Source: Asticcacaulis tiandongensis
GTDB taxonomy: Bacteria; Pseudomonadota; Alphaproteobacteria; Caulobacterales; Caulobacteraceae
Direction of reading: 5' to 3'
Length of the DNA stretch: 64,000 nt
NCBI RefSeq assembly: GCF_006475605.1
Contig: NZ_SSBC01000010.1
Location: 868,001-932,000 of the forward strand
The translations under genes were made by a program, and so were the position numbers. Of the stretch, positions 1 to 64,000 are shown piece by piece. Numbering within the stretch: position 1 is the stretch's first letter; every line of letters begins with the position of its first letter. The notes under the pieces are model-generated. The model did not search any database, was not told where the DNA came from, and saw nothing but the letters and a program-made list of their open reading frames with translations.

Positions 1-1068
1 GTCCTCGGCCCCTTCCGGCACCGGCATGCCGGTCATCTGCGCCACCAGCACCTCCGCGGCATAGGGCGCGTAAATCCAGCCGTTTCGACGCATGGCCGTG
101 GCGACATAGACCCCGCTTGGGGCGTCACGGCCAATTATCGGTAACCCGTCCGCCGTCGCGGCTCGCACCCCTACGCGCGGCGTTGCGCCCTTAAGTGACG
201 GCGACAGGCGCGAAGCCATCTTGCCCGACTTCTGTGTCAGGCTTTCGACCATTGCAGGCTCTATAACCGTATCGCCCTGGCCCGACTGCATGGTCGCCCC
301 GAACTTGCTTAAGCCCTCATAGCTGACCCAGTAACCCCAGGGCGCGCGGATAATCCTTCCCGCCAGTTGCGGATCAGATTTGGCCGCGACATCCAGCAAA
401 TGCCCCTTGATCGGCTTCAGGCCCGACAATGAAGCTAATGCCGACGCAAAGGCCACAGACTCATATCCGGCACACACGGCCACCTGACCGGCCTCGAGCG
501 CCGTTCCATCCTGCAAGCTAACCGCTGTCCCACTGACCGAAGCCACCTCTCCATCAATCCACTGACCACCCCGTTCGATAAACAGGGACTTCAGATAGCC
601 AAGCACCGGCTCTGCCGCCAGCAACCAGTCACCGGTAATTTCCGCGGCCTGAAACGGGGCCTTATAGCCCAGAGCCTTCAGCCCCTCATCAGACACAGGT
701 TTGGCCTTGGCCCCCATATCTTCAAACCGCTTCAGCATCTCGTCTTCGGAAGGCCCGCTATCGCCTGACCACAACCACACGGCCGGTTGCGCCATATCTA
801 TAATCGCCGACAGGCCAACATTCTCGGCAAACCCACGCCAGTAATCATGCGCGGCCTTATAACGGATGAATGAAGCTTTCGGATCAGCCTCGGTCATGGC
901 CTCAAGCGCCGGCGCAATCATGCCTGCCGAAAGCGCCGAGGTCGTTTCGCCGACCGCATCCTTGCTGATAAGTTTTACGGAAAATCCGACATCCAGCGCC
1001 CGCAATCCCACGCACAGGCCGGTCACACCGCCGCCAATGATGATCAGACTATAGGCTGAAACTGACAC
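1..1068 (-). CDS. FAD-dependent amine/amino-acid oxidoreductase (DAO family), 3' end missing
   Basis: This gene runs off the left edge, so only the first 356 residues are visible. The N-terminus carries a dinucleotide-binding motif (IIIGGGVTGL) near residues 9-18, as in the DAO family (glycine oxidase ThiO, D-amino-acid dehydrogenase). Near the visible end, the stretch with GLPIIGRD and a following RNGWIYAP is the usual C-terminal FAD-contacting part, so little is missing. The GTG start at 1068 was chosen because GGAAGGA lies just upstream and the FAD motif follows at once. The substrate cannot be told from sequence; D-amino acids or glycine are likely. It is transcribed away from tRNA-His, apparently alone. 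Confidence 0.8.
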   Translation of the reverse strand, partial: MSVSAYSLIIIGGGVTGLCVGLRALDVGFSVKLISKDAVGETTSALSAGMIAPALEAMTEADPKASFIRYKAAHDYWRGFAENVGLSAIIDMAQPAVWLWSGDSGPSEDEMLKRFEDMGAKAKPVSDEGLKALGYKAPFQAAEITGDWLLAAEPVLGYLKSLFIERGGQWIDGEVASVSGTAVSLQDGTALEAGQVAVCAGYESVAFASALASLSGLKPIKGHLLDVAAKSDPQLAGRIIRAPWGYWVSYEGLSKFGATMQSGQGDTVIEPAMVESLTQKSGKMASRLSPSLKGATPRVGVRAATADGLPIIGRDAPSGVYVATAMRRNGWIYAPYAAEVLVAQMTGMPVPEGAED

Positions 1069-1137
1069 GCCCTATCCTTCCCGATCGCCCGATAGCGACA
1101 TAGTCAAAAGAATAAGGCTAAAGGGGAAAATCCGCGA

Positions 1138-1213
1138 TGGTACCGTCTGCTGGTTTCGAACCAGCTACCTCCAGAGCCACAATCTGGCGCTCTACCAATT
1201 GAGCTAAGACGGC
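1138..1213 (-). tRNA. tRNA-His (anticodon GTG), CCA encoded
   Basis: Read on the minus strand, the sequence folds as a cloverleaf. The acceptor stem is GCCGTCT with AGACGGT, the D arm GCTC/GAGC, the anticodon arm CCAGA/TCTGG with loop TTGTGGC (anticodon GTG), and the T arm GCTGG/CCAGC with loop TTCGAAA. CCA is encoded at 1138-1140. The base before G1 is T rather than G, and the discriminator is A73 rather than C73. That is the unusual tRNA-His type known from a branch of Alphaproteobacteria. Confidence 0.95.
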
Positions 1214-1326
1214 ACGCTATCGCGGAGGCGCACGACATAGCCCCTCACGCGCCGCCGATCAAGAGCCTTTCTGCGCTTTTACACCGAAACCATTACAGAA
1301 AGCGCCGGATCACTATGACAATTAAC

Positions 1327-1737
1327 CTATGGCCGCTCAGGAACATCATTTAGTATCCAGCTAAACCTGAATGTCGCCTCATCCGGCACGACCGGTAACG
1401 CCCGAGTAGCATCGACATCCACACGAACCTTGCGCTCCACCAATTTAACAGCGGCCTTACCAAAACCTTGCCCGCGAGGAGATTCGCCGGTGACACGGCA
1501 ATTCTTTGGTCTGCCTTCAGCGTCCCAGACACAAGCGACAGAGGCCTCACCACTCAATTCATCATCAAGCGCCCGCGAAGGCATGGCCCTGAACATTTCA
1601 TCAACCGTCGGAAACTGAGATACAACCACATTACTTTGTTCATGCGGTTTTGGCGCCTGAGGCTGCCGCCCCTCTGATTTAGCGGTTTCGGCACCGAAAA
1701 AAACCAGCGCAGTGGCGATAAACACCTTAATTTTCAT
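1327..1737 (-). CDS. Small secreted protein with TonB-like C-terminal domain, no membrane anchor
   Basis: A 136-residue protein. Residues 1 to about 20 look like a cleavable signal peptide (MKIKVFIATALVFFGAETAKS); there is no further membrane segment. The rest resembles the C-terminal domain of the two TonB proteins encoded upstream: the SRALDDE motif, two cysteines separated by ten residues, and a QGFGKAAVK motif. The ATG at 1737 was preferred over one four codons upstream because GGGGGAA is correctly spaced before it. It is likely periplasmic. Without an anchor or proline linker it cannot act as a classical energy transducer. It follows the M48 protease gene across a strong terminator. Confidence 0.75.
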   Translation of the reverse strand: MKIKVFIATALVFFGAETAKSEGRQPQAPKPHEQSNVVVSQFPTVDEMFRAMPSRALDDELSGEASVACVWDAEGRPKNCRVTGESPRGQGFGKAAVKLVERKVRVDVDATRALPVVPDEATFRFSWILNDVPERP

Positions 1738-1755
1738 TGTTTCCCCCATAAAAAA

Positions 1756-1776
1756 GGCAGGGTCTAACGCCCTGCC
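1756..1776 (-). terminator. Rho-independent terminator after the M48 protease gene
   Basis: GGCAGGG and CCCTGCC form a perfect seven-base-pair stem with a seven-base loop. On the minus strand it is followed by TTTTTTAT. It starts six bases after the protease stop codon and lies just before the next gene's ribosome binding site. Confidence 0.85.
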
Positions 1777-1782
1777 ACTGAA

Positions 1783-2550
1783 TTATTTATAGCCCCTTTG
1801 CTGGATATAGGCCTCAAGCTGGCTGATGCGTGTTGCTTCCGACGGGTGTGTGGACATGAACTCAGGGTTGCCTGCCCCGCCCTGCGCCTGCATATTGCGC
1901 CATAAGGCTACGGCTTCGGAGGCTCGGTATCCCGCCCGCACCATGATATCGACGCCAATCTTGTCGGCCTCCAGCTCGTGTTTGCGTGAATAAGGCAACA
2001 GCAGACCCAACTGCGCCCCTAAGCCCCCATAGTTAGCCACAGCCTGTTGCACACGGCCCTCCGTCGCCCCGACCGCCACCTGAAGGCCGATCTGCGCGGC
2101 AGACTGTTGCGAATAACGTTCAGCCGCATGCTTGCCAATAATATGCGCCGCTTCGTGGCCCAGAACCGCCGCCAGTTGATCGTCATTCTTCACGACCTTG
2201 AACATGCCGGTATTAACGCCGATCTTGTTACCGGGAATGACAAAAGCGTTGGGCTGATCGTTTTCAAAGACGACATATTCCCACTCGCTGGCATTATAAC
2301 CGGCGGCGGTGACAATTTTCGCCCCTACCGTGCGCACCCGATTGTTCAGGCTGACATCACGAGACACTTTCGCGGTCTTAAGCATTTCCGACCAGCCCTG
2401 AAGCGCGGTCGGTGCCAGATCGGCATTATCCACCAGAAGGAACTGGCTGCGCCCAAGGGTTTCGTTGGTCTCACAGCCTACCAGGGCCGCACCACCGAAC
2501 AGAACCATAGCCGATGCTATGCCGAATTTCATCAGATTTGCGCGCTTCAT
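1783..2550 (-). CDS. M48-family zinc metalloprotease lipoprotein
   Basis: 255 residues. The N-terminus is a lipoprotein signal with the lipobox LVGC around residues 23-26, so the mature protein should be membrane-tethered in the periplasm. HEAAH is the HExxH zinc site (about residue 132), and a downstream ELEADKIG motif supplies the third zinc ligand, both typical of M48C proteases such as LoiP and BepA (outer-membrane protein quality control). Length fits the short form without TPR repeats. It sits between tonB-like genes but is bounded by hairpins, so it is probably its own unit. Substrate unknown. Confidence 0.9.
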   Translation of the reverse strand: MKRANLMKFGIASAMVLFGGAALVGCETNETLGRSQFLLVDNADLAPTALQGWSEMLKTAKVSRDVSLNNRVRTVGAKIVTAAGYNASEWEYVVFENDQPNAFVIPGNKIGVNTGMFKVVKNDDQLAAVLGHEAAHIIGKHAAERYSQQSAAQIGLQVAVGATEGRVQQAVANYGGLGAQLGLLLPYSRKHELEADKIGVDIMVRAGYRASEAVALWRNMQAQGGAGNPEFMSTHPSEATRISQLEAYIQQRGYK

Positions 2551-2672
2551 AACCTATAACCTTTTCCGCGATGGCCTTAAATCTCTGAAGGCAAACTGTT
2601 GCGTTTTACCGCACACGTCAATCCCTCACCCGCCTCGTGGTGTCAAAGTCAGCATAAGTTATCCATACATAA

Positions 2673-2697
2673 AGCCTCCGGCACACGTCCGGAGGCT
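2673..2697 (-). terminator. Stem-loop terminator after the second tonB gene
   Basis: AGCCTCCGG pairs with CCGGAGGCT (nine base pairs, seven-base loop). On the minus strand it is followed by TTTATG, a short T-tract, so termination strength is uncertain. Confidence 0.65.
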
Positions 2698-2718
2698 CTC
2701 ACTGCGATACATAACTCC

Positions 2719-3435
2719 TTATTGCAGGGTCCAGCTAAGTTTAACCAGCATCACATCACCAATACGCAGATTGCCCTTCGCCGTATCCGCACGACCGCGC
2801 GCCTCAACCGCCCTGACCGTCGCCCGTCCAAAACCATAACCGGCAGGCGCTTCATTCAAAGTGGTACAGGCAACACGTCCTTTTGTATCAATGATTTCAC
2901 AGGATACGGTGGCACTGCCTTCAATCTCTGCATCATGCGCCCGCGATGGATAATACTGCATCATGACTTCGGAGTCCGGAAACCGTGTCCACACCGCTCT
3001 GGCATAGACGGGGCCGGTTTGCCCCGCAGGTTCGGAAATCTGTGACGGTTTACCGGAAATGGAGGTTACAGGCCCCGTCACCGGCCCGACAACCGCATCG
3101 GGCGGAGTCAGGACAACAGGGAGTGGGTCAGGCGTCGCCGCACTCACATTAACCGGCGTATGAATCTTTATCTGGGTTTGCTTTACCGGCTGATCCTCAA
3201 CCGGTTTCGGTTCAGGCTTTGGCTTATCCAGCGTAACCGTCGTGCCTTCAATAATGATTTCCGGCGGCGCGGGCGGCACAACGATCTCGAAGCGCTCATT
3301 GATTATATAAAGCGCCAGACCCGCATGCACCAGCACGGCAATACCTATGCCCATCAGGGTCGATCGGGCCATAGGTCGATGGGCCTCGGCATCGCATAAC
3401 AAAGAACGACGATCAGGGGTGAGCGCAGCGGACAT
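2719..3435 (-). CDS. TonB-family energy transducer (second copy)
   Basis: 238 residues with a cytoplasmic N-terminus of about 25 residues, one membrane helix at roughly 26-45 (GIGIAVLVHAGLALYII), a proline/valine/lysine-rich periplasmic linker and a TonB C-terminal domain. The C-terminal domain has the SRAHDAE motif, two cysteines ten residues apart and a GYGFGRATVRA motif shared with the neighbouring TonB. It would carry proton-motive energy from ExbB/ExbD to outer-membrane TonB-dependent receptors. It lies downstream of exbB-exbD-tonB beyond a terminator, so it probably has its own promoter; a TGCAA/TTGCA dyad lies 86 bases upstream. Confidence 0.85.
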   Translation of the reverse strand: MSAALTPDRRSLLCDAEAHRPMARSTLMGIGIAVLVHAGLALYIINERFEIVVPPAPPEIIIEGTTVTLDKPKPEPKPVEDQPVKQTQIKIHTPVNVSAATPDPLPVVLTPPDAVVGPVTGPVTSISGKPSQISEPAGQTGPVYARAVWTRFPDSEVMMQYYPSRAHDAEIEGSATVSCEIIDTKGRVACTTLNEAPAGYGFGRATVRAVEARGRADTAKGNLRIGDVMLVKLSWTLQ

Positions 3436-3520
3436 CAGAATTCCTTTCCCGTTCGGGCCGATGCCTTTAGCGCATCAGCTTGTTTACACACGATACTTTG
3501 TATAACAAGCTAACAGCGCA

Positions 3521-3537
3521 TGCAATGTATATTTGCA
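3521..3537. promoter_or_regulatory. Candidate operator: TGCAA-N7-TTGCA dyad upstream of second tonB
   Basis: TGCAATGTATATTTGCA has five-base outer arms that are perfect inverted repeats around an AT-rich centre. It lies in the gap between the upstream terminator and the tonB start. The shape fits an iron-type regulator site, but the match to a Fur consensus is weak. Confidence 0.3.
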
Positions 3538-3634
3538 TTACAAGGCATCATGCCAAACACATACCCCTTCACAGTTCAGAACCTGACACCCCGCCGTTGC
3601 GTGACTCCTGAGCCAGAAGCCTGACAAGACAACA

Positions 3635-3668
3635 AAAAGCCCCCCGACCCAAAGGCCGGAGGGCTTTT
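3635..3668 (-). terminator. Rho-independent terminator of the exbB-exbD-tonB operon
   Basis: AAAAGCCCCCCG pairs with CGGAGGGCTTTT, with one mismatch. On the minus strand the stem ends in GCTTTTTGTTGT. It follows the tonB stop codon by about 25 bases. Confidence 0.85.
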
Positions 3669-3693
3669 CAATTTTACCGTTAAACGGAAGGTC

Positions 3694-4413
3694 CTAGTTA
3701 AGAACCCACGTAAAGCGGAACTTTCTGCGGTCGCCATCGCGGATTTCACCGTCTTCACCCGGTCTTGCACGGGCGTGACGCATGAAGCCTCTGACAGTTG
3801 CCTGACCGAAACCGTAGTTTCTTGGGTTCTCAGAGATAATATCACAACCCGTGATACGGCCCTGAGAGTTGAGACGACAATCGATCTCAACAGACCCTTC
3901 AACTTCAGCATCGATAGCGCGTGACGGATAAAGATCCGCCATTTGCTGGCCGGTCGGAACGGTCCACTGTGCCCGCACGTAACGCGGACCTGCCGGAGCA
4001 GGCGGCGCCGGCGGAGGCGGAGGTCCGGGCACGACGGCTGGAGGGCCTTCGTACTCAACGCGGTCTTCACGCTTGGTCGGCTCCACCTGAATTGGCGGCG
4101 GCGGCGTAGGCGCGTTAGGCGCGATTACCGGTTCCCGAATCTGCAACTTCGGCGGCGGCGGCGGTTGATCCGGCGGCGGCGGCGGAGGTGGCGGAGGCGG
4201 AGGTGGCGGTGGTGGCAGATCGATCAGTTCGGTATCAATCTTGGTGTCGACATACTCCACCTCTTTGATTTCGAACTTTTCTTTATAGATGTAGTAACCG
4301 AGCGCAACGTGAACAACCGCTGCTACGCCGAGACCGACGAAGATAGCTGATTTGTTCTTGTTCTCGGGCGGGTCAAGAATAGGGTCCCGACGCCTGTGGG
4401 GGGTCTCTTCCAT
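3694..4413 (-). CDS. TonB energy transducer
   Basis: 239 residues: a charged N-terminus, one membrane helix at about residues 25-42 (FVGLGVAAVVHVALGYYIY), a proline-rich linker with about 15 consecutive prolines near residues 67-81, and a TonB C-terminal domain (SRAIDAE, C-x10-C, GFGQATVRG). It is the third gene of an exbB-exbD-tonB operon, 13 bases after exbD, and would link the ExbBD proton channel to TonB-dependent receptors. The polyproline run is unusually long; such runs normally need EF-P for smooth translation. Confidence 0.92.
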   Translation of the reverse strand: MEETPHRRRDPILDPPENKNKSAIFVGLGVAAVVHVALGYYIYKEKFEIKEVEYVDTKIDTELIDLPPPPPPPPPPPPPPPDQPPPPPKLQIREPVIAPNAPTPPPPIQVEPTKREDRVEYEGPPAVVPGPPPPPAPPAPAGPRYVRAQWTVPTGQQMADLYPSRAIDAEVEGSVEIDCRLNSQGRITGCDIISENPRNYGFGQATVRGFMRHARARPGEDGEIRDGDRRKFRFTWVLN

Positions 4414-4426
4414 TTTCTATGCCCTT

Positions 4427-4864
4427 TTACGTATTACCATCTTCGCCGACCAGAGCCACGCTGTAGAAACCGTTATCCTGCAGGGCATTCATAACCTGCA
4501 TGAAATCGGCGTAGCGCGTCTTACGGTCACAGCGAATGAAAATCCGCTCATTCTCAGGATCACGTTCGCCAATCTGAGTTCTCATATCGGCGCCCATGGA
4601 AGCGAGCGAGGTCGGATAATCGCCGATAAATACGTCACCACTCTCTTGAATGGAAATATAGATCGGCTTCGGTGGGTTGACTTGGGGCGGGGCGACGGCT
4701 GTTGGCAATTTGACTTCTACCGACACGGTGGCCATAGGGGCGGCCACCATGAAGATAATCAAAAGCACCAACATAATATCGACGAACGGCGTAACGTTAA
4801 TATCGCTGTTCTGCTCGATATGAAATTTCGAGCCGCCGCTGCCAGAGGATAGCTTGGCTCCCAT
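4427..4864 (-). CDS. exbD: Biopolymer transport protein ExbD
   Basis: 145 residues with the ExbD/TolR layout: a short N-terminus, one membrane helix preceded by the INVTPFVDIMLVLLIIFMV motif (about residues 23-41), which holds the conserved proton-pathway aspartate, then a periplasmic domain ending in a VMNALQDNGF-type motif. It forms the inner-membrane proton channel with ExbB. It starts five bases after exbB ends and lies 13 bases before tonB, so the three are one operon. Confidence 0.95.
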   Translation of the reverse strand: MGAKLSSGSGGSKFHIEQNSDINVTPFVDIMLVLLIIFMVAAPMATVSVEVKLPTAVAPPQVNPPKPIYISIQESGDVFIGDYPTSLASMGADMRTQIGERDPENERIFIRCDRKTRYADFMQVMNALQDNGFYSVALVGEDGNT

Positions 4865-4869
4865 TTACA

Positions 4870-5748
4870 TTATGCCCCTTTGTCGAGCTGACGCGACAGC
4901 GAGTTCAGCAGTTCGGAAACAAACTGTTCCGAACGGGTGCCGTATTGAGCGATCATGCTGTTGAATACGTTGTACATAACAACGGCCGGGATAGCGGCAG
5001 CCAGACCGATACCGGTAGCCAGAAGGGCTTCAGCGATACCCGGAGCCACAACGGCGAGGTTGGTTGTGTTTGTGTTAGCAATACCGATGAAGGAGTTCAT
5101 GATACCGTAAACCGTACCGAACAGACCAACGAACGGCCCGATAGAACCGGTCGAAGCAAGGAACACGAGGCCACCGGACAGACGCTTGGCCAGACCAGCC
5201 TGAACGGCGTTGATCGACTGAGACGCACGGTGCAGCGTGGATTCACGGTGCTCACCCGAGATAGCCAGACCAGCTTGCTTGGACAGTTGAACTTCTTCGG
5301 TTGCCACGGCGGCCATATCGGCCAGTGGGTTACCGGCATGCTCGTCAGAAACGGCAAGACGGTTGATATCGGCGATCGAGCGCGCACCACGGAAATCTTC
5401 GAGGAAGCGGTTGGTCGACTTGTTAAGGCTGGAGAATTCGAGAAGCTTGATAACCAGCAGGGCCCAGGAGATGATCGACGCCAGAACCAGACCGATCATA
5501 ACGGCCTTAACAACCGGCACGGCCATCATGAACATGGCCGCAACGGTCAGTTCACCATGACCCGAAGCCGCGGCTTCGGTGGTTTCTTCGGCCGCAGCCT
5601 CTTCAACAACAGGTTCAGCCGCAACCGAAGCTTCGGCAGCAACCGGAGACGTAGCGACCGCTGCAGCAGCAAAGGTCGGGGCGCTCATCAGCAGTGCGGC
5701 GGCACCGAGCATGGCAATGAGCGTATTGTGTTTCTTGTGTTCGAGCAT
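4870..5748 (-). CDS. exbB: Biopolymer transport protein ExbB (MotA/TolQ/ExbB family)
   Basis: 292 residues. An N-terminal signal peptide (about 1-28) and an Ala/Glu-rich stretch to about residue 65 precede the three-helix MotA/TolQ/ExbB domain: one helix near 70-105, then a pair after residue 190 with the motifs GSIGPFVGLFGTVYGIM and GIAEALLATGIGLAAAIPAV. The extended periplasmic N-terminus is common in alphaproteobacterial ExbB. It is the first gene of exbB-exbD-tonB and presumably carries the operon promoter in the long upstream gap. Confidence 0.95.
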   Translation of the reverse strand: MLEHKKHNTLIAMLGAAALLMSAPTFAAAAVATSPVAAEASVAAEPVVEEAAAEETTEAAASGHGELTVAAMFMMAVPVVKAVMIGLVLASIISWALLVIKLLEFSSLNKSTNRFLEDFRGARSIADINRLAVSDEHAGNPLADMAAVATEEVQLSKQAGLAISGEHRESTLHRASQSINAVQAGLAKRLSGGLVFLASTGSIGPFVGLFGTVYGIMNSFIGIANTNTTNLAVVAPGIAEALLATGIGLAAAIPAVVMYNVFNSMIAQYGTRSEQFVSELLNSLSRQLDKGA

Positions 5749-6465
5749 TTTTCGCCAATTCCTGAATTAGGACGTAACCCACTTAATAAGAGGGCGGACC
5801 AGGGATATTAGGGGAAGCGTTTACCCCCGTGTTAAAACCATAGACCCACATGGCACCTTCTTCCCGCATAGGCGAAAGATCCCCTGTGAGCCCTCTATTT
5901 GCGTCATGGTCGCGCTGTTTCTTTGACAGCATCCGCACCATTTCACACATTATCCTGCCATAATGACCCCTCAATGATCACATAGCCATCACTTGAGATA
6001 AGTGATTTGTGCCTAAAGAAGCCTAACCCTGGCTTAGACGTCAAGGTGGTCATTTTAACTTTTCGCGTGTTATTTTAGCAACAGACAGTCAAAAGCATGG
6101 CTAAATCGGTCAAAAGTTCAAACATGTCTGATAGTTAATGTTTTTGACGCGACTGAAAATTATTTTCTCAAAAAAGAATATTTCCGCTCCGTTAAGCACC
6201 GGTTTGCCCCCAAAAATCTCTTTCCGGCAAAATCAACGCATCTTTTTGACTTTATGTCAGTTTTATAACGTCGATTTTTCAGCCCGGCGGGGCATATGCG
6301 TTCAGAAATAAGACCATAAATCATACAAACCGACCTTCAAGATGACACATATATCCTGTTACCTGCCTCCCATGGCAGAGGTGGCCCGATAAAAACTGTT
6401 TCACACTTTTATGTGGCCGCTTTAAGCTCTTGTAACGGAACCCTTAGACACAGATTGAACTTCCC
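5749..6465. other. Long noncoding gap between exbB and the phasin gene
   Basis: About 700 bases of comparatively AT-rich DNA between divergent genes, so it should hold the exbB operon promoter (minus) and the phasin promoter (plus). I see no convincing gene, tRNA or strong hairpin. A 63-codon reading frame at 5783-5974 lacks a ribosome binding site. No good Fur box is visible. Confidence 0.5.
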
Positions 6466-6837
6466 ATGAGTAAGCCACCGTCCCCTTTTGAAGCCGGCCT
6501 GAAACTGATGGGCACACAGCAGCAACTCGCCGCGCGCAGTCTGGTAAATCTCATTGAGATGATCTCGGCCTCCTCACACCGCTACGCGCAGGAAACCACT
6601 GACTTTACCCGAGATGCGGTTTCCCTGATGCAGAAGGCCACCACCACACGTGACGCCGCTGAAATTGCCGAGCTTCAGAATCAGTGGGCCAGAACCTGTC
6701 TGAAGTACGGTGAGAATCAGACTCGCGCGACCATGCAATTTGTTGAACAATGCGGCCAGCAGGCCCTCAACATCGCCGCATCGTCTCCGGGTGCGGAACC
6801 CCTCTCCCCTGAGACGACTTCAGAAGACAAGGCTTAA
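6466..6837 (+). CDS. Phasin-family protein
   Basis: 123 residues, all helical in character and without membrane segments. The pattern of short hydrophobic heptads (LKLMGTQQQLAARSLVNLIEM, then AAEIAELQNQWARTCLKYGENQ) matches phasin-type proteins that coat polyhydroxyalkanoate granules. The next gene, five bases downstream, encodes 3-hydroxybutyrate dehydrogenase, which supports a role in polyhydroxybutyrate storage. No clear Shine-Dalgarno sequence precedes the ATG. A related coiled-coil family cannot be excluded. Confidence 0.75.
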   Translation: MSKPPSPFEAGLKLMGTQQQLAARSLVNLIEMISASSHRYAQETTDFTRDAVSLMQKATTTRDAAEIAELQNQWARTCLKYGENQTRATMQFVEQCGQQALNIAASSPGAEPLSPETTSEDKA

Positions 6838-6842
6838 GACCT

Positions 6843-7637
6843 ATGCCCGCATCCGCTCCCTCCCCGCGTCACGCCCTGATTACCGGTTCCACCAGCGGTA
6901 TAGGCTTAGGGATTGCCTGTAAGCTGGCCTCGGATGGTCATAACATCATGCTCAACGGCTTCGGCCCCGCCGATGAAATTGAGGCCACCCGCGCCGAGCT
7001 TGAACGCAGCTATGGGGTTAAGGTTGCCTATAATGGCGCTGACCTGACAAAGCCGGATCAGATCGAAGCACTGATCGCCGATACGCGGCAAAAACTGGGC
7101 GGGCTGGACATTCTGGTCAATAATGCCGGCATTCAGCATGTCTCGCCTATCGAATCCTTCCCGCCTGAAAAGTGGGACATGATTATTGCACTTAACCTCT
7201 CCAGCGCCTTCCACACGATTCGCCTGAGTTTTGAGGACATGAAGGCCAATGGCTTTGGCCGAATCATCAATATCGCTTCGGCGCATGCGCTGGTCGCCTC
7301 GCCGTTCAAATCGGCCTATGTCGCCGCCAAGCATGGTATTGCCGGCCTGACCAAGACGGTGGCTCTCGAAGGCGCGGCCCATGGCGTGACCTGTAACGCC
7401 ATTTGTCCGGGCTATGTCCTGACACCTCTGGTCGAAAAGCAGATCCCCGACACCGCCAAAGCCCGTGGCATTACCGAAGAAGAAGTCATCCGTGACGTGC
7501 TTCTGGCGGCGCAACCGACCAAAAAGTTTGTCAGCACCGACGAAGTAGCCGCATTGGCAGCCTTTCTGGCCTCTGATATGGCCGCTTCGATCACCGGTTC
7601 GCTACAAGCCATTGATGGTGGCTGGACATCGCAATAG
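6843..7637 (+). CDS. bdhA: 3-hydroxybutyrate dehydrogenase (short-chain dehydrogenase)
   Basis: 264 residues of the classical SDR fold. The NAD motif TGSTSGIG is near residues 15-22, NNAG near 90, the catalytic serine in INIASAHA and the Tyr-x-x-x-Lys pair in AYVAAKHG. The regions AGIQHVSPIESFP and NAICPGYVLTPLVEKQI are characteristic of D-3-hydroxybutyrate dehydrogenases, which interconvert 3-hydroxybutyrate and acetoacetate in the cytosol during polyhydroxybutyrate breakdown. It is cotranscribed with the phasin gene. Confidence 0.92.
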   Translation: MPASAPSPRHALITGSTSGIGLGIACKLASDGHNIMLNGFGPADEIEATRAELERSYGVKVAYNGADLTKPDQIEALIADTRQKLGGLDILVNNAGIQHVSPIESFPPEKWDMIIALNLSSAFHTIRLSFEDMKANGFGRIINIASAHALVASPFKSAYVAAKHGIAGLTKTVALEGAAHGVTCNAICPGYVLTPLVEKQIPDTAKARGITEEEVIRDVLLAAQPTKKFVSTDEVAALAAFLASDMAASITGSLQAIDGGWTSQ

Positions 7638-7714
7638 GTCAATTGTCTGACTTTTTAATTGCCTCAGCCTGAACCTGTCGCTAGGGTCTCTCCCAAAACA
7701 AAGGGAGAGAACCG

Positions 7715-9769
7715 ATGCGTAGCCGTCTGCTGAAATCCATCTGTGTGGCCGCCTTGCTGGGGTTAGCGCCCCTGTCGGCGCTGGCCTTAGAAAAGCCCGT
7801 CACATGGACACCGGATAATGGCAACGGCACCTTTACCAATCCCATATTCTACGATGAGTTCTCGGACCCCGACCTGATCCGCGTCGGCGATTATTTCTAT
7901 ATGACCGGCACAACCATGCACACTATGCCAGGCCTGCCGATCCTGCGTTCAAAGGATCTGGTGAACTGGGAATTCCTGACCTATGCCCTCGACCGGCTTG
8001 ATTTGGGCGAGCGTTTTCGCCTCGAAGGGGGCAAGGAAATCTACGGTCAGGGCATCTGGGCCCCCAGCCTGCGTTATCATAACGGCACCTTCTATATCTT
8101 CAGCAATGTCAACGGTGAGAAAACACAGGTCTTTTCCGCCACCGATCCCGCAGGCCCCTGGACGCGCAAGGAAATGAAGCGCTCCATGCACGACCTGTCG
8201 GTACTGTTTGACGATGACGGGAAGATCTACGCCATCTGGGGCTATCAGGATATCTCCATGGTACAACTGACCGATGACCTGACCGATATCGTACCGGGTT
8301 CCGAGCGCGTGATCATTTCCCGCGATGCCGGCATGGGCGAAGGCGTCCATTTCTATAAGTTTGACGGCAAATACTATATCACCAGCGCGTGGTTCGCAGG
8401 CCGCATGCGTATGCCCGCCGCGCGCGCCGATCACCCCGAAGGCCCGTGGGAGGTCAATCAATCCATCAGCATAGATGAGGATTTCGGTCTGGCCGAAGGC
8501 TATCGCCTTGAGGACGCATGGGGCACTGAGGATTCGGCCCCCTTCAAGGTCATCCCGCCCAACCCGGCCCCAAATGGCCGCATGTCGCTGCATCAGGGCG
8601 GTATCGTTGATACCCCTTCTGGTGAATGGTGGGGCTTTTCCATGATGGACTATAATTCGGTTGGCAGACTGCTGGGGATTGCGCCGATCACATGGAAAGA
8701 CGGCTGGCCCTATTTCGGCCTTGAGGGCAATCTGGAGCGCAATCCGCGCACATGGGTCAAACCGAAAACCGCCGATCCGCAGCCGATCACCGTACCGTTT
8801 GAACGCAACGACGATTTTTCGGGCCCAAAACTGAAACCGTTGTGGCAATGGAATCATGTACCGGTTGACGATAAATGGTCACTGAGCGAACGCAGCGGCC
8901 ACTTACGTCTGCACGCCCTGCCCGCCAAAAGCTTCTGGTGGGCAAAGAATACGCTCACACAACGCTCTATCGGGCCGATCTCTCAGCCGACCGTAGCCCT
9001 TGACGCCAGCGGCCTGAAAACAGGAGATGTCGCGGGGCTTGGGCTGCTCAACCGGCCCTATGCGTGGATTGGCGTTGAGAAGGCCGCCACCGGCCTGAAT
9101 ATCGTGCAATATGATCAGCAGACCGGCAAAACCGAGCGCATCAAAACCGACGCCACCCGCCTGTGGTTCCGCGCCGACTGCGATTTCCTGACCGAAAAAG
9201 CCCGCTTCAGCTATTCCATCGACGGTCAGAATTTCACGCCGATTGGCGATGAATTCACTATGGTTTTCCAACTGAAAACCTTTCAGGGCGTGCGCTACAG
9301 CCTGTTCAATTACAACACCACCAGCGTTGAAGGCGGCTATGCGGATTTTGACGAGGTCACTATCCATCAACCCCACCCTCAGGGCCTGATGCGGCCCATT
9401 CCCTATGGTCAGTCAGTCACCTTCACCGGTTTCAACCAAAACACCGGCCTGTCGGTTACGGACGGCAAACTGTCCGACGGCACGCCCACAGCTTTTGAGG
9501 TTATCGATCTGGGCCTTGGCCGTGTGGCGCTGAAATCTGGCGACCATTACCTGAGCGTCAATACCGACGCCTCCGTTACGCTTAAAACCGGTGAGCCGTC
9601 CACATCCGAAAGCTTCCAGTGGATTGAAACGCCCTATGGCGAACTGGTGCTCATGTCGCTTGTCAACCACCGCTTCTTACGCATTGATCCAACAACGAAA
9701 AAAATCACTGCCGATAGCCCCGGCCCGCAATCAGATGCTCAGGACGGCGTACGCTTTATCTGGAAATAA
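7715..9769 (+). CDS. Secreted glycoside hydrolase family 43 enzyme
   Basis: 684 residues. A signal peptide (about 1-25, ending LSALALEKP) is followed by a GH43 five-bladed propeller to about residue 330. The catalytic triad is visible: base Asp in SDPDLIR, pKa-modulating Asp in HDLSVLFD and acid Glu in GMGEGVHF. A beta-sandwich like the one common in GH43 xylosidases follows (about 360-560), and a further C-terminal domain reaches 684. Known activities are beta-xylosidase and alpha-L-arabinofuranosidase; the exact substrate is not determinable. GGGAGA precedes the ATG at good spacing. It appears monocistronic. Confidence 0.9.
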   Translation: MRSRLLKSICVAALLGLAPLSALALEKPVTWTPDNGNGTFTNPIFYDEFSDPDLIRVGDYFYMTGTTMHTMPGLPILRSKDLVNWEFLTYALDRLDLGERFRLEGGKEIYGQGIWAPSLRYHNGTFYIFSNVNGEKTQVFSATDPAGPWTRKEMKRSMHDLSVLFDDDGKIYAIWGYQDISMVQLTDDLTDIVPGSERVIISRDAGMGEGVHFYKFDGKYYITSAWFAGRMRMPAARADHPEGPWEVNQSISIDEDFGLAEGYRLEDAWGTEDSAPFKVIPPNPAPNGRMSLHQGGIVDTPSGEWWGFSMMDYNSVGRLLGIAPITWKDGWPYFGLEGNLERNPRTWVKPKTADPQPITVPFERNDDFSGPKLKPLWQWNHVPVDDKWSLSERSGHLRLHALPAKSFWWAKNTLTQRSIGPISQPTVALDASGLKTGDVAGLGLLNRPYAWIGVEKAATGLNIVQYDQQTGKTERIKTDATRLWFRADCDFLTEKARFSYSIDGQNFTPIGDEFTMVFQLKTFQGVRYSLFNYNTTSVEGGYADFDEVTIHQPHPQGLMRPIPYGQSVTFTGFNQNTGLSVTDGKLSDGTPTAFEVIDLGLGRVALKSGDHYLSVNTDASVTLKTGEPSTSESFQWIETPYGELVLMSLVNHRFLRIDPTTKKITADSPGPQSDAQDGVRFIWK

Positions 9770-9775
9770 CCTTAC

Positions 9776-9804
9776 ATCCTCCCCCGCTATGCAGGGGAGG
9801 ATTT
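9776..9804. repeat. Family A hairpin (short copy) after GH43
   Basis: CCTCCCC pairs with GGGGAGG across a short loop, followed by ATTTTAA. It resembles the first hairpin of the family A repeat and probably also ends GH43 transcription. Confidence 0.55.
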
Positions 9805-9840
9805 TAAGATTTCCGCCCTGACGCTCTGGTAATGCCTCCG

Positions 9841-11691
9841 CTATACCGCCCCCACCTGCGCCAGAGTCTCACGCGCCGCATCGGCGGCTTTTTGCTTTTC
9901 CCACATATCGAAATAAAGCCCCCCAAGCGCCATAAGATCGTTGTGACGCCCGCGCTCGGCCACTACGCCATCTTTCAGCACCAGTATCTCGTCCGCCCCG
10001 ACCACAGTGGACAGGCGGTGGGCAATCACCAGCGTCGTGCGGTTCTGGGATACCTCATCAAGCGACGCCTGAATCTCCCGCTCGGTGTGCGTATCCAGTG
10101 CCGAGGTCGCCTCATCAAGGATCAATATCGGCGGCGCTTTCAGGAGTGTACGGGCAATCGCGACGCGCTGCTTTTCCCCGCCCGACAGCTTAAGGCCGCG
10201 CTCGCCCACTTCCGTATCATAGCCCAGCGGTAGCGAGGCGATGAAACCGGCAATCTGCGCCCGCTCGGCGGCGTCATGAATTTCGGCCTCGGTCGCCCCC
10301 GCACGGCCATAGCCGATATTATAGGCCACCGTATCATTGAACAGCACCGTATCCTGCGGCACCATACCAATGGCCTTACGCAGTGAGGCTTGCGTCACCT
10401 CCCGAATGTCCTGCCCGTCAATCTCGATGGCTCCGCCCTTAACATCATAAAAACGGAACAGAAGCCGCGACAGGGTCGATTTCCCCGCCCCCGAAGGCCC
10501 GACAATGGCCACGGTCTTACCAGCTGGCACTTCAAACGACACCCCTTTGAGAATTGGCCGCGCCGGATCATAGGCAAACACCACATCCTTAAACACCACC
10601 GCCGCCTTTTCGACCTTAAGCGTCTTCGCGTCCGGCCTGTCAGTCACTTCCGCCGGTTCATCCAGAAGCGTAAACATGGCATCCATATCCGTCACAGACG
10701 TGGTGATTTCCCGATACAGAGTCCCGATCATATTCAGCGGAATCGCCAGTTGCGCCATCAGAGCGTTGATCATGACAAAGTGGCCGATAGTCTGCTGCCC
10801 CGCCATGACCTCACGCGCCGACATCAGCATCACCGCGCCCATGCCCAGCGTGAAAATCACCGCCTGCCCCAGATTAAGCCAGGCCAGAGATGTAAAGGTC
10901 TTGGTCGCTGCCTTCTCATACTTGGCCGTCGAGACGTCATAACGCGCCTTCTCAAGCGCCTCATTGTTGAAATATTTGACGGTCTCATAGTTCAGCAGCG
11001 AATCCACGGCCTTGGACATGGACTCGGTGTCGGCATCGTTCATGTCGCGACGAATGCGGATGCGCCAGTTGGACGCCACAATCGAAAACCACACATAGGC
11101 CACCACCGTCACAGCGATAACCGCCACATAGAGCATATTATATTCGTGCCCAATGATTGCCGCCGTCAGCAGGAACTCCACCAGTGTCGGCACCCCCATC
11201 AGGATCGTCAGACGGACAATGGTTTCAATCCCCGTCGCCCCGCGCTCAATGACCCGCGACAGACCACCGGTGCGCCGTTGCAGGTGAAACCGCAACGACA
11301 GATTATGCAGATGCGCAAACGTCCGGTTGGCCAGCCCGCGTACTGCATGTTGCCCGACCGGCGCAAACAAAGCGTCGCGTATCTGATTGAACCCATTGGA
11401 CAAAAGCCGCGCCACGCCATAGGCCACAACCATCAGAAGCGGCGACGCCAGCCACAGGTTGCTGACCGGCGCCTGCGGATCAAGCGCGTCCGTCGCCCAC
11501 TTGTAGGCATAGGGCATCATGACGGTGAACACCTTGCCCATTACCAGCGCCAGCAGCGCCAGCACCACATAGGCCCGCAAACCCGGCCGGTCAGAGGGCC
11601 AGATATAGGGCTTCAGAACCGCCAGAGTGGAAGCGAATTTGGAACGGGCTTCGGACGGTTTGGCCGAATCCTGAGAGGCATAGCTACGCAT
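9841..11691 (-). CDS. Atm1-type ABC exporter (fused permease and ATPase)
   Basis: 616 residues: about 35 cytosolic residues, a six-helix ABC exporter domain (about 40-340), then the ATPase with Walker A GPSGAGKST, signature LSGGEKQ, Walker B ILILDEATSALD and the switch histidine in VIAHRLS. The N-terminal half (SRVIERGATGIETIVR, YETVKYFNNEALE) is diagnostic of the Atm1/HMT subfamily, which exports glutathione-linked compounds and protects against heavy metals or supports Fe-S export. It acts as a homodimer in the inner membrane and appears monocistronic. Confidence 0.93.
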   Translation of the reverse strand: MRSYASQDSAKPSEARSKFASTLAVLKPYIWPSDRPGLRAYVVLALLALVMGKVFTVMMPYAYKWATDALDPQAPVSNLWLASPLLMVVAYGVARLLSNGFNQIRDALFAPVGQHAVRGLANRTFAHLHNLSLRFHLQRRTGGLSRVIERGATGIETIVRLTILMGVPTLVEFLLTAAIIGHEYNMLYVAVIAVTVVAYVWFSIVASNWRIRIRRDMNDADTESMSKAVDSLLNYETVKYFNNEALEKARYDVSTAKYEKAATKTFTSLAWLNLGQAVIFTLGMGAVMLMSAREVMAGQQTIGHFVMINALMAQLAIPLNMIGTLYREITTSVTDMDAMFTLLDEPAEVTDRPDAKTLKVEKAAVVFKDVVFAYDPARPILKGVSFEVPAGKTVAIVGPSGAGKSTLSRLLFRFYDVKGGAIEIDGQDIREVTQASLRKAIGMVPQDTVLFNDTVAYNIGYGRAGATEAEIHDAAERAQIAGFIASLPLGYDTEVGERGLKLSGGEKQRVAIARTLLKAPPILILDEATSALDTHTEREIQASLDEVSQNRTTLVIAHRLSTVVGADEILVLKDGVVAERGRHNDLMALGGLYFDMWEKQKAADAARETLAQVGAV

Positions 11692-11780
11692 GTTTAGGGA
11701 TCATTTCGGTGCAGTGATGCGCCCTATATAGGCCGCTGCGCCAGAAAGCCAAGCCTGCGCCGTACAAAGCCCTTAGAGAT

Positions 11781-11811
11781 TGTAATCATAAGCAGCCGGA
11801 TGTAATCATAA
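11781..11811 (+). promoter_or_regulatory. Direct repeat TGTAATCATAA x2, 20 bases apart, upstream of esterase gene
   Basis: TGTAATCATAA occurs at 11781-11791 and again at 11801-11811, a 20-base period or two helical turns. A related AATAATCACA follows. The position, 32-62 bases before the start codon, suits an activator or repressor site. The regulator is unknown. Confidence 0.4.
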
Positions 11812-11842
11812 ATAATCACACAGACAGGGAAACCCACTGACC

Positions 11843-12649
11843 ATGTTGCGCAAACTTCTTCTGGCCGCCGCCCTTATAACCGCGCCCCTTATGGCCTCAA
11901 ATGCCGCCGCCGAACCGCTCAAGCCCATCCGCGTCATTCTGGTGGGCGATTCGACCATGACCGAACGGGCTGGCTACGGCACCGGCTTCTGCGCGCAGTT
12001 CAAACCCGAGGTTACCTGCATCAATAAGGCGCGCGGTGGCCGCTCCTCCAAATCCTACCGCGTCGAAGGCCTGTGGGACGAAGTCCTGACGCTCATCAAT
12101 GACAAGGGCAATTTCGCTGAGACCTATGTGCTGATTCAGTTCGGCCATAATGACGGCTCACACCGTCCTGAACGCCGCACCGATATCCGCACCGAATTTC
12201 CGGTGAATATCCGCAACTACACGGTGGATGTGAAAAAAGCCGGTGCCACCCCTGTGCTGGTCACCCCCCTCACCCAGCGTCATTTCAAGAACTTCAAACT
12301 GCAAAACGACCTTTTGCCGTGGGCGCAACTGACGCGTCTGATTGCCCGCACCTCAGATGTTACCCTGATCGACCTCTATGCCGAAGGTCAGGCCAAAGTG
12401 CAGGAAATGGGCATCGCGAAATCACTTGAACTCGGCGGCGGGCCTGTTCCTGAAAACGTCTATGAAGGCATCACCACCGGCACGACCGTACCCGCCATCT
12501 TCACCGATGCCTCGCAACAGGCCGACAACAGCCGTCAGGGCTTTGACTACACCCACACCGGCCCCGAAGGCTCAAAATATTTCGGCAAGATGGTGGTCGA
12601 TCTGTGGGTCAAGGCTGATCCCGCCATCGCCCCATATGTGAAAAACTAA
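11843..12649 (+). CDS. Rhamnogalacturonan acetylesterase-like SGNH hydrolase (CE12 type)
   Basis: 268 residues with a signal peptide (about 1-23). SGNH blocks are present: GDSTMTE holds the nucleophile serine, RGGRSSKS the glycine, FGHNDGS the asparagine and DYTHTGPEG the Asp/His pair at the C-terminus. This pattern is that of CE12 rhamnogalacturonan acetylesterases, which remove acetyl groups from pectin in the periplasm or outside the cell. Two direct repeats upstream suggest regulated expression. The activity assignment is from family resemblance. Confidence 0.87.
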   Translation: MLRKLLLAAALITAPLMASNAAAEPLKPIRVILVGDSTMTERAGYGTGFCAQFKPEVTCINKARGGRSSKSYRVEGLWDEVLTLINDKGNFAETYVLIQFGHNDGSHRPERRTDIRTEFPVNIRNYTVDVKKAGATPVLVTPLTQRHFKNFKLQNDLLPWAQLTRLIARTSDVTLIDLYAEGQAKVQEMGIAKSLELGGGPVPENVYEGITTGTTVPAIFTDASQQADNSRQGFDYTHTGPEGSKYFGKMVVDLWVKADPAIAPYVKN

Positions 12650-12653
12650 GTGA

Positions 12654-13379
12654 TTAAAACGGCGCAGGTATTTTCCATACAAGGGAAATCCTGCGCTTTT
12701 CGCCTTCGGTTTCAATTCGAACATCCCAATATAGCTGACCGGCCCCATTGGGCATGACCGCTATACTGTTCCCGTCTATGATATAGGTCTTTTCAAGCGG
12801 CAGACTCGTCAGAACCTTAAACGGACTTCCGTTACAGACTTCAGGCATGATCTTTGCCTGACAGGTCACCGTCAGTTCCTTGGGTGGTTTTTTCAATGAC
12901 TGTAGTCCTGATAACCACTCCAGAACCTCAATCGCCTCTGCTTCGGTGCGCCGCCCCTGTACGCTGGCAAAGCGATTAACCGGCAAGTCGGCACAGACCT
13001 CGCCCTTGCTCAGGCCAACCATTCCGGATGAACTGACGCGGTTTACATGCAAAACCGTCTCATCACTGAGTCGCTGCGGGTCTGCCCCCGCTTCGGGCTG
13101 AAAAGCCACATGGTAAGATACCCGCCGACATACTAAGGCCGTGGCCGATTCGGGTCGAGCATACAGTCTGACATTCGCAGGCGGATCATGTGCAAAAACA
13201 ATAGTATTACCCACACGAATGTCGACCACGTCTAGCGCGTCTTCGGGCAACAGACGCGCTGCAACCTCAGGTGCATCAGCGGTTTTCAGCCAGCTTCCTG
13301 TTATCGGAAACGATTCTCCGGCCGAAGCCATTACAGGCCATAGCCCCATAAGCCCGACAGCGATAAGCCCAAGCCTCAT
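12654..13379 (-). CDS. Hypothetical secreted protein
   Basis: 241 residues starting at MRLGLIAVGLMG. The ATG at 13379 is preferred over one six codons upstream because GGGGGA lies in front of it. A signal peptide ends near ASAGES. The mature part is beta-rich with four cysteines (CRRVSY, CADLPV, CQAKIMPEVC) and no recognised catalytic motif. It is convergent with the esterase gene, with four bases between the stop codons. I do not recognise the family. Confidence 0.7.
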   Translation of the reverse strand: MRLGLIAVGLMGLWPVMASAGESFPITGSWLKTADAPEVAARLLPEDALDVVDIRVGNTIVFAHDPPANVRLYARPESATALVCRRVSYHVAFQPEAGADPQRLSDETVLHVNRVSSSGMVGLSKGEVCADLPVNRFASVQGRRTEAEAIEVLEWLSGLQSLKKPPKELTVTCQAKIMPEVCNGSPFKVLTSLPLEKTYIIDGNSIAVMPNGAGQLYWDVRIETEGEKRRISLVWKIPAPF

Positions 13380-13500
13380 GATCGTCCCCCTGTTCAAACG
13401 GTCTCAGTCATGCTTTTAATTCAGCCGGATAGAGTCATAACAACAAGATTATACTATCCATCTCAGGGATGTCGCAAACCTCACGGATTTACAAGATTTC

Positions 13501-14256
13501 ATGACCTTACGTAGCCTGCTAACGGCATTAGCCGCTCTTCCGCTTGTTGCCACTGCACCGGTACTGGCGGACACCCTCAAAACCGATTGTCCGCCTGAGG
13601 CTTTGGGCACGGCCCGTGTTCTGACACTCGGTCCCGAAGCCGGTCAGGCCTATGGCTCGGTACAGCATCCACGCCTGCCGCTGAAACCTCACGAAGTCGT
13701 CCTGACCTTCGATGACGGCCCGCGCCCTGACACCACCCCCGAAGTTCTCAACGCCCTTAAGGCCGAATGCGTGAAGGCCACCTTCTTCATGACCGGTGAC
13801 GCGGTCACGCAATATCCCGATCTGGCGCGTCTGGTGGTGTCCGATGGCCATACGGCGGGAATGCACAGCTATAAGCACGACAATATGACGGCGCTTTCCC
13901 CTGAGGCGCAAAAGGAAGACCTCAAGACAACGCAAGCCGCACTCAAAGCCACCCTTGGCGCTGATGCGGCCCCCTTTTACCGCTTCCCTTATCTGGGTCA
14001 GACCGAACATCTGCTGGCCGAAGCCAAGGCTCAGGGCATCACGGTTTTTTCCATTGATGCCGCCGCCAATGACTGGGAAGCCGGTGAAACCGCCGTGTCT
14101 GTGACCAATCGCCTGATGAACAATCTGGCGACGTCAAAGGGCGGCATTATCCTGCTGCACGACTGGCAGCCGGTGACCGCTGAAGCCATGCCGATGATCC
14201 TCAAGGCCCTCAAGGATCAGGGCTATAAGGTCGTGCATGTGAACTGGACGCGATAG
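13501..14256 (+). CDS. NodB-type polysaccharide deacetylase, secreted
   Basis: 251 residues with a signal peptide (about 1-23). NodB motifs are in order: TFDDGP (catalytic base and metal Asp), HSYKH (two metal histidines), RFPYLG (motif 3) and IILLHDW (motif 5). This supports a carbohydrate esterase 4 enzyme that removes N- or O-acetyl groups from chitin-like polymers, peptidoglycan or xylan. The ATG is at 13501; no strong Shine-Dalgarno is apparent. The partner gene downstream is convergent and unrelated. Confidence 0.9.
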   Translation: MTLRSLLTALAALPLVATAPVLADTLKTDCPPEALGTARVLTLGPEAGQAYGSVQHPRLPLKPHEVVLTFDDGPRPDTTPEVLNALKAECVKATFFMTGDAVTQYPDLARLVVSDGHTAGMHSYKHDNMTALSPEAQKEDLKTTQAALKATLGADAAPFYRFPYLGQTEHLLAEAKAQGITVFSIDAAANDWEAGETAVSVTNRLMNNLATSKGGIILLHDWQPVTAEAMPMILKALKDQGYKVVHVNWTR

Positions 14257-14262
14257 AAGGGG

Positions 14263-14955
14263 TTAAACCTCGCACACCCCGTCCTCACAGACCGGCCCAT
14301 CACCCGCAGAACCGCCTGCTGAAGCACCGGCATCTTTCCACGCCGCCTCAAGCGCCTGTGTAAACACCTCCGGCGGCTGGGCACCTGACACAGCGTAGCG
14401 CCCCCCAAAGACGAAGTGTGGCACACCTCTGGCTCCCGCAAGGTTCGCACCGCGCTGATCATCTTCGACCTCAGACGTCAGTTCCGTACCAGCCAGAAAC
14501 GCCCGCACGGCCTCGGCCTCAAGGCCGGCTTCAACCGCCAGCCGGACAAGCACCTCATCGTCAAACACCGATAGGCCTTCGGTGAAATAGGCGCGATAAA
14601 GCCGCTCAAGCAAAACCGCGCCCTTATCACCCGCATAGCGAATAAGCCGGTGCGCCTTAAGGCTGTCGCCGGACAGAGTGTTATCCAGATGATACTCAAG
14701 CCCGACACTGGCCGCCATGCCCTCGACGCGGCGCTGATTGTTCACCGCCTGCTCGGCCGTCAGTCCGTATTTCTGCTGCAACATCACGCCGGTTGGCACC
14801 ACCGGCTGATCCGGCGACAGGCGAAACGCCCGATGACGTACCTCGACCTGATCCTTATGCGGAAAAGCCTCCAGCGCCCTCTCAAACTGACGCTTACCGA
14901 TCCAGCAGAAGGGGCAAATGATATCCGACCAGATATCGACAACTATAGCGGACAT
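14263..14955 (-). CDS. DsbA-family oxidoreductase (FrnE-like)
   Basis: 230 residues without a signal peptide, hence cytosolic. The CPFCWIG motif near residues 14-20 is the thioredoxin-like CxxC active site of the FrnE/2-hydroxychromene isomerase-like DsbA group. GVPHFVFGGRYAVSGAQPPE near the end includes the cis-proline loop. The ATG at 14955 is chosen because GAGGTAAGT precedes it; an upstream in-frame extension would overlap the GH2 gene. The C-terminus ends CEDGVCEV, with two extra cysteines. It lies 28 bases after the GH2 gene. Confidence 0.88.
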   Translation of the reverse strand: MSAIVVDIWSDIICPFCWIGKRQFERALEAFPHKDQVEVRHRAFRLSPDQPVVPTGVMLQQKYGLTAEQAVNNQRRVEGMAASVGLEYHLDNTLSGDSLKAHRLIRYAGDKGAVLLERLYRAYFTEGLSVFDDEVLVRLAVEAGLEAEAVRAFLAGTELTSEVEDDQRGANLAGARGVPHFVFGGRYAVSGAQPPEVFTQALEAAWKDAGASAGGSAGDGPVCEDGVCEV

Positions 14956-14983
14956 ACTTACCTCACAGGCAGATTGAAAACCT

Positions 14984-16963
14984 TTACGGCAATATGGGTA
15001 CGGCGGGTCTGACTGTCCACCTGACCTCATCAAGATGCGCACCACTTTCGGCCCGCACCGTATTGGTGCCCATCGCCAGACTGACATTGCTAAAAGTTGC
15101 GACCCCGCCCTGAACATCCTGAGTGCCGACAACGACACCATTGACCGTCAATGTCACCGAAGGCTGATTGCTGTAGATTTTCACCTGTGTCACCCGACCG
15201 GTACGCTCATGGAACCGCCGGTTGGCCACATAGACAAATGGCTGCGCCGACCACTGCGCCTTATAGTACCAGAAGGCATCCTTTTTCACCTTACGGTCAT
15301 AGGTGATCAGGCCGCTATTATCCATGCCCGTCTGATCGCCGTCATTACGACCTTCCGAAGCCGAATCAAAGACTTGCCAGACAAAGCTCGCCCACACCGC
15401 AGGCCGTGCCCGCAAATGCGCCCAGGCCATTTCATGATAAGCCGCCTGAAATGCCTCAGGGTGCCAGCCTGAGACCGGATCAATCCGCGTCACGGCTTCT
15501 GACTGATGGCGCACACTGCCGCCGGTGCCATAGCCCAGGATAGCCATCGGATAACCGGCATGGGCCGCATGAAAGGCATCAATCACCCCGCTTAAGGTGG
15601 CCGCCTCATTAACCGAAGCTTTCGGTTCAAAATAGATCCCTGCAGGTTTCCCCGCAGCGGTCAGCAACAGGGCCGGATTGTCCGTCCCGACCGCACTGAG
15701 CGTCAGGCGCGACGGATCTTCGGACGCGACAATGGCAGCATCGGTCGCCGCCCTTGTCTCCCACGCTACAATGCTCGGATGGTTGATATTCTGGCGCACC
15801 AGTTCGCGTAGCTGCTGACCAGTATTGGCATGAAAGGCCGCCGTCAGTTCCCCGCGCTTACCTTCGGGTAAGCCCGTGACCACCAATATGCCGCGCCGGT
15901 CCGCCTCATGATAAACCGCCTGAGACGCGGCAAATGGCGCTATCCGCACCGCCGTCACCCCCATATCTTCCAGCAGATCGAAATCCTCAGCAATATCACT
16001 TTCGCTGACCGCCTGCCCCTTGCCTGCACGCCCCGTATTGAGGTTTACGCCCACCACCCGATAGGGCTGACCATTCAGCAAAAAGCGATGCTGGGCATCG
16101 ATCTGCACCTGACGGATACCAAAATGGGTAACGATGCGTTCCTGGGTTTCGTTGCCGTCGGAAATCTCTGTCACCGCGGCATATAGATAGGGGTCGTTGC
16201 GTCCGTTCCACAGCTTTGGCTGAACCATACGCCCGGCCAGCGCCAGCGTCTGCGCCTCGCCCCCTTTGAGCGTCACATTGCGCGTCATCTGCATGACCAT
16301 CATACCTTCGCGTGAAAAGATACGCGTATTAACGGTCATCTTGACGCTGCGCGCCCGTTGATTGCGCAAGGCGACATTGACCTTAAGATCAGCATGGTTG
16401 TTAAGCGTGAGGGCGCTCGTCACCGCCACACCGTTGCCCCCGTGATCGAGCCAGTCAATGCCGACATCGCGCGCCTGAATGAGCGACACACCGCGATGCA
16501 GTCCCCCCTCTACCGTCGCCTCACCGCCAAAGGGCGCTATATGCGCGCGCGCCGAATTATCGACCTTCACGGCAATCACATTGCGCCCGGCCATGAGAAA
16601 TTTCGTAATATCATAGCGAAAGGCCGTGTAACCGCCTTCGTGCTTTCCGACTGAGTGTCCGTTAATATAGACATCCGCCACCAGCGCCGCCCCGTCAAAT
16701 TGCAGATAGACCCGGTCACCCCGCGCCACCGCCTTCAGATCAAGCGCTTTGCGATACCAGCCGACCCCGCGATAGCTATTGAAACTGTGCGGTAAGGTCG
16801 CCTTTATCCACGCCCTGTCATCAAACTCAGGCGCAGCGGCCTCAGCTACATCCTCAGACATAAAACGCCAGTCGGCATTGATTTCGCTCTGGGAAAAGGC
16901 TCCGGCAGAGACCGGTACACACAGACACAGCATCGCCATTATCATCTTAAGAACTCTCAGCAT
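14984..16963 (-). CDS. GH2-family protein with substituted catalytic glutamates (possible pseudoenzyme)
   Basis: 659 residues, signal peptide 1-22. GH2 sugar-binding domain (LPHSFNSYRGVGWYRK, DVYINGHSVGKHEGGY) at about 30-180, immunoglobulin-like domain to about 290, TIM barrel from about 300 and a C-terminal sandwich. The fold is intact, but where the family has WSLGNE the protein reads WETRAA (about residues 400-405). Where it has the nucleophile in SEYGAGGS it reads LGYGTGGS (about 475). Both catalytic glutamates are therefore replaced. It may bind a beta-galactoside or mannoside without hydrolysing it. Its frame is open throughout, so it is not a decayed gene. Confidence 0.85.
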   Translation of the reverse strand: MLRVLKMIMAMLCLCVPVSAGAFSQSEINADWRFMSEDVAEAAAPEFDDRAWIKATLPHSFNSYRGVGWYRKALDLKAVARGDRVYLQFDGAALVADVYINGHSVGKHEGGYTAFRYDITKFLMAGRNVIAVKVDNSARAHIAPFGGEATVEGGLHRGVSLIQARDVGIDWLDHGGNGVAVTSALTLNNHADLKVNVALRNQRARSVKMTVNTRIFSREGMMVMQMTRNVTLKGGEAQTLALAGRMVQPKLWNGRNDPYLYAAVTEISDGNETQERIVTHFGIRQVQIDAQHRFLLNGQPYRVVGVNLNTGRAGKGQAVSESDIAEDFDLLEDMGVTAVRIAPFAASQAVYHEADRRGILVVTGLPEGKRGELTAAFHANTGQQLRELVRQNINHPSIVAWETRAATDAAIVASEDPSRLTLSAVGTDNPALLLTAAGKPAGIYFEPKASVNEAATLSGVIDAFHAAHAGYPMAILGYGTGGSVRHQSEAVTRIDPVSGWHPEAFQAAYHEMAWAHLRARPAVWASFVWQVFDSASEGRNDGDQTGMDNSGLITYDRKVKKDAFWYYKAQWSAQPFVYVANRRFHERTGRVTQVKIYSNQPSVTLTVNGVVVGTQDVQGGVATFSNVSLAMGTNTVRAESGAHLDEVRWTVRPAVPILP

Positions 16964-17116
16964 GCCTGCGCCCGTATGCGTTAAAACTGATGTGGTGAAA
17001 ATCTCTGTCGGACGGCATCACACGATTCGTGCCTTTTTGAGACCCTTCCGCCATATACCGGACACCCCGATAAAAAAGCCGTCCTCTGACTTTTTTCACC
17101 CCCGCCACTTGCCAAT

Positions 17117-17132
17117 AGTTACACTATAACAT
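17117..17132 (+). promoter_or_regulatory. Zur-like box upstream of the MerC-family gene
   Basis: Read on the minus strand, ATGTTATAGTGTAACT matches the zinc-regulator consensus ATGTTATANTATAACAT closely, with about 14 of 17 positions if the next base is included. It lies 43 bases before the start codon at 17175, a usual repressor position. Confidence 0.5.
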
Positions 17133-17174
17133 ATCTACCGTGATGTACCGCTTAACCACAGGACTATACGCCTT

Positions 17175-17588
17175 ATGTCTTCGGCACCGGCCCCCCACGG
17201 AAAAGTCAAACATAACCATATCGCCATCCTCGATCTGAGCGCGATTGGCTTATCCGGCCTGTGTCTGGCGCATTGTCTGCTCTTGCCTGCGGCCTTTGCA
17301 GCCCTACCCCTGATGGGTCAGGCCACCGATAATCATCTGGTCCACCAGATTCTGGTTCTGATCGCCGCGCCGGTCAGCCTGTGGGCCTTAAGTCGTTCCG
17401 GCGGCTGGAAAAAACCGCTGGTCGTCGGTCTGGCACTTATCGGTTTCGGCTTCCTGATCGCCGGTGCCTATATACACGCCCTCGAAGCCCACGAAACCCT
17501 GCTGACGATTACGGGCGCGCTGATTATCGCCAGCGCCCACTTCCTTAACTGGCGTCGCCCTTCTGGTATTGCAACAAAAGCCTTATAA
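17175..17588 (+). CDS. MerC-domain inner-membrane protein
   Basis: 137 residues with four predicted membrane helices. The first carries GLSGLCLAHCLLLP, the cysteine pair typical of MerC mercury-uptake proteins. A histidine-rich start (APHGKVKHNHIA) may bind metal. No other mer genes are nearby, so a role in mercury resistance is doubtful. With a Zur-like box upstream, zinc transport or zinc-stress function is more plausible; this is an inference. Confidence 0.85.
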   Translation: MSSAPAPHGKVKHNHIAILDLSAIGLSGLCLAHCLLLPAAFAALPLMGQATDNHLVHQILVLIAAPVSLWALSRSGGWKKPLVVGLALIGFGFLIAGAYIHALEAHETLLTITGALIIASAHFLNWRRPSGIATKAL

Positions 17589-17639
17589 TTAAAGCTACTT
17601 TTAAAAAGTTGCCATTTTTAACGGCTCCAATAAGCTGGC

Positions 17640-18182
17640 ATGATGACAACGACACAGCCCATTCATCTCCCAGCCTTTCGCCTGACCCTAAAGGATTATG
17701 TCGAATATTCGTTGGATTTTCTGCCCCGGCACTATAGCCGCCCGGCTTCTTGGCTGATGTTCACGCCTGTTCCGACCGTCTTAGGCGTTATCGGGGCCTT
17801 CAAAATTAACAATCACAATCTGATGGCAGAGCTAACTTTATTAGCATTGCTAATGCTGGCTGCATTTTTCATCATGGCTTTCGTGACGATCACCATATGC
17901 TTGGTCTGTAGTTTGCTGAATTTCAGAAATATGCCCAATGCAAAACATGATGCCCATATTCAGCTAAGTGATGAGGACCTTGCCGTCGATCTGAACCATC
18001 AGGAGGCGCGTTTCAGATGGATCGGAATCCATACGGTGGTTACAACACGCCACCTTATTCTGGCTTACGTAACCCCTGCCGCTGCGGTGATAATTCCAAA
18101 AAGAATATTCGCCACCGCAACTGATCAGGAAGCTTTCATCACTCGAATGCAGCGCTTATGGCAAGAAAACCGGCCCATCTGA
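17640..18182 (+). CDS. YcxB-like membrane protein
   Basis: 180 residues with two adjacent membrane helices (about residues 38-55 and 67-95) followed by a soluble C-terminal domain. That domain has the pattern of YcxB-like proteins: RWIGIHTVVTTRHLILAY, then an IIPKRIF motif and DQEAFITRMQ. Function is unknown for the family. It begins 51 bases after the MerC-family gene and may be cotranscribed. The start may be one codon later (two adjacent ATGs). Confidence 0.7.
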   Translation: MMTTTQPIHLPAFRLTLKDYVEYSLDFLPRHYSRPASWLMFTPVPTVLGVIGAFKINNHNLMAELTLLALLMLAAFFIMAFVTITICLVCSLLNFRNMPNAKHDAHIQLSDEDLAVDLNHQEARFRWIGIHTVVTTRHLILAYVTPAAAVIIPKRIFATATDQEAFITRMQRLWQENRPI

Positions 18183-18271
18183 GACCTTTCGCAGGCTTAT
18201 GCCTTGACGCTTCCGTTTATACTCTTAAGACGACAGTGGTTCCGTAATGTTAGCCTGGAAAAATCTTACCG

Positions 18272-18580
18272 ATGCTGCGTCACATTGTTCTGTTCAGTTG
18301 CAAAGCCCACGAAGACCGCGAGGCGATCCGCAAGGGGCTTTCGGTTCTCACCCAGATACCGCACGCGCAGAAACTGGAAATCGCCTTCAATCAGAAGATA
18401 GACCAGATCGGCAACGATATCGAAGTGGTCGTCTACGGCGAATTTGCTGACGCCGACGCCCTGCGTGCCTATAAGGCCCATCCGCTCTATCAGGCCTCGA
18501 TTGACGCTGTAAGACCCTTACGTGACCTGCGCTATGCCGCTGACTATACGGTTGATACCGCCGTCACCACCGCCCTTTAG
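18272..18580 (+). CDS. Dabb (stress-responsive A/B barrel) domain protein
   Basis: 102 residues covering one complete Dabb domain: MLRHIVLFSCK at the start, DIEVVVYGEFADADALRAYKAHPLYQ in the middle (given here only as landmarks IEVVVYGEF and YKAHPLYQ). These small dimeric ferredoxin-like barrels occur in stress proteins and some polyketide cyclases. No substrate can be inferred. The ATG is at 18272. Confidence 0.85.
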   Translation: MLRHIVLFSCKAHEDREAIRKGLSVLTQIPHAQKLEIAFNQKIDQIGNDIEVVVYGEFADADALRAYKAHPLYQASIDAVRPLRDLRYAADYTVDTAVTTAL

Positions 18581-18691
18581 GCCGGATATTCAGGCATTAT
18601 AAGGCCTCAAAATAACCTTTTAATACCTCTAGGTAGCGACAACACGCAAAGCCTTGCCATTTATTTGCAATTTCGCCCCAAAGGCGTATAG

Positions 18692-19126
18692 TTGCACTAT
18701 ATACAGGTTTTACGGCCCTTCCGAAGCACGTCCAGTTTGGGGGATGTTCCGATCAGCTACCTTTTAACCCTTGCCTCTACACTAATGCTTGCCGCAGCTC
18801 CCTTGCCAGACCTTAAGGGCGCTGAAGCCATAAGATGTCGCGCGGCCGCCGAAGCTCTGCGCGATCAGGCCTATGACGAAATGCGCCTGCTGGTCATACG
18901 GGTTGAGCGCTCGCCCAACCTGTCGCTAAAGGCCCTAACCGACGTTGAAAGCGAAATCCTGCGCCGTGAAGACGAGATCGTTAAGCTTGAGACACAGGCA
19001 GAAAAATTCGCCTTCGCCCCGGAACCTGCCACTTCTGTACGCATCGCCCATAAGGAAACCGAGCCTGTCAAACTCAGACCACAGGTTGCCCAATGCGTGG
19101 AACGCCTCCCCACCCCCAAACCCTGA
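18692..19126 (+). CDS. Hypothetical secreted protein with coiled-coil segment
   Basis: Up to 144 residues. The start is uncertain: the longest reading begins with TTG at 18692, and another TTG at 18737 would place the hydrophobic segment ISYLLTLASTLMLAAA near the N-terminus as a signal peptide. The mature part has two cysteines and a heptad-like helix (LTDVESEILRREDEIVKLE). No known family is recognised. It lies between Dabb and the glycosyltransferase gene, on the same strand. Confidence 0.55.
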   Translation: MHYIQVLRPFRSTSSLGDVPISYLLTLASTLMLAAAPLPDLKGAEAIRCRAAAEALRDQAYDEMRLLVIRVERSPNLSLKALTDVESEILRREDEIVKLETQAEKFAFAPEPATSVRIAHKETEPVKLRPQVAQCVERLPTPKP

Positions 19127-19198
19127 TTCCCCGGCGGCTTGTCAGGCCGTAAGCCCTGTGGCTTTATGCGCCTGACTGATTCCTAGCGGGGGTAAGAC

Positions 19199-21172
19199 AT
19201 GCAACTTTATGAACTGGGCAGCGAACCGGAAAGTGCGGCTGCGGGCAAACCCCTGTTCGGTGACGATAAGGCCCTGATCCGCATCGGCCTGATCATCGGT
19301 GCTGCGGTCTTTTTCTGGAAGTTGTATATCGGGATCATATCCAACCCGATCTGGGAAGAAGGCCACTTTGCCGTCTCCGGCCTTTATCCGGCCCTGGGCT
19401 ATCCCGACATCCCCGCAGGCTTTCCGCTATTGTCACGTGTCGTGACGGCCATCTTCGGCTGGGACCTTCTGCCGCTTCGCCTCTTATCTCTGCTTATTGC
19501 CACAGCCATTCCGTTTGCCGTCTATTTCATGGCTTCAGGGGTCGTCACAAAGCGTCAGGCCATATGGGCCGCCATTCTGGCTGTGCTGATCCCGCCCTTA
19601 AGCATGTCCGGCACCATCTACTATCCCGAAGGGGCCTTGCAGCTTCTGCTCGCCCTGATGCTTGGTTGCCTGCTGCGCGCCTTACGCGACGATAGCTGGA
19701 AATGGTGGAGCCTGACCGGCCTGTGTGCGGCGCTCGGCCTGTTCATCCACTTCCGCTTCCTCATTCCGGGCGCAGGCGTGGTGCTGTTCGCCCTCCTGAC
19801 CGCTCAGGGCCGCAAACTGTGGACCAATCCCAAATTCTGGGTCACCGGCCTGATCGCCGCCTTAGGGCTTGTGCCGTCACTTATCTATAATGCCACTAGT
19901 GGCTGGCCCGCCATCGCCTTTCACGTCACCAACCGGCCCGACTGGCGACCTGACATCAGCTTTTTGATGTCCTTCCTCAATCAGCAGATCGGCATCACCA
20001 CCCCGATTTTCTTTTTTGCCCTGCTCTATGCCGGTAAAAAAGCCGTGTGGCCAATAACTGGAGACCAGCGCAAGGAACCTCAGGCCCTGCTCGGTGTCGT
20101 TGGCCTGTTCATTTTCGGCCTCTATCTGGTGCAATCGCCCGCCAACCGCATATTGATGCCGCACTGGCCGTTCCTCGCCTATGTGCCTCTGGTCGCCCTT
20201 GTGCCGGCGGTGCTGATTAATTTTGTCGATAAAGCCCGCCCCGCGCACCGTCGTTTGCGTCAGTTCGTCATTGCCCTCGGGCCGATACTAGCGATTGGGG
20301 TCGGTCTGGGCATCACCGCCTATCAGTGGGCCTGGGCCAATTCAGCCACCATTCCTGCTGAATGGCGCGCCCTGAACTTTATGCGCAATGAAAACTGGGC
20401 ACCGGTTCAGGCCGAGGTCGATAAGGCCAAGGCTATCGCCGAACAGCGCTTCGGCAACGATGTGGCACTTGCCGTCTCAGGCCATGTGCCCGCCACCCAC
20501 CTTGAACTGCCCGATGCGCAGCAACGGCTTTACTATACGCTGGGTGAGCCTTATGACACCTTCAGCCGCTTCAACACCGCGCGTCAGCACTGGGGGCTGG
20601 ATATCGAAGCCTTAGGGCGCACCCATGCAGGTAAGGGTGTGGTGCTCGTCCTGCCGGAACCCAGCTATCTCTATCACCAACCCTCAGAGATCGCCTTCTA
20701 TCAGGAACTCTGCCGCCGCTTTGAGGCCATTGAACCGCACAAGACCGTCAATCTGCCGCCTGACCGCACCGCTGTCACGCTTTATACGGCGCGGGTAAAA
20801 ACCGCCCCTGCCGCGCCTGCGGATTGCCCGCTGTTCCCGGCCCTTTATATCGCCCAACCGCCGCGCGGCACCTTTCTGAAACCCGACAGCGACGCCAATT
20901 ATTTTGGCATCGCGACCGCCCCGATTGGCATCACAAAGGTTGAAATCCTGATCGACGGAAAGGTGGCTTCCGAGGCCCGTTACGGCCTTGATCCCGAAGG
21001 GGCCCGCGCCCCTGAGGTTCTGAAATATGACCCTAACTGGCCAAAGGTGCAGTTTGATTTCAAGATCGACCAATCCGGCTTAAGCGCCGGTCAGCATACC
21101 CTGTCGATCCGCGCCACCCGCACAGATGGCACGACCACCGAAGGCGCTTCCCGCACCTTCTACAAACGCTGA
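19199..21172 (+). CDS. GT39/ArnT-like membrane glycosyltransferase
   Basis: 657 residues. After about 30 cytosolic residues come about ten to eleven membrane helices to about residue 385. The first large periplasmic loop carries the acidic motif NPIWEEGHFAVSG, as in the PMT/ArnT class that uses lipid-linked sugars. A soluble C-terminal region of about 270 residues ends in an Ig-like domain (FGIATAPIGITKVEILIDGK, shortened here to ITKVEILIDGK). It would transfer a sugar in the periplasm to lipid A, a glycan or a protein. GGGGG lies close before the ATG. Acceptor unknown. Confidence 0.8.
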   Translation: MQLYELGSEPESAAAGKPLFGDDKALIRIGLIIGAAVFFWKLYIGIISNPIWEEGHFAVSGLYPALGYPDIPAGFPLLSRVVTAIFGWDLLPLRLLSLLIATAIPFAVYFMASGVVTKRQAIWAAILAVLIPPLSMSGTIYYPEGALQLLLALMLGCLLRALRDDSWKWWSLTGLCAALGLFIHFRFLIPGAGVVLFALLTAQGRKLWTNPKFWVTGLIAALGLVPSLIYNATSGWPAIAFHVTNRPDWRPDISFLMSFLNQQIGITTPIFFFALLYAGKKAVWPITGDQRKEPQALLGVVGLFIFGLYLVQSPANRILMPHWPFLAYVPLVALVPAVLINFVDKARPAHRRLRQFVIALGPILAIGVGLGITAYQWAWANSATIPAEWRALNFMRNENWAPVQAEVDKAKAIAEQRFGNDVALAVSGHVPATHLELPDAQQRLYYTLGEPYDTFSRFNTARQHWGLDIEALGRTHAGKGVVLVLPEPSYLYHQPSEIAFYQELCRRFEAIEPHKTVNLPPDRTAVTLYTARVKTAPAAPADCPLFPALYIAQPPRGTFLKPDSDANYFGIATAPIGITKVEILIDGKVASEARYGLDPEGARAPEVLKYDPNWPKVQFDFKIDQSGLSAGQHTLSIRATRTDGTTTEGASRTFYKR

Positions 21173-21180
21173 CCCTATCA

Positions 21181-21227
21181 TCCTCCCCTGTTTACGGGGG
21201 AGGTGGCGGACTTGTTGCGCCGGAGGG
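21181..21227. repeat. Family A double-hairpin repeat
   Basis: CCTCCCC and GGGGGAGG form the first hairpin, GTGGCGGAC...GCGCC gives the variable middle and CGGAGGGGG the end. It fills the gap between two convergent genes. Confidence 0.65.
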
Positions 21228-21237
21228 GGCAATCCCC

Positions 21238-21828
21238 CTATGCTACCCTTATCTCTTTGGCCCCGCCCTGAATGAGCCTTAGTAATAACTCAAACAAGGC
21301 CTCAGTCGGCGCAGACCCCAGATCAATAATCAACTTGCCTTCTTCAAACGCCACGGAATGCAGCACATAGGCCAGCGGCTCATGATGATCCTCCGGCACG
21401 TCCTGCGGCTCAAGGAAGGCGTCAAACCACGGACGCAGGCTGTCGGCGTCCGGTAAAGGCGTATCCGAGGTAATCACCACCTCATCCCAGCGCAGTTGTG
21501 CAATAATGATCTGCGCCCCGTTAAGCAGGACTTCCACCGGATTGAACTGCAACCCGCGCGTCGGCTCAAAGCGGACAACACTGGCATCTTCAGGGCCGGT
21601 GAAACAATAATCCGCCACCAGAAGCCCGTCCAGCAGACGCGTATCATCCGTCTCAAGCAGAACTTCGGCCTCACCGACGCGACCGCTGCTGCGTTGATGT
21701 TCAATAAACGAGCGATACTGATTGAGATAATGGGTGCGCGCTGTCTTGAAAAAATTGAGCAAGGCGCGTGATCCCTGCTGCGTGATAATCGGCTCAGAGC
21801 CTGTAGCGGTAGTGTCCGGTGATGTCAT
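21238..21828 (-). CDS. Hypothetical protein
   Basis: 196 residues from the ATG at 21828, which overlaps the end of the DUF1287 gene by 35 bases. An alternative ATG lies 14 codons upstream; neither has a strong ribosome binding site. The protein is acidic, soluble and mixed alpha/beta, without cysteine clusters, membrane helices or catalytic motifs I recognise. Its overlap with the DUF1287 gene suggests coupled translation. Confidence 0.7.
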   Translation of the reverse strand: MTSPDTTATGSEPIITQQGSRALLNFFKTARTHYLNQYRSFIEHQRSSGRVGEAEVLLETDDTRLLDGLLVADYCFTGPEDASVVRFEPTRGLQFNPVEVLLNGAQIIIAQLRWDEVVITSDTPLPDADSLRPWFDAFLEPQDVPEDHHEPLAYVLHSVAFEEGKLIIDLGSAPTEALFELLLRLIQGGAKEIRVA

Positions 21829-22399
21829 AGCTGAATAAACGATCTTCCTGCTTGGGGCCTGCGCCGACATTATGAATAATCTGATAGCGGTTCTGGCTGA
21901 GAAAAACCAGTTCGTCGCTAACGATCATGATATGCGGCAAATTGCCCGGCAACCGACAGGTCACCAGATCTCCCGGCTGATAATCTTCGGGCCGTTTTGA
22001 CCTTGCCCGCCCCTCGGCAAACCGATTGAAAAAGGTCTCAAGATTCGGCACCCGTCGATGATCAATATTCGGATCAGGCCGTTTCAGGCCCCATATTTTC
22101 GGATAGAGCGCAAAATGCGCCTTCATATCCTCATGCACAAGCTGTTGCAGATCTATGCCCAGAGCGCGATAGGCGCGGATAACCACGTCCGTGCAGACGC
22201 CGGTATTCAGCGGCACATCGCCCATAGGATAGGGAATACGGCGATAGGCCGGATCATACACCACCCGTTCCCTGGTCTGGGCTTTGGCATGGACAATGAA
22301 TGTCTTAACCCGCGAGGCTGCGGCACTTATGGGCTGGGAAAGGGTTGGCAGAGCACAGCCAACCCCAAGCCCCGCCAGCAGCAGACGCCGCGTCAGCAC
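21794..22399 (-). CDS. DUF1287 protein with twin-arginine-like signal
   Basis: About 201 residues from a GTG at 22399, chosen because GAGG precedes it and the sequence then begins with TRRLLLAGLG, a short Tat-like or Sec signal. The body has the DUF1287 hallmarks: GVCTDVVIRAYRALGIDLQ, where the cysteine is a likely nucleophile, then PGDLVTCRLPGNLPHIMIV with the conserved histidine, an NlpC/P60-like arrangement. The family is exported and probably acts on the cell envelope; its substrate is unknown. The start overlaps the entericidin-like gene's stop region. Confidence 0.85.
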   Translation of the reverse strand: MLTRRLLLAGLGVGCALPTLSQPISAAASRVKTFIVHAKAQTRERVVYDPAYRRIPYPMGDVPLNTGVCTDVVIRAYRALGIDLQQLVHEDMKAHFALYPKIWGLKRPDPNIDHRRVPNLETFFNRFAEGRARSKRPEDYQPGDLVTCRLPGNLPHIMIVSDELVFLSQNRYQIIHNVGAGPKQEDRLFSYDITGHYRYRL

Positions 22400-22406
22400 A
22401 GACACC

Positions 22407-22532
22407 TCAGGTCGTCGCGTCTTCCAGAACTTCACCGACCTTAGTGACATCGCGTCCCACACCCTGAATGGTGTTGCAGGCCGTAAGCAGCGGGAAAAGC
22501 GCCAGAAGTGAAACCAGAACCATACGTTTCAT
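22407..22532 (-). CDS. Entericidin-like small lipoprotein
   Basis: 41 residues. The sequence is a lipoprotein signal with lipobox LTAC (residues 16-19) followed by NTIQGVGRDVTKVGEVLED, the short amphipathic helix of the EcnA/EcnB family. GGAGGC stands before the ATG at 22532. In enteric bacteria these lipoproteins act as a toxin/antidote pair or envelope-stress proteins; here a single copy is present. It is followed within eight bases by the DUF1287 start, suggesting one operon of envelope proteins. Confidence 0.88.
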   Translation of the reverse strand: MKRMVLVSLLALFPLLTACNTIQGVGRDVTKVGEVLEDATT

Positions 22533-22631
22533 GAAAAAGCCTCCTATAAAAATGAATAAGTAACATATTGCCAGAATGTGGCTAAAAACAAGCCACTCTT
22601 ATGCCTTCTGTCCCTGCGCTGCGCCTTTACT

Positions 22632-22669
22632 CCTAATGGGGGCACCCCCTAATGGGCACCTCTAATGGG
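22632..22669. repeat. Triplicated CTAATGGG at the end of a DUF2061 gene
   Basis: CTAATGGG occurs three times in 38 bases, separated by GGCACCC-like spacers. The innermost copy holds the stop codon (TAG on the minus strand) of the DUF2061 gene, so the gene's last codons and stop appear duplicated downstream. Confidence 0.6.
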
Positions 22670-22868
22670 TATGAAACAGGCGTATCTTTCCGCCCTTCTT
22701 CCGCTCCCACAGCCATTCATGCAGCGGAAACACCAGCGTCTGAACAATCGGCTCAAGCAAGCCGATACCGACGGCAATCATCCAGTTCCCCGTCAAAACA
22801 TAGGCAACCGTCGTGGCCACACCAATATGCACAATCCCATAGCTTAGTGTTTTAAATAACAGGCGCAT
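22662..22868 (-). CDS. DUF2061 membrane protein (copy 1)
   Basis: 68 residues from the ATG at 22868, preceded by AGAGGTAGT. Two membrane helices flank a tight turn (VAYVLTGNW), and the motif GIGLLEPIVQTLVFPLHEWLWER is typical of DUF2061. It closely resembles the protein encoded at 23034-23261, pointing to a tandem duplication. It ends with GKIRLFHTH. Function unknown. A Fur-like box lies 117 bases upstream. Confidence 0.85.
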   Translation of the reverse strand: MRLLFKTLSYGIVHIGVATTVAYVLTGNWMIAVGIGLLEPIVQTLVFPLHEWLWERKKGGKIRLFHTH

Positions 22869-22984
22869 ACTACCTCTGAACCGACGCAAAAAAGACGGGC
22901 GTTAGCCTTCGCATTAAGGGGGAAACCGGCATAAAATAACAATTACGCTTCCCCCTATGGTTTGATCACTTACCGTCTATAAAT

Positions 22985-23003
22985 AATAATAATTCTCATT
23001 ATC
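22985..23003 (-). promoter_or_regulatory. Fur-like box between the DUF2061 genes
   Basis: On the minus strand the site reads GATAATGAGAATTATTATT, matching 16 of 19 positions of the classical Fur consensus GATAATGATAATCATTATC. It lies upstream of the copy at 22662-22868, in an AT-rich stretch unlike the neighbouring coding DNA. Confidence 0.6.
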
Positions 23004-23033
23004 ATATGCGCGCAAATAATATAACCAGAAACT

Positions 23034-23261
23034 TTAGCCCATCCGCTTGCTTGCCTGCGCCCAGACCACCTCTGTTGCCTTGGGAGCCTCTTTCCGCTCC
23101 CAAAGCTTCTCATGCAGCGGAAAGACCAGCGTCTGGACCACCGGCTCCAGCAAGCCAATGCCCAAAGCAATCGCCCAGCTTCCGGTCAGCACATAGGCCA
23201 CACTCGCGGCGACCACCACGTGCACCAGACCGTAAGATAATGTTTTCGCTGCCAACCGCAT
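23034..23261 (-). CDS. DUF2061 membrane protein (copy 2)
   Basis: 75 residues beginning MRLAAKTLSYGLVH, with the same two-helix hairpin and LLEPVVQTLVFPLHEKLWER motif as the neighbouring copy. The C-terminus differs (EAPKATEVVWAQASKRMG). GGAGACAGG precedes the ATG. The AT-rich region upstream (23300-23370) includes GATAATCAATTTTTC, a weaker iron-box-like sequence. Function unknown. Confidence 0.85.
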   Translation of the reverse strand: MRLAAKTLSYGLVHVVVAASVAYVLTGSWAIALGIGLLEPVVQTLVFPLHEKLWERKEAPKATEVVWAQASKRMG

Positions 23262-23413
23262 GACCTGTCTCCTTTATGACTGTTACGAACCACACCCTAT
23301 GCCGCTAAACTCTAAAAGAAAAATTGATTATCTTTTAAATTTTAATAAATAATAATTATACAGCGCCACGAAAGAGGCGTTGCCAAAAAAAGCGATCCTG
23401 CGTACACAGCCTC

Positions 23414-24622
23414 ATGTCGCCCCTTTCCAGCCCCCCTCAGATTGCCGTAATTGGCGCAGGCCCTGCCGGTCTGATGCTGGCCGAACGCCTCAGCGCCAAA
23501 GGGTTTCCCGTCGATATCTATGACCGTATGCCGTCTGTGGCGCGTAAATTTCTCATGGCCGGTCGCGGCGGACTAAACCTCACCCATTCCGAAGCGCCTG
23601 AGACTTTCCTCACGCGCTACGGCGCAACTGCCGAGCGCCTGCGCCCCATGATCGAGGCCTTTTCACCGCAGGATCTGCGCAACTGGGCCGATGGTTTGGG
23701 GGCAGAGACCTTTGTCGGCTCAAGTGGCCGCGTCTTCCCCAAAGCCCTCAAGGCCTCGCCCCTCCTGAGGGCCTGGCTCAATCGCCTGTCCGCTCAGGGC
23801 GTATGCCTGCATCTGCGCCATGACTGGCAAGGCTTTGACGACACCGCTCTGGTCTTTTCGCACAATAGCGAAACCCGTCGCGTCACACCCGACATAACGG
23901 TTCTGGCATTAGGCGGCGCCAGCTGGCCGCGTCTCGGTGCCGATGGCGGCTGGGCCGCTCACCTGGGTGCCAGGGGCATCACTATCGCCCCGTTCCGACC
24001 CGCCAATATGGGCTTTCTGACCCAATGGAGCGACATCTTCCGCGCCCGCTTCGCCGGTCAGCCGCTGAAAAACATCCGCCTGACCTTTGGTGAACACAGC
24101 CGTCAGGGCGAACTGATGATCACCCGCGACGGCATCGAAGGCGGTGCCGTCTATGCCCTCAGCGCCGCCCTGCGCGATGCGCTGGAAACCACTACGCCCG
24201 TTACCCTGTTCCTTGACCTGCGTCCCGAGCTCAGCGTCGGGCAGGTCACGGACAAACTCGCCCGCGTCCCGACACACCAAAGCCTGAGCAACCGCCTGCG
24301 CAAGGCCCTGAACCTGTCGCCCCTGCATATTGCCCTGCTGCGCGATTGCGGCAACCTCAGCGACCTTGCGCAATCAATAAAGGCCCTGCCGCTCAGGCTG
24401 ACCGGCACGCAATCGCTTGAGCGCGCCATATCCTCGGCGGGCGGCCTCCGCTTCGATGACCTCACGGACACACTGGAACTGAAGGCCCTGCCGCGCGTCT
24501 ATGCCATAGGCGAAATGCTTGACTGGGAAGCATCGACCGGCGGCTATCTGCTTCAGGCCTGTTTCTCAAGCGCCGTCCATGCCTCAACCCACATCAGTCA
24601 ATCGCTTTCAGCCCGCCCTTAA
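23414..24622 (+). CDS. HI0933/PP_4765-type flavoprotein
   Basis: 402 residues. The N-terminus has the FAD motif VIGAGPAGLMLAERL and the landmark RKFLMAGRGGLNLTHSE of the HI0933-like group. The C-terminus ends with an FAD-binding motif (AIGEMLDWEASTGGYLLQ). Members are FAD-dependent enzymes or NAD(P)/FAD oxidoreductases of uncertain reaction. The last 29 bases overlap the end of the convergent carbonic anhydrase gene. Confidence 0.88.
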   Translation: MSPLSSPPQIAVIGAGPAGLMLAERLSAKGFPVDIYDRMPSVARKFLMAGRGGLNLTHSEAPETFLTRYGATAERLRPMIEAFSPQDLRNWADGLGAETFVGSSGRVFPKALKASPLLRAWLNRLSAQGVCLHLRHDWQGFDDTALVFSHNSETRRVTPDITVLALGGASWPRLGADGGWAAHLGARGITIAPFRPANMGFLTQWSDIFRARFAGQPLKNIRLTFGEHSRQGELMITRDGIEGGAVYALSAALRDALETTTPVTLFLDLRPELSVGQVTDKLARVPTHQSLSNRLRKALNLSPLHIALLRDCGNLSDLAQSIKALPLRLTGTQSLERAISSAGGLRFDDLTDTLELKALPRVYAIGEMLDWEASTGGYLLQACFSSAVHASTHISQSLSARP

Positions 24623-25118
24623 ACCGCTTGCCGTTAGCGACATAATGCGCCGCAGATACCCTTAGTGTTGATATCTGTGCCTCGGTCAGTTCACGCACCA
24701 CCCGCGCCGGTGACCCCAGAAGCAGCACCCCGTCCGGATAGACCTTGCCTTCGGGCACCAATGCCCCCGCCCCGACAATCGTATTGCGCCCGATCTGCGC
24801 CCGATTAAGCACCACGGCATTAATCCCGATCAGGCTGTTGTCCCTAATGATACAGCCATGCAGCATAGCCTTGTGGCCAACGGTTACCCCCTCGCCGATC
24901 ACCAGCGGACAACCGGGATCGGAATGCAGCACCGCGGCGTCCTGAATATTGCTCTGGGCCCCAATGGTCACCGGCTCATTATCGCCGCGTATCACCGCCT
25001 GAAACCAGACGCTGACCTCCGCCCCCAGCCGCACATCACCGATGACATCCGCCGACGGCGCAATCCAGCCACCTTCGCCGACCTGCGGGGCCTTATCTTC
25101 CAAAGCATATAGCGGCAT
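24594..25118 (-). CDS. Gamma-class carbonic anhydrase-like protein
   Basis: 174 residues of left-handed beta-helix hexapeptide repeats. The zinc ligands appear in VLHSDPG and VGHKAMLHGC (three histidines), with arginine and aspartate in VIRGDNEP. This fits the YrdA/CaiE gamma carbonic anhydrase group. The ATG at 25118 is used because GGGAGTGTGGA precedes it. It is cytosolic and convergent with the flavoprotein gene, sharing 29 bases with it. Confidence 0.88.
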   Translation of the reverse strand: MPLYALEDKAPQVGEGGWIAPSADVIGDVRLGAEVSVWFQAVIRGDNEPVTIGAQSNIQDAAVLHSDPGCPLVIGEGVTVGHKAMLHGCIIRDNSLIGINAVVLNRAQIGRNTIVGAGALVPEGKVYPDGVLLLGSPARVVRELTEAQISTLRVSAAHYVANGKRFKGGLKAID

Positions 25119-25241
25119 TCCACACTCCCTATACAATCTGCCCCCTCCCCCTTGTCACACAAACTTCGTCAAAACGTAACTGCATCGTTACTTAAGGTTA
25201 ATGCGTCGCTAACCATTTCGCGCAAATCTCATACTGTCTTT

Positions 25242-25410
25242 GGCAGGGAATCGGTATCTCCTCCATAGGCTGGCTAAAGCCCGCACCCTACCTTATCCAT
25301 GAGGTTACCCGTGGCCTGTCTGAGTACACCGCTTCCCCCCTTAGCCCTGCCGCCTTCTGCGGTCTGGCCGTATGGATGCGACGCCCCCACCGGCCACTGC
25401 CCTGCTTTTT
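25242..25410 (+). ncRNA. Structured noncoding RNA candidate, 6S-like fold, before phoH
   Basis: The ends pair: GCAGGG (25243-25248) with CCCTGC (25400-25405), followed by TTTTT. Inside, CGGT (25252-25255) pairs with ACCG (25389-25392). TCCATAGGCTGG (25262-25273) pairs with CTGGCC-G-TATGGA (25364-25376), leaving one bulged G and two G-U pairs. CTAA (25274-25277) pairs with TTAG (25341-25344), and a small hairpin CCGC/GCGG stands at 25350-25362. A rod of about 165 bases with an open centre and one small hairpin on its 3' side resembles 6S RNA. I cannot confirm the family. Confidence 0.45.
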
Positions 25411-25427
25411 GTACAATACGCATACGC

Positions 25428-25460
25428 AAAGACGATCCCGTTTCCGGTGTCGTCTTTTTT
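25428..25460 (+). terminator. Rho-independent terminator between the RNA candidate and phoH
   Basis: AAAGACGA pairs with TCGTCTTT, with inner CCG/CGG pairing, and seven Ts follow. It lies upstream of the phoH-like ribosome binding site with no coding gene before it on this strand, so it must end a noncoding transcript or attenuate phoH. Confidence 0.8.
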
Positions 25461-25495
25461 TATGCCTCATTCCCCATTTCATCAGGAGGCCCGTT

Positions 25496-26266
25496 ATGAC
25501 CAAGCGTTCTACCAAACGTTATCTGCGTGAAGGCACACTCGATGCGCAGGAATATGCCAGCGACACCAAGGTGCGCCGCATCAGCGTCAATCACGGAAGC
25601 TGGTCACCCATGGGCGCCTCAGCCAACGAAGACAGGGACCAGAGCTATGTCAAAACCATCAAACCGAAATCCGAAGGTCAGGCCGCCCTCCTCAATGCCA
25701 TAGACGAAAAAAATCTGGTGCTGGCGCTTGGCCCCGCAGGCACCGGCAAGACTTACCTCGCCATCGCCAAGGCCGTCGAAGCCCTTGAGGCGGGTAAGGT
25801 CGGGCGTATCGTCCTGTCGCGCCCCGCCGTCGAGGCCGGTGAGTCCATCGGTTACCTGCCCGGTGATATGGAGGACAAACTCGCCCCCTATCTGCGCCCG
25901 CTCTATGATGCCCTGACCGACCGCCTGAGCATGAAGCGCGTAAAGGCCCTTATTCAGGAAGGCCTGATCGAGATCGCCCCCGTCGGCTACATGCGCGGGC
26001 GGACTCTGAACAATGCCTTTGTCGTCATCGACGAAGCCCAGAACTGCACCTACACCCAGCTTAAGATGCTGCTGACGCGACTGGGTTGGAACTCGACCAT
26101 GGTGGTGACCGGTGACCCGAACCAGTCCGACCTGCTGCCGGGCCTGTCCGGTCTTGCGGATGTCGCCGATAAGTTCGAGGCCGTTGAGACCATCAAGGTC
26201 GTGCGTCTGGCCGACGGCGACATTGTTCGTCACCCGCTGGTCGCCCAGATGCTTGGCGTGCTTTAG
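25496..26266 (+). CDS. PhoH-family ATPase
   Basis: 256 residues from the ATG at 25496, which follows a perfect AGGAGG. Walker A (GPAGTGKT) is near residue 82, Walker B (VVIDEAQN) near 180 and the VTGDPNQSDL motif near 207. This is the PhoH-like P-loop fold of superfamily I helicase type. It is shorter than typical 320-350-residue PhoH and lacks the usual N-terminal domain. A role in RNA metabolism has been proposed for the family. The upstream terminator means that it needs its own promoter or is attenuated. Confidence 0.9.
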   Translation: MTKRSTKRYLREGTLDAQEYASDTKVRRISVNHGSWSPMGASANEDRDQSYVKTIKPKSEGQAALLNAIDEKNLVLALGPAGTGKTYLAIAKAVEALEAGKVGRIVLSRPAVEAGESIGYLPGDMEDKLAPYLRPLYDALTDRLSMKRVKALIQEGLIEIAPVGYMRGRTLNNAFVVIDEAQNCTYTQLKMLLTRLGWNSTMVVTGDPNQSDLLPGLSGLADVADKFEAVETIKVVRLADGDIVRHPLVAQMLGVL

Positions 26267-26333
26267 GCGATTATCCTTGAGAAGCGGCGCATCTTCAGTC
26301 TAGTCTGTAAAAAACAACTACAGGGGACTACGG

Positions 26334-27371
26334 ATGCGCTGCACTTTCAAGTACTTCATGTTTATTGCGGCGCTGTGCCTGTTTTTAGGCCTGCCGCTCG
26401 GCCTGTCAACTGCGGCCACCGCACAGGTCATCACCGAGCGCATCACGGTCCACAGTCCGTCCATCGCGGGCAATCTCGAAGGCAATAGCCCTGACCGTAA
26501 GGTGATCGTCTATCTGCCTGCCGATTATCACAGCCATCCCGACAAACGTTATCCCGTGCTCTATGCCCTGCATGGCTACAGCATCAATAACGAAATCTGG
26601 ACGAAGGAAATCAACACCCCGCAATCGATCGACAATGCCTATGCCGCAGGCGTCAAGGGCATGATCATCGTCCTGCCTGATTCCCAAACCGTGCATAATG
26701 GCTCTATGTATTCCAACTCAGTGACCACCGGTAACTGGGAAGGCTTTATCACCAAAGACCTGATTACCTATATCGACGCCAACTACCGCACGCTGGCGAC
26801 CCGCGAAAGCCGCGGTCTGGCAGGCCATTCTATGGGCGGTTACGGCACCTTGCGTATCGGCATGAAGTACCCCGAATATTTCGCGGCCATCTATTCTTTA
26901 AGCCCCTGCTGCCTCTCGGCGCGTCAGACCCCGCCTGAGGATGTTCTGAACCGCCTCAAGGCCGTCACGACCCCCGCACAATCCCCGTCTTTGAGTTTCT
27001 GGGAACGCGCGACCATGGCCTCCGCCGCCGCCTGGTCGCCCAATCCGTCGAAAGCCCCGCTCTATTTCGATCTGCCGACCGGCAACCCAGAGGCCGATCA
27101 CGCCCTGCTGGCCCGCTGGGCCGCCAATGCGCCTCTGGCCATGATCGACCAATATGTGCCGAACCTGAAAACCTATAAGGCTATTGCCATCGACATGGGT
27201 GACAAAGACGGCCTTAAGACCGATTCCGATGCCTATCATCAGGCCCTGACCACCTATGGCATCACCCACACCTACGACATCTATGACGGCAATCACGTCA
27301 ACCGCCTGCCCGACCGCCTTCAGAACCACGTCCTGCCCTTCTTCGGCAAGCACCTGAAATTCGCCGACTGA
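26334..27371 (+). CDS. Secreted esterase (esterase D/CE1-like)
   Basis: 345 residues with a signal peptide (about 1-30). Alpha/beta-hydrolase fold: oxyanion region VLYALHGYS, nucleophile elbow GHSMGGYG (Ser about residue 168) and C-terminal histidine in DGNHVNRL. The similarity to putative esterases of the tributyrin/feruloyl type and its export suggest removal of acyl groups from plant polysaccharides, but the substrate is not determined. GGGGA precedes the ATG. An upstream TTGAGA/TAGTCT pair 18 bases apart could be the promoter. Confidence 0.85.
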   Translation: MRCTFKYFMFIAALCLFLGLPLGLSTAATAQVITERITVHSPSIAGNLEGNSPDRKVIVYLPADYHSHPDKRYPVLYALHGYSINNEIWTKEINTPQSIDNAYAAGVKGMIIVLPDSQTVHNGSMYSNSVTTGNWEGFITKDLITYIDANYRTLATRESRGLAGHSMGGYGTLRIGMKYPEYFAAIYSLSPCCLSARQTPPEDVLNRLKAVTTPAQSPSLSFWERATMASAAAWSPNPSKAPLYFDLPTGNPEADHALLARWAANAPLAMIDQYVPNLKTYKAIAIDMGDKDGLKTDSDAYHQALTTYGITHTYDIYDGNHVNRLPDRLQNHVLPFFGKHLKFAD

Positions 27372-27440
27372 AACTTAAGGGTACAAAATCAGGCCACAGT
27401 CAGCTAAAGAAGCGCCAACTGTGGCCACTGTACCTTTGTA

Positions 27441-28478
27441 ATGACCAACACCTACGCCCGTTCGCACCGTTTTTCCGTAGCCCCAATGATGGACTGGACG
27501 GACCGGCATTGCCGCGCCTTCCACCGTACCCTGACGCAAAACGCCTTGCTCTATACGGAAATGGTCACCTCAAAGGCCATTATCCACGGCGACCGCGACC
27601 GTCTGATTGGCTATAATGCGTGCGAACACCCCCTGGCCCTTCAGGTCGGCGGATCAGAACCCGACGAATTGCATCGCGTCGCCAAAATCGCCGAAGACTA
27701 TGGCTATGACGAGATCAATCTCAACTGCGGCTGTCCGTCCGACCGCGTCCAATCCGGCAGCTTCGGAGCCTGCCTGATGCGTGAGCCACAACTTGTGGCC
27801 GACTGTATGCAGGCCCTGCGTGAAGGCTCATCACTGCCCGCCACGGTCAAATGCCGTATCGGCGTCGATGATCAGGACGAAGAGGCCGCCCTGTTCGCCC
27901 TCGTTGAGGCCTGCAAAGCGATAGGCATCACCACCTTTATTGTCCATGCCCGCAAGGCCTGGCTCAAGGGCCTTAGTCCAAAGGAAAACCGTGACATTCC
28001 GCCGCTTAATTATGAACTGGTTTATGCGCTGAAACGCGCCCACCCTGACCTGACGATTTCGATCAATGGCGGCATTAACACAATCGATGAGGCCGAAACG
28101 CACCTTAAGCATGTCGATGGCGTGATGCTGGGCCGCAAGGCCTATCACGAACCGGCCCTGTTAGGTCAGGTTGATCAGCGCCTCTTTGGCGGCTCCGCAG
28201 ACGTCGATCCCTTTACGGCCCTGAACCTCTACCGCCCCTATATCGAGGCCCAGCTTGAGGCCGGTGAAAAGCTTACCCACATCACCCGCCATATGCTTGG
28301 CCTGATGCACGGCCTGCCCGGCGCGCGCGCCTTCCGCCGCATCCTGACGGTGGACTCCATTGCCGAAGGCGCGGGCCTTGAAGTCATCGATCGCGCCACC
28401 GATGCCGTCTATGCCGCCACGGAAAGCATCAGGCTACGCCAGCAGGACTACGCCCTGCAACAGGCCTCCGCTGATTAA
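27441..28478 (+). CDS. dusA: tRNA-dihydrouridine(20/20a) synthase DusA
   Basis: 345 residues, full length. FMN-barrel motifs: SVAPMMDWTDRHCR at the start, the catalytic cysteine in SGSFGACLM, NLNCGCPSDRVQ, INGGI and GVMLGRKAYHEP. DusA reduces uridine 20/20a in the tRNA D-loop using FMN and NADPH. The gene ends four bases inside the end of the convergent membrane-protein gene. Confidence 0.96.
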   Translation: MTNTYARSHRFSVAPMMDWTDRHCRAFHRTLTQNALLYTEMVTSKAIIHGDRDRLIGYNACEHPLALQVGGSEPDELHRVAKIAEDYGYDEINLNCGCPSDRVQSGSFGACLMREPQLVADCMQALREGSSLPATVKCRIGVDDQDEEAALFALVEACKAIGITTFIVHARKAWLKGLSPKENRDIPPLNYELVYALKRAHPDLTISINGGINTIDEAETHLKHVDGVMLGRKAYHEPALLGQVDQRLFGGSADVDPFTALNLYRPYIEAQLEAGEKLTHITRHMLGLMHGLPGARAFRRILTVDSIAEGAGLEVIDRATDAVYAATESIRLRQQDYALQQASAD

Positions 28479-29011
28479 AACCGGTTACGCTTGGCTCCGA
28501 TAAGACCAGCTATCTTTGTTATCCCGCTGACCACTGCGCTCGGAAACAGAATCAGGCTCAGGGCAATCAGTATCGGAATCGCCCAAGGCAATACCCCCGC
28601 CCAAACAGACCCACTGTCAGGTGCATTCAATGCCGAAATCAGCCCCTTGCTAAATATATAGAGCAGCACCAGTCCAGCTATAAATATGCTTGTCGATTTC
28701 AGCGTATCCGCCGTAACGGGCACCTCAACCTCCTGAACCTCAGCGGGACAAATATTCTGGCTGAACCACCGGCTACCGAACCACAGAACAGCACAGGCAA
28801 CTATCTTAATGAGCGGCTGGATCAGACTTACAATAAACATACGCTCATTCATGGCAGCCGCCGCCATATCATCGCCCCAGACGGTAAGGGACATGAAAAA
28901 TCCGATAGTGGGTAAGGCCCAGTAAAGACCATCAACCAATATGAAGATCGCCATCAGACGTATCAGTATATGCGCTAACTGATATCCGTTCAGATTCTTC
29001 GCCTCACTCAT
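28475..29011 (-). CDS. Hypothetical four-helix membrane protein
   Basis: 178 residues with four hydrophobic helices at about 15-40, 58-82, 105-125 and 138-160. A short cytosolic N-terminus (MSEAKNLNGYQLAH) and a basic C-terminus (GAKRNRF) suggest both ends are cytosolic. I do not recognise the family with confidence. Its stop codon overlaps that of dusA by four bases. Confidence 0.7.
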   Translation of the reverse strand: MSEAKNLNGYQLAHILIRLMAIFILVDGLYWALPTIGFFMSLTVWGDDMAAAAMNERMFIVSLIQPLIKIVACAVLWFGSRWFSQNICPAEVQEVEVPVTADTLKSTSIFIAGLVLLYIFSKGLISALNAPDSGSVWAGVLPWAIPILIALSLILFPSAVVSGITKIAGLIGAKRNRF

Positions 29012-29088
29012 CCCCGCCCCGTTTCATTATTCAGTCTTTACCTATATGAGGAAAATAACCCGACACTATCAAGCCAAAATTTTAGTTC

Positions 29089-29153
29089 TCCCTCCCTCCG
29101 GCTTGCGGGAGGGTGGCATTTGCGCCGAAGGCGAAAAGGACAGGAGGGTGTCT
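29089..29153. repeat. Family A double-hairpin repeat
   Basis: TCCCTCC...GGAGGG forms the first hairpin; TTTGCGCC and GGCGAAA form the variable second one; ACAGGAGGGTGTCTTA is the conserved end. It sits between two minus-strand genes. Confidence 0.7.
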
Positions 29154-29161
29154 TAAACAGG

Positions 29162-29620
29162 CTAGAGCCTGACCTCTTCCTGATGTCGTTCCGCTTCCGC
29201 CGCCGGTTCCGCCAGCAGGAAAAACATAACAAACAGCCCGACCCCAAGCCCCATAAGCTGCCACCACCCGCTGCGATTAAGGTCATGCAACCGGCGCGCC
29301 GCTACGGCAAAATAAGGCACAATGAATATCACCGAAGCGACATGAAACCACGAGACATCAAAAGCCTCCTCGATCATTTCCGCCGTAAAATAGACGCTTA
29401 AAAACGCCGCCAGATACCACCAGTATTCCGACCGCGACGCCCGCCCTTTGTAATCAAAGGCCTTGCGAAAACCGACCCTTACCGCCTGCACAAACCCGAC
29501 AGCCTCCCTTTGGCCACCATAGCGGTTAGGCAGGTGCGCCGGTCGAATAAAGAAGGGCAATATCCCTGTCGCCAACCACACCATAAGAAGGGCCGCCTGC
29601 CCCAGACTGTGCATATCCAT
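29162..29620 (-). CDS. DUF805 membrane protein (copy 1)
   Basis: 152 residues. An N-terminal helix (about 5-25) precedes the DUF805 domain, marked by FDYKGRASRSEYWWY and the later RRLHDLNRSGWW, with three more helices and an acidic C-terminus. The family is a widespread inner-membrane protein of unknown function. It is related to the protein encoded at 29720-30178. Confidence 0.87.
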   Translation of the reverse strand: MDMHSLGQAALLMVWLATGILPFFIRPAHLPNRYGGQREAVGFVQAVRVGFRKAFDYKGRASRSEYWWYLAAFLSVYFTAEMIEEAFDVSWFHVASVIFIVPYFAVAARRLHDLNRSGWWQLMGLGVGLFVMFFLLAEPAAEAERHQEEVRL

Positions 29621-29719
29621 AACCCGCCCACTGCTTACCGTAAAAGCAGACAGACTAGGCTCGCAATAAGGATGACTTGAGGCAAATTCGCAGCCTTTTT
29701 AAGGCATTAACAGGAAATT

Positions 29720-30178
29720 CTATTCAAACACCTGAGCAAGCTGCGCTTCATCCTCTTGCGACGGCTGAACCATCCAGTAAAGCAGCACAAATGCGCCAAA
29801 CCCAAAGCTGATCAGCAGCCACCACCCGCTGCGGTTGATGTCATGCAGACGCCGGATACCGGCAAAAATTGACGGTACGGTAAAGGCATAGGTTGCGTAG
29901 CTTAAGGCCTCGACGCCTGTAACGCTGGCAACTATCCCGATCCCCAATCCCGCCAGAAGGGTGAACAGATAAAACCACCAGTATTCCGACCGCGTCGCCC
30001 GCCCCTTACGCTCAGCAAATTTGGTCATACACACCTGAATGGCACTGCCAAAAGATTGCGGCTGAGGCTGAGGCCCAAAGCGGTTAGGCCCGGCTGGTTT
30101 TTTGATGAACAGGGGTAAAAACGCCGGCAAAACCAGTAAGGCTATAATGATCCAGTGAAATACAGAAAAAGAAGCCAT
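29720..30178 (-). CDS. DUF805 membrane protein (copy 2)
   Basis: 152 residues from the ATG at 30178. It has the same layout as copy 1: an N-terminal helix, a PAGPNRFGPQ linker, then RKGRATRSEYWWF and RRLHDINRSGWW motifs and three helices. GAGAG lies before the ATG. Longer upstream readings run into rarA and are unlikely. The rarA stop lies 22 bases upstream, so it may be cotranscribed with rarA. Confidence 0.87.
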   Translation of the reverse strand: MASFSVFHWIIIALLVLPAFLPLFIKKPAGPNRFGPQPQPQSFGSAIQVCMTKFAERKGRATRSEYWWFYLFTLLAGLGIGIVASVTGVEALSYATYAFTVPSIFAGIRRLHDINRSGWWLLISFGFGAFVLLYWMVQPSQEDEAQLAQVFE

Positions 30179-30200
30179 AGGGGTCTCTCGGGCTAAAAAA

Positions 30201-31529
30201 TTACCGCTTTTGTGCGGCCTGCTTTTTCTGGCGCAATTCCGCCCAGTATTCAAGCCGCTGCCTGACCTTGCCTTCGTGCCCGTCACCTTTGGGCGTATAG
30301 AACTGTGGACGCTTCATACCGTCAGGGAAGTAATTTTGGCCCGAAAACCCGTCCGGATCATCAGGATCATAGATATAGCCTTCGCCATACCCCAGTTGCT
30401 TCATCAGCTTGGTCGAGCCATTGCGGATGACTTCGGGCGGATCAAGATCACCGGTATCCGCCGCCGCCTTCATCGCCGCCTTGAACGCCGTATAGACCGC
30501 ATTGGATTTCGGGGCCGACGCCATGTGCACTACCGCCTGCGCCAGCGCCAGTTCGCCTTCGGGCGAGCCTAAAACCTCATAGGTTTCTCTGGCCGCATTG
30601 GTAATCAGCAACGACAAAGGGTCCGCCGCACCAATATCCTCAGAGGCCATACGCTGAAGCCGCCGCGCGATATAGAGTGGATCTTCCCCGCCCTGTAGCA
30701 TCCGCGCCATCCAGTAAAGCGCCGCATCCGGATCAGACCCGCGTACCGACTTATGCAGGGCCGAAATCAGATTGTAATGCCCCTCCCGATCCTTATCGTA
30801 ATTCGGACGGCGCTTTTGCAAACTCTGCAACAACGCTTCACTGTTCAGCGGTGCCTCAAAGCCCATGGCCTCAAGCGATTCAATCAGCGTCAGCAAATAC
30901 CGCCCGTCGCCGTCACTTAAGCCCTTAAGCGTCTCCCGCGCCCCGTCATCAAGCGGCAACGGATGACCAAAATGCGCCTCTGCCCGTCCAATCAGCTTCT
31001 CCTGCGCCGTCTCATCCAGCCGCTTGAGCACAAACACCTGACAGCGTGACAACAGCGCGCCATTCAGCTCAAACGAAGGGTTCTCGGTCGTCGCTCCGAT
31101 CAGCGTCACCACCCCCGCCTCGACATAGGGCAGAAAGCTGTCCTGCTGCGCACGATTGAAGCGATGGATTTCATCGACAAACAATACCGAGCGCACGCCC
31201 TGATTTTTGCGCATCTGCGCCGCCTCAAAGGCTTTTTTCAGGTCAGCAACACCGGAAAACACGGCGGAAATCTGCTGGAACTCATAACCCACACTGGCCG
31301 CCAGCAGACGTGCAATAGTGGTTTTGCCCACCCCCGGCGGTCCCCACAGGATCAGCGACGGTAAAAACCCTCGTTCAACCGCCCGCGCAATCGCCCCACC
31401 CTCGCCCAGCAAATGATCCTGCCCGACAATCTCGGACAGACTTTGCGGACGCAAACGCTCGGCCAGCGGCTTGAAGCCTTCAGGCTGTGGAGGGGGCGTT
31501 AAACCCGCAGATTGAAACAGATCGGACAT
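30201..31529 (-). CDS. rarA: Replication-associated recombination protein A (RarA/MgsA)
   Basis: 442 residues from the ATG at 31529 (MSDLFQSAGL). AAA+ clamp-loader-like ATPase with RPQSLSEIVGQDHLLG at the start, Walker A GPPGVGKTT, Walker B LFVDEIHRFNRAQQD, sensor 1 GATTENPSF and the C-terminal tetramerisation region with LKQLGYGEGY-like YGEGYIYDPD. It acts on stalled replication forks. A family B repeat fills the gap to the next gene upstream. Confidence 0.95.
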   Translation of the reverse strand: MSDLFQSAGLTPPPQPEGFKPLAERLRPQSLSEIVGQDHLLGEGGAIARAVERGFLPSLILWGPPGVGKTTIARLLAASVGYEFQQISAVFSGVADLKKAFEAAQMRKNQGVRSVLFVDEIHRFNRAQQDSFLPYVEAGVVTLIGATTENPSFELNGALLSRCQVFVLKRLDETAQEKLIGRAEAHFGHPLPLDDGARETLKGLSDGDGRYLLTLIESLEAMGFEAPLNSEALLQSLQKRRPNYDKDREGHYNLISALHKSVRGSDPDAALYWMARMLQGGEDPLYIARRLQRMASEDIGAADPLSLLITNAARETYEVLGSPEGELALAQAVVHMASAPKSNAVYTAFKAAMKAAADTGDLDPPEVIRNGSTKLMKQLGYGEGYIYDPDDPDGFSGQNYFPDGMKRPQFYTPKGDGHEGKVRQRLEYWAELRQKKQAAQKR

Positions 31530-31574
31530 GTGAACATCTATAGAACATCCTCGCAGCAAAACGCAAGCAAGGTC

Positions 31575-31684
31575 GCAGGGTCGCGGACCCTGCACCCGTT
31601 AGAGCCGAGCCAAATGGCTCTTTCCATTACAATGGCAGAAGTCCCAAACCTCGGGGCATATGGGTGCAGGGCCTGAGGCCCTGC
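31575..31684. repeat. Family B paired inverted repeat (copy 1)
   Basis: The left arm is GCAGGGTCGCGGACCCTGC followed by ACCCGTTAG; the right arm is the inverted form, ACCTCGGGGCAT...GGGTGCAGGGCCTGAGGCCCTGC (middle omitted). Each arm is a hairpin. The right arm ends exactly at the stop codon of the protease gene (TAGCAGGG on the minus strand). Confidence 0.8.
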
Positions 31685-33117
31685 TAAAACTGTGCGGTAA
31701 TATTACGTCCATTCCGGGTAATAGTGATGTTCCAGCGCTGGGCCCCGCCTTTCAACAACGTCTCAAGCTGCGCTGTCGTATTGACCGCCTGACCGTTAAT
31801 CTCGCGCACCAGATCGCCGGGCCGGAAGCCCGCCGCCGCCGCATAGGTGCGCCCCGACAGACTATAGATCATCACGCCCTTGGGGGCAGAGAACGGATCG
31901 ATGCCAATCTCTTCCGCCAGTGCCGGAGACAGATTGACAACCGTCGCCCCATTGAGCGGGAAATTCCCCTTCAACTCACGCTGATCCTTGGCCGGTGTAG
32001 CTGCCGGTGCCGCCACGCGGGCGCTTAAGGCCTGTATCTTGCCACTACGCACAATCGACAGCACCGCCTCATCATTGGGGTTAAGCAGACTGACCCGATA
32101 ATTCAGCGTCTTCGGATCATTAACCGCCTCACCATTGACTGTGAGAACGACATCGCCGGTCTTCAGGCCTGCCTTGTCCGCTGGCCCACCGGCATAGATA
32201 TCCGACACCAATACCCCGTCCGGCCTCGAAAGCCCCAGCGAGCGCGCGATATCCGAGGTCACGGCATCGCCTTTGACCCCAAGCCAGGGCCGCACCAGCG
32301 TCGATTGCCCCCCAAGCGCGGTATCCACCGCCCGACGCACCACGGCCGACGGGATGGCGAACCCTACCCCCGCCGAAGAGCCTGAGCGCGACAGGATGAA
32401 GCTGTTGATACCAATCAGATCACCGTCCATGTCCACCAGCGCCCCACCGGAATTACCGGGGTTAATGGCAGCATCGGTCTGAATAAACGCCCCGTCACCC
32501 GCGCCGACACGATCCACCGCCGAGATAATCCCGTTCGTCACGGTCTGCCCGACTCCAAACGGATTACCGATGGCCAGCACCAGATCACCGACCTCAAGGT
32601 CACGCCCGTCATCGAGATTGAGCACCGGAAACTTCTCGCCATTGGCCTCAAGTTTCAGGATAGCCAGATCGGTGCGCTCATCGGCCAACAGCACCTTGGC
32701 CGAAAATTCGCGCCGGTCATTAAGCACGACCATAAATTCCTGACCGCCCTGAATGACGTGATTGTTGGTCACAACAATACCGTCGGCGCGCACGATCACA
32801 CCCGATCCCAGCGATTGCTCAACACGGCTGCGCGGCTGCCCGCCTCCGAACAGACTCCAGAACGGATCGACCTGCTGACGGGTGACACGCTGGGCATAGA
32901 CGTTGACCACAGCCGGAGCCGCCTGCTTCACGACCGGCGAAAAAGACGACTTCATCGCTCCGGCATCACCGGGCACGCGCCGGTCAGCGGGCGCAGGCGC
33001 TTCGTGGAAACCTTGCCCCTGATACTGATCCTGCGACACGCCCTTGTCGGGTGAGCAGGCAACCAGCAAGGCCAGCGAAGATACCACAAGCATCGATTTC
33101 AGGGACATGGACACCAT
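31684..33117 (-). CDS. HtrA/Deg-type serine protease with lipoprotein signal
   Basis: About 477 residues from the ATG at 33117; ATGs at 33108 and 33138 are possible. The N-terminus is a lipoprotein-type signal with LLVAC before SPDKG. The trypsin-like domain has the triad His in VTNNHVI, Asp in RTDLAIL and Ser in GNSGGALV. Two PDZ domains follow, about 270-360 and 385-477. It should be a periplasmic protease-chaperone for misfolded envelope proteins. A membrane-anchored lipoprotein form is less usual than soluble DegP/DegQ. Confidence 0.9.
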   Translation of the reverse strand: MVSMSLKSMLVVSSLALLVACSPDKGVSQDQYQGQGFHEAPAPADRRVPGDAGAMKSSFSPVVKQAAPAVVNVYAQRVTRQQVDPFWSLFGGGQPRSRVEQSLGSGVIVRADGIVVTNNHVIQGGQEFMVVLNDRREFSAKVLLADERTDLAILKLEANGEKFPVLNLDDGRDLEVGDLVLAIGNPFGVGQTVTNGIISAVDRVGAGDGAFIQTDAAINPGNSGGALVDMDGDLIGINSFILSRSGSSAGVGFAIPSAVVRRAVDTALGGQSTLVRPWLGVKGDAVTSDIARSLGLSRPDGVLVSDIYAGGPADKAGLKTGDVVLTVNGEAVNDPKTLNYRVSLLNPNDEAVLSIVRSGKIQALSARVAAPAATPAKDQRELKGNFPLNGATVVNLSPALAEEIGIDPFSAPKGVMIYSLSGRTYAAAAGFRPGDLVREINGQAVNTTAQLETLLKGGAQRWNITITRNGRNITAQF

Positions 33118-33227
33118 CTCGTCAGGGAACATTTTCATTCATCATAATTTAAAATCTTTAATGGCCATATCAAGGCATAACGCCGGAGATAAACCGGTGA
33201 ATACAGGGAATAATCAGGGGGGACGTC

Positions 33228-34124
33228 ATGAACGCAAAGCAGGCGCTTGCGCATATTCGCCAAAGGAACTGGGAACCGCTCAAAGCGTTTATCACCGTGG
33301 CCACGCCCGAAACGGCCTATGAGCTCATCAAGCTATGCTACGACGCCTGTCCGCTGGACACGCCACTGAATGCCGCCATTGCCAACAAAAACGATGTGCC
33401 CGGCATGATACTTTCCGGCGGCCTGCGCTTTGGCGTTTCCCGCCGTCACAGAGGTATGGACACCGCCGCCCGCCTCAGCGAGTGCCAGATTGAAAACTAC
33501 TATTACCACCTGAATATTGCGCTCGATGTGCTCTCGGAAACCCTGAAACAGGCGCCTAACAATGGTCTGGCGGCTGCCCTCTATATGGCCGCTAACATAG
33601 ACCCCGTTGACAAGGATCAGCAAAATCGGGCCGAAGCCTATCTGCTCGATGCACATAACGTCCCCCTGTCGGGCTATATGAACCGGCTTCAGGCCCACAT
33701 GGCCAAATGGGGCGGTTCACATGAGGCCATGTTCCGTATCGCCCGCGCCGGCCTGACACCCGACACGCCTTGCCAGTACGCCCTTGTGGCACGGGCCCAT
33801 TATGAGCAGTACCTTTACTACGGTCTGTTCGACGACAGCCCTGACGCCGATCAGCACTTCAACACCTATTTCGACCATACGGTTGAAACCGAACTCAAAA
33901 CCGCCTCCGAAGCGGTCTTGTCGGCCACCGCTCAGGAACCTGCGGAACTGAGGCTCGCCCATGGCTGGCTCATGCTCACCCTGTCCGAAGCCGGTCTGAA
34001 CCGTCTGGCCGCCCGCCATCTCAAAGCGCTTAAAGGCTTCGAAGACCCGTCGATCTGGAAACTTAACCGTCTGCCCCCCAAACTCAAAAAGGGCCTGATC
34101 TACACCAGCGCCCTTTTCGGTTAA
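33228..34124 (+). CDS. Hypothetical alpha-helical (TPR-like) protein
   Basis: 298 residues, no signal peptide or membrane helix. The sequence is a chain of amphipathic helices with TPR-like spacing (LGQAP-type turns such as LKQAPNNGLAAALYMAAN), ending in basic KLKKGLIYTSALFG. No catalytic motif or certain family is recognised. GGGGGGACGTC stands before the ATG. It is divergent from the protease gene. Confidence 0.7.
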   Translation: MNAKQALAHIRQRNWEPLKAFITVATPETAYELIKLCYDACPLDTPLNAAIANKNDVPGMILSGGLRFGVSRRHRGMDTAARLSECQIENYYYHLNIALDVLSETLKQAPNNGLAAALYMAANIDPVDKDQQNRAEAYLLDAHNVPLSGYMNRLQAHMAKWGGSHEAMFRIARAGLTPDTPCQYALVARAHYEQYLYYGLFDDSPDADQHFNTYFDHTVETELKTASEAVLSATAQEPAELRLAHGWLMLTLSEAGLNRLAARHLKALKGFEDPSIWKLNRLPPKLKKGLIYTSALFG

Positions 34125-34131
34125 CCGCATC

Positions 34132-34184
34132 CCCACCTCCCTACGCTTGGCGTGGGGAGGTGGCGGCGAGGCCGACGGAGGGGT
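34132..34184. repeat. Family A double-hairpin repeat
   Basis: CCCCACCTCCCTACGC...GCGTGGGGAGG forms the first hairpin, GGCGGCGAGGCCG the middle and ACGGAGGGGTCC the end. It separates two convergent genes. Confidence 0.7.
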
Positions 34185-34191
34185 CCATTCC

Positions 34192-35463
34192 TTACCTTAA
34201 GGCCGGTTCCAGCAGCTTCAGGCTCCCGTCATTCGGCTCCGGCTGAAGCTTCAGCAGACGCATAACAAACGGATAGACATCGACATTATCAAACACCTCA
34301 AGCGCCACACCCTGACGAATATCCGGCCCGGCGGCAATGAAGCTTGAGGCCATGTCAGGGCTTTCGGGATCATAGCCATGCGCCCCGCCGGTATAGCCCA
34401 CGCCCTTGGTACGGTTCTGCGCAATCAGCCAGCGCGCCTCAGCCATACAGACAAACTCAGGCACGCGTCTGTGCGTCCCGAAATGCAGACGCTCCGGCAC
34501 CTCGCCCTTACGCCAGCACTGCATGTGCTCGTGATCTTTCAACAGTCCCGCCGCCACTTCGGCGTCACGCCCGTCGACCGCATTGAGCATGGCCACGGGG
34601 CCAAGCGTCACGAAACGATAGCTGTCCGCCGGAATAAGTTCATCCAGAAACACCCCCCGATCCGCTGAGGTCGGTGACATGCCATGATCGGACACCACAA
34701 CAATATTGACCCTGCCCTCAAGTCCGCGTGCCTTCAGTTGCTCAAGCAGATAACCGATCGACTGATCAACGCTGGCCACAGCCTCATTGACCCTCTCTGA
34801 GTCCGGCCCGTGATGATGGCCTGCGGTATCGACAATATCAAAATAAAGCGTCGTCGCCTGCGGACGCTCGGCTTCTGGCAGATCAAGCCAGGCCAGAACC
34901 TGATCAACCCGCGCATTGCCCGGAAGCTTCTGGTTGAACTTGACATAATAGGACGGACGCACCCCGCGAATATCAGCCTCCGATCCCGGCCAGAACATGG
35001 TGCCGGTCTTCATACCGGCTTGCTCGGCGCTCACCCAGAACGGCACCCCGTCGTCCCACCAGAAGCGGTCAGTTACCGCCTCGGCATTCGACAGGGCAAA
35101 GCGCTGCTCAGGGCGCTGCGGATCGCGCATGGTGTTGCCGACAATACCATGATGATCAGGCCGCAATCCCGTCACCAGCGTGTAATGGTTCGGGAAGGTG
35201 ACACTGGGGAATGACGGTCGCATGGCCGCTGACACACCCTTTTGCCCGATGGCATTGAGGTTGGGCGTCACGCCGCGCGTCAGATAATCCGGATGAAAGC
35301 CATCTATGGAGATAAGAATAAGCGGAACCGCTGTGCCCGCCCGCTCAGGGGTCGCCGCAACCACTGACGGGGACTGCGGATGATCGGGCAAACTGGCGCA
35401 GGCCGCAAGCCCCGCCAGAGCCAAAAGCCCGAACCAGACACTTAGCTTCTTGAATATACGCAT
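34192..35463 (-). CDS. Nucleotide pyrophosphatase/phosphodiesterase-type lipoprotein
   Basis: 423 residues with a lipoprotein signal (lipobox LAAC near residue 22). Alkaline-phosphatase superfamily, NPP branch: metal Asp in LISIDGFHPDYL, nucleophile Thr in FPSVTFPNHY, metal sites in DTAGHHHGPD and VSDHGM, and the last histidine in GGAHGYD. It should hydrolyse phosphodiester or pyrophosphate bonds of nucleotides or lipid head groups in the periplasm. Substrate not inferable. Confidence 0.9.
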   Translation of the reverse strand: MRIFKKLSVWFGLLALAGLAACASLPDHPQSPSVVAATPERAGTAVPLILISIDGFHPDYLTRGVTPNLNAIGQKGVSAAMRPSFPSVTFPNHYTLVTGLRPDHHGIVGNTMRDPQRPEQRFALSNAEAVTDRFWWDDGVPFWVSAEQAGMKTGTMFWPGSEADIRGVRPSYYVKFNQKLPGNARVDQVLAWLDLPEAERPQATTLYFDIVDTAGHHHGPDSERVNEAVASVDQSIGYLLEQLKARGLEGRVNIVVVSDHGMSPTSADRGVFLDELIPADSYRFVTLGPVAMLNAVDGRDAEVAAGLLKDHEHMQCWRKGEVPERLHFGTHRRVPEFVCMAEARWLIAQNRTKGVGYTGGAHGYDPESPDMASSFIAAGPDIRQGVALEVFDNVDVYPFVMRLLKLQPEPNDGSLKLLEPALR

Positions 35464-35585
35464 AGGACACTCACCGGAATAAAGACTATTCCGCCCCCTC
35501 TATCCCCCAAGCACGACAGACATGTGACGCCAGGGCATTTTCACACCGCCTGAACCTGAGACCAATCGCCGCAAACCCAACGAAA

Positions 35586-35613
35586 AAAGCCTCCGGCACT
35601 ACCGAAGGCTTTT
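35586..35613 (-). terminator. Terminator after the 49-residue gene
   Basis: AAAGCCTCCGG pairs with CCGAAGGCTTT with one mismatch; on the minus strand GGCTTTTTT follows. It lies about 60 bases after the small gene's stop codon and supports that gene being transcribed. Confidence 0.75.
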
Positions 35614-35669
35614 AAAAGGCACTGATTGCTCACGAGCGTCAATCGCCCGAAGTCTCAATTACCTGAACA

Positions 35670-35819
35670 TTAATCGCTGGCCCGAAGCGAATCCAAAATG
35701 GGCATGGCCGCGAACGGCGTATAGGCATCATCCCCGTTAGTCGGCTCGGAAACCGGATGGGAAGCCGTTGTATCGGGCGTATCGGAGACCTCAGTGGTCA
35801 TATCGAAATCGTCACGCAT
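35670..35819 (-). CDS. Small acidic protein, 49 residues
   Basis: Starts MRDDFDMTTEV and ends LDSLRASD. It is acidic, rich in Thr/Asp/Pro and has no cysteine, tryptophan or membrane segment. Support that it is real: a strong AGGAGGAGG ribosome binding site six to seven bases before the ATG, a promoter-like TTGACA about 65 bases upstream and a terminator downstream. I recognise no family. Confidence 0.6.
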   Translation of the reverse strand: MRDDFDMTTEVSDTPDTTASHPVSEPTNGDDAYTPFAAMPILDSLRASD

Positions 35820-35860
35820 TGTACCCTCCTCCTAGTTTGAAAACCGCGGCCTTTAAAACC

Positions 35861-35889
35861 CTTAATCGATTCTAAATCCACACTGTCAA
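35861..35889 (-). promoter_or_regulatory. Candidate promoter for the 49-residue gene
   Basis: On the minus strand TTGACA (35884-35889) and ATTAAG (35861-35866) are 17 bases apart, followed about 40 bases later by the start codon. The -35 is perfect; the -10 is partial. Confidence 0.5.
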
Positions 35890-36058
35890 CATAGGGGATG
35901 GAGATAGCCCTGCCTACTCACGCCTCATCACAGCTACGTTACGTTTGAAACTAAAGGCGTTTTTGCCGCATTTCGCCCCATTCTCACCTTAGATGGCCAT
36001 AATCCGCTTTTTTAGCACAACGCACACACACATTTTTCGTGAAGCCCTCCCCCTTCAC

Positions 36059-36117
36059 TCCTCCCTGCCTTGGCGGAGAGGGGGACAGCCGCGATTTATC
36101 GCGGGGGTGGTGGGGCA
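36059..36117. repeat. Family A double-hairpin repeat
   Basis: CTCCCTGCCTTGGCGGAGAGGGGGAC, then CCGCGATTTATCGCGG as the variable hairpin, then GTGGTGGGG (shown in parts). The copy at 58809-58866 is nearly the same sequence. The rest of this gap (35890-36170) shows no gene. Confidence 0.7.
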
Positions 36118-36169
36118 TCTTACTTCTTACTTCTTTTACTTCTCTCCCCTCCCTCTCCCCCAAAACAAC

Positions 36170-36195
36170 AAAAGGCCCCCTTGCGGGAGCCTTTT
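36170..36195 (-). terminator. Terminator downstream of rplQ
   Basis: AAAAGGCCCCC pairs with GGGAGCCTTTT around TTGC; on the minus strand CCTTTTGTTGTTTT follows. It closes the alpha operon. Confidence 0.75.
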
Positions 36196-36218
36196 GCCAG
36201 ACAGAATGTCTGAAAATC

Positions 36219-36319
36219 TTAGAGCGTTGTTCCGTTCTTATTGAATCGGAACAACGCTCTAAATTTTATTTCAACGCGCTTTTTAATCCGAAAAGTGCGT
36301 CACACTTTTCGGAAAGCGC
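36219..36319. repeat. Two large palindromes after rplQ
   Basis: TTAGAGCGTTGTTCCG (36219-36234) is perfectly inverted at 36247-36262. CCGAAAAGTG (36288-36297) is perfectly inverted at 36303-36312, inside GCGCT/AGCGC outer arms. The second palindrome ends at the rplQ stop codon. Similar composite palindromes are dispersed intergenic repeats in alphaproteobacteria. Confidence 0.8.
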
Positions 36320-36320
36320 T

Positions 36321-36737
36321 CTAGTCTTCAGCTTCAGCGAAGTTTTCAACCGGACCAGAGTCCTTGCCCTTGGCGCTTTCGTCACGATCAACGAATTCGA
36401 TGATCGCTACAGGGGCGTTATCGCCGTGACGGAAGCCAGCCTTCAGGATACGGACATAGCCGCCGTTGCGGTCAGCATAACGGGCTGCCAGAACGTCGAA
36501 CAGCTTGCCGACCTGCTTAACGTCACGTACGCGCGAAATGGCGATACGACGGTCATGCAGGGTGCCAGATTTCGCCAGCGTAACCAGCTTCTCGACGAAA
36601 GGACGCAGTTCCTTCGCCTTAGGCAGGGTGGTGACGATCTGTTCGTGCTTGATCAGCGATGCCGCCTGGTTGGCGAACATGGACGTGCGGTGAGCCGATG
36701 TGCGGCCGAGTTTACGGTGACCCATACCGTGACGCAT
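36321..36737 (-). CDS. rplQ: Ribosomal protein L17
   Basis: 138 residues, [17 protein letters not shown] at the start and the KARELRP-like [17 protein letters not shown] core, as in all bacterial L17. It is a 50S subunit protein near the exit tunnel. In this window it is separated from rpoA by 297 bases holding a terminator-like hairpin, so it may have its own promoter. Confidence 0.98.
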
Positions 36738-36934
36738 AGTAAAATCTCCAAAGTCCCGTCTGCCCTCAGGCAGGTACGCGACCCCAAAAGCAAGCCTATG
36801 AACAAAAACAACGACCCGAATGGCCTTTGTCCGTCATAAACGTCGGTCAAGCTGACCGAGATTGGCGGGACAAGGTTTTGGTCTTTCCCACCAAGCAAAC
36901 CGCAATTTCATAAAATTGCGCTTCTATAAAAAGC

Positions 36935-36971
36935 GAAAGCCAAGCGACGGGCCGACCCGAGCTTGGCTTTC
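36935..36971 (-). terminator. Terminator-like hairpin between rpoA and rplQ
   Basis: GAAAGCCAAGC pairs perfectly with GCTTGGCTTTC (11 base pairs), and on the minus strand GCTTTTTATAG follows. A second small hairpin, GCAATTT/AAATTGC, lies at 36902-36919. Confidence 0.75.
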
Positions 36972-37034
36972 ACCTTATTATCTACACCAAAAAGTACACT
37001 AAGGCGACAGCCGAAGACCTTTTTGTTGAATGTC

Positions 37035-38051
37035 TTAGATCTGGTCTTCGAACTTCTTGGCCAGATCTTCAACGTTCTCAGGCGGCCAGTTCGGCACATC
37101 CATACCCAACGACAGGGCCATGGACGACAGAACTTCCTTGATCTCGTTCAGCGACTTACGACCGAAGTTCGGTGTACGCAGCATTTCGGATTCCGTCTTC
37201 TGGATCAGGTCACCGATGTAAACGATATTGTCGTTCTTCAGGCAGTTAGCCGAACGCACCGACAGTTCCAGTTCGTCAACCTTCTTGAGGAGCGCCGGAT
37301 TAAACGGCAGTTCCGGCTTACCTTCTTCGACGACGGCAGGCTTCGGCTCTTCAAAGGTGATGAAGATTTGCAATTGGTCCTGAAGAATACGTGCGGCATA
37401 GGCCACAGCATCCACAGGCGTCACGGCAGCATTGGTTTCAACATCAAGGATCAGCTTGTCATAATCAAGCGACTGACCCTGACGGGTTGGCTCGACGCGA
37501 TAAGCCACTTTCTTGACCGGAGAATAAAGCGCATCAACGGCGATCAGGCCGATAGGTGCATCTTCCGGACGCAGACGATCCGCAGGCACATAGCCCTTGC
37601 CGCTCTGAACCGTGAACTCGATGCGCACATTAGCGCCCTCGTCCAGCGTACAGATGACATGATCGGGATTGAGAATTTCAATATCCGACGGCACGTCAAT
37701 CTGACCGGCCGTTACCGGACCAGCGCTCGACGCACGCAGAACCATACGCTTCGGACCTTCAGAATGAAGACGCAGCGCCAGTTGCTTGATGTTCAGAATA
37801 ATATCCACAACGTCTTCACGCACACCCTCGATGGAGGAGAATTCGTGAACCACGCCGTCGATCTGTACCGCCGTCACGGCGGCCCCTTGCAGGGAGGAGA
37901 GCAGAACGCGTCTCAAAGCATTGCCGAGCGTCACACCAAAGCCACGCTCCAGAGGCTCAGCCACAAGACGCATCTTGCGGCTGGCGTCGGAACCAGCTTC
38001 AACCAGTGGCTTCTCGGGACGAATCAGCTGTTGCCAGTTTTTTTCGATCAT
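37035..38051 (-). CDS. rpoA: RNA polymerase subunit alpha
   Basis: 338 residues, full length. The N-terminal dimerisation domain (about 1-235) starts [15 protein letters not shown] and contains [20 protein letters not shown]. The C-terminal domain has [13 protein letters not shown] and the DNA/UP-element contact region [17 protein letters not shown]. It forms the alpha operon with rpsM and rpsK upstream. Confidence 0.98.
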
Positions 38052-38123
38052 TGCGTCCCTCAGACGATAAAGGTTGCCCTCCGGTTAACTCAGAGGGCAA
38101 CGTAAAAAGGGTAGAAAAAAGAA

Positions 38124-38513
38124 TTAAACGCGACGACGCTTAGGCGGACGGCAGCCATTGTGCGGGATCGGGGTCACATCACGGATAGTGGTGATGGTGA
38201 AACCTACCGCCTGCAGGGCGCGAAGCGCTGATTCACGGCCCGAACCGGGGCCTGCAACGCTGACTTCGAGGGTCTTCACACCATGCTCGATAGCCTTGCG
38301 GCCGGCATCTTCAGCGGCAACCTGAGCAGCGTAAGGGGTCGACTTACGCGAACCCTTGAAGCCCATGTGACCGGCTGACGACCAGGAAATAGCATTTCCC
38401 TGTGCATCGGTGATGGTGATCATCGTGTTGTTAAAGGACGCATTAACGTGCGCTACGCCCGACGTGATATTTTTGCGCTCGCGCTTTTTAACGCGTGAAG
38501 GTTCTTTGGCCAT
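38124..38513 (-). CDS. rpsK: Ribosomal protein S11
   Basis: 129 residues with the conserved [15 protein letters not shown] and [15 protein letters not shown] regions of S11. It lines the mRNA exit region of the 30S platform. It lies 13 bases after rpsM and 72 bases before rpoA. Confidence 0.98.
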
Positions 38514-38526
38514 AAGTCAGTCCCGA

Positions 38527-38895
38527 TTACTTCTTCTTGCCAGCGATAGGCTTCGCCGGGCCTTTGCGCGTACGCGCGTTGGTGTGGGTACGCTGACCGC
38601 GCACAGGCAGCCCCTTACGGTGACGCAGGCCGCGATAGCAAGCCAGGTCCATAAGACGCTTGATGTTCATCGACACTTCGCGACGCAGATCGCCTTCGAC
38701 CAGATAATCACGGTCGATGGTTTCACGAATCTGCAACACTTCGGCGTCGGAAAGCTGGTTGACGCGGCGGCTGTCTTCGATGCCCACCTTGGTCACGATT
38801 TCCTCGGCCTTTTTCGCGCCGATGCCATGAATATATTGGAGCGCGATGATTACGCGCTTGTTGGTCGGTATATTGACGCCTGCAATACGGGCCAC
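38527..38895 (-). CDS. rpsM: Ribosomal protein S13
   Basis: 122 residues, [15 protein letters not shown] at the start and the [19 protein letters not shown] tail that contacts tRNA in the P site. It is the first gene of the alpha operon here. The 257-base gap upstream to adk holds its promoter region; no gene is seen there and no rpmJ is present at this usual place. Confidence 0.98.
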
Positions 38896-39152
38896 GTCTT
38901 GTTCTCCTGAACGTGTCTGGAAGCACGTTTAAAATACGAAATCGACGCGTATGCCGTCCTCCATCCTACCGGATGAGCGACAAAGACATGCGCGTATGCG
39001 TTTCGCGGAAGCTGCCCCTTATACAGAGGGTTTTGCTCCCGTCAATGGGTAGAAGTGAGATATTGTCAAGTTTCAAAGGGAAATCTTAACATATCCCGGC
39101 GGATAGACACCGGCCCGCCCTAAGTTACCTTAAAAGCGCACCGGTTTGGTAT

Positions 39153-39725
39153 TTAGCCAACCAGAACCGAGAGGGCCTGCTCGACACGGCCTGAAACCTC
39201 CTCAACGGAGCCCAGGCCATCGACTTCGGACAATTTGCCCTGAGCCGCGTAATAGGGAAGCAAAGGGGCGGTCTGGGCATTATAGGCTGCCAGACGCACC
39301 TTATAGGATTCGGGGTTGTCGTCTGAACGACCTTCTTCGGCAAAGCGCTTTTCAATGCGCTCCAGAAGCACGGTCTCGTCGACCTTCAGACGGACCACGC
39401 GATCAATCTGCGAACCGCGCTCAGCCAGCATGGCATCAAGCGCTTCCGCCTGAGCTACGGTACGTGGAAAGCCGTCAAAGATGGCTCCACCTGCGGCTTC
39501 CGCCTCAGGCAGTCGCTCACGGATCAGGTCGATAACGATGTCGTCCGACACCAGACCGCCCGTATCAAGTATAGACTTCACGCGCTGACCAAGTTCCGAA
39601 CCGGCGGCAATGGCTGCACGCAGCATGTCGCCGGTCGAAAGCTGCACCATATTATGGGCGACCACCAGGCGCTTGGCCTGAGTGCCCTTTCCGGCAGCTG
39701 GCGGTCCGAAAAGAACCAGATTCAT
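39153..39725 (-). CDS. adk: Adenylate kinase
   Basis: 190 residues. P-loop GPPAAGKGTQAK, the GFPRTVAQAEAL region and RADDxxE-like EGRSDDNPES. It is the short form without the long zinc-type LID domain, common in alphaproteobacteria. It interconverts ATP, AMP and ADP. Its start overlaps the secY stop by four bases (ATGA), so the two are translationally coupled. Confidence 0.97.
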   Translation of the reverse strand: MNLVLFGPPAAGKGTQAKRLVVAHNMVQLSTGDMLRAAIAAGSELGQRVKSILDTGGLVSDDIVIDLIRERLPEAEAAGGAIFDGFPRTVAQAEALDAMLAERGSQIDRVVRLKVDETVLLERIEKRFAEEGRSDDNPESYKVRLAAYNAQTAPLLPYYAAQGKLSEVDGLGSVEEVSGRVEQALSVLVG

Positions 39726-41083
39726 TTACCGCGCCCTCCCCTGAGCTTAGATTTTTTAATCAGGCCGTCATACTGGTGCGCCAGAAGATGCGACTGGATC
39801 TGCGCCACCGTATCCATGGTCACGGTCACCACGATCAGGATAGACGTACCGCCAAAATAGAAGCTGGCATTCCCAAGACCCATGACCAGAAACTCCGGCA
39901 ACAGACAGACCAGCGTAATATAGGCCGCACCGATCACCGTAATGCGCGTCAGCACATAGTCGATATATTCTGCGGTACGCTTGCCCGGACGGATACCCGG
40001 CAGGAAGCCCCCGTACTTACGCAGATTCTCGGCGGTTTCCTCAGGGTTGAACACCAGCGAGGTGTAGAGGAAACAGAAGAAGATGATCAGCGAGGCATAC
40101 AGGAAGACAAACAGCGGCTGCCCCTGATGAAGCTGCGCCGTCAGGCCAGGCAGCCACGACAACCAGCTGGGCACGCTGTCCGGGTTTTGCCCGAGGAAGG
40201 CCGCAGCCGTCGTCGGCATCAGCAGAAGCGACGAGGCAAAGATCGGCGGAATAACACCGGCGGTGTTGACCTTAAGCGGCATGAAGGAGGATTCGCCCCC
40301 CGTCATGCGGTTCCCCACCTGACGCTTCGGATACTGCACCAGCAGACGACGCTGGGCGCGTTCCATGAAGACGATGAAGATGATGGTCGCGATGACAACA
40401 ACCACAACGAAGAACAGAATGAATGCCGTGATCTGACCTTCTTTGGACAGGGCCAGAAGATTGGTGATCGTGCGCGGAAGAACCGCGACAATACCGGCAA
40501 AAATGATCAGCGAAATACCGTTACCGATGCCGCGCGCGGTGATCTGCTCACCCAGCCACATCAGGAACATGGTACCACCGGTCAGGGTAACCACCGTAGT
40601 AATAAGGAACATCGGTCCCGGATTGAGCGCCAGAGACGGGCTTGCCGCCTGCATCCCTGCGGCAATCGAGAACGACTGCACCAGCGCCAGCAGAAGCGTC
40701 AGATAGCGCGTATACTGGTTAAGCTGCTTACGACCGGCTTCCCCACCCTCTTTACGCAGCTTTTCCCAGGGGCCGTATACCGACCCCATAAGCTGAACGA
40801 TAATCGAGGCCGAGATATAGGGCATGATGTTCAGAGCGAAGATAGCCATCCGCTCGACCGCGCCCCCTGAGAACATGTTGAACATGCCCAGAATGCCTTG
40901 CGACTGACCGGAAAAGGCCTGCGAAAACGCCGCAATATCGATACCCGGAATGGGGATATAGGTCCCCAGACGGTAAACGATCAAAGCCCCTAATGTGAAA
41001 AGAAGACGTTTATGAAGATCCTTAGCCTTTGCGAAGGCTCCGAAATTCATATTGGCCGCCAGTTGTTCAGCCGCAGATGCCAT
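39722..41083 (-). CDS. secY: Protein translocase subunit SecY
   Basis: 453 residues with ten membrane helices. Landmarks: YRLGTYIPIPGID in the first segment, FNMFSGGAVERMAIFALNIMPYISASI, and the cytoplasmic loop KYGGFLPGIRPGKRTAEYI. It forms the central Sec channel. A terminator-like hairpin separates it from rplO upstream; adk overlaps downstream. Confidence 0.98.
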   Translation of the reverse strand: MASAAEQLAANMNFGAFAKAKDLHKRLLFTLGALIVYRLGTYIPIPGIDIAAFSQAFSGQSQGILGMFNMFSGGAVERMAIFALNIMPYISASIIVQLMGSVYGPWEKLRKEGGEAGRKQLNQYTRYLTLLLALVQSFSIAAGMQAASPSLALNPGPMFLITTVVTLTGGTMFLMWLGEQITARGIGNGISLIIFAGIVAVLPRTITNLLALSKEGQITAFILFFVVVVVIATIIFIVFMERAQRRLLVQYPKRQVGNRMTGGESSFMPLKVNTAGVIPPIFASSLLLMPTTAAAFLGQNPDSVPSWLSWLPGLTAQLHQGQPLFVFLYASLIIFFCFLYTSLVFNPEETAENLRKYGGFLPGIRPGKRTAEYIDYVLTRITVIGAAYITLVCLLPEFLVMGLGNASFYFGGTSILIVVTVTMDTVAQIQSHLLAHQYDGLIKKSKLRGGRGK

Positions 41084-41212
41084 GAAAACCTCAGATCACG
41101 GACAGAATCACTCTCCTGCCCCTATGAAAACCACCCTAATGCGCGGGCCCACTTTGCGCGAGACGTCTTTTCAGACCATCCCTATGCCCATATGGGGCCT
41201 GCATAAGAAAAC

Positions 41213-41242
41213 GACACCCCGAATTAAAAAAATCGGGGTGTC
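41213..41242 (-). terminator. Terminator-like hairpin between rplO and secY
   Basis: GACACCCCGA pairs perfectly with TCGGGGTGTC across an A-rich loop; on the minus strand GTTTTCTTATG follows. It stands about ten bases after the rplO stop codon. Confidence 0.75.
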
Positions 41243-41251
41243 ATCTATGCC

Positions 41252-41731
41252 TTAGGCTTCGGCCTTAACCGGACGCTTTTGGGTTACGGAACCACCCGCA
41301 GCTTCAACGGCCTTAACCGCTGAAGCGGACGCCGAATAAACGGTCAGGTTCAGCTTGGCTTTCAGTTCGCCTTCACCGAGCAGACGCACGCCGTCCAGCT
41401 CACGACGGATAACGCCAGCAGCCTTAAGGGCAGCGGCGTCAAGCGCCTGAGAGGCATCGAGCTTGCCTGCGTCGATCGCCTGTTGCAGACGCCACAGGTT
41501 CACTTCTGCAAATTTCAGAGCGAAGGGATTGTTGAAACCGCGCTTAGGCATACGCATGTAAAGCGGCATCTGACCGCCTTCAAAGCCTTGCAGCGAAACG
41601 CCGGTACGGGATTTCTGACCCTTTACACCGCGACCTGCGGTCTTGCCCTTGCCGGAGCCTGGGCCACGGCCCACGCGCATACGGCCCTTGGTGGCGCCTT
41701 CATTGTCGCGGATTTCATTCAACTTAGTCAT
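41252..41731 (-). CDS. rplO: Ribosomal protein L15
   Basis: 159 residues. The start [35 protein letters not shown]-type region (landmarks [13 protein letters not shown] and [10 protein letters not shown]) and [17 protein letters not shown] identify L15. It is bounded on both sides by terminator-like hairpins, which is unusual inside the spc operon. Confidence 0.98.
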
Positions 41732-41831
41732 GCTATGCCTCTTTAAAAAGAATTACGCCGACACACCTGTGCCGACTCGGCCGAAAGGATTTTCAGGTAT
41801 CCCATACAGGAATCTGCCTCTCATAAATAGC

Positions 41832-41865
41832 AAAACGCCTCCGCAGGGGGCTGCGGAGGCGTTTT
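41832..41865 (-). terminator. Perfect 15-bp terminator hairpin between rpmD and rplO
   Basis: AAAACGCCTCCGCAG is perfectly inverted as CTGCGGAGGCGTTTT around a four-base loop; on the minus strand GCGTTTTGCTATTT results. It is one of the strongest intrinsic terminators in the window and lies in the middle of the spc operon. Confidence 0.85.
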
Positions 41866-41890
41866 ATTTTCAGCTCTGAAAGCGTTCGTT

Positions 41891-42067
41891 CTACTCAACG
41901 ATCTCGATCAGGTGAGCTACCTTGGCGATCTGACCGCGGGTCGAAGGTGTATCTTCAAGCGTTGATACACGACCGATACGGTTCAGACCCAGACCAATCA
42001 GCGTCGCGCGCTGATGCGCGGTACGGCGAATGGGGGAGCCCGTTTGCTTAACAGTCACAGTAGCCAT
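41891..42067 (-). CDS. rpmD: Ribosomal protein L30
   Basis: 58 residues, too short for many gene calls. The sequence starts [20 protein letters not shown] and has the [16 protein letters not shown] core of L30. It lies between rpsE and rplO, in the normal spc position, four bases after rpsE. Confidence 0.97.
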
Positions 42068-42070
42068 GAT

Positions 42071-42643
42071 TTAGCCCTCCGCTTCGGTCGAGGCAGCGCC
42101 ATCAGCACGACGCGGCAGAAGATCAGCGACCTTCTTGTTACGCTTTGCAGCAACCTGACGGGGCGAATTTTGCTCCTTCAGGGCCTCAAACGTGGCGCGA
42201 ACCATGTTGTAAGGGTTGGAAGAACCGAGCGACTTGCCGACAACGTCGGAAATGCCGAGGGTTTCCAGAACCGCACGCATAGGACCACCCGCGATCACGC
42301 CGGTGCCCGGAGGCGCCGTGCGAAGCTGGATCTTGCCTGCGCCCCAACGGCCGTAACCGTCATGGTGCAGGGTGCGTGATTCACGAAGCGGAACGCGGAT
42401 CAGCGACTTCTTGGCTTCTTCGGTGGCCTTGCGGATGGCTTCCGGCACTTCACGCGCCTTGCCATGACCGAAACCGACGCGGCCCTTCTGGTCACCAACG
42501 ACCATCAGTGCAGCGAACGAGAAGCGACGACCACCCTTAACGGTAGCCGCAACGCGGTTGATGTGGACGAGCTTTTCTACGAACTCCGAAGGTTCTTCGG
42601 TACGGTCGCGGCGCTCGGAACGGTTTTCGTTAGGACGTGCCAT
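42071..42643 (-). CDS. rpsE: Ribosomal protein S5
   Basis: 190 residues with the S5 core [20 protein letters not shown] (split landmarks [15 protein letters not shown] and [13 protein letters not shown]) and the [22 protein letters not shown] region. It takes part in decoding accuracy in the 30S subunit. 12 bases follow rplR. Confidence 0.98.
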
Positions 42644-42655
42644 AAATCCGACCCC

Positions 42656-43009
42656 TTAGAAGTTAAGACCGGCTTCACGCGCGGCTTCCGCCAACGCCTT
42701 CACCCGACCATGATAGATGTAACCGCCACGGTCGAAAACGACGTCCTTGATACCGGCTTCGACAGCGCGTTGCGCTACCAGCTTGCCGACTTCAGTGGCC
42801 GAGGCCGTGTCAGATCCACGCTTGGCAGCCGCTTCAAGCGACGACGCCGCTGCAATGGTCTTGCCGTTCACGTCATCGATGACCTGAGCGTAGATGTTCT
42901 TGTCCGAACGGAAGACCGACAGACGCGGACGGCCGTTAGACAGCTTCTTCAGGCGCGTACGGTTGCGCTGAGCGCGACGAGCCAGTTGTTCACGAGGAGA
43001 AAGAGCCAT
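42656..43009 (-). CDS. rplR: Ribosomal protein L18
   Basis: 117 residues, a basic N-terminus ([19 protein letters not shown]) and [23 protein letters not shown]-type end (landmark [17 protein letters not shown]). It binds 5S rRNA. Three bases separate it from rplF. Confidence 0.98.
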
Positions 43010-43012
43010 GAC

Positions 43013-43546
43013 TTACTTCTTCTTCCCTTCTTTGCGGCGAACCTTTTCGCCGGCATAACGGACACCCTTGGCCTTGTAAGGCTCAGGCGGACGGATCTTG
43101 CGGATTTTCGCCGCCAGTTCGCCAACAACCTGCTTGTCGATGCCCTGAATCTTGATTTCGGTTTGCTTCGGTACAACGAAGGTGATGCCCGCTGGTGGCG
43201 GAACGTCAACATCGTGCGAGAAGCCGAGCGACAGCGACAGGGCATTGCCCTTCAGTGCTGCGCGGTAACCCACACCAACCAGTTCAAGCGTTTGCTCGAA
43301 GCCTTCGGTTACACCCTTCACCATATTGGCGATGAGCGTACGCGAAAGACCCCACATTGAGCGGTGACGGGCGGTTTCGCCACGCGGGGAAACGCTGAGT
43401 TCAGCGCCTTCCTGCTTGACTTCGATTTCTTCAACAACCGTCCAGTTCAGTTGCCCCTTGGGGCCCTTTACGGTGATGTCCTGACCGTTGAGCGTGATGG
43501 TCACGCCCGCCGGTACAGCTATAGGTTTTTTGCCAATCCGTGACAT
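43013..43546 (-). CDS. rplF: Ribosomal protein L6
   Basis: 177 residues, [15 protein letters not shown] start and the C-terminal signature [23 protein letters not shown]. It lies near the factor-binding site of the 50S subunit. It stands between rpsH and rplR in the standard order. Confidence 0.98.
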
Positions 43547-43572
43547 GGTCTTAATTTCCTTGCGTTCCGGTC

Positions 43573-43971
43573 TTAGTAGACGCGGACGAGGACTTCGCCG
43601 CCGACGTTATTTTCGCGGGCTGCGTTGTCAGACATGACGCCTTTGGGCGTGGACAGGATCGAGATGCCGAGGCCGTTCTTAATAGGCTTCAGATCTTTGA
43701 TCGATGAATAGACGCGACGACCGGGCTTTGATACACGGGCGATTTCCGCGATGACCGGCTGACCGTCGAAGTACTTCAGTTCGATTTCGAACTGCGGGAA
43801 TTCACCCGGTACTTCCAGCAGCGAATAGCCACGGATATAGCCTTCGTCACGCAGAACGTCCAGAACGCGCGCACGCAGCTTGGAAGCCGGTGTGAGCAAC
43901 TTGGAGCGCTTGCGGGTAGCCGCGTTCTTGATACGAGCGATCAGGTCGCTTAAGGGATCAGAGATAAACAT
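43573..43971 (-). CDS. rpsH: Ribosomal protein S8
   Basis: 132 residues with the N-terminal [14 protein letters not shown] and the C-terminal [19 protein letters not shown] of S8, a central-domain 16S rRNA binder. In E. coli S8 also represses the spc mRNA at rplE; no equivalent leader was checked here. Confidence 0.98.
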
Positions 43972-43986
43972 GTGTCTTTTTCTCCC

Positions 43987-44292
43987 TTACCAGCTAGCTT
44001 TGGTCATGCCGGGGATTTGCCCTTCGTTGGCAAGCTTGCGCAACGAAATACGGCTCATCTTGAGCTTGCGGTAAAAAGCGCGAGGGCGACCGGTGACTTC
44101 ACAGCGGTTACGGATGCGCGTAGGCGCCGAGTTGCGGGGCAGCTTGGCCAGTTTCAGACGGGCAGCGAAGCGTTCTTCCAGCGGAAGCGACTCGTCAGTA
44201 GCGATGGCCTTCAGCTCAGCGCGCTTGGCGGCGAACTTCTCAACCAGGGCCTTGACGGCTTCGTTGCGATTGACAGCAGATTTCTTTGCCAT
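43987..44292 (-). CDS. rpsN: Ribosomal protein S14 (zinc-independent form)
   Basis: 101 residues, the long form. It has only one cysteine ([16 protein letters not shown]), so the four-cysteine zinc site is absent. The C-terminus [22 protein letters not shown] is typical. It lies between rplE and rpsH. Confidence 0.98.
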
Positions 44293-44310
44293 TGTGTTCT
44301 TTCTCCCGCC

Positions 44311-44871
44311 TTAGTTCGTGAACGGGAACTGGAAGTGCTTCAGAAGCGCCTTGGCTTCCTGGTCATTTCCGGCCGTGGTGCACACAACGATATCCATGCC
44401 CCACATCTGGTCGATCTGATCGTAATTGATTTCAGGGAACACGATGTGTTCCTTGAGGCCCATGGCGTAGTTGCCACGACCGTCAAACGAATTACCGTTC
44501 AGACCACGGAAGTCCTTCACACGCGGCAGCGCGATGGTGATCAGGCGGTCAAGGAATTCGTACATACGATCCTTACGCAGGGTCACCTTGGCACCGACGA
44601 TCATACCTTCACGCAGCTTGAAGCCGGCGATGGACTGACGGGCGCGGGTTGGTGCAGGCTTCTGGCCAGTGATAGCCGCCAGATCGCGGATAGCGGACTG
44701 AACCTTCTTGGAGTCAGCCACAGCTTCACCGATACCCATGTTCACGACGATCTTGTCGAGTTTCGGGATCTGCATGTCGTTAGTGTAACCGAACTCGGCC
44801 TTCAGTGCGTCACGGATGGACTCGATGTAGACCTGCTTGGCACGAGGCGTATATTTTTGAGCATCAGCCAT
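44311..44871 (-). CDS. rplE: Ribosomal protein L5
   Basis: 186 residues from the ATG at 44871, chosen over one three codons earlier because GGGAG is then about nine bases upstream. Landmarks are [16 protein letters not shown] and [11 protein letters not shown]. It binds 5S rRNA and contacts tRNA. The start overlaps the rplX stop. Confidence 0.96.
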
Positions 44872-45178
44872 TGATGACATCTCCCGTCGTCTTGGCGAAA
44901 CGTACCTTCTTGTCGCCCTCAAGGCGGAAACCAACGCGGGTTGGCTTGCCGTTGGCGTCAACGATAGAGACGTTGGAAACATCAATAGCGGCTTCTTTGT
45001 TCACAATGCCACCCTGCGGGTTAGCCTGCGACGCACGGGTATGACGCTGAACGACAGCGACGCCCTGAACCACAACGCGGTTCTCAGAAGGGATAACCTT
45101 CAGGACGGTGCCCTGACGGCCCTTGTCCTTGCCCGAAAGCACGACGACCTTGTCGCCTTTTTTGATCTTGGCAGCCAT
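44864..45178 (-). CDS. rplX: Ribosomal protein L24
   Basis: 104 residues with a KOW motif ([19 protein letters not shown]) and [13 protein letters not shown]. It initiates 50S assembly. Two bases separate it from rplN; its end overlaps the start of rplE. Confidence 0.98.
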
Positions 45179-45180
45179 GA

Positions 45181-45549
45181 TCAGATGACCTCCGGAGCCA
45201 GCGAAATGATCTTCATGTGGTTCTTGGCGCGCAGTTCACGCGGCACTGGACCGAAGATACGCGTGCCGATAGGCTCGCTCGACTTGTTAACGATGACGGC
45301 AGCGTTGGTGTCGAAGCGGATCACGGATCCGTCCTTGCGCTGAATGTCCTTGGACGTACGCACGACGATAGCGCGCAGAACGTCGCCTTTTTTCACGCGA
45401 CCGCGTGGAATGGCTTCCTTAACCGAGACAACGATCAGGTCACCCACCGAGGCGTAACGGCGCTTAGAGCCGCCCAACACCTTGATGCACATGACCCGGC
45501 GTGCGCCCGAATTGTCGGCCACTTCCAGATTAGTCTGCATCTGAATCAT
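45181..45549 (-). CDS. rplN: Ribosomal protein L14
   Basis: 122 residues, [18 protein letters not shown] and [20 protein letters not shown]. It is the first gene of the spc operon, after a 306-base gap from rpsQ. Confidence 0.98.
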
Positions 45550-45855
45550 GGTTCAAACTTTCAAAAATCCCGTGCTCTCCCCGTCCCTTTTGTAAAAGGT
45601 ACGGATACCGCACGATAACGATAGTGATTCCGAAGAAGCGGGCCTTAAAGCCCATTTCTCCAAAATAAGCAAACGGAAAAATGCCCGACGAATCCGTTCC
45701 GGTATATTTACCGGAAGTTTCGCGAGCATTTTGCCAGATCAGCAGGTGTGAAGGGTATTCAGGTTGCCCTGAACCGTCTCACAGATTGCTATTCAAGACA
45801 GGCATAAACCCCAAAAACGGATAGCCGCTTCGGGGTTACGCTTAGGCCTTGTCCC
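45550..45855 (-). other. S10/spc operon boundary: terminator-like and dyad hairpins
   Basis: No gene is seen in these 306 bases. AACCCC/GGGGTT around 45812-45837 forms a stem just after rpsQ, probably the S10 operon terminator. TTCCGGTA/TACCGGAA (45697-45716) is a perfect eight-base dyad with a four-base loop. The spc promoter should lie between it and rplN. E. coli has an operon boundary at the same place. Confidence 0.6.
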
Positions 45856-46095
45856 TTAGGCGACTTCCTTCGGAAGTACTTCCCAGGTCTTAAGCTTCGA
45901 CTTAGGGGCCGTTTCTACGATACGGGCCTTTTCGCCGGTCTTGTAATCGTTGTTCTCGTCATGGGCGTGGTAGCGCTTGGAAACACGAACCGGCTTTTTG
46001 AAAAGCGGGTGCATAACCGTACGTTCCACCTTCACGACGATGGTCTTGTTGCCTTTATCAGAGACGACCAGACCTTCAAGTATACGCTTGGGCAT
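45856..46095 (-). CDS. rpsQ: Ribosomal protein S17
   Basis: 79 residues, [18 protein letters not shown] and [19 protein letters not shown], typical of S17, a 16S rRNA 5'-domain protein. It is the last gene of the S10 operon here, nine bases after rpmC. Confidence 0.98.
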
Positions 46096-46104
46096 GGGTT
46101 TTCC

Positions 46105-46296
46105 TTACGCCTTCTGAGCAGACAGGAGCGTCTGAATGCGGGCGATGTCCTTGCGGACTTCGTTCACGCGGTGGGTCTTTTCAAGTTGCCCTGTTGCCTT
46201 TTGGAAGCGCAGGTTGAACTGCTCTTTCTTGAGGTTCAGAAGGGTTTCTTGCAACTGGTCGGGGGTCTTGCCCCGGAGGTCGGCGATCTTCGTCAT
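46105..46296 (-). CDS. rpmC: Ribosomal protein L29
   Basis: 63 residues, helical, with [25 protein letters not shown]-type helix (landmark [18 protein letters not shown]) and [15 protein letters not shown]. It sits at the tunnel exit and binds trigger factor and SRP with L23. Three bases from rplP. Confidence 0.98.
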
Positions 46297-46299
46297 GAC

Positions 46300-46740
46300 T
46301 TACTCCGCAGCCTCAGCCGGCAGGAAGCCAGCGTCAAGACGGGTCACAACGCGGGTACGCACCGGAAGCTTGGCTGCGCCAAGACGCAGGGCTTCACGCG
46401 CGACATCGTCCGGCACACCGTCGATTTCAAACAGGATACGGCCCGGAGCGACGCGTGCCGCCCAGTAATCAACCGCGCCCTTACCTTTACCCATCCGAAC
46501 TTCGGCAGGCTTGCCCGTTACAGGCAGGTCAGGGAAAATACGAATCCATACACGGCCCTGACGCTTCATTTGACGCGTGATGGCACGACGGCAGGCTTCG
46601 ATCTGACGGGCGGTGATGCGCTCAGGCTCAACCGTCTTCAGGCCGTAGGAACCAAAGTTCAGCGTGAAGCCGCCCTTGGCATTACCGTGAATACGACCTT
46701 TGAAGGCCTTCCGGTATTTAGTGCGCTTAGGAAGCAGCAT
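46300..46740 (-). CDS. rplP: Ribosomal protein L16
   Basis: 146 residues, [16 protein letters not shown] and [20 protein letters not shown]. It supports the tRNA-binding sites of the 50S subunit. Five bases follow rpsC. Confidence 0.98.
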
Positions 46741-46745
46741 AGCTC

Positions 46746-47498
46746 TTAGGCCTCCTTGTTATTGCGGTCACGGCGTGGACCACGATTGCGGTCGGAACGC
46801 TCGGGACGCTCGCTCGACGACGGGCCGGAAGCCTCAACCGCCCAGCGCTTATCTTGCGCGAACGGATCATGCTCAAGCACTTCGCCTTTGAAAATCCATA
46901 CCTTAACGCCGATGATGCCATAGGTCGTCAAAGCTTCGGCAAAACCGAAATCGATGTCAGCACGCAGGGTGTGCAAAGGCACGCGGCCTTCACGGTACCA
47001 TTCCATCCGTGCGATTTCCGCGCCGCCGAGACGACCCGAAAGGTTCATACGGATACCCTTGGCACCCAGACGCATAGCGGACTGGATCGAACGCTTCATG
47101 GCACGACGGAAAGCCACACGACGCTCAAGCTGCTGCGCGATAGATTCGGCAACCAGCTGAGAGTCAACTTCCGGCTTACGGATTTCAACCAGGTTCAGGA
47201 ACACTTCACCATCAGTGATGGTCGAAACGTCCTTACGCAGCTTGTCAATGTCCGCGCCTTTTTTACCAATGACGACACCCGGACGGGCGGCATAGATGGT
47301 GATGCGGCACTTCTTGTGCGGACGCTCGATGATGATACGCGATACACCAGCGGCGTTCAGCTTTTCCTTCAGCACCTTACGGATCTTGAGATCCTGATGC
47401 AGAAGCTTGGCATATTCACCACGGGCAGCGAACCAGCGCGAATCCCAGGTACGGTTGACGCCAAGGCGCAGACCGATCGGATTAACTTTCTGACCCAT
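46746..47498 (-). CDS. rpsC: Ribosomal protein S3
   Basis: 250 residues with [20 protein letters not shown], the KH domain ([17 protein letters not shown]) and [19 protein letters not shown]. The C-terminus is a charged Arg/Asp/Glu-rich tail. It forms the mRNA entry pore. It overlaps rplV by one base (TAATG). Confidence 0.98.
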
Positions 47499-47881
47499 TA
47501 CGCAGCCTCCGCGCCAAGTTCACGAACGACGATCGTCAGTTCAGAGAACGGTTTCAGGATACGCGAAGAACGACCGCGTGCGCGGGACGCAAAACGCTTC
47601 ATCACCAGACCCTTGCCGACGAAAGCTTCGGCAACGACCAGATTGTCGATATCGAGATTGTGGTTGTTCTCGGCATTCGACACCGCCGAATAGAGCGCCT
47701 TGCGGACGTCCTTGGCGATACGCTTGTGAGAAAACTCAAGCTCGTTAAGCGCGCGCTGAACGCGCAGGCCACGGATCGAAGCGGCAACCAGGTTCAGCTT
47801 GCGTGGGCTGATGCGGATAGACACCAGCTTCACGCGCGCTTCATTGGCGGCAACACGACGAGGATTTTTTGTCTGTGACAT
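47498..47881 (-). CDS. rplV: Ribosomal protein L22
   Basis: 127 residues, [20 protein letters not shown] and the tunnel loop near [15 protein letters not shown]. Its beta-hairpin lines the exit tunnel. It follows rpsS by two bases. Confidence 0.98.
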
Positions 47882-47883
47882 GA

Positions 47884-48162
47884 CTACTTCCTCTTGGCCT
47901 TCTTGTCAGCTGCGTGGCCGGGGAAATTCCGCGTAGGCGAAAATTCACCGAACTTCATGCCTACCATGTCTTCCGACACGATCACTGGCACATGCTTCTG
48001 ACCATTATAAACTGCGATCGTCAGGCCCACGAACTGGGGCATGATGACCGAACGCCGCGACCACGTCTTGATGACGTCCTTGCGGCCCGAGTCCAGTGCA
48101 GCCTCTGCCTTCTTAAGCAGATGACCGTCAACAAAAGGACCTTTCCATACGGAACGTGCCAT
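47884..48162 (-). CDS. rpsS: Ribosomal protein S19
   Basis: 92 residues, [32 protein letters not shown] and [19 protein letters not shown]. It is a 30S head protein that bridges to the 50S subunit. Three bases follow rplB. Confidence 0.98.
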
Positions 48163-48165
48163 GGG

Positions 48166-49002
48166 TTAGCGAGCCTTCTTAACGTGACGCGAACGGATAA
48201 TGTACTTGTCCGTCGCTTTGTTGGTACGGGTTTTGCGGCCCTTGGTGGGTTTACCCCACGGGGTCACAGGGTTACGACCACCCGATGTCCGGCCTTCACC
48301 ACCACCGTGCGGGTGGTCGATCGGGTTCATGGCCACACCACGAACATGCGGACGCCAGCCCTTGTGACGGGCGCGACCGGCCTTGCCGAGGCTTTGGTTC
48401 ATGTGGTCAGGGTTGGAAACGGCACCGACGGTAGCGATACAGGTATCGAGCACCGTGCGCAGTTCGCCCGAACCCAGACGGATCTGGGCGTAACCGGCGT
48501 CACGACCCACCAGCTGAGCATAGGCACCAGCCGAACGAGCCAGCTGACCACCCTTAAGTGGCTTCAGCTCGATATTGTGGATGATCGTACCTATAGGCAG
48601 CGAACGCAGGGGCGCAGCGTTACCTGGCTTCACGTCAACCTTTTCCGAAGCGATGATATTATCACCGACCTTCAGACGCTGCGGTGCAAGGATATATGCC
48701 TTTTCACCATCAGCATAGTTGATGAGCGCGATAAACGCGGTGCGGTTCGGGTCATATTCCAGACGCTCTACCGTGCCGACAACGTCGAACTTGCGACGCT
48801 TGAAGTCGATGATACGGTAAAGCTTCTTCGCGCCACCGCCGCGGAAGCGGACAGCGATGCGGCCACCGGCGCCACGGCCACCAGACTTGGTGAGACCTTC
48901 AACCAGTGACTTTTCCGGACGGCCCTTGTGCAGGTCGGAACGGTCAACAAGAACCAGTTCGCGACGGCCCGGCGAGGTCGGATTGTAATGCTTTAAAGCC
49001 AT
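48166..49002 (-). CDS. rplB: Ribosomal protein L2
   Basis: 278 residues. Landmarks are [37 protein letters not shown] (conserved histidine near the peptidyl-transferase centre) and [11 protein letters not shown]. It is required for subunit association. Confidence 0.98.
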
Positions 49003-49017
49003 TGTTCAAACCTCTCC

Positions 49018-49314
49018 TTACAAGCCAGTCGTGATGTCGATTGACTCGCCATCCTGAAGGGTGACGATAGCCTTTTTGACATCGACGCGACGGCCCATGA
49101 TGCCTTTGAAGCGCTTAGTCTTGCCCTTCGTGACAACCGTGTTCACCTTCACAACCTTCTTGCCGTAGATAGCTTCGATGGCCGAGGCGATTTCGTCCTT
49201 TGACGAATCGAGCGCCACTTTGAAGACAACCTTGTTCTGCTCGGAAAGCAGGGTCGACTTTTCAGTGATGTGTGGCGACAGGATGACGTCGTAATTGCGG
49301 ATAGTAGCAGCCAT
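49018..49314 (-). CDS. rplW: Ribosomal protein L23
   Basis: 98 residues from the ATG at 49314 ([20 protein letters not shown]). The [18 protein letters not shown] region is typical. It is the main docking site for trigger factor and SRP at the tunnel exit. Four bases separate its start from the rplD stop. Confidence 0.97.
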
Positions 49315-49318
49315 TTGC

Positions 49319-49954
49319 TTATGCCTCCACAGCGAAGCGAGCTTCGATTGCTTCAACCGCCGCCTTCGTCAGAACCAGCTTTTCGCGGCGCAGGATGTCA
49401 TAGACATTCAGGCCTGCGTTTGGCAGGACGTCGATATTGGGGATGTTGCGCGAAGCCAGCGCAAAGTTGTTGTCAACTTCAGGGCCAGCAATGAACAGAG
49501 CATTCTTAAGACCGAGCGCTTCGAACTGGGCACGCAGCGCGGCTGTCTTCGGAGCCTCAAGGGCGGCCTGATCAAGAATGATCAGCGAGCCGGACTTCAG
49601 CTTGGACGACAGGGCGTGACGCAGACCCAGCGAACGTACCTTCTTCGGCAGGTCGAACGCATGCGAGCGAACAACCGGACCAAAGGCGCGCGAACCGCCG
49701 ACGAATTGCGGCGCACGGCGTGAACCGTGACGCGCTCCGCCAGAGCCTTTTTGCTTGTACATCTTCTTACCCGTACGAGAATTCTCGTTGCGGGTCTGAA
49801 CCTTGTGTGTACCGGCGCGGCGCTTGGCCAGCTGCCAGTTTACGACACGCGACAGGATGTCCGAGCGGATCTCTTCGATGCCGAAAACAGCATCAGACAG
49901 ATCAACCGAACCGGCCTTGCCGTTGTCGAGAGTGATGACGTCGAGTTTTGCCAT
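49319..49954 (-). CDS. rplD: Ribosomal protein L4
   Basis: 211 residues, [39 protein letters not shown]. Its loop lines the exit tunnel. In E. coli L4 also regulates the S10 operon. It follows rplC by two bases. Confidence 0.98.
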
Positions 49955-49956
49955 AA

Positions 49957-50694
49957 TTATTCAGCTCCCTCTTGCGCAGGAGCTTCCTCAGCAACAGCCG
50001 GAGCGGCTGCGGATTTGAGACCAGCAGGCTTTGGCGCATTTGCCGGAGCCGCCTTCTTCACTGCATCGCGAACCTTGACGTACGAACCTTCAGCACCGGG
50101 AACGGCACCTTTGATGTACACCAGACCACGCTCGGCATCGACACGGACAACCTGAAGGTTCAGGGTCGTTACGGTTTCAACACCGTAGTGACCAGCCATC
50201 TTCTTGCCCTTGAAGACCTTACCCGGATCCTGGCGCTGACCCGTCGAACCGTGCGCACGGTGAGACACCGACACACCGTGGGTAGCGCGCATACCACCGA
50301 AGTTCCAGCGCTTCATGGCACCGGCAAAACCCTTACCGATGGTCGTGCCCTGAATGTCAACGGCCTGACCTTCAACGAAGTGATCCGCCGAAAGCTCGGC
50401 ACCCACTTCAATCAGGTTATCTTCAGAAACGCGGAATTCAGCGAGGATCGCCTTAGGCTCAACCTGAGCCTTGGCAAAACGCTCACGCTCTGGCTTGGAA
50501 ACGTTCTTGGCCTTGCGTACACCGGCACCGAGCTGAACAGCCGTGTAGCCGTCCTTGTCCTTGGTGCGCTGCGCCACAACCTGAAGGCCGTCCAGCGACA
50601 GAACCGTCACAGGCACATGGTTGCCATCAGCATCGAAGTAGCGGGTCATGCCCAGCTTGCGGGCGAGAAGTCCTGTTCTTACGGAATTCGTCAT
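49957..50694 (-). CDS. rplC: Ribosomal protein L3
   Basis: 245 residues from the ATG at 50694 ([20 protein letters not shown]). The [20 protein letters not shown] region with conserved glutamine site [20 protein letters not shown] (split) identifies L3. The C-terminal tail is Ala/Pro/Glu-rich, a lineage extension. 13 bases follow rpsJ. Confidence 0.97.
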
Positions 50695-50707
50695 GATCAG
50701 GCCCGCC

Positions 50708-51025
50708 TTAAATCTTGATCTCGACGTCCACACCTGCCGACAGGTCGAGCTTCATCAGCGCGTCCACAGTCTGCGGGGTAGGATCGACGATATCGAGTAC
50801 GCGCTTATGCGTACGGATTTCAAACTGCTCGCGGGATTTCTTGTCCACGTGCGGCGAACGGTTAACGGTGAAACGCTCGATCAGCGTCGGCAGAGGGATA
50901 GGCCCCCGCACAGTAGCACCGGTTCTCTTGGCCGTATTGACGATTTCGCGTGTGGAATGGTCCAGTACGCGGTGATCGAAGGCCTTGAGCCGTATGCGGA
51001 TATTCTGACGATCCATGTCGCTCAT
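50708..51025 (-). CDS. rpsJ: Ribosomal protein S10
   Basis: 105 residues, [20 protein letters not shown] and [20 protein letters not shown]. An ATG three codons later (51016) is an equally plausible start. S10 is also the NusE antitermination factor. It is the first gene of the S10 operon. Confidence 0.97.
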
Positions 51026-51363
51026 AATCCAAGTTAAAGGGTTTGCGTATCCCGCGTCCGTTGAACCATTTCAAAGACCAGCTTCGATCTCTTAAACGCA
51101 AGACCGACGCGATATCCGCAAAAACAAAGCCCCTGCAAGGTCACCCTTGCACGGGCCATTCGGAAAACAGATAATGTCGCTTAAGATTTAAACGCCGTTA
51201 CCGGTTTAATTTCGTGGTTTTAAATCGCGTCTGACCCATAGGGCCACAGCCGATCTAACCGAGGTGGCGTATATGCCGAACTCAAAGCCCCCCGTCAAGC
51301 CCCTCCCTGCGCATTTTCCTTTGTTTCTTAAAGATACGCGAAATTGCCCTCACCCTGACCAGC
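51026..51363 (-). promoter_or_regulatory. S10 operon leader region
   Basis: 338 bases without a gene, holding the S10 promoter and leader. TGCAAGG and CCTTGCA (51135-51151) form a seven-base-pair hairpin. Nothing matches the enterobacterial L4-binding leader by eye. Confidence 0.45.
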
Positions 51364-52506
51364 CTACGCTGCCCGCAACCGGCTGAGCGCGCGTCGAACC
51401 AGTCCGCGAAACGCCTCGCGCTTTCCCTCGGCTTCAGTTTCACAGGCCCGAATAATACGCATCCGGCGGCTCAATGATAACCGCACGGCCGCCACCCTGG
51501 TTTTGGCGACCGGCGTCACCGCCTCTACCGTATCCGCCATCAGGCTGAGAATCGGCGTCTGCGCACTTACACTGCCCTCAAGGCACACAGGCCCCGGCGA
51601 GGTCATGGTGTGTTTGTACCCCTCCCCGCCCGCACCGAAATCGACCTGGGTTATACCGCGCGCCGCCATATATTCCATGATCCCCAGCGACAGCAATATA
51701 CCAGGACTATAGCGCTGATACGACTCCGCATAGGCCGGAAACCACAGATGCAACACCGAACCGTTCAGCAGGCAGATTTCCGCCGCCACCAGCTCATCAC
51801 CATTATGCAGCGTACCTACCCGCAGGCCATAGTCTGCGTCAGTAATCTGCGCCAACTGCATCAGCAACTCAAAGGTCCAGCCGCAGGCAAACACATCATG
51901 CATGCCCGACCGGATATATTGCTCGCGCTTAAGCTCAGTCACCCAGCGTAAAACCTCAGGCGTGACCGTACCAAACGCAAAGCTGAACCCGCCGAAATCC
52001 TTTTCGACATTGCGCTGGCAACGCGCGACATTCTTATAAAACTTGACGCTTTCCGCCGAATGCCGCGCCAGATAGGCCTCATAGCCCGCAGACAAATCCG
52101 CCACCTGTGAAATAAGCTCAACCGTCTTTCCGGCCCCATTCAGCTTGCCCACCCATCCGGCATATTCCAGACGCGTCGCCCCCAAAAGCTTCAGCAGCTT
52201 ACGGTAGTTGATCTCAATATCCGAAGTCGTAATCAGCCCGTGATAATCACTCATCGGCGCACCGAGCGGCTGCAGGGTCTTGCCACGTATCTGATAGGGC
52301 AGATAACCGATCACCCGCCCCTCATTATCCTTCAGGCGGGCAATACGCGCTTCCGGCACCACACGGCCCGCGACCTGCGCATAACGCACATCGAAATACG
52401 GCCCCTTCAGATCGTCACGCGCCGCTACAAAAGACTGCCACAGAGCGATGTCTTCCGCGGAAATATCTTCGGGCTTTATTATATCGACACTTGCCGGGTT
52501 AGGCAT
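51364..52506 (-). CDS. GNAT/FemAB-type acetyltransferase (CelD/BcsL-like)
   Basis: 380 residues of two GNAT-like halves. Landmarks are YLPYQIRGKTLQPLGAPMSDYHG in part (LQPLGAPMSDYHG), YLARHSAESVKFYKNVARC and the C-terminal VDFGAGGEGYKHTM, typical of PF13480-type acyltransferases linked to cellulose, exopolysaccharide or holdfast synthesis. It is cytosolic. It lies between tuf and rpsJ, which are usually adjacent, with no other polysaccharide gene nearby. A basic C-terminal tail (AFRGLVRRALSRLRAA) may contact membranes. Confidence 0.82.
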   Translation of the reverse strand: MPNPASVDIIKPEDISAEDIALWQSFVAARDDLKGPYFDVRYAQVAGRVVPEARIARLKDNEGRVIGYLPYQIRGKTLQPLGAPMSDYHGLITTSDIEINYRKLLKLLGATRLEYAGWVGKLNGAGKTVELISQVADLSAGYEAYLARHSAESVKFYKNVARCQRNVEKDFGGFSFAFGTVTPEVLRWVTELKREQYIRSGMHDVFACGWTFELLMQLAQITDADYGLRVGTLHNGDELVAAEICLLNGSVLHLWFPAYAESYQRYSPGILLSLGIMEYMAARGITQVDFGAGGEGYKHTMTSPGPVCLEGSVSAQTPILSLMADTVEAVTPVAKTRVAAVRLSLSRRMRIIRACETEAEGKREAFRGLVRRALSRLRAA

Positions 52507-52647
52507 GGGGCCTCCTGTTTTCAGAACGAATTATACAGAAACGGGTTTAAATGCCCCTAACAGAAACAGAAAATCCCCCTATATCTCCCTCCCCCCCCTG
52601 AGGAGAGGGTTGGGGTGTGGGGCAGTTCCGTACCACCTGCCCCTAAC

Positions 52648-52700
52648 TTCCCTCCGCCCAGCTTTGCGGGGAGGTGGCCCGAAGGGCCGGAGGGGTATCT
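52648..52700. repeat. Family A double-hairpin repeat
   Basis: TTCCCTCCGCCCAGC...GCGGGGAGGTGG, then CCCGAAGGGCC as variable hairpin, then GGAGGGGTATCTTA. A degenerate second copy (CTCCCTCC...GAGGAGAGGGTTGGGG) precedes it at 52585-52617. Confidence 0.7.
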
Positions 52701-52728
52701 TAAGGATCGCAGTAACAAGACGCCTCAC

Positions 52729-52877
52729 GCAGGGTCTTGGACCCTGCACCCATCAGCCCCGAGGCAAGTGGCGCTTTCCAAACCAACAAAAACCCCCGCC
52801 GGATTGCTCTGGCGGGGGTTAATTGTATTCAAGGCTGACACCTGCGCCCTGTTACGGGTGCAGGGTCGCGACCCTGC
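52729..52877. repeat. Family B paired inverted repeat (copy 2)
   Basis: The left arm is GCAGGGTCTTGGACCCTGC then ACCCATCAGCCCCGAGG; the right arm is GGGTGCAGGGTCGCGACCCTGC (in parts). The right arm ends immediately before the tuf stop codon. The tuf terminator lies inside the element. Confidence 0.8.
52791..52820 (-). terminator. tuf terminator
   Basis: AACCCCCGCC pairs perfectly with GGCGGGGGTT around a ten-base loop; on the minus strand TTTTTGTTGG follows. It lies within the family B element after tuf. Confidence 0.8.
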
Positions 52878-54068
<1,191 letters not shown>

Positions 54069-54136
54069 TTCAAATCCCCGCGCATCGCGCGGGCCTTCAC
54101 TCGGTTAGGGGTTGATAGGTGCTGTTTAAGGTGTGC

Positions 54137-54167
54137 TGGCCCGTAGCATAACTAAAGCCACGGGCCA
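54137..54167. other. Stem-loop between fusA and tuf
   Basis: TGGCCCGT is perfectly inverted as ACGGGCCA across a 15-base loop. There is no clear T-tract on the minus strand, so it is more likely a pause, processing or stability element than a terminator. Confidence 0.55.
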
Positions 54168-54179
54168 ACAGGTTTTTAT

Positions 54180-56258
<2,079 letters not shown>

Positions 56259-56299
56259 GTTGGGCCTCAGTTCAGAAAAGGGGATAAGTAAAAAGCAGA

Positions 56300-56337
56300 C
56301 GCGGGCAGGCTCTTAAATCTGTTAAGAACCGCCCGCG
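56300..56337. other. Long stem-loop between rpsG and fusA
   Basis: CGCGGGC...TCTTAA pairs with TTAAGA...GCCCGCG, about 15 pairs with single mismatches and a five-base loop. On the minus strand CTTTTTACTT follows only after several bases, so termination would be weak. Confidence 0.55.
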
Positions 56338-56387
56338 CGTTAAAGCCATTCTGCGACAGGGCTGTGACAGCCCCGCCCACAAAGACC

Positions 56388-56873
<486 letters not shown>

Positions 56874-57245
56874 TTATTTCGGGCGCTTCGCACCGTAGTG
56901 CGAACGACGTTGCTTACGGTTCTTAACGCCTTGCGTATCGAGTACGCCGCGCAGGATGTGGTAACGCACACCGGGAAGGTCCTTCACGCGGCCGCCGCGG
57001 ATCAGAACAACAGAGTGTTCCTGAAGGTTGTGGCCTTCACCGGGGATGTAGCACACCGATTCGATACCCGTCGTCAGGCGCACCTTGGCAACCTTACGCA
57101 GAGCCGAGTTAGGCTTCTTAGGGGTCGTGGTATAAACGCGCGTGCAAACGCCGCGACGCTGTGGGCAGCCCTTCAGGGCAGGAACCTTGTTGCGAACCGG
57201 CTTCGGCTTGCGAGGCTTACGGATAAGCTGGTTGATAGTGGGCAT
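56874..57245 (-). CDS. rpsL: Ribosomal protein S12
   Basis: 123 residues, [30 protein letters not shown] and [16 protein letters not shown]. The lysines at the streptomycin sites (42/43 and 87/88) are the susceptible form. It is the first gene of the str operon. Confidence 0.98.
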
Positions 57246-57523
57246 CGAAACGATGACTTTCTCTATATGATGGAAACCTGTGCCGTTTGGCCGGAGGGTT
57301 TCGGTTGAAATTTTAAAGAAGCCCGCTTAACGACAAACACAAAAGCCGCAACCCGCGCTTTGGGGGTTACGGCGGGCACTCAGGCCCTTGTAAATATCGT
57401 CAGGGGGAAGAACCTTACGGCCCGCCTCCAAAAAAGATTGTGCGGCTATATAGGAGAGTCACCAACCGGTCAAGCGGTGAAAGACACCTCAGGGCCCATA
57501 GCTTCGATGGGGTTTGTTGATTT
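57246..57523 (-). other. str operon leader
   Basis: No gene seen. GCCGCAACCC and GGGTTACGGC (57345-57374) form a stem-loop about 100 bases upstream of rpsL. The promoter of the str operon should lie in this stretch. Confidence 0.45.
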
Positions 57524-57581
57524 TCTCCCTCCTGCTTGCGGGAGGGTGGCGCTTTGCGGAAAGCAAAGTGACGGGAGGGTC
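57524..57581. repeat. Family A double-hairpin repeat
   Basis: CTCCCTCCTGCTTGCGGGAGGG, the variable hairpin GCTTTGCGGAAAGCAAAG, then ACGGGAGGGTCGC. It sits between the GPVRDVP operon and the str operon. Confidence 0.7.
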
Positions 57582-57668
57582 GCTTGCCATAGGGCAAGGC
57601 AGGGAAATATTCCCCGCCATCGCTACGACGACGCCCCCTCCATATGCGCCTACACAAGTGTCTGGCGC

Positions 57669-58022
57669 CTACACAAGTGTCTGGGTATCGGTTGACGTCT
57701 TGTTAGGCTTCTTAACCCGTGGATGATCGGAATTACTCTTGGAATAACGGTCATTATCAATGCCCTCGCCTTCCTTGGCGGGCGGCTCCTGCCGGTCGTC
57801 CTTCACTGGCACATCCCTCACAGGCCCACCCTGACCGGTCTTGTCTGCCCGATCTGCAGCCCTTTCCTCAGCTGTAGGCGCAACCTGATCACTTTTAAGC
57901 GGCACATCTCTTACGGGACCCGCATCACCAGAAGCCTGAGGCTTTTTAACCTCTGCCTCAGGACGATCCGCCTTCAGCGGAACGTCTCTTACCGGGCCCG
58001 TACCATTTTCCTTATCAACCAT
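57669..58022 (-). CDS. Disordered protein with three GPVRDVP repeats
   Basis: 117 residues, no cysteine, tryptophan, membrane segment or signal peptide. The nine-residue motif GPVRDVPLK occurs at about residues 9-17 and 35-43, with GPVRDVPVK at 66-74, each followed by an acidic residue pair and separated by 17 to 22 charged, low-complexity residues. The rest is Lys/Asp/Glu/Pro-rich, so it is probably unfolded on its own; the motif looks like a repeated short binding site. It starts two bases after the gene upstream. I recognise no family. Confidence 0.7.
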   Translation of the reverse strand: MVDKENGTGPVRDVPLKADRPEAEVKKPQASGDAGPVRDVPLKSDQVAPTAEERAADRADKTGQGGPVRDVPVKDDRQEPPAKEGEGIDNDRYSKSNSDHPRVKKPNKTSTDTQTLV

Positions 58023-58024
58023 GT

Positions 58025-58222
58025 TTATGCCTCCTCGGGCGCCGGACGCTCAGGCGGCCCCTTTTTATTTACATCCTGCGGTAAAGGTTCCTGATCATGC
58101 ACCGGCTTCGGTGGACGGGAACGGGCAAATTGCGCCTCAATATGACCGCGATCACCACCATCTCCACGGCGTTCAGGGCGATTGCGTTCCTGTGTCGGGG
58201 TATTGCTACCTTTTTTCGGCAT
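58025..58222 (-). CDS. Small charged disordered protein
   Basis: 65 residues from the ATG at 58222 (MPKKGSNTPTQERNRPERRG), with GGAGCGTGAAG before it. The protein is mostly Arg, Pro, Glu and Gly with no hydrophobic core, ending ERPAPEEA. It forms a two-gene operon with the GPVRDVP protein, two bases apart. The terminator-like hairpin at 58255-58294 lies about 33 bases upstream. Function unknown. Confidence 0.65.
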   Translation of the reverse strand: MPKKGSNTPTQERNRPERRGDGGDRGHIEAQFARSRPPKPVHDQEPLPQDVNKKGPPERPAPEEA

Positions 58223-58254
58223 CTTCACGCTCCATTGATTCAAGACAAAAAAAT

Positions 58255-58294
58255 GACCGGCCCGGATTGCTTTGCACGGCAGCCCGAACCGGTC
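58255..58294 (-). promoter_or_regulatory. Terminator-like hairpin in the leader of the small-protein operon
   Basis: GACCGG...CCGG pairs with CCCG...CCGGTC; on the minus strand it reads GACCGGTTCGGGC...CCGGGCCGGTC then ATTTTTTTG. No gene lies upstream on that strand, so it may be an attenuator or end an unseen small RNA. Confidence 0.6.
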
Positions 58295-58584
58295 TTTTGC
58301 TTTTCAACACCATCACCAAATCAATGATCTGGCACCAAACGCCTTAGCGCTTGTTACAATTCCCTTCTGAGGATTTGCTGCATGTTTAAAAGCAAAGGCT
58401 TTTCTCATGACAATTTCAGTATGTCTCACCTCACATCAAAAGCCGCTAGGGCTTAAGGGAAATCAAACTAAGGAAAGCATCAAGACTGGCTTTTAGCGCT
58501 TTTTACGTCCACACCCCGTCCTGCCCCGCTGATATTTTGCTTTAGTGAGCGCCGGATAGACGCTTACCTGCAGGAGGCTTGACC
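58295..58584. other. Gap between divergent small-protein genes
   Basis: It must hold the promoters of the minus-strand disordered-protein operon and of the plus-strand DUF6496 gene. I see no gene. An AGGAGG site close to its end belongs to the DUF6496 gene. Confidence 0.5.
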
Positions 58585-58797
58585 ATGCCTAAACAAACGC
58601 CTGAACAAAAAGACATCATCGAAGACGTCATGAGTGACTTCAAAGAGGGCGATCTTGAAACCAGTGCCGGTAAAAAAGTCAGGAAACGTAACCAGGCCAT
58701 CGCCATTGCCCTGAGCGAAGCCGGTGCCTCGAAGGACAACACACCCGCTGAAAACAAAAAGCGGCTGAAAAAGACTCGCGCGAAGAAAAAGCAATAG
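58585..58797 (+). CDS. DUF6496-like small protein
   Basis: 70 residues from the ATG at 58585, seven bases after a perfect AGGAGG. It starts MPKQTPEQKDIIEDVM, contains SAGKKVRKRNQAIAIALSEAG and ends in a Lys/Arg-rich tail (KKRLKKTRAKKKQ). The AIAIALSEAG pattern is typical of DUF6496 proteins, which may bind nucleic acid. It follows a promoter region and is not obviously part of an operon. Confidence 0.8.
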   Translation: MPKQTPEQKDIIEDVMSDFKEGDLETSAGKKVRKRNQAIAIALSEAGASKDNTPAENKKRLKKTRAKKKQ

Positions 58798-58808
58798 CCA
58801 CCTTTATT

Positions 58809-58866
58809 CCTCCCTGCCTTTGGCGGGGAGGGGGACCGCCGCGATGAAATCGCGGGGGTGGTGGGG
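58809..58866. repeat. Family A double-hairpin repeat
   Basis: CTCCCTGCCTTTGGCGGGGAGG, then CCGCGATGAAATCGCGG, then GGTGGTGGGG. It is nearly identical to the copy at 36059-36117, about 22 kb away. Confidence 0.75.
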
Positions 58867-58983
58867 TTTCTTACTTAGCGCCCCTCCCCCACCCTCCCGC
58901 TTTGTGTCACACGCCCGCTTTGCTCCCAAAACGTCCCAATCCGCCTTGACCTTATTTCCCCATAGCCTACAATTGCGCCCGTT

Positions 58984-59087
58984 CACCGGAGTGTCCGCAG
59001 GCTGATGCGGACTGAGACTGGGCGTTTAGACGCTTCGCCCTAAAACCGTCGAACCTGATCCGGGTCATGCCGGCGAAGGGAGTGGAG
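58984..59087 (+). promoter_or_regulatory. TPP riboswitch upstream of thiC
   Basis: The THI-box core is present: GGAGTG, then a P3 hairpin TCCGCAG...CTGATGCGGA, CTGAGACTGGG, and the second conserved block ACCTGATCCGGGTCATGCCGG followed by CGAAGGGAGTGG (split). It lies about 94 bases before the thiC start and should reduce thiC expression when thiamine pyrophosphate is abundant, probably at translation. Confidence 0.95.
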
Positions 59088-59138
59088 TTCAGGCCCGATC
59101 TGCGCATCAAATCCGCATTCGGGAACCCAAAGCCATAA

Positions 59139-61033
<1,895 letters not shown>

Positions 61034-61034
<1 letters not shown>

Positions 61035-61169
61035 CAGGGCCTCAGGCCCTGCACCCGATTGCCCCGAGGTGTGAAACCTCTACCGTAACGGAGGGGGCGC
61101 TTCCTCTTTATAAGCAAAGAAAAGCGCCACCTGCCTCAGGTCTAACGGGTGCAGGGTCCGTGACCCTGC
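61034..61169. repeat. Family B paired inverted repeat (copy 3)
   Basis: The left arm is GCAGGGCCTCAGGCCCTGC then ACCCGATTGCCCCGAGG; the right arm is inverted (ACGGGTGCAGGG...ACCCTGC). Both ends begin at stop codons: TAGCAGGG at the end of thiC and, on the minus strand, TAGCAGGG at the end of the response regulator gene. Confidence 0.85.
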
Positions 61170-62626
61170 TACCCCGCTTCCTTCACCATGCCCTCAAGGC
61201 CGCAATCACGCACCTTGCGATAGAGCGTTGACCGCCCGATCCCCAGACGCCGCGCCACCTCGGACATATGGCCCGCATAGACCCCGATGGCGTGCTCAAT
61301 CAGGTCACGCTCGATATCTTCTAACTTACGCAGATGCCCCGCCTGATCGAGGATACGCACCGGCTGATCCTCAAGCTGAGCGGTCGCTTCCCGTTGCTCA
61401 CTGATCACGGCAGGCTCGACGGCTTGCGCCACCGGCACCGGCACCGGCTGACTGACGCCACTGATGGCCGGAAAATCAAACGGTTGCAGATAGGGCGAAT
61501 CCGCCAGAATAATCGCGCGATAAACCGTATTCTCAAGCTGACGCACATTGCCGGGCCAGTCATAGGCCGACAACTGCTGCATAGCCTCAGGGGCAACCCC
61601 GCTAACGCGCTTGCCTTCCTCGACATTGAAGCGACGAATAAAATGCTCGATCAGCGCCGGAATATCCTCACGCCGTTCACGCAATGACGGCGCTTCAATC
61701 GGGAAGACATTCAACCGGTAAAACAAATCTTCGCGGAACCGCCCCGCCTCGACCTGTTCCGCCAGATTACGGTTGGTCGCCGAAATAATACGCACATCGA
61801 CCTTGACCGGACGCTTCGACCCCACCGGATCGATCTCGCCTTCCTGCAACGCCCTGAGCAGTTTGACCTGCATATCGAGCGGCAACTCCCCGACTTCATC
61901 AAGGAAAAGCGTACCGCCATTAGCCTCCTGAAACTTGCCCAGATGCTTGTCAGACGCGCCGGTGAACGAGCCTTTTTCGTGCCCGAACAGGATGGATTCC
62001 ACCAGATTTTCCGGTAGAGCGCCACAGTTGACGGCAACAAAAGGCTTACCCGCACGTTCGCTTGAGCCCTGAATGGCGCGCGCGATCAGTTCCTTACCGA
62101 CCCCGCTTTCCCCTAGGATCAATACCGGAATATTCGACTTCGCCGCTCGTTCCCCCAGACGCCGCACCATCATCATGGTGCCCGAAGTGCCCACCAGATC
62201 GTCAAAACCGATGCGGTTGGTCGCCTGCTTCTTGAGCCGTGTCACTTCCTTGCTCAGATCACCCATCTGCAAGGCATTGCGCACACTGACCAGAATACGT
62301 TCGGGCGATGCGGGCTTGACGAAGAAATCCTGCGCCCCGGCCTGCATGGCCTTAACCACCGTGTCGATGCCGCCATTGCCAGTCAGCACCACCACCGGCG
62401 TTCGAATACCTGCCGCACGTATATCTTTCAGCGTATCGATGCCTGACTGACCCGGCATCACCAGATCGAGAATAACCGCATCAATCCCTGAGGTTGTCGA
62501 CAGCCGCTCAAAGGCTTCCGGCCCGTTTTCCGTATGCAGGACATAGAACCCCTCACGCTCCAGCACAGCCTGTATCAGCCGCCTTTGCGTCGGATCATCG
62601 TCACAGATCAGGATTGTCTTCGCCAT
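61169..62626 (-). CDS. NtrC-type sigma-54-dependent response regulator
   Basis: 485 residues. Receiver domain (1-120) with acidic pocket CDDDP, phospho-Asp near residue 54 in ILDLVMP and Lys in FVKPAS. AAA+ domain (about 140-370) with Walker A GESGVGKE, the sigma-54 contact loop as GSFTGA rather than GAFTGA, and Walker B GGTLFLDEV. Fis-type HTH near the C-terminus (EVARRLGIGRSTLYRKV). The layout resembles Caulobacter TacA, a stalk-biogenesis regulator; that is only a possibility. No kinase is nearby. Confidence 0.9.
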   Translation of the reverse strand: MAKTILICDDDPTQRRLIQAVLEREGFYVLHTENGPEAFERLSTTSGIDAVILDLVMPGQSGIDTLKDIRAAGIRTPVVVLTGNGGIDTVVKAMQAGAQDFFVKPASPERILVSVRNALQMGDLSKEVTRLKKQATNRIGFDDLVGTSGTMMMVRRLGERAAKSNIPVLILGESGVGKELIARAIQGSSERAGKPFVAVNCGALPENLVESILFGHEKGSFTGASDKHLGKFQEANGGTLFLDEVGELPLDMQVKLLRALQEGEIDPVGSKRPVKVDVRIISATNRNLAEQVEAGRFREDLFYRLNVFPIEAPSLRERREDIPALIEHFIRRFNVEEGKRVSGVAPEAMQQLSAYDWPGNVRQLENTVYRAIILADSPYLQPFDFPAISGVSQPVPVPVAQAVEPAVISEQREATAQLEDQPVRILDQAGHLRKLEDIERDLIEHAIGVYAGHMSEVARRLGIGRSTLYRKVRDCGLEGMVKEAG

Positions 62627-62723
62627 TTGCCCACCATCTCAATATCGGCCTATTTTGAGACAGCTTTAGGCGAATGAAGTGAAAATCCGGTGTAGAGTAA
62701 TGGTTAATGTCCCGTTTCCGAAC

Positions 62724-62765
62724 GCAGGGCCTCAGGCCCTGCACCCGTTTGCCCCGAGGCAGATA
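62724..62765. repeat. Single family B arm
   Basis: GCAGGGCCTCAGGCCCTGC then ACCCGTTTGCCCCGAGG, like the left arm of the paired copies. No inverted partner is found before the next repeat. Confidence 0.75.
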
Positions 62766-62781
62766 ACACTTGCCATCCCTT

Positions 62782-62844
62782 CTCCTCCCTATGCGCAAGC
62801 ATGGGGAGGTGGATTTTTTGCGTATGCAAAAAAGACGGAGGGGT
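62782..62844. repeat. Family A double-hairpin repeat
   Basis: CTCCTCCCTATGC...GCATGGGGAGGTGG, then a variable hairpin TTTTTTGCGTATGCAAAAAA, then GACGGAGGGGTAC. It lies just after the GH27 gene. Confidence 0.7.
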
Positions 62845-62860
62845 ACTTCAGCCTCAGCCC

Positions 62861-64000
62861 CTACAACTTCTTAGGCGTAAGGCGCACCATGATCACCCCA
62901 TGCGAGGCCACCGTACCGCCATAGCTTCCGGCGACATTCCTTGTCACCTTCTTCGACCACAGGTCTTTCACCTCGGCCTTCAGGCCCGCGGGCAGATTAA
63001 GCTGTTCCCACGTCACGCGCATGTCTTTTGCTTCGGCTGAACGGTTGAACAACACCACCGCATAGTCACCGCCCTTTAACGGACGCGCCCATATCTCCAG
63101 ATCGCCGTCCTTGTGGATACGACGGCCCTGAACCCCCAGCACATCCTGATCAACGGCAATGACGTCCTTATTGGTCAGGATACGCAGCGTGTCGGCATCC
63201 ATATTGGCCATGTCATTACCGGCAATCAGCGGCGCGGCCAGAATGGCCCACAGACTGAAATGCGATTCATATTCGGTGACCGTCATGCCGCCATTGCCGA
63301 CCTCAAGCATGTCAGGGTCATTCCAGCGATTCGGGCCGGAATAGCGCCACAGTTCGACCTGCTTATCGAGGATATTGGTCATGCCGATCGAATGGCCCTG
63401 CTGCCCTTCCCAGGCATCAAAGATATCACCGGTCGTGCGCCACATATGTCCCGCCTTATGCGCCCAGGCGGACGGGTTGTTGTCACCCCACTCACAGATA
63501 CTCAGCACAATGTCCCGTCCCGACGCCCTCAGCGCCTTGGCCATGATCGTATAGGCCGCCTCGGCATTGCGCGTGCCGGTATAGCACCAGTCATATTTCA
63601 GATAATCGACGCCCCATTCGGCATATTGCCGCGCATCCTGAAACTCATAACCCGCACTGCCCGGACGACCGGCGCAGGTCAGGACACCGGCATCGGAATA
63701 AAGCCCGAACTTCAGCCCCTTTGAATGCACATAATCGACCAGCGACTTGATCCCCGAAGGGAAACGCACCGGATCGGCCTGAATGTTGCCCTTTTCATCA
63801 CGATGGCTCTGCCAGCAATCGTCAATGACAATATACTGATAACCGGCGTCCTTCAGTCCCGAAGAAGCCATGGCATCAGCCTGCTTGCGGATCAGTTCCT
63901 CGCTGATATCGCATTTATATTTGTTCCATGAATTCCAGCCCATCGGCGGCGCCGATGCCAGATCGGGCTTCGGGGCCTCAAGCTTCAGGCTTTCATGCGC
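62861..64000 (-). CDS. Alpha-galactosidase, GH27 (5' end beyond the window)
   Basis: 380 codons are visible and the start is off the right edge; the reading frame is open to position 64000, with about 19 residues before PPMGWNSWNK. GH27 motifs: nucleophile Asp in YLKYDWCYTG and acid/base Asp in RWNDPDML, plus a C-terminal antiparallel beta-domain. It would remove terminal alpha-1,6-galactose from galactomannan or raffinose-type sugars. The missing start should encode a signal peptide. Confidence 0.93.
   Translation of the reverse strand, partial: AHESLKLEAPKPDLASAPPMGWNSWNKYKCDISEELIRKQADAMASSGLKDAGYQYIVIDDCWQSHRDEKGNIQADPVRFPSGIKSLVDYVHSKGLKFGLYSDAGVLTCAGRPGSAGYEFQDARQYAEWGVDYLKYDWCYTGTRNAEAAYTIMAKALRASGRDIVLSICEWGDNNPSAWAHKAGHMWRTTGDIFDAWEGQQGHSIGMTNILDKQVELWRYSGPNRWNDPDMLEVGNGGMTVTEYESHFSLWAILAAPLIAGNDMANMDADTLRILTNKDVIAVDQDVLGVQGRRIHKDGDLEIWARPLKGGDYAVVLFNRSAEAKDMRVTWEQLNLPAGLKAEVKDLWSKKVTRNVAGSYGGTVASHGVIMVRLTPKKL

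Follow-up and report, generated by a model that had tools for sequence, protein, structure and literature searches.

The window analyzed here is a 64,000-nucleotide stretch of the Asticcacaulis tiandongensis genome (3.2 Mb, completeness 99.98). On its reverse strand lies a GH2-like gene whose reading frame is real: as the original prediction had it, the frame is open over 1.98 kb, from ATG to TAA, and encodes 659 amino acids. The gene is flanked by a DSBA-family (FrnE-like) gene and a divergently oriented MerC-family gene (Table 1). Also near it are a gene for a GH43 protein with a GH43_C2 domain (7715–9769) and a GDSL hydrolase gene (11843–12649). An alpha-galactosidase-like ORF, recognized by eye, is located at the window end (62861–63943).

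Table 1. The GH2-like gene, its parts and its neighbors in the window. Invariant columns are those unchanged across the 13 orthologues.
Feature	Position	Strand	Remark
GH2 beta-glucuronidase-like protein without catalytic site	14984..16963	-	659 aa + stop
Signal-peptide-like N-terminus, residues 1–22	16898..16963	-	Judged by eye; helix 2–13 in the predicted model
Jelly-roll (Glyco_hydro_2_N), residues 24–165	16469..16894	-	51/64 orthologue-invariant columns kept
Ig-like domain (Glyco_hydro_2), residues 166–289	16097..16468	-	36/47 orthologue-invariant columns kept
TIM barrel, residues 290–575	15239..16096	-	110/169 orthologue-invariant columns kept
C-terminal domain (DUF4982 match), residues 576–659	14987..15238	-	25/30 orthologue-invariant columns kept
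Former acid/base site, residues 398–416	15716..15772	-	Beta-4, W401-E402, 13-residue loop/helix deletion
Diverged beta-5 to beta-6, residues 421–450	15614..15703	-	YAHCC and NRYFGWY lost, low model confidence
Former nucleophile, Gly477 (GGC)	15533..15535	-	Glu in relatives
N-x-K glucuronate-recognition motif	15314..15322	-	Changed to D548-N549-S550
His343Pro, His346Ala, Glu364Gly	15872..15937	-	Pocket-motif residues conserved in relatives
DSBA-family (FrnE-like) gene	14263..14955	-	28 nt downstream; adjoins in 7/13 relatives' loci
MerC-family gene, divergent neighbor	17175..17588	+	Same place, direct or one gene off, in 13/13 loci

By descent and fold the protein belongs to GH2: the jelly-roll, Ig-like and TIM-barrel domains follow each other in this order with significant profile matches. 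It is matched by the Pfam profiles Glyco_hydro_2_N, Glyco_hydro_2, Glyco_hydro_2_C and DUF4982. The Glyco_hydro_2_C (barrel) profile was matched at model positions 6–131 of 302 only, which was the first sign that the trouble lies in the barrel. The top NCBIfam model is NF050095, "beta-glucuronidase LacZ4", aligned over residues 23–646 to model positions 14–660 of 666. LacZ4 is the best family for the protein, yet the score of 463.5 bits, obtained with the window protein alone, is under the family's own equivalog cut-off of 950. Judged by eye from its N-terminus, the protein is probably secreted.

The AlphaFold2 model has a mean pLDDT of 88.9 and pTM of 0.91, the input alignment of the predictor consisting of intact relatives and thus possibly favoring an intact fold. 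Its agreement with GH2 glucuronidases extends over almost all of the protein. The top Foldseek match (TM-score 0.88) is the beta-glucuronidase mL1 from Tannerella forsythia (PDB 8dhe), which is also the top PDB sequence match (E 4.5e-96). BfGUS from Bacteroides fragilis (PDB 5z1a, 3cmg) likewise shares the whole-length fold; for 5z1a, VIA-align gives Z 45.4 and rmsd 1.9 A over 616 residues at 31% identity. Both enzymes retain WGLFNE, SEYGAG and GINDKG, whereas the window protein has lost all three motifs. Residues 421–450, from beta-5 to beta-6, do not resemble the family, and their mean pLDDT is 52–62 in blocks of ten. By prediction the protein thus retains its general fold, with a part of the barrel uncertain, so that the claim of intact GH2 landmarks and domain order stands for the order of domains but not for this stretch.

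The catalytic site was compared with those of the orthologues. The 12 orthologues with an open frame have W-G-[IL]-G-N-E at the acid/base position, followed by helix alpha-4, and E-Y-G-A-G at the nucleophile. The window protein has L-G477-Y-G instead of E-Y-G, with the codon GGC, and the first Glu downstream of G477 is residue 489; the alignment thus confirms the replacement of S-E-Y-G by L-G-Y-G noticed earlier. At the acid/base position it reads W401-E402-T-R-A-A. The motif is gone, as had been proposed, but through a deletion of 13 residues after the beta-4 Trp401 and not through substitution.

The placement of this gap varies by alignment, and either Ala406 or E402 falls under the catalytic Glu. 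In the AlphaFold2 models strand beta-4 comprises residues 398–403 of the window protein and 413–420 of the A. aquaticus orthologue, where the catalytic Glu421 comes next. Since beta-4 has its Trp at the fourth place in either protein, E402 corresponds in register to Gly417, and Glu421 lies four residues further on. This register argument, which uses no coordinates, leads us to consider E402 misplaced, too deep in beta-4. E402 is the only nearby glutamate; a shifted glutamate had been named as an observation that would speak against the loss, and some alignments set E402 under the acid/base Glu, but it appears to be four residues off register.

In one alignment both catalytic glutamates are kept in all 62 other proteins. 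In a wider alignment of 113 rows, the 112 related rows of which contain 97 distinct ones, the acid/base Glu is present in 112/112 and the nucleophile in 111/112, the one exception coming from a truncated contig. Hence the claim of a GH2 protein lacking both catalytic glutamates holds: neither Glu is found in the window protein, whereas they are present in 112/112 and 111/111 readable relatives, respectively. Given this conservation, the loss appears to exceed what chance would give. Having originated from an enzyme family whose catalytic residues it no longer has, the protein is in this sense a pseudoenzyme, the activity of the orthologues being judged from their motifs. Hydrolysis of glucuronides by it seems very unlikely from the residues present.

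Two trivial causes were considered. Compensating frameshifts do not explain the odd region from beta-4 to beta-6: the other two forward frames contain no orthologue-like peptide at codons 331–500, and no out-of-frame match for this region was found among the matches listed in a tblastn search with one orthologue. Sequencing error is unlikely, as the dispersed codon changes and in-frame gaps are many.

The sugar-recognition pocket was assigned through the family motifs GD[FY], R-x-x-H-Y, N-E, NRYxGWY, FVW and N-x-K, which we take to correspond to the pocket residues of beta-glucuronidases (GUS) in place of a direct alignment with E. coli GUS. At these motifs the window protein carries H343P, D148E, N548D, K550S, N438G, Y440P and W443I, and the Asn preceding the acid/base Glu is deleted. 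The further conserved residues H346 and E364 are lost as well (H346A, E364G). W529 is retained, and there is a Tyr at 444. The N-x-K motif reads D-N-S in the window protein vs N and K in 111/111 readable relatives. In the available part of the E. coli GUS description, N412, H330, D163 and W549 contact the sugar hydroxyls, N566 and K568 hold the carboxylate, and Y468, Y469 and Y472 form a tyrosine loop (PMC10535898); the corresponding part for the Bifidobacterium dentium complex names D179, H413, N489, W619, N636 and K638 (PMC6219552). As read from the sequence, the loss is broader than two glutamates and includes N-x-K, two His, one more Glu and the NRYxGW loop.

These observations bear on the proposal that the protein binds or senses sugar. 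At the corresponding motifs, the residues that hold glucuronate in E. coli GUS have been replaced or are missing, which weakens this proposal for the old site, where sugar binding seems unlikely. Putative sugar binding through the beta-sandwich domains is possible, and the proposal survives in that form.

A positional orthologue was found in 13 of 24 other Asticcacaulis genomes, with an open frame in 12 and a frameshift in one. Presence was defined by a line of 50% identity; the 13 orthologues are 50–53% identical to the window protein, and the best listed relative in each of the other 11 genomes is at most 43% identical. The MerC gene is upstream in 13/13 loci, directly in two and with a polysaccharide deacetylase gene in between in 11. 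In the window the deacetylase gene is located beyond the DSBA gene (13501–14256), and its position is a local rearrangement. A Dabb gene comes next in 12 of the 13 loci; in the 13th the contig ends earlier. In the stretch examined at the six loci where the DSBA gene does not adjoin, no DSBA/FrnE-like gene was found. The distance from the GH2 stop to the DSBA start (14955–14984) is 28 nt; in the seven relatives it is approximately 120–470 nt between the ends of tblastn matches, the true gaps being somewhat smaller. A small protein encoded at a conserved position (18692–19126) is 31–37% identical to the seven relatives found, which are at least 44% identical to each other.

We regard the GH2-like gene of the window as the positional orthologue, still at the ancestral place on the chromosome. 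Since the neighbors are conserved, a lateral copy or a paralogue is not favored. When outgroups were included, one tree placed the GH2 sequence of the window beside them with support 48; at face value this contradicts the orthologue reading, and we take it to be long-branch behavior. The orthologue of one genome (G068; L024 1495–3547, L061 8673–10707) carries a frameshift near codon 517 that splits the gene, so at least two hits have occurred at the GH2 locus.

Comparison of the orthologues for the same substitutions, suggested originally as a check, revealed the catalytic-site loss in none of the 24 other genomes of the genus. The first GTDB scan confirmed zero relatives. In the second scan, where the best 80 of 442 loci were aligned, the nearest one was 50% identical (52% over the alignment), and no closer relative with the same loss was found among them. 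Plasmid records contained no match above 60% identity, the best 20 places having 28–33%.

The same genome encodes a GH2 paralogue (G000:C16:103471–105498; L150 7412–9520) with GLGNE, SEYG and INDKG intact, which looks active by these motifs. It is only 36–38% identical to the window protein and hence is not a recent duplicate. Near the paralogue there is a large secreted-looking protein, beta-helix-like by eye (L150 10212–12230).

Conservation of the window protein was analyzed by domain. Its mean identity to the orthologues is 0.589 in the jelly-roll (between-clade mean 0.625), 0.446 in the Ig-like domain (0.516; the lowest between-clade pair, 0.472, is slightly higher than 0.446) and 0.445 in the C-terminal domain (0.494). 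In the barrel, the respective values are 0.571 vs 0.733 for beta-1 to beta-3, 0.334 vs 0.602 for beta-4 to beta-7, and 0.617 vs 0.809 thereafter. The invariant columns of the barrel are kept in 47/66, 24/52 and 39/51 cases in these three segments. Outside the barrel 112 of 141 are kept, which differs both from beta-4 to beta-7 (Fisher p = 1.5e-5) and from the whole barrel (p = 0.006). Control clades, each scored on the columns invariant in the rest, keep 79–86% in the jelly-roll and Ig-like domains and 78–97% in beta-1 to beta-7; for two of the three, the C-terminal domain provides only two columns.

Selection was assessed with a codon model on the tree of the neighboring genes, the omega values being rough due to synonymous sites near saturation (branch length of 5–12 neutral units). 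The window branch has omega of 0.18 vs the background of 0.067 (2dlnL 7.3), and omega = 1 is rejected for it (2dlnL 33). Three neighboring genes show no significant change of omega (2dlnL 0.0, 2.9 and 0.1). The fit prefers a barrel-specific change to a uniform one (2dlnL 30). For the part outside the barrel the model rejects omega = 1 (2dlnL 36), and omega there, 0.155 vs 0.083, is not significantly raised (2dlnL 3.2, p = 0.07). Thus, the barrel bears most of the degeneration, with no significant acceleration of the outer domains. The lineage itself contributes to the divergence, as by mean similarity in seven neighboring families (GH2 included) A. tiandongensis is farther from the other species than these are from each other. 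The tip length in the protein tree is 0.80 for GH2 (0.67 with outgroups) vs 0.50 for six concatenated neighbors, the data for the latter being gappy (372–1521 residues per taxon).

Taken together, the most probable explanation, which we hold with moderate confidence, is a probably secreted pseudo-glucuronidase: an orthologue at the ancestral locus that has lost both catalysis and glucuronate recognition and is kept for a non-catalytic role. A beta-glucuronidase-like GH2 orthologue would have lost both functions in this lineage, while the jelly-roll, Ig-like and C-terminal domains would have stayed under selection, so that the protein would retain a non-catalytic job. The data favor continued selection on the outer domains, for one genome of the lineage; a single genome does not allow the loss to be dated, or selection that preceded it to be told apart from selection that followed. 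The best-fit omega outside the barrel, higher than the background though not significantly, speaks against retention, as does the mean identity of the Ig-like domain, a little under the lowest between-clade pair.

The job would most likely consist in holding a partner or binding glycans through the outer domains. Most GH2 glucuronidases of this type form oligomers, as far as the available parts of two structural papers describe them (PMC10535898, PMC6219552), and together with the active-looking paralogue this suggests a partner role. More tentatively, the single orthologue at the locus, not a fresh duplicate, may have become a secreted scaffold or partner, for instance in joint oligomers with the paralogue or in anchoring glycans through its outer beta-sandwich domains. 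We do not favor sensing by the former active site.

The main rival is slow decay, which we regard as rather unlikely: after the loss of catalysis the gene would be free of selection today and would not yet have acquired stops or frameshifts. The raised omega of the window branch agrees with this, as do the poorly modeled beta-5/beta-6 stretch, where the fold could be damaged, and the fate of the gene in other genomes: it is absent from 11 of the 24 by the 50% line and frameshifted in one more, hence dispensable in the genus. Under decay all domains should suffer alike, yet the outer ones do not evolve significantly faster. Compared with the 12 full-length orthologues, the window gene has four or five private gaps, no stops and no frameshifts. 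In a neutral simulation of 300 copies that started from an intact orthologue and did not count indels, 42%, 20%, 4.7%, 0.7% and 0% of copies remained stop-free at 0.05, 0.1, 0.2, 0.4 and 0.89 substitutions per codon, respectively; the last value is implied by the barrel excess, by our arithmetic, if the barrel has been neutral after the loss. After a recent loss the open frame would thus be unsurprising, whereas at the three higher values few or no copies remain stop-free even before any indels. The argument against decay made originally from the open frame consequently holds only for a loss that lies further back; it is the barrel-concentrated acceleration, with omega = 1 rejected elsewhere, that supports it.

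It is improbable that the frame is kept open for transcription or translation of the downstream DSBA gene, the protein itself doing little. The GH2–DSBA spacing, shorter here than in the seven relatives, agrees with this dependence, which would account for the missing stops but not for the amino acid conservation of the outer domains. A promoter-like match (9/12) directly before the DSBA gene (15019–14991, reverse strand) points the other way without statistical weight: three such matches in the region vs 1.8 expected prove nothing. The least credible explanation is a hydrolase still working with a displaced carboxylate such as E402 or by another mechanism, for although some alignments set E402 under the acid/base Glu and W529 and Tyr444 are kept, E402 is too deep in beta-4 by register, the nucleophile has no Glu replacement and the substrate-recognition residues are gone too.

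Glycoside-hydrolase pseudoenzymes as such are a known kind. In the available parts of the respective papers, inactive GH28 proteins of leaf beetles affect their pathway and are tied to gene duplication (PMC6549527); these and human heparanase 2 (PMC12406646) are, like the pseudo-glucuronidase proposed here, kept non-catalytic relatives of active glycosidases. They come from animals and other families, whereas the window protein is a bacterial GH2 member, and in contrast to the duplication-linked GH28 proteins it is a changed orthologue at the ancestral locus. A limited search of titles and abstract openings recognized no bacterial GH2 pseudoenzyme, and the word "inactive" is absent from the main text, as available, of a paper on GH2 subfamilies (PMC12243196).

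An annotation by family alone would call the protein a beta-glucuronidase or beta-galactosidase, and its active-site remnant should not be taken for a sugar sensor. Here nature offers a clear example of a large multidomain enzyme whose catalytic and substrate-binding layer is erased and whose outer domains are held, and therefore the protein could reveal the role that these domains have of their own.
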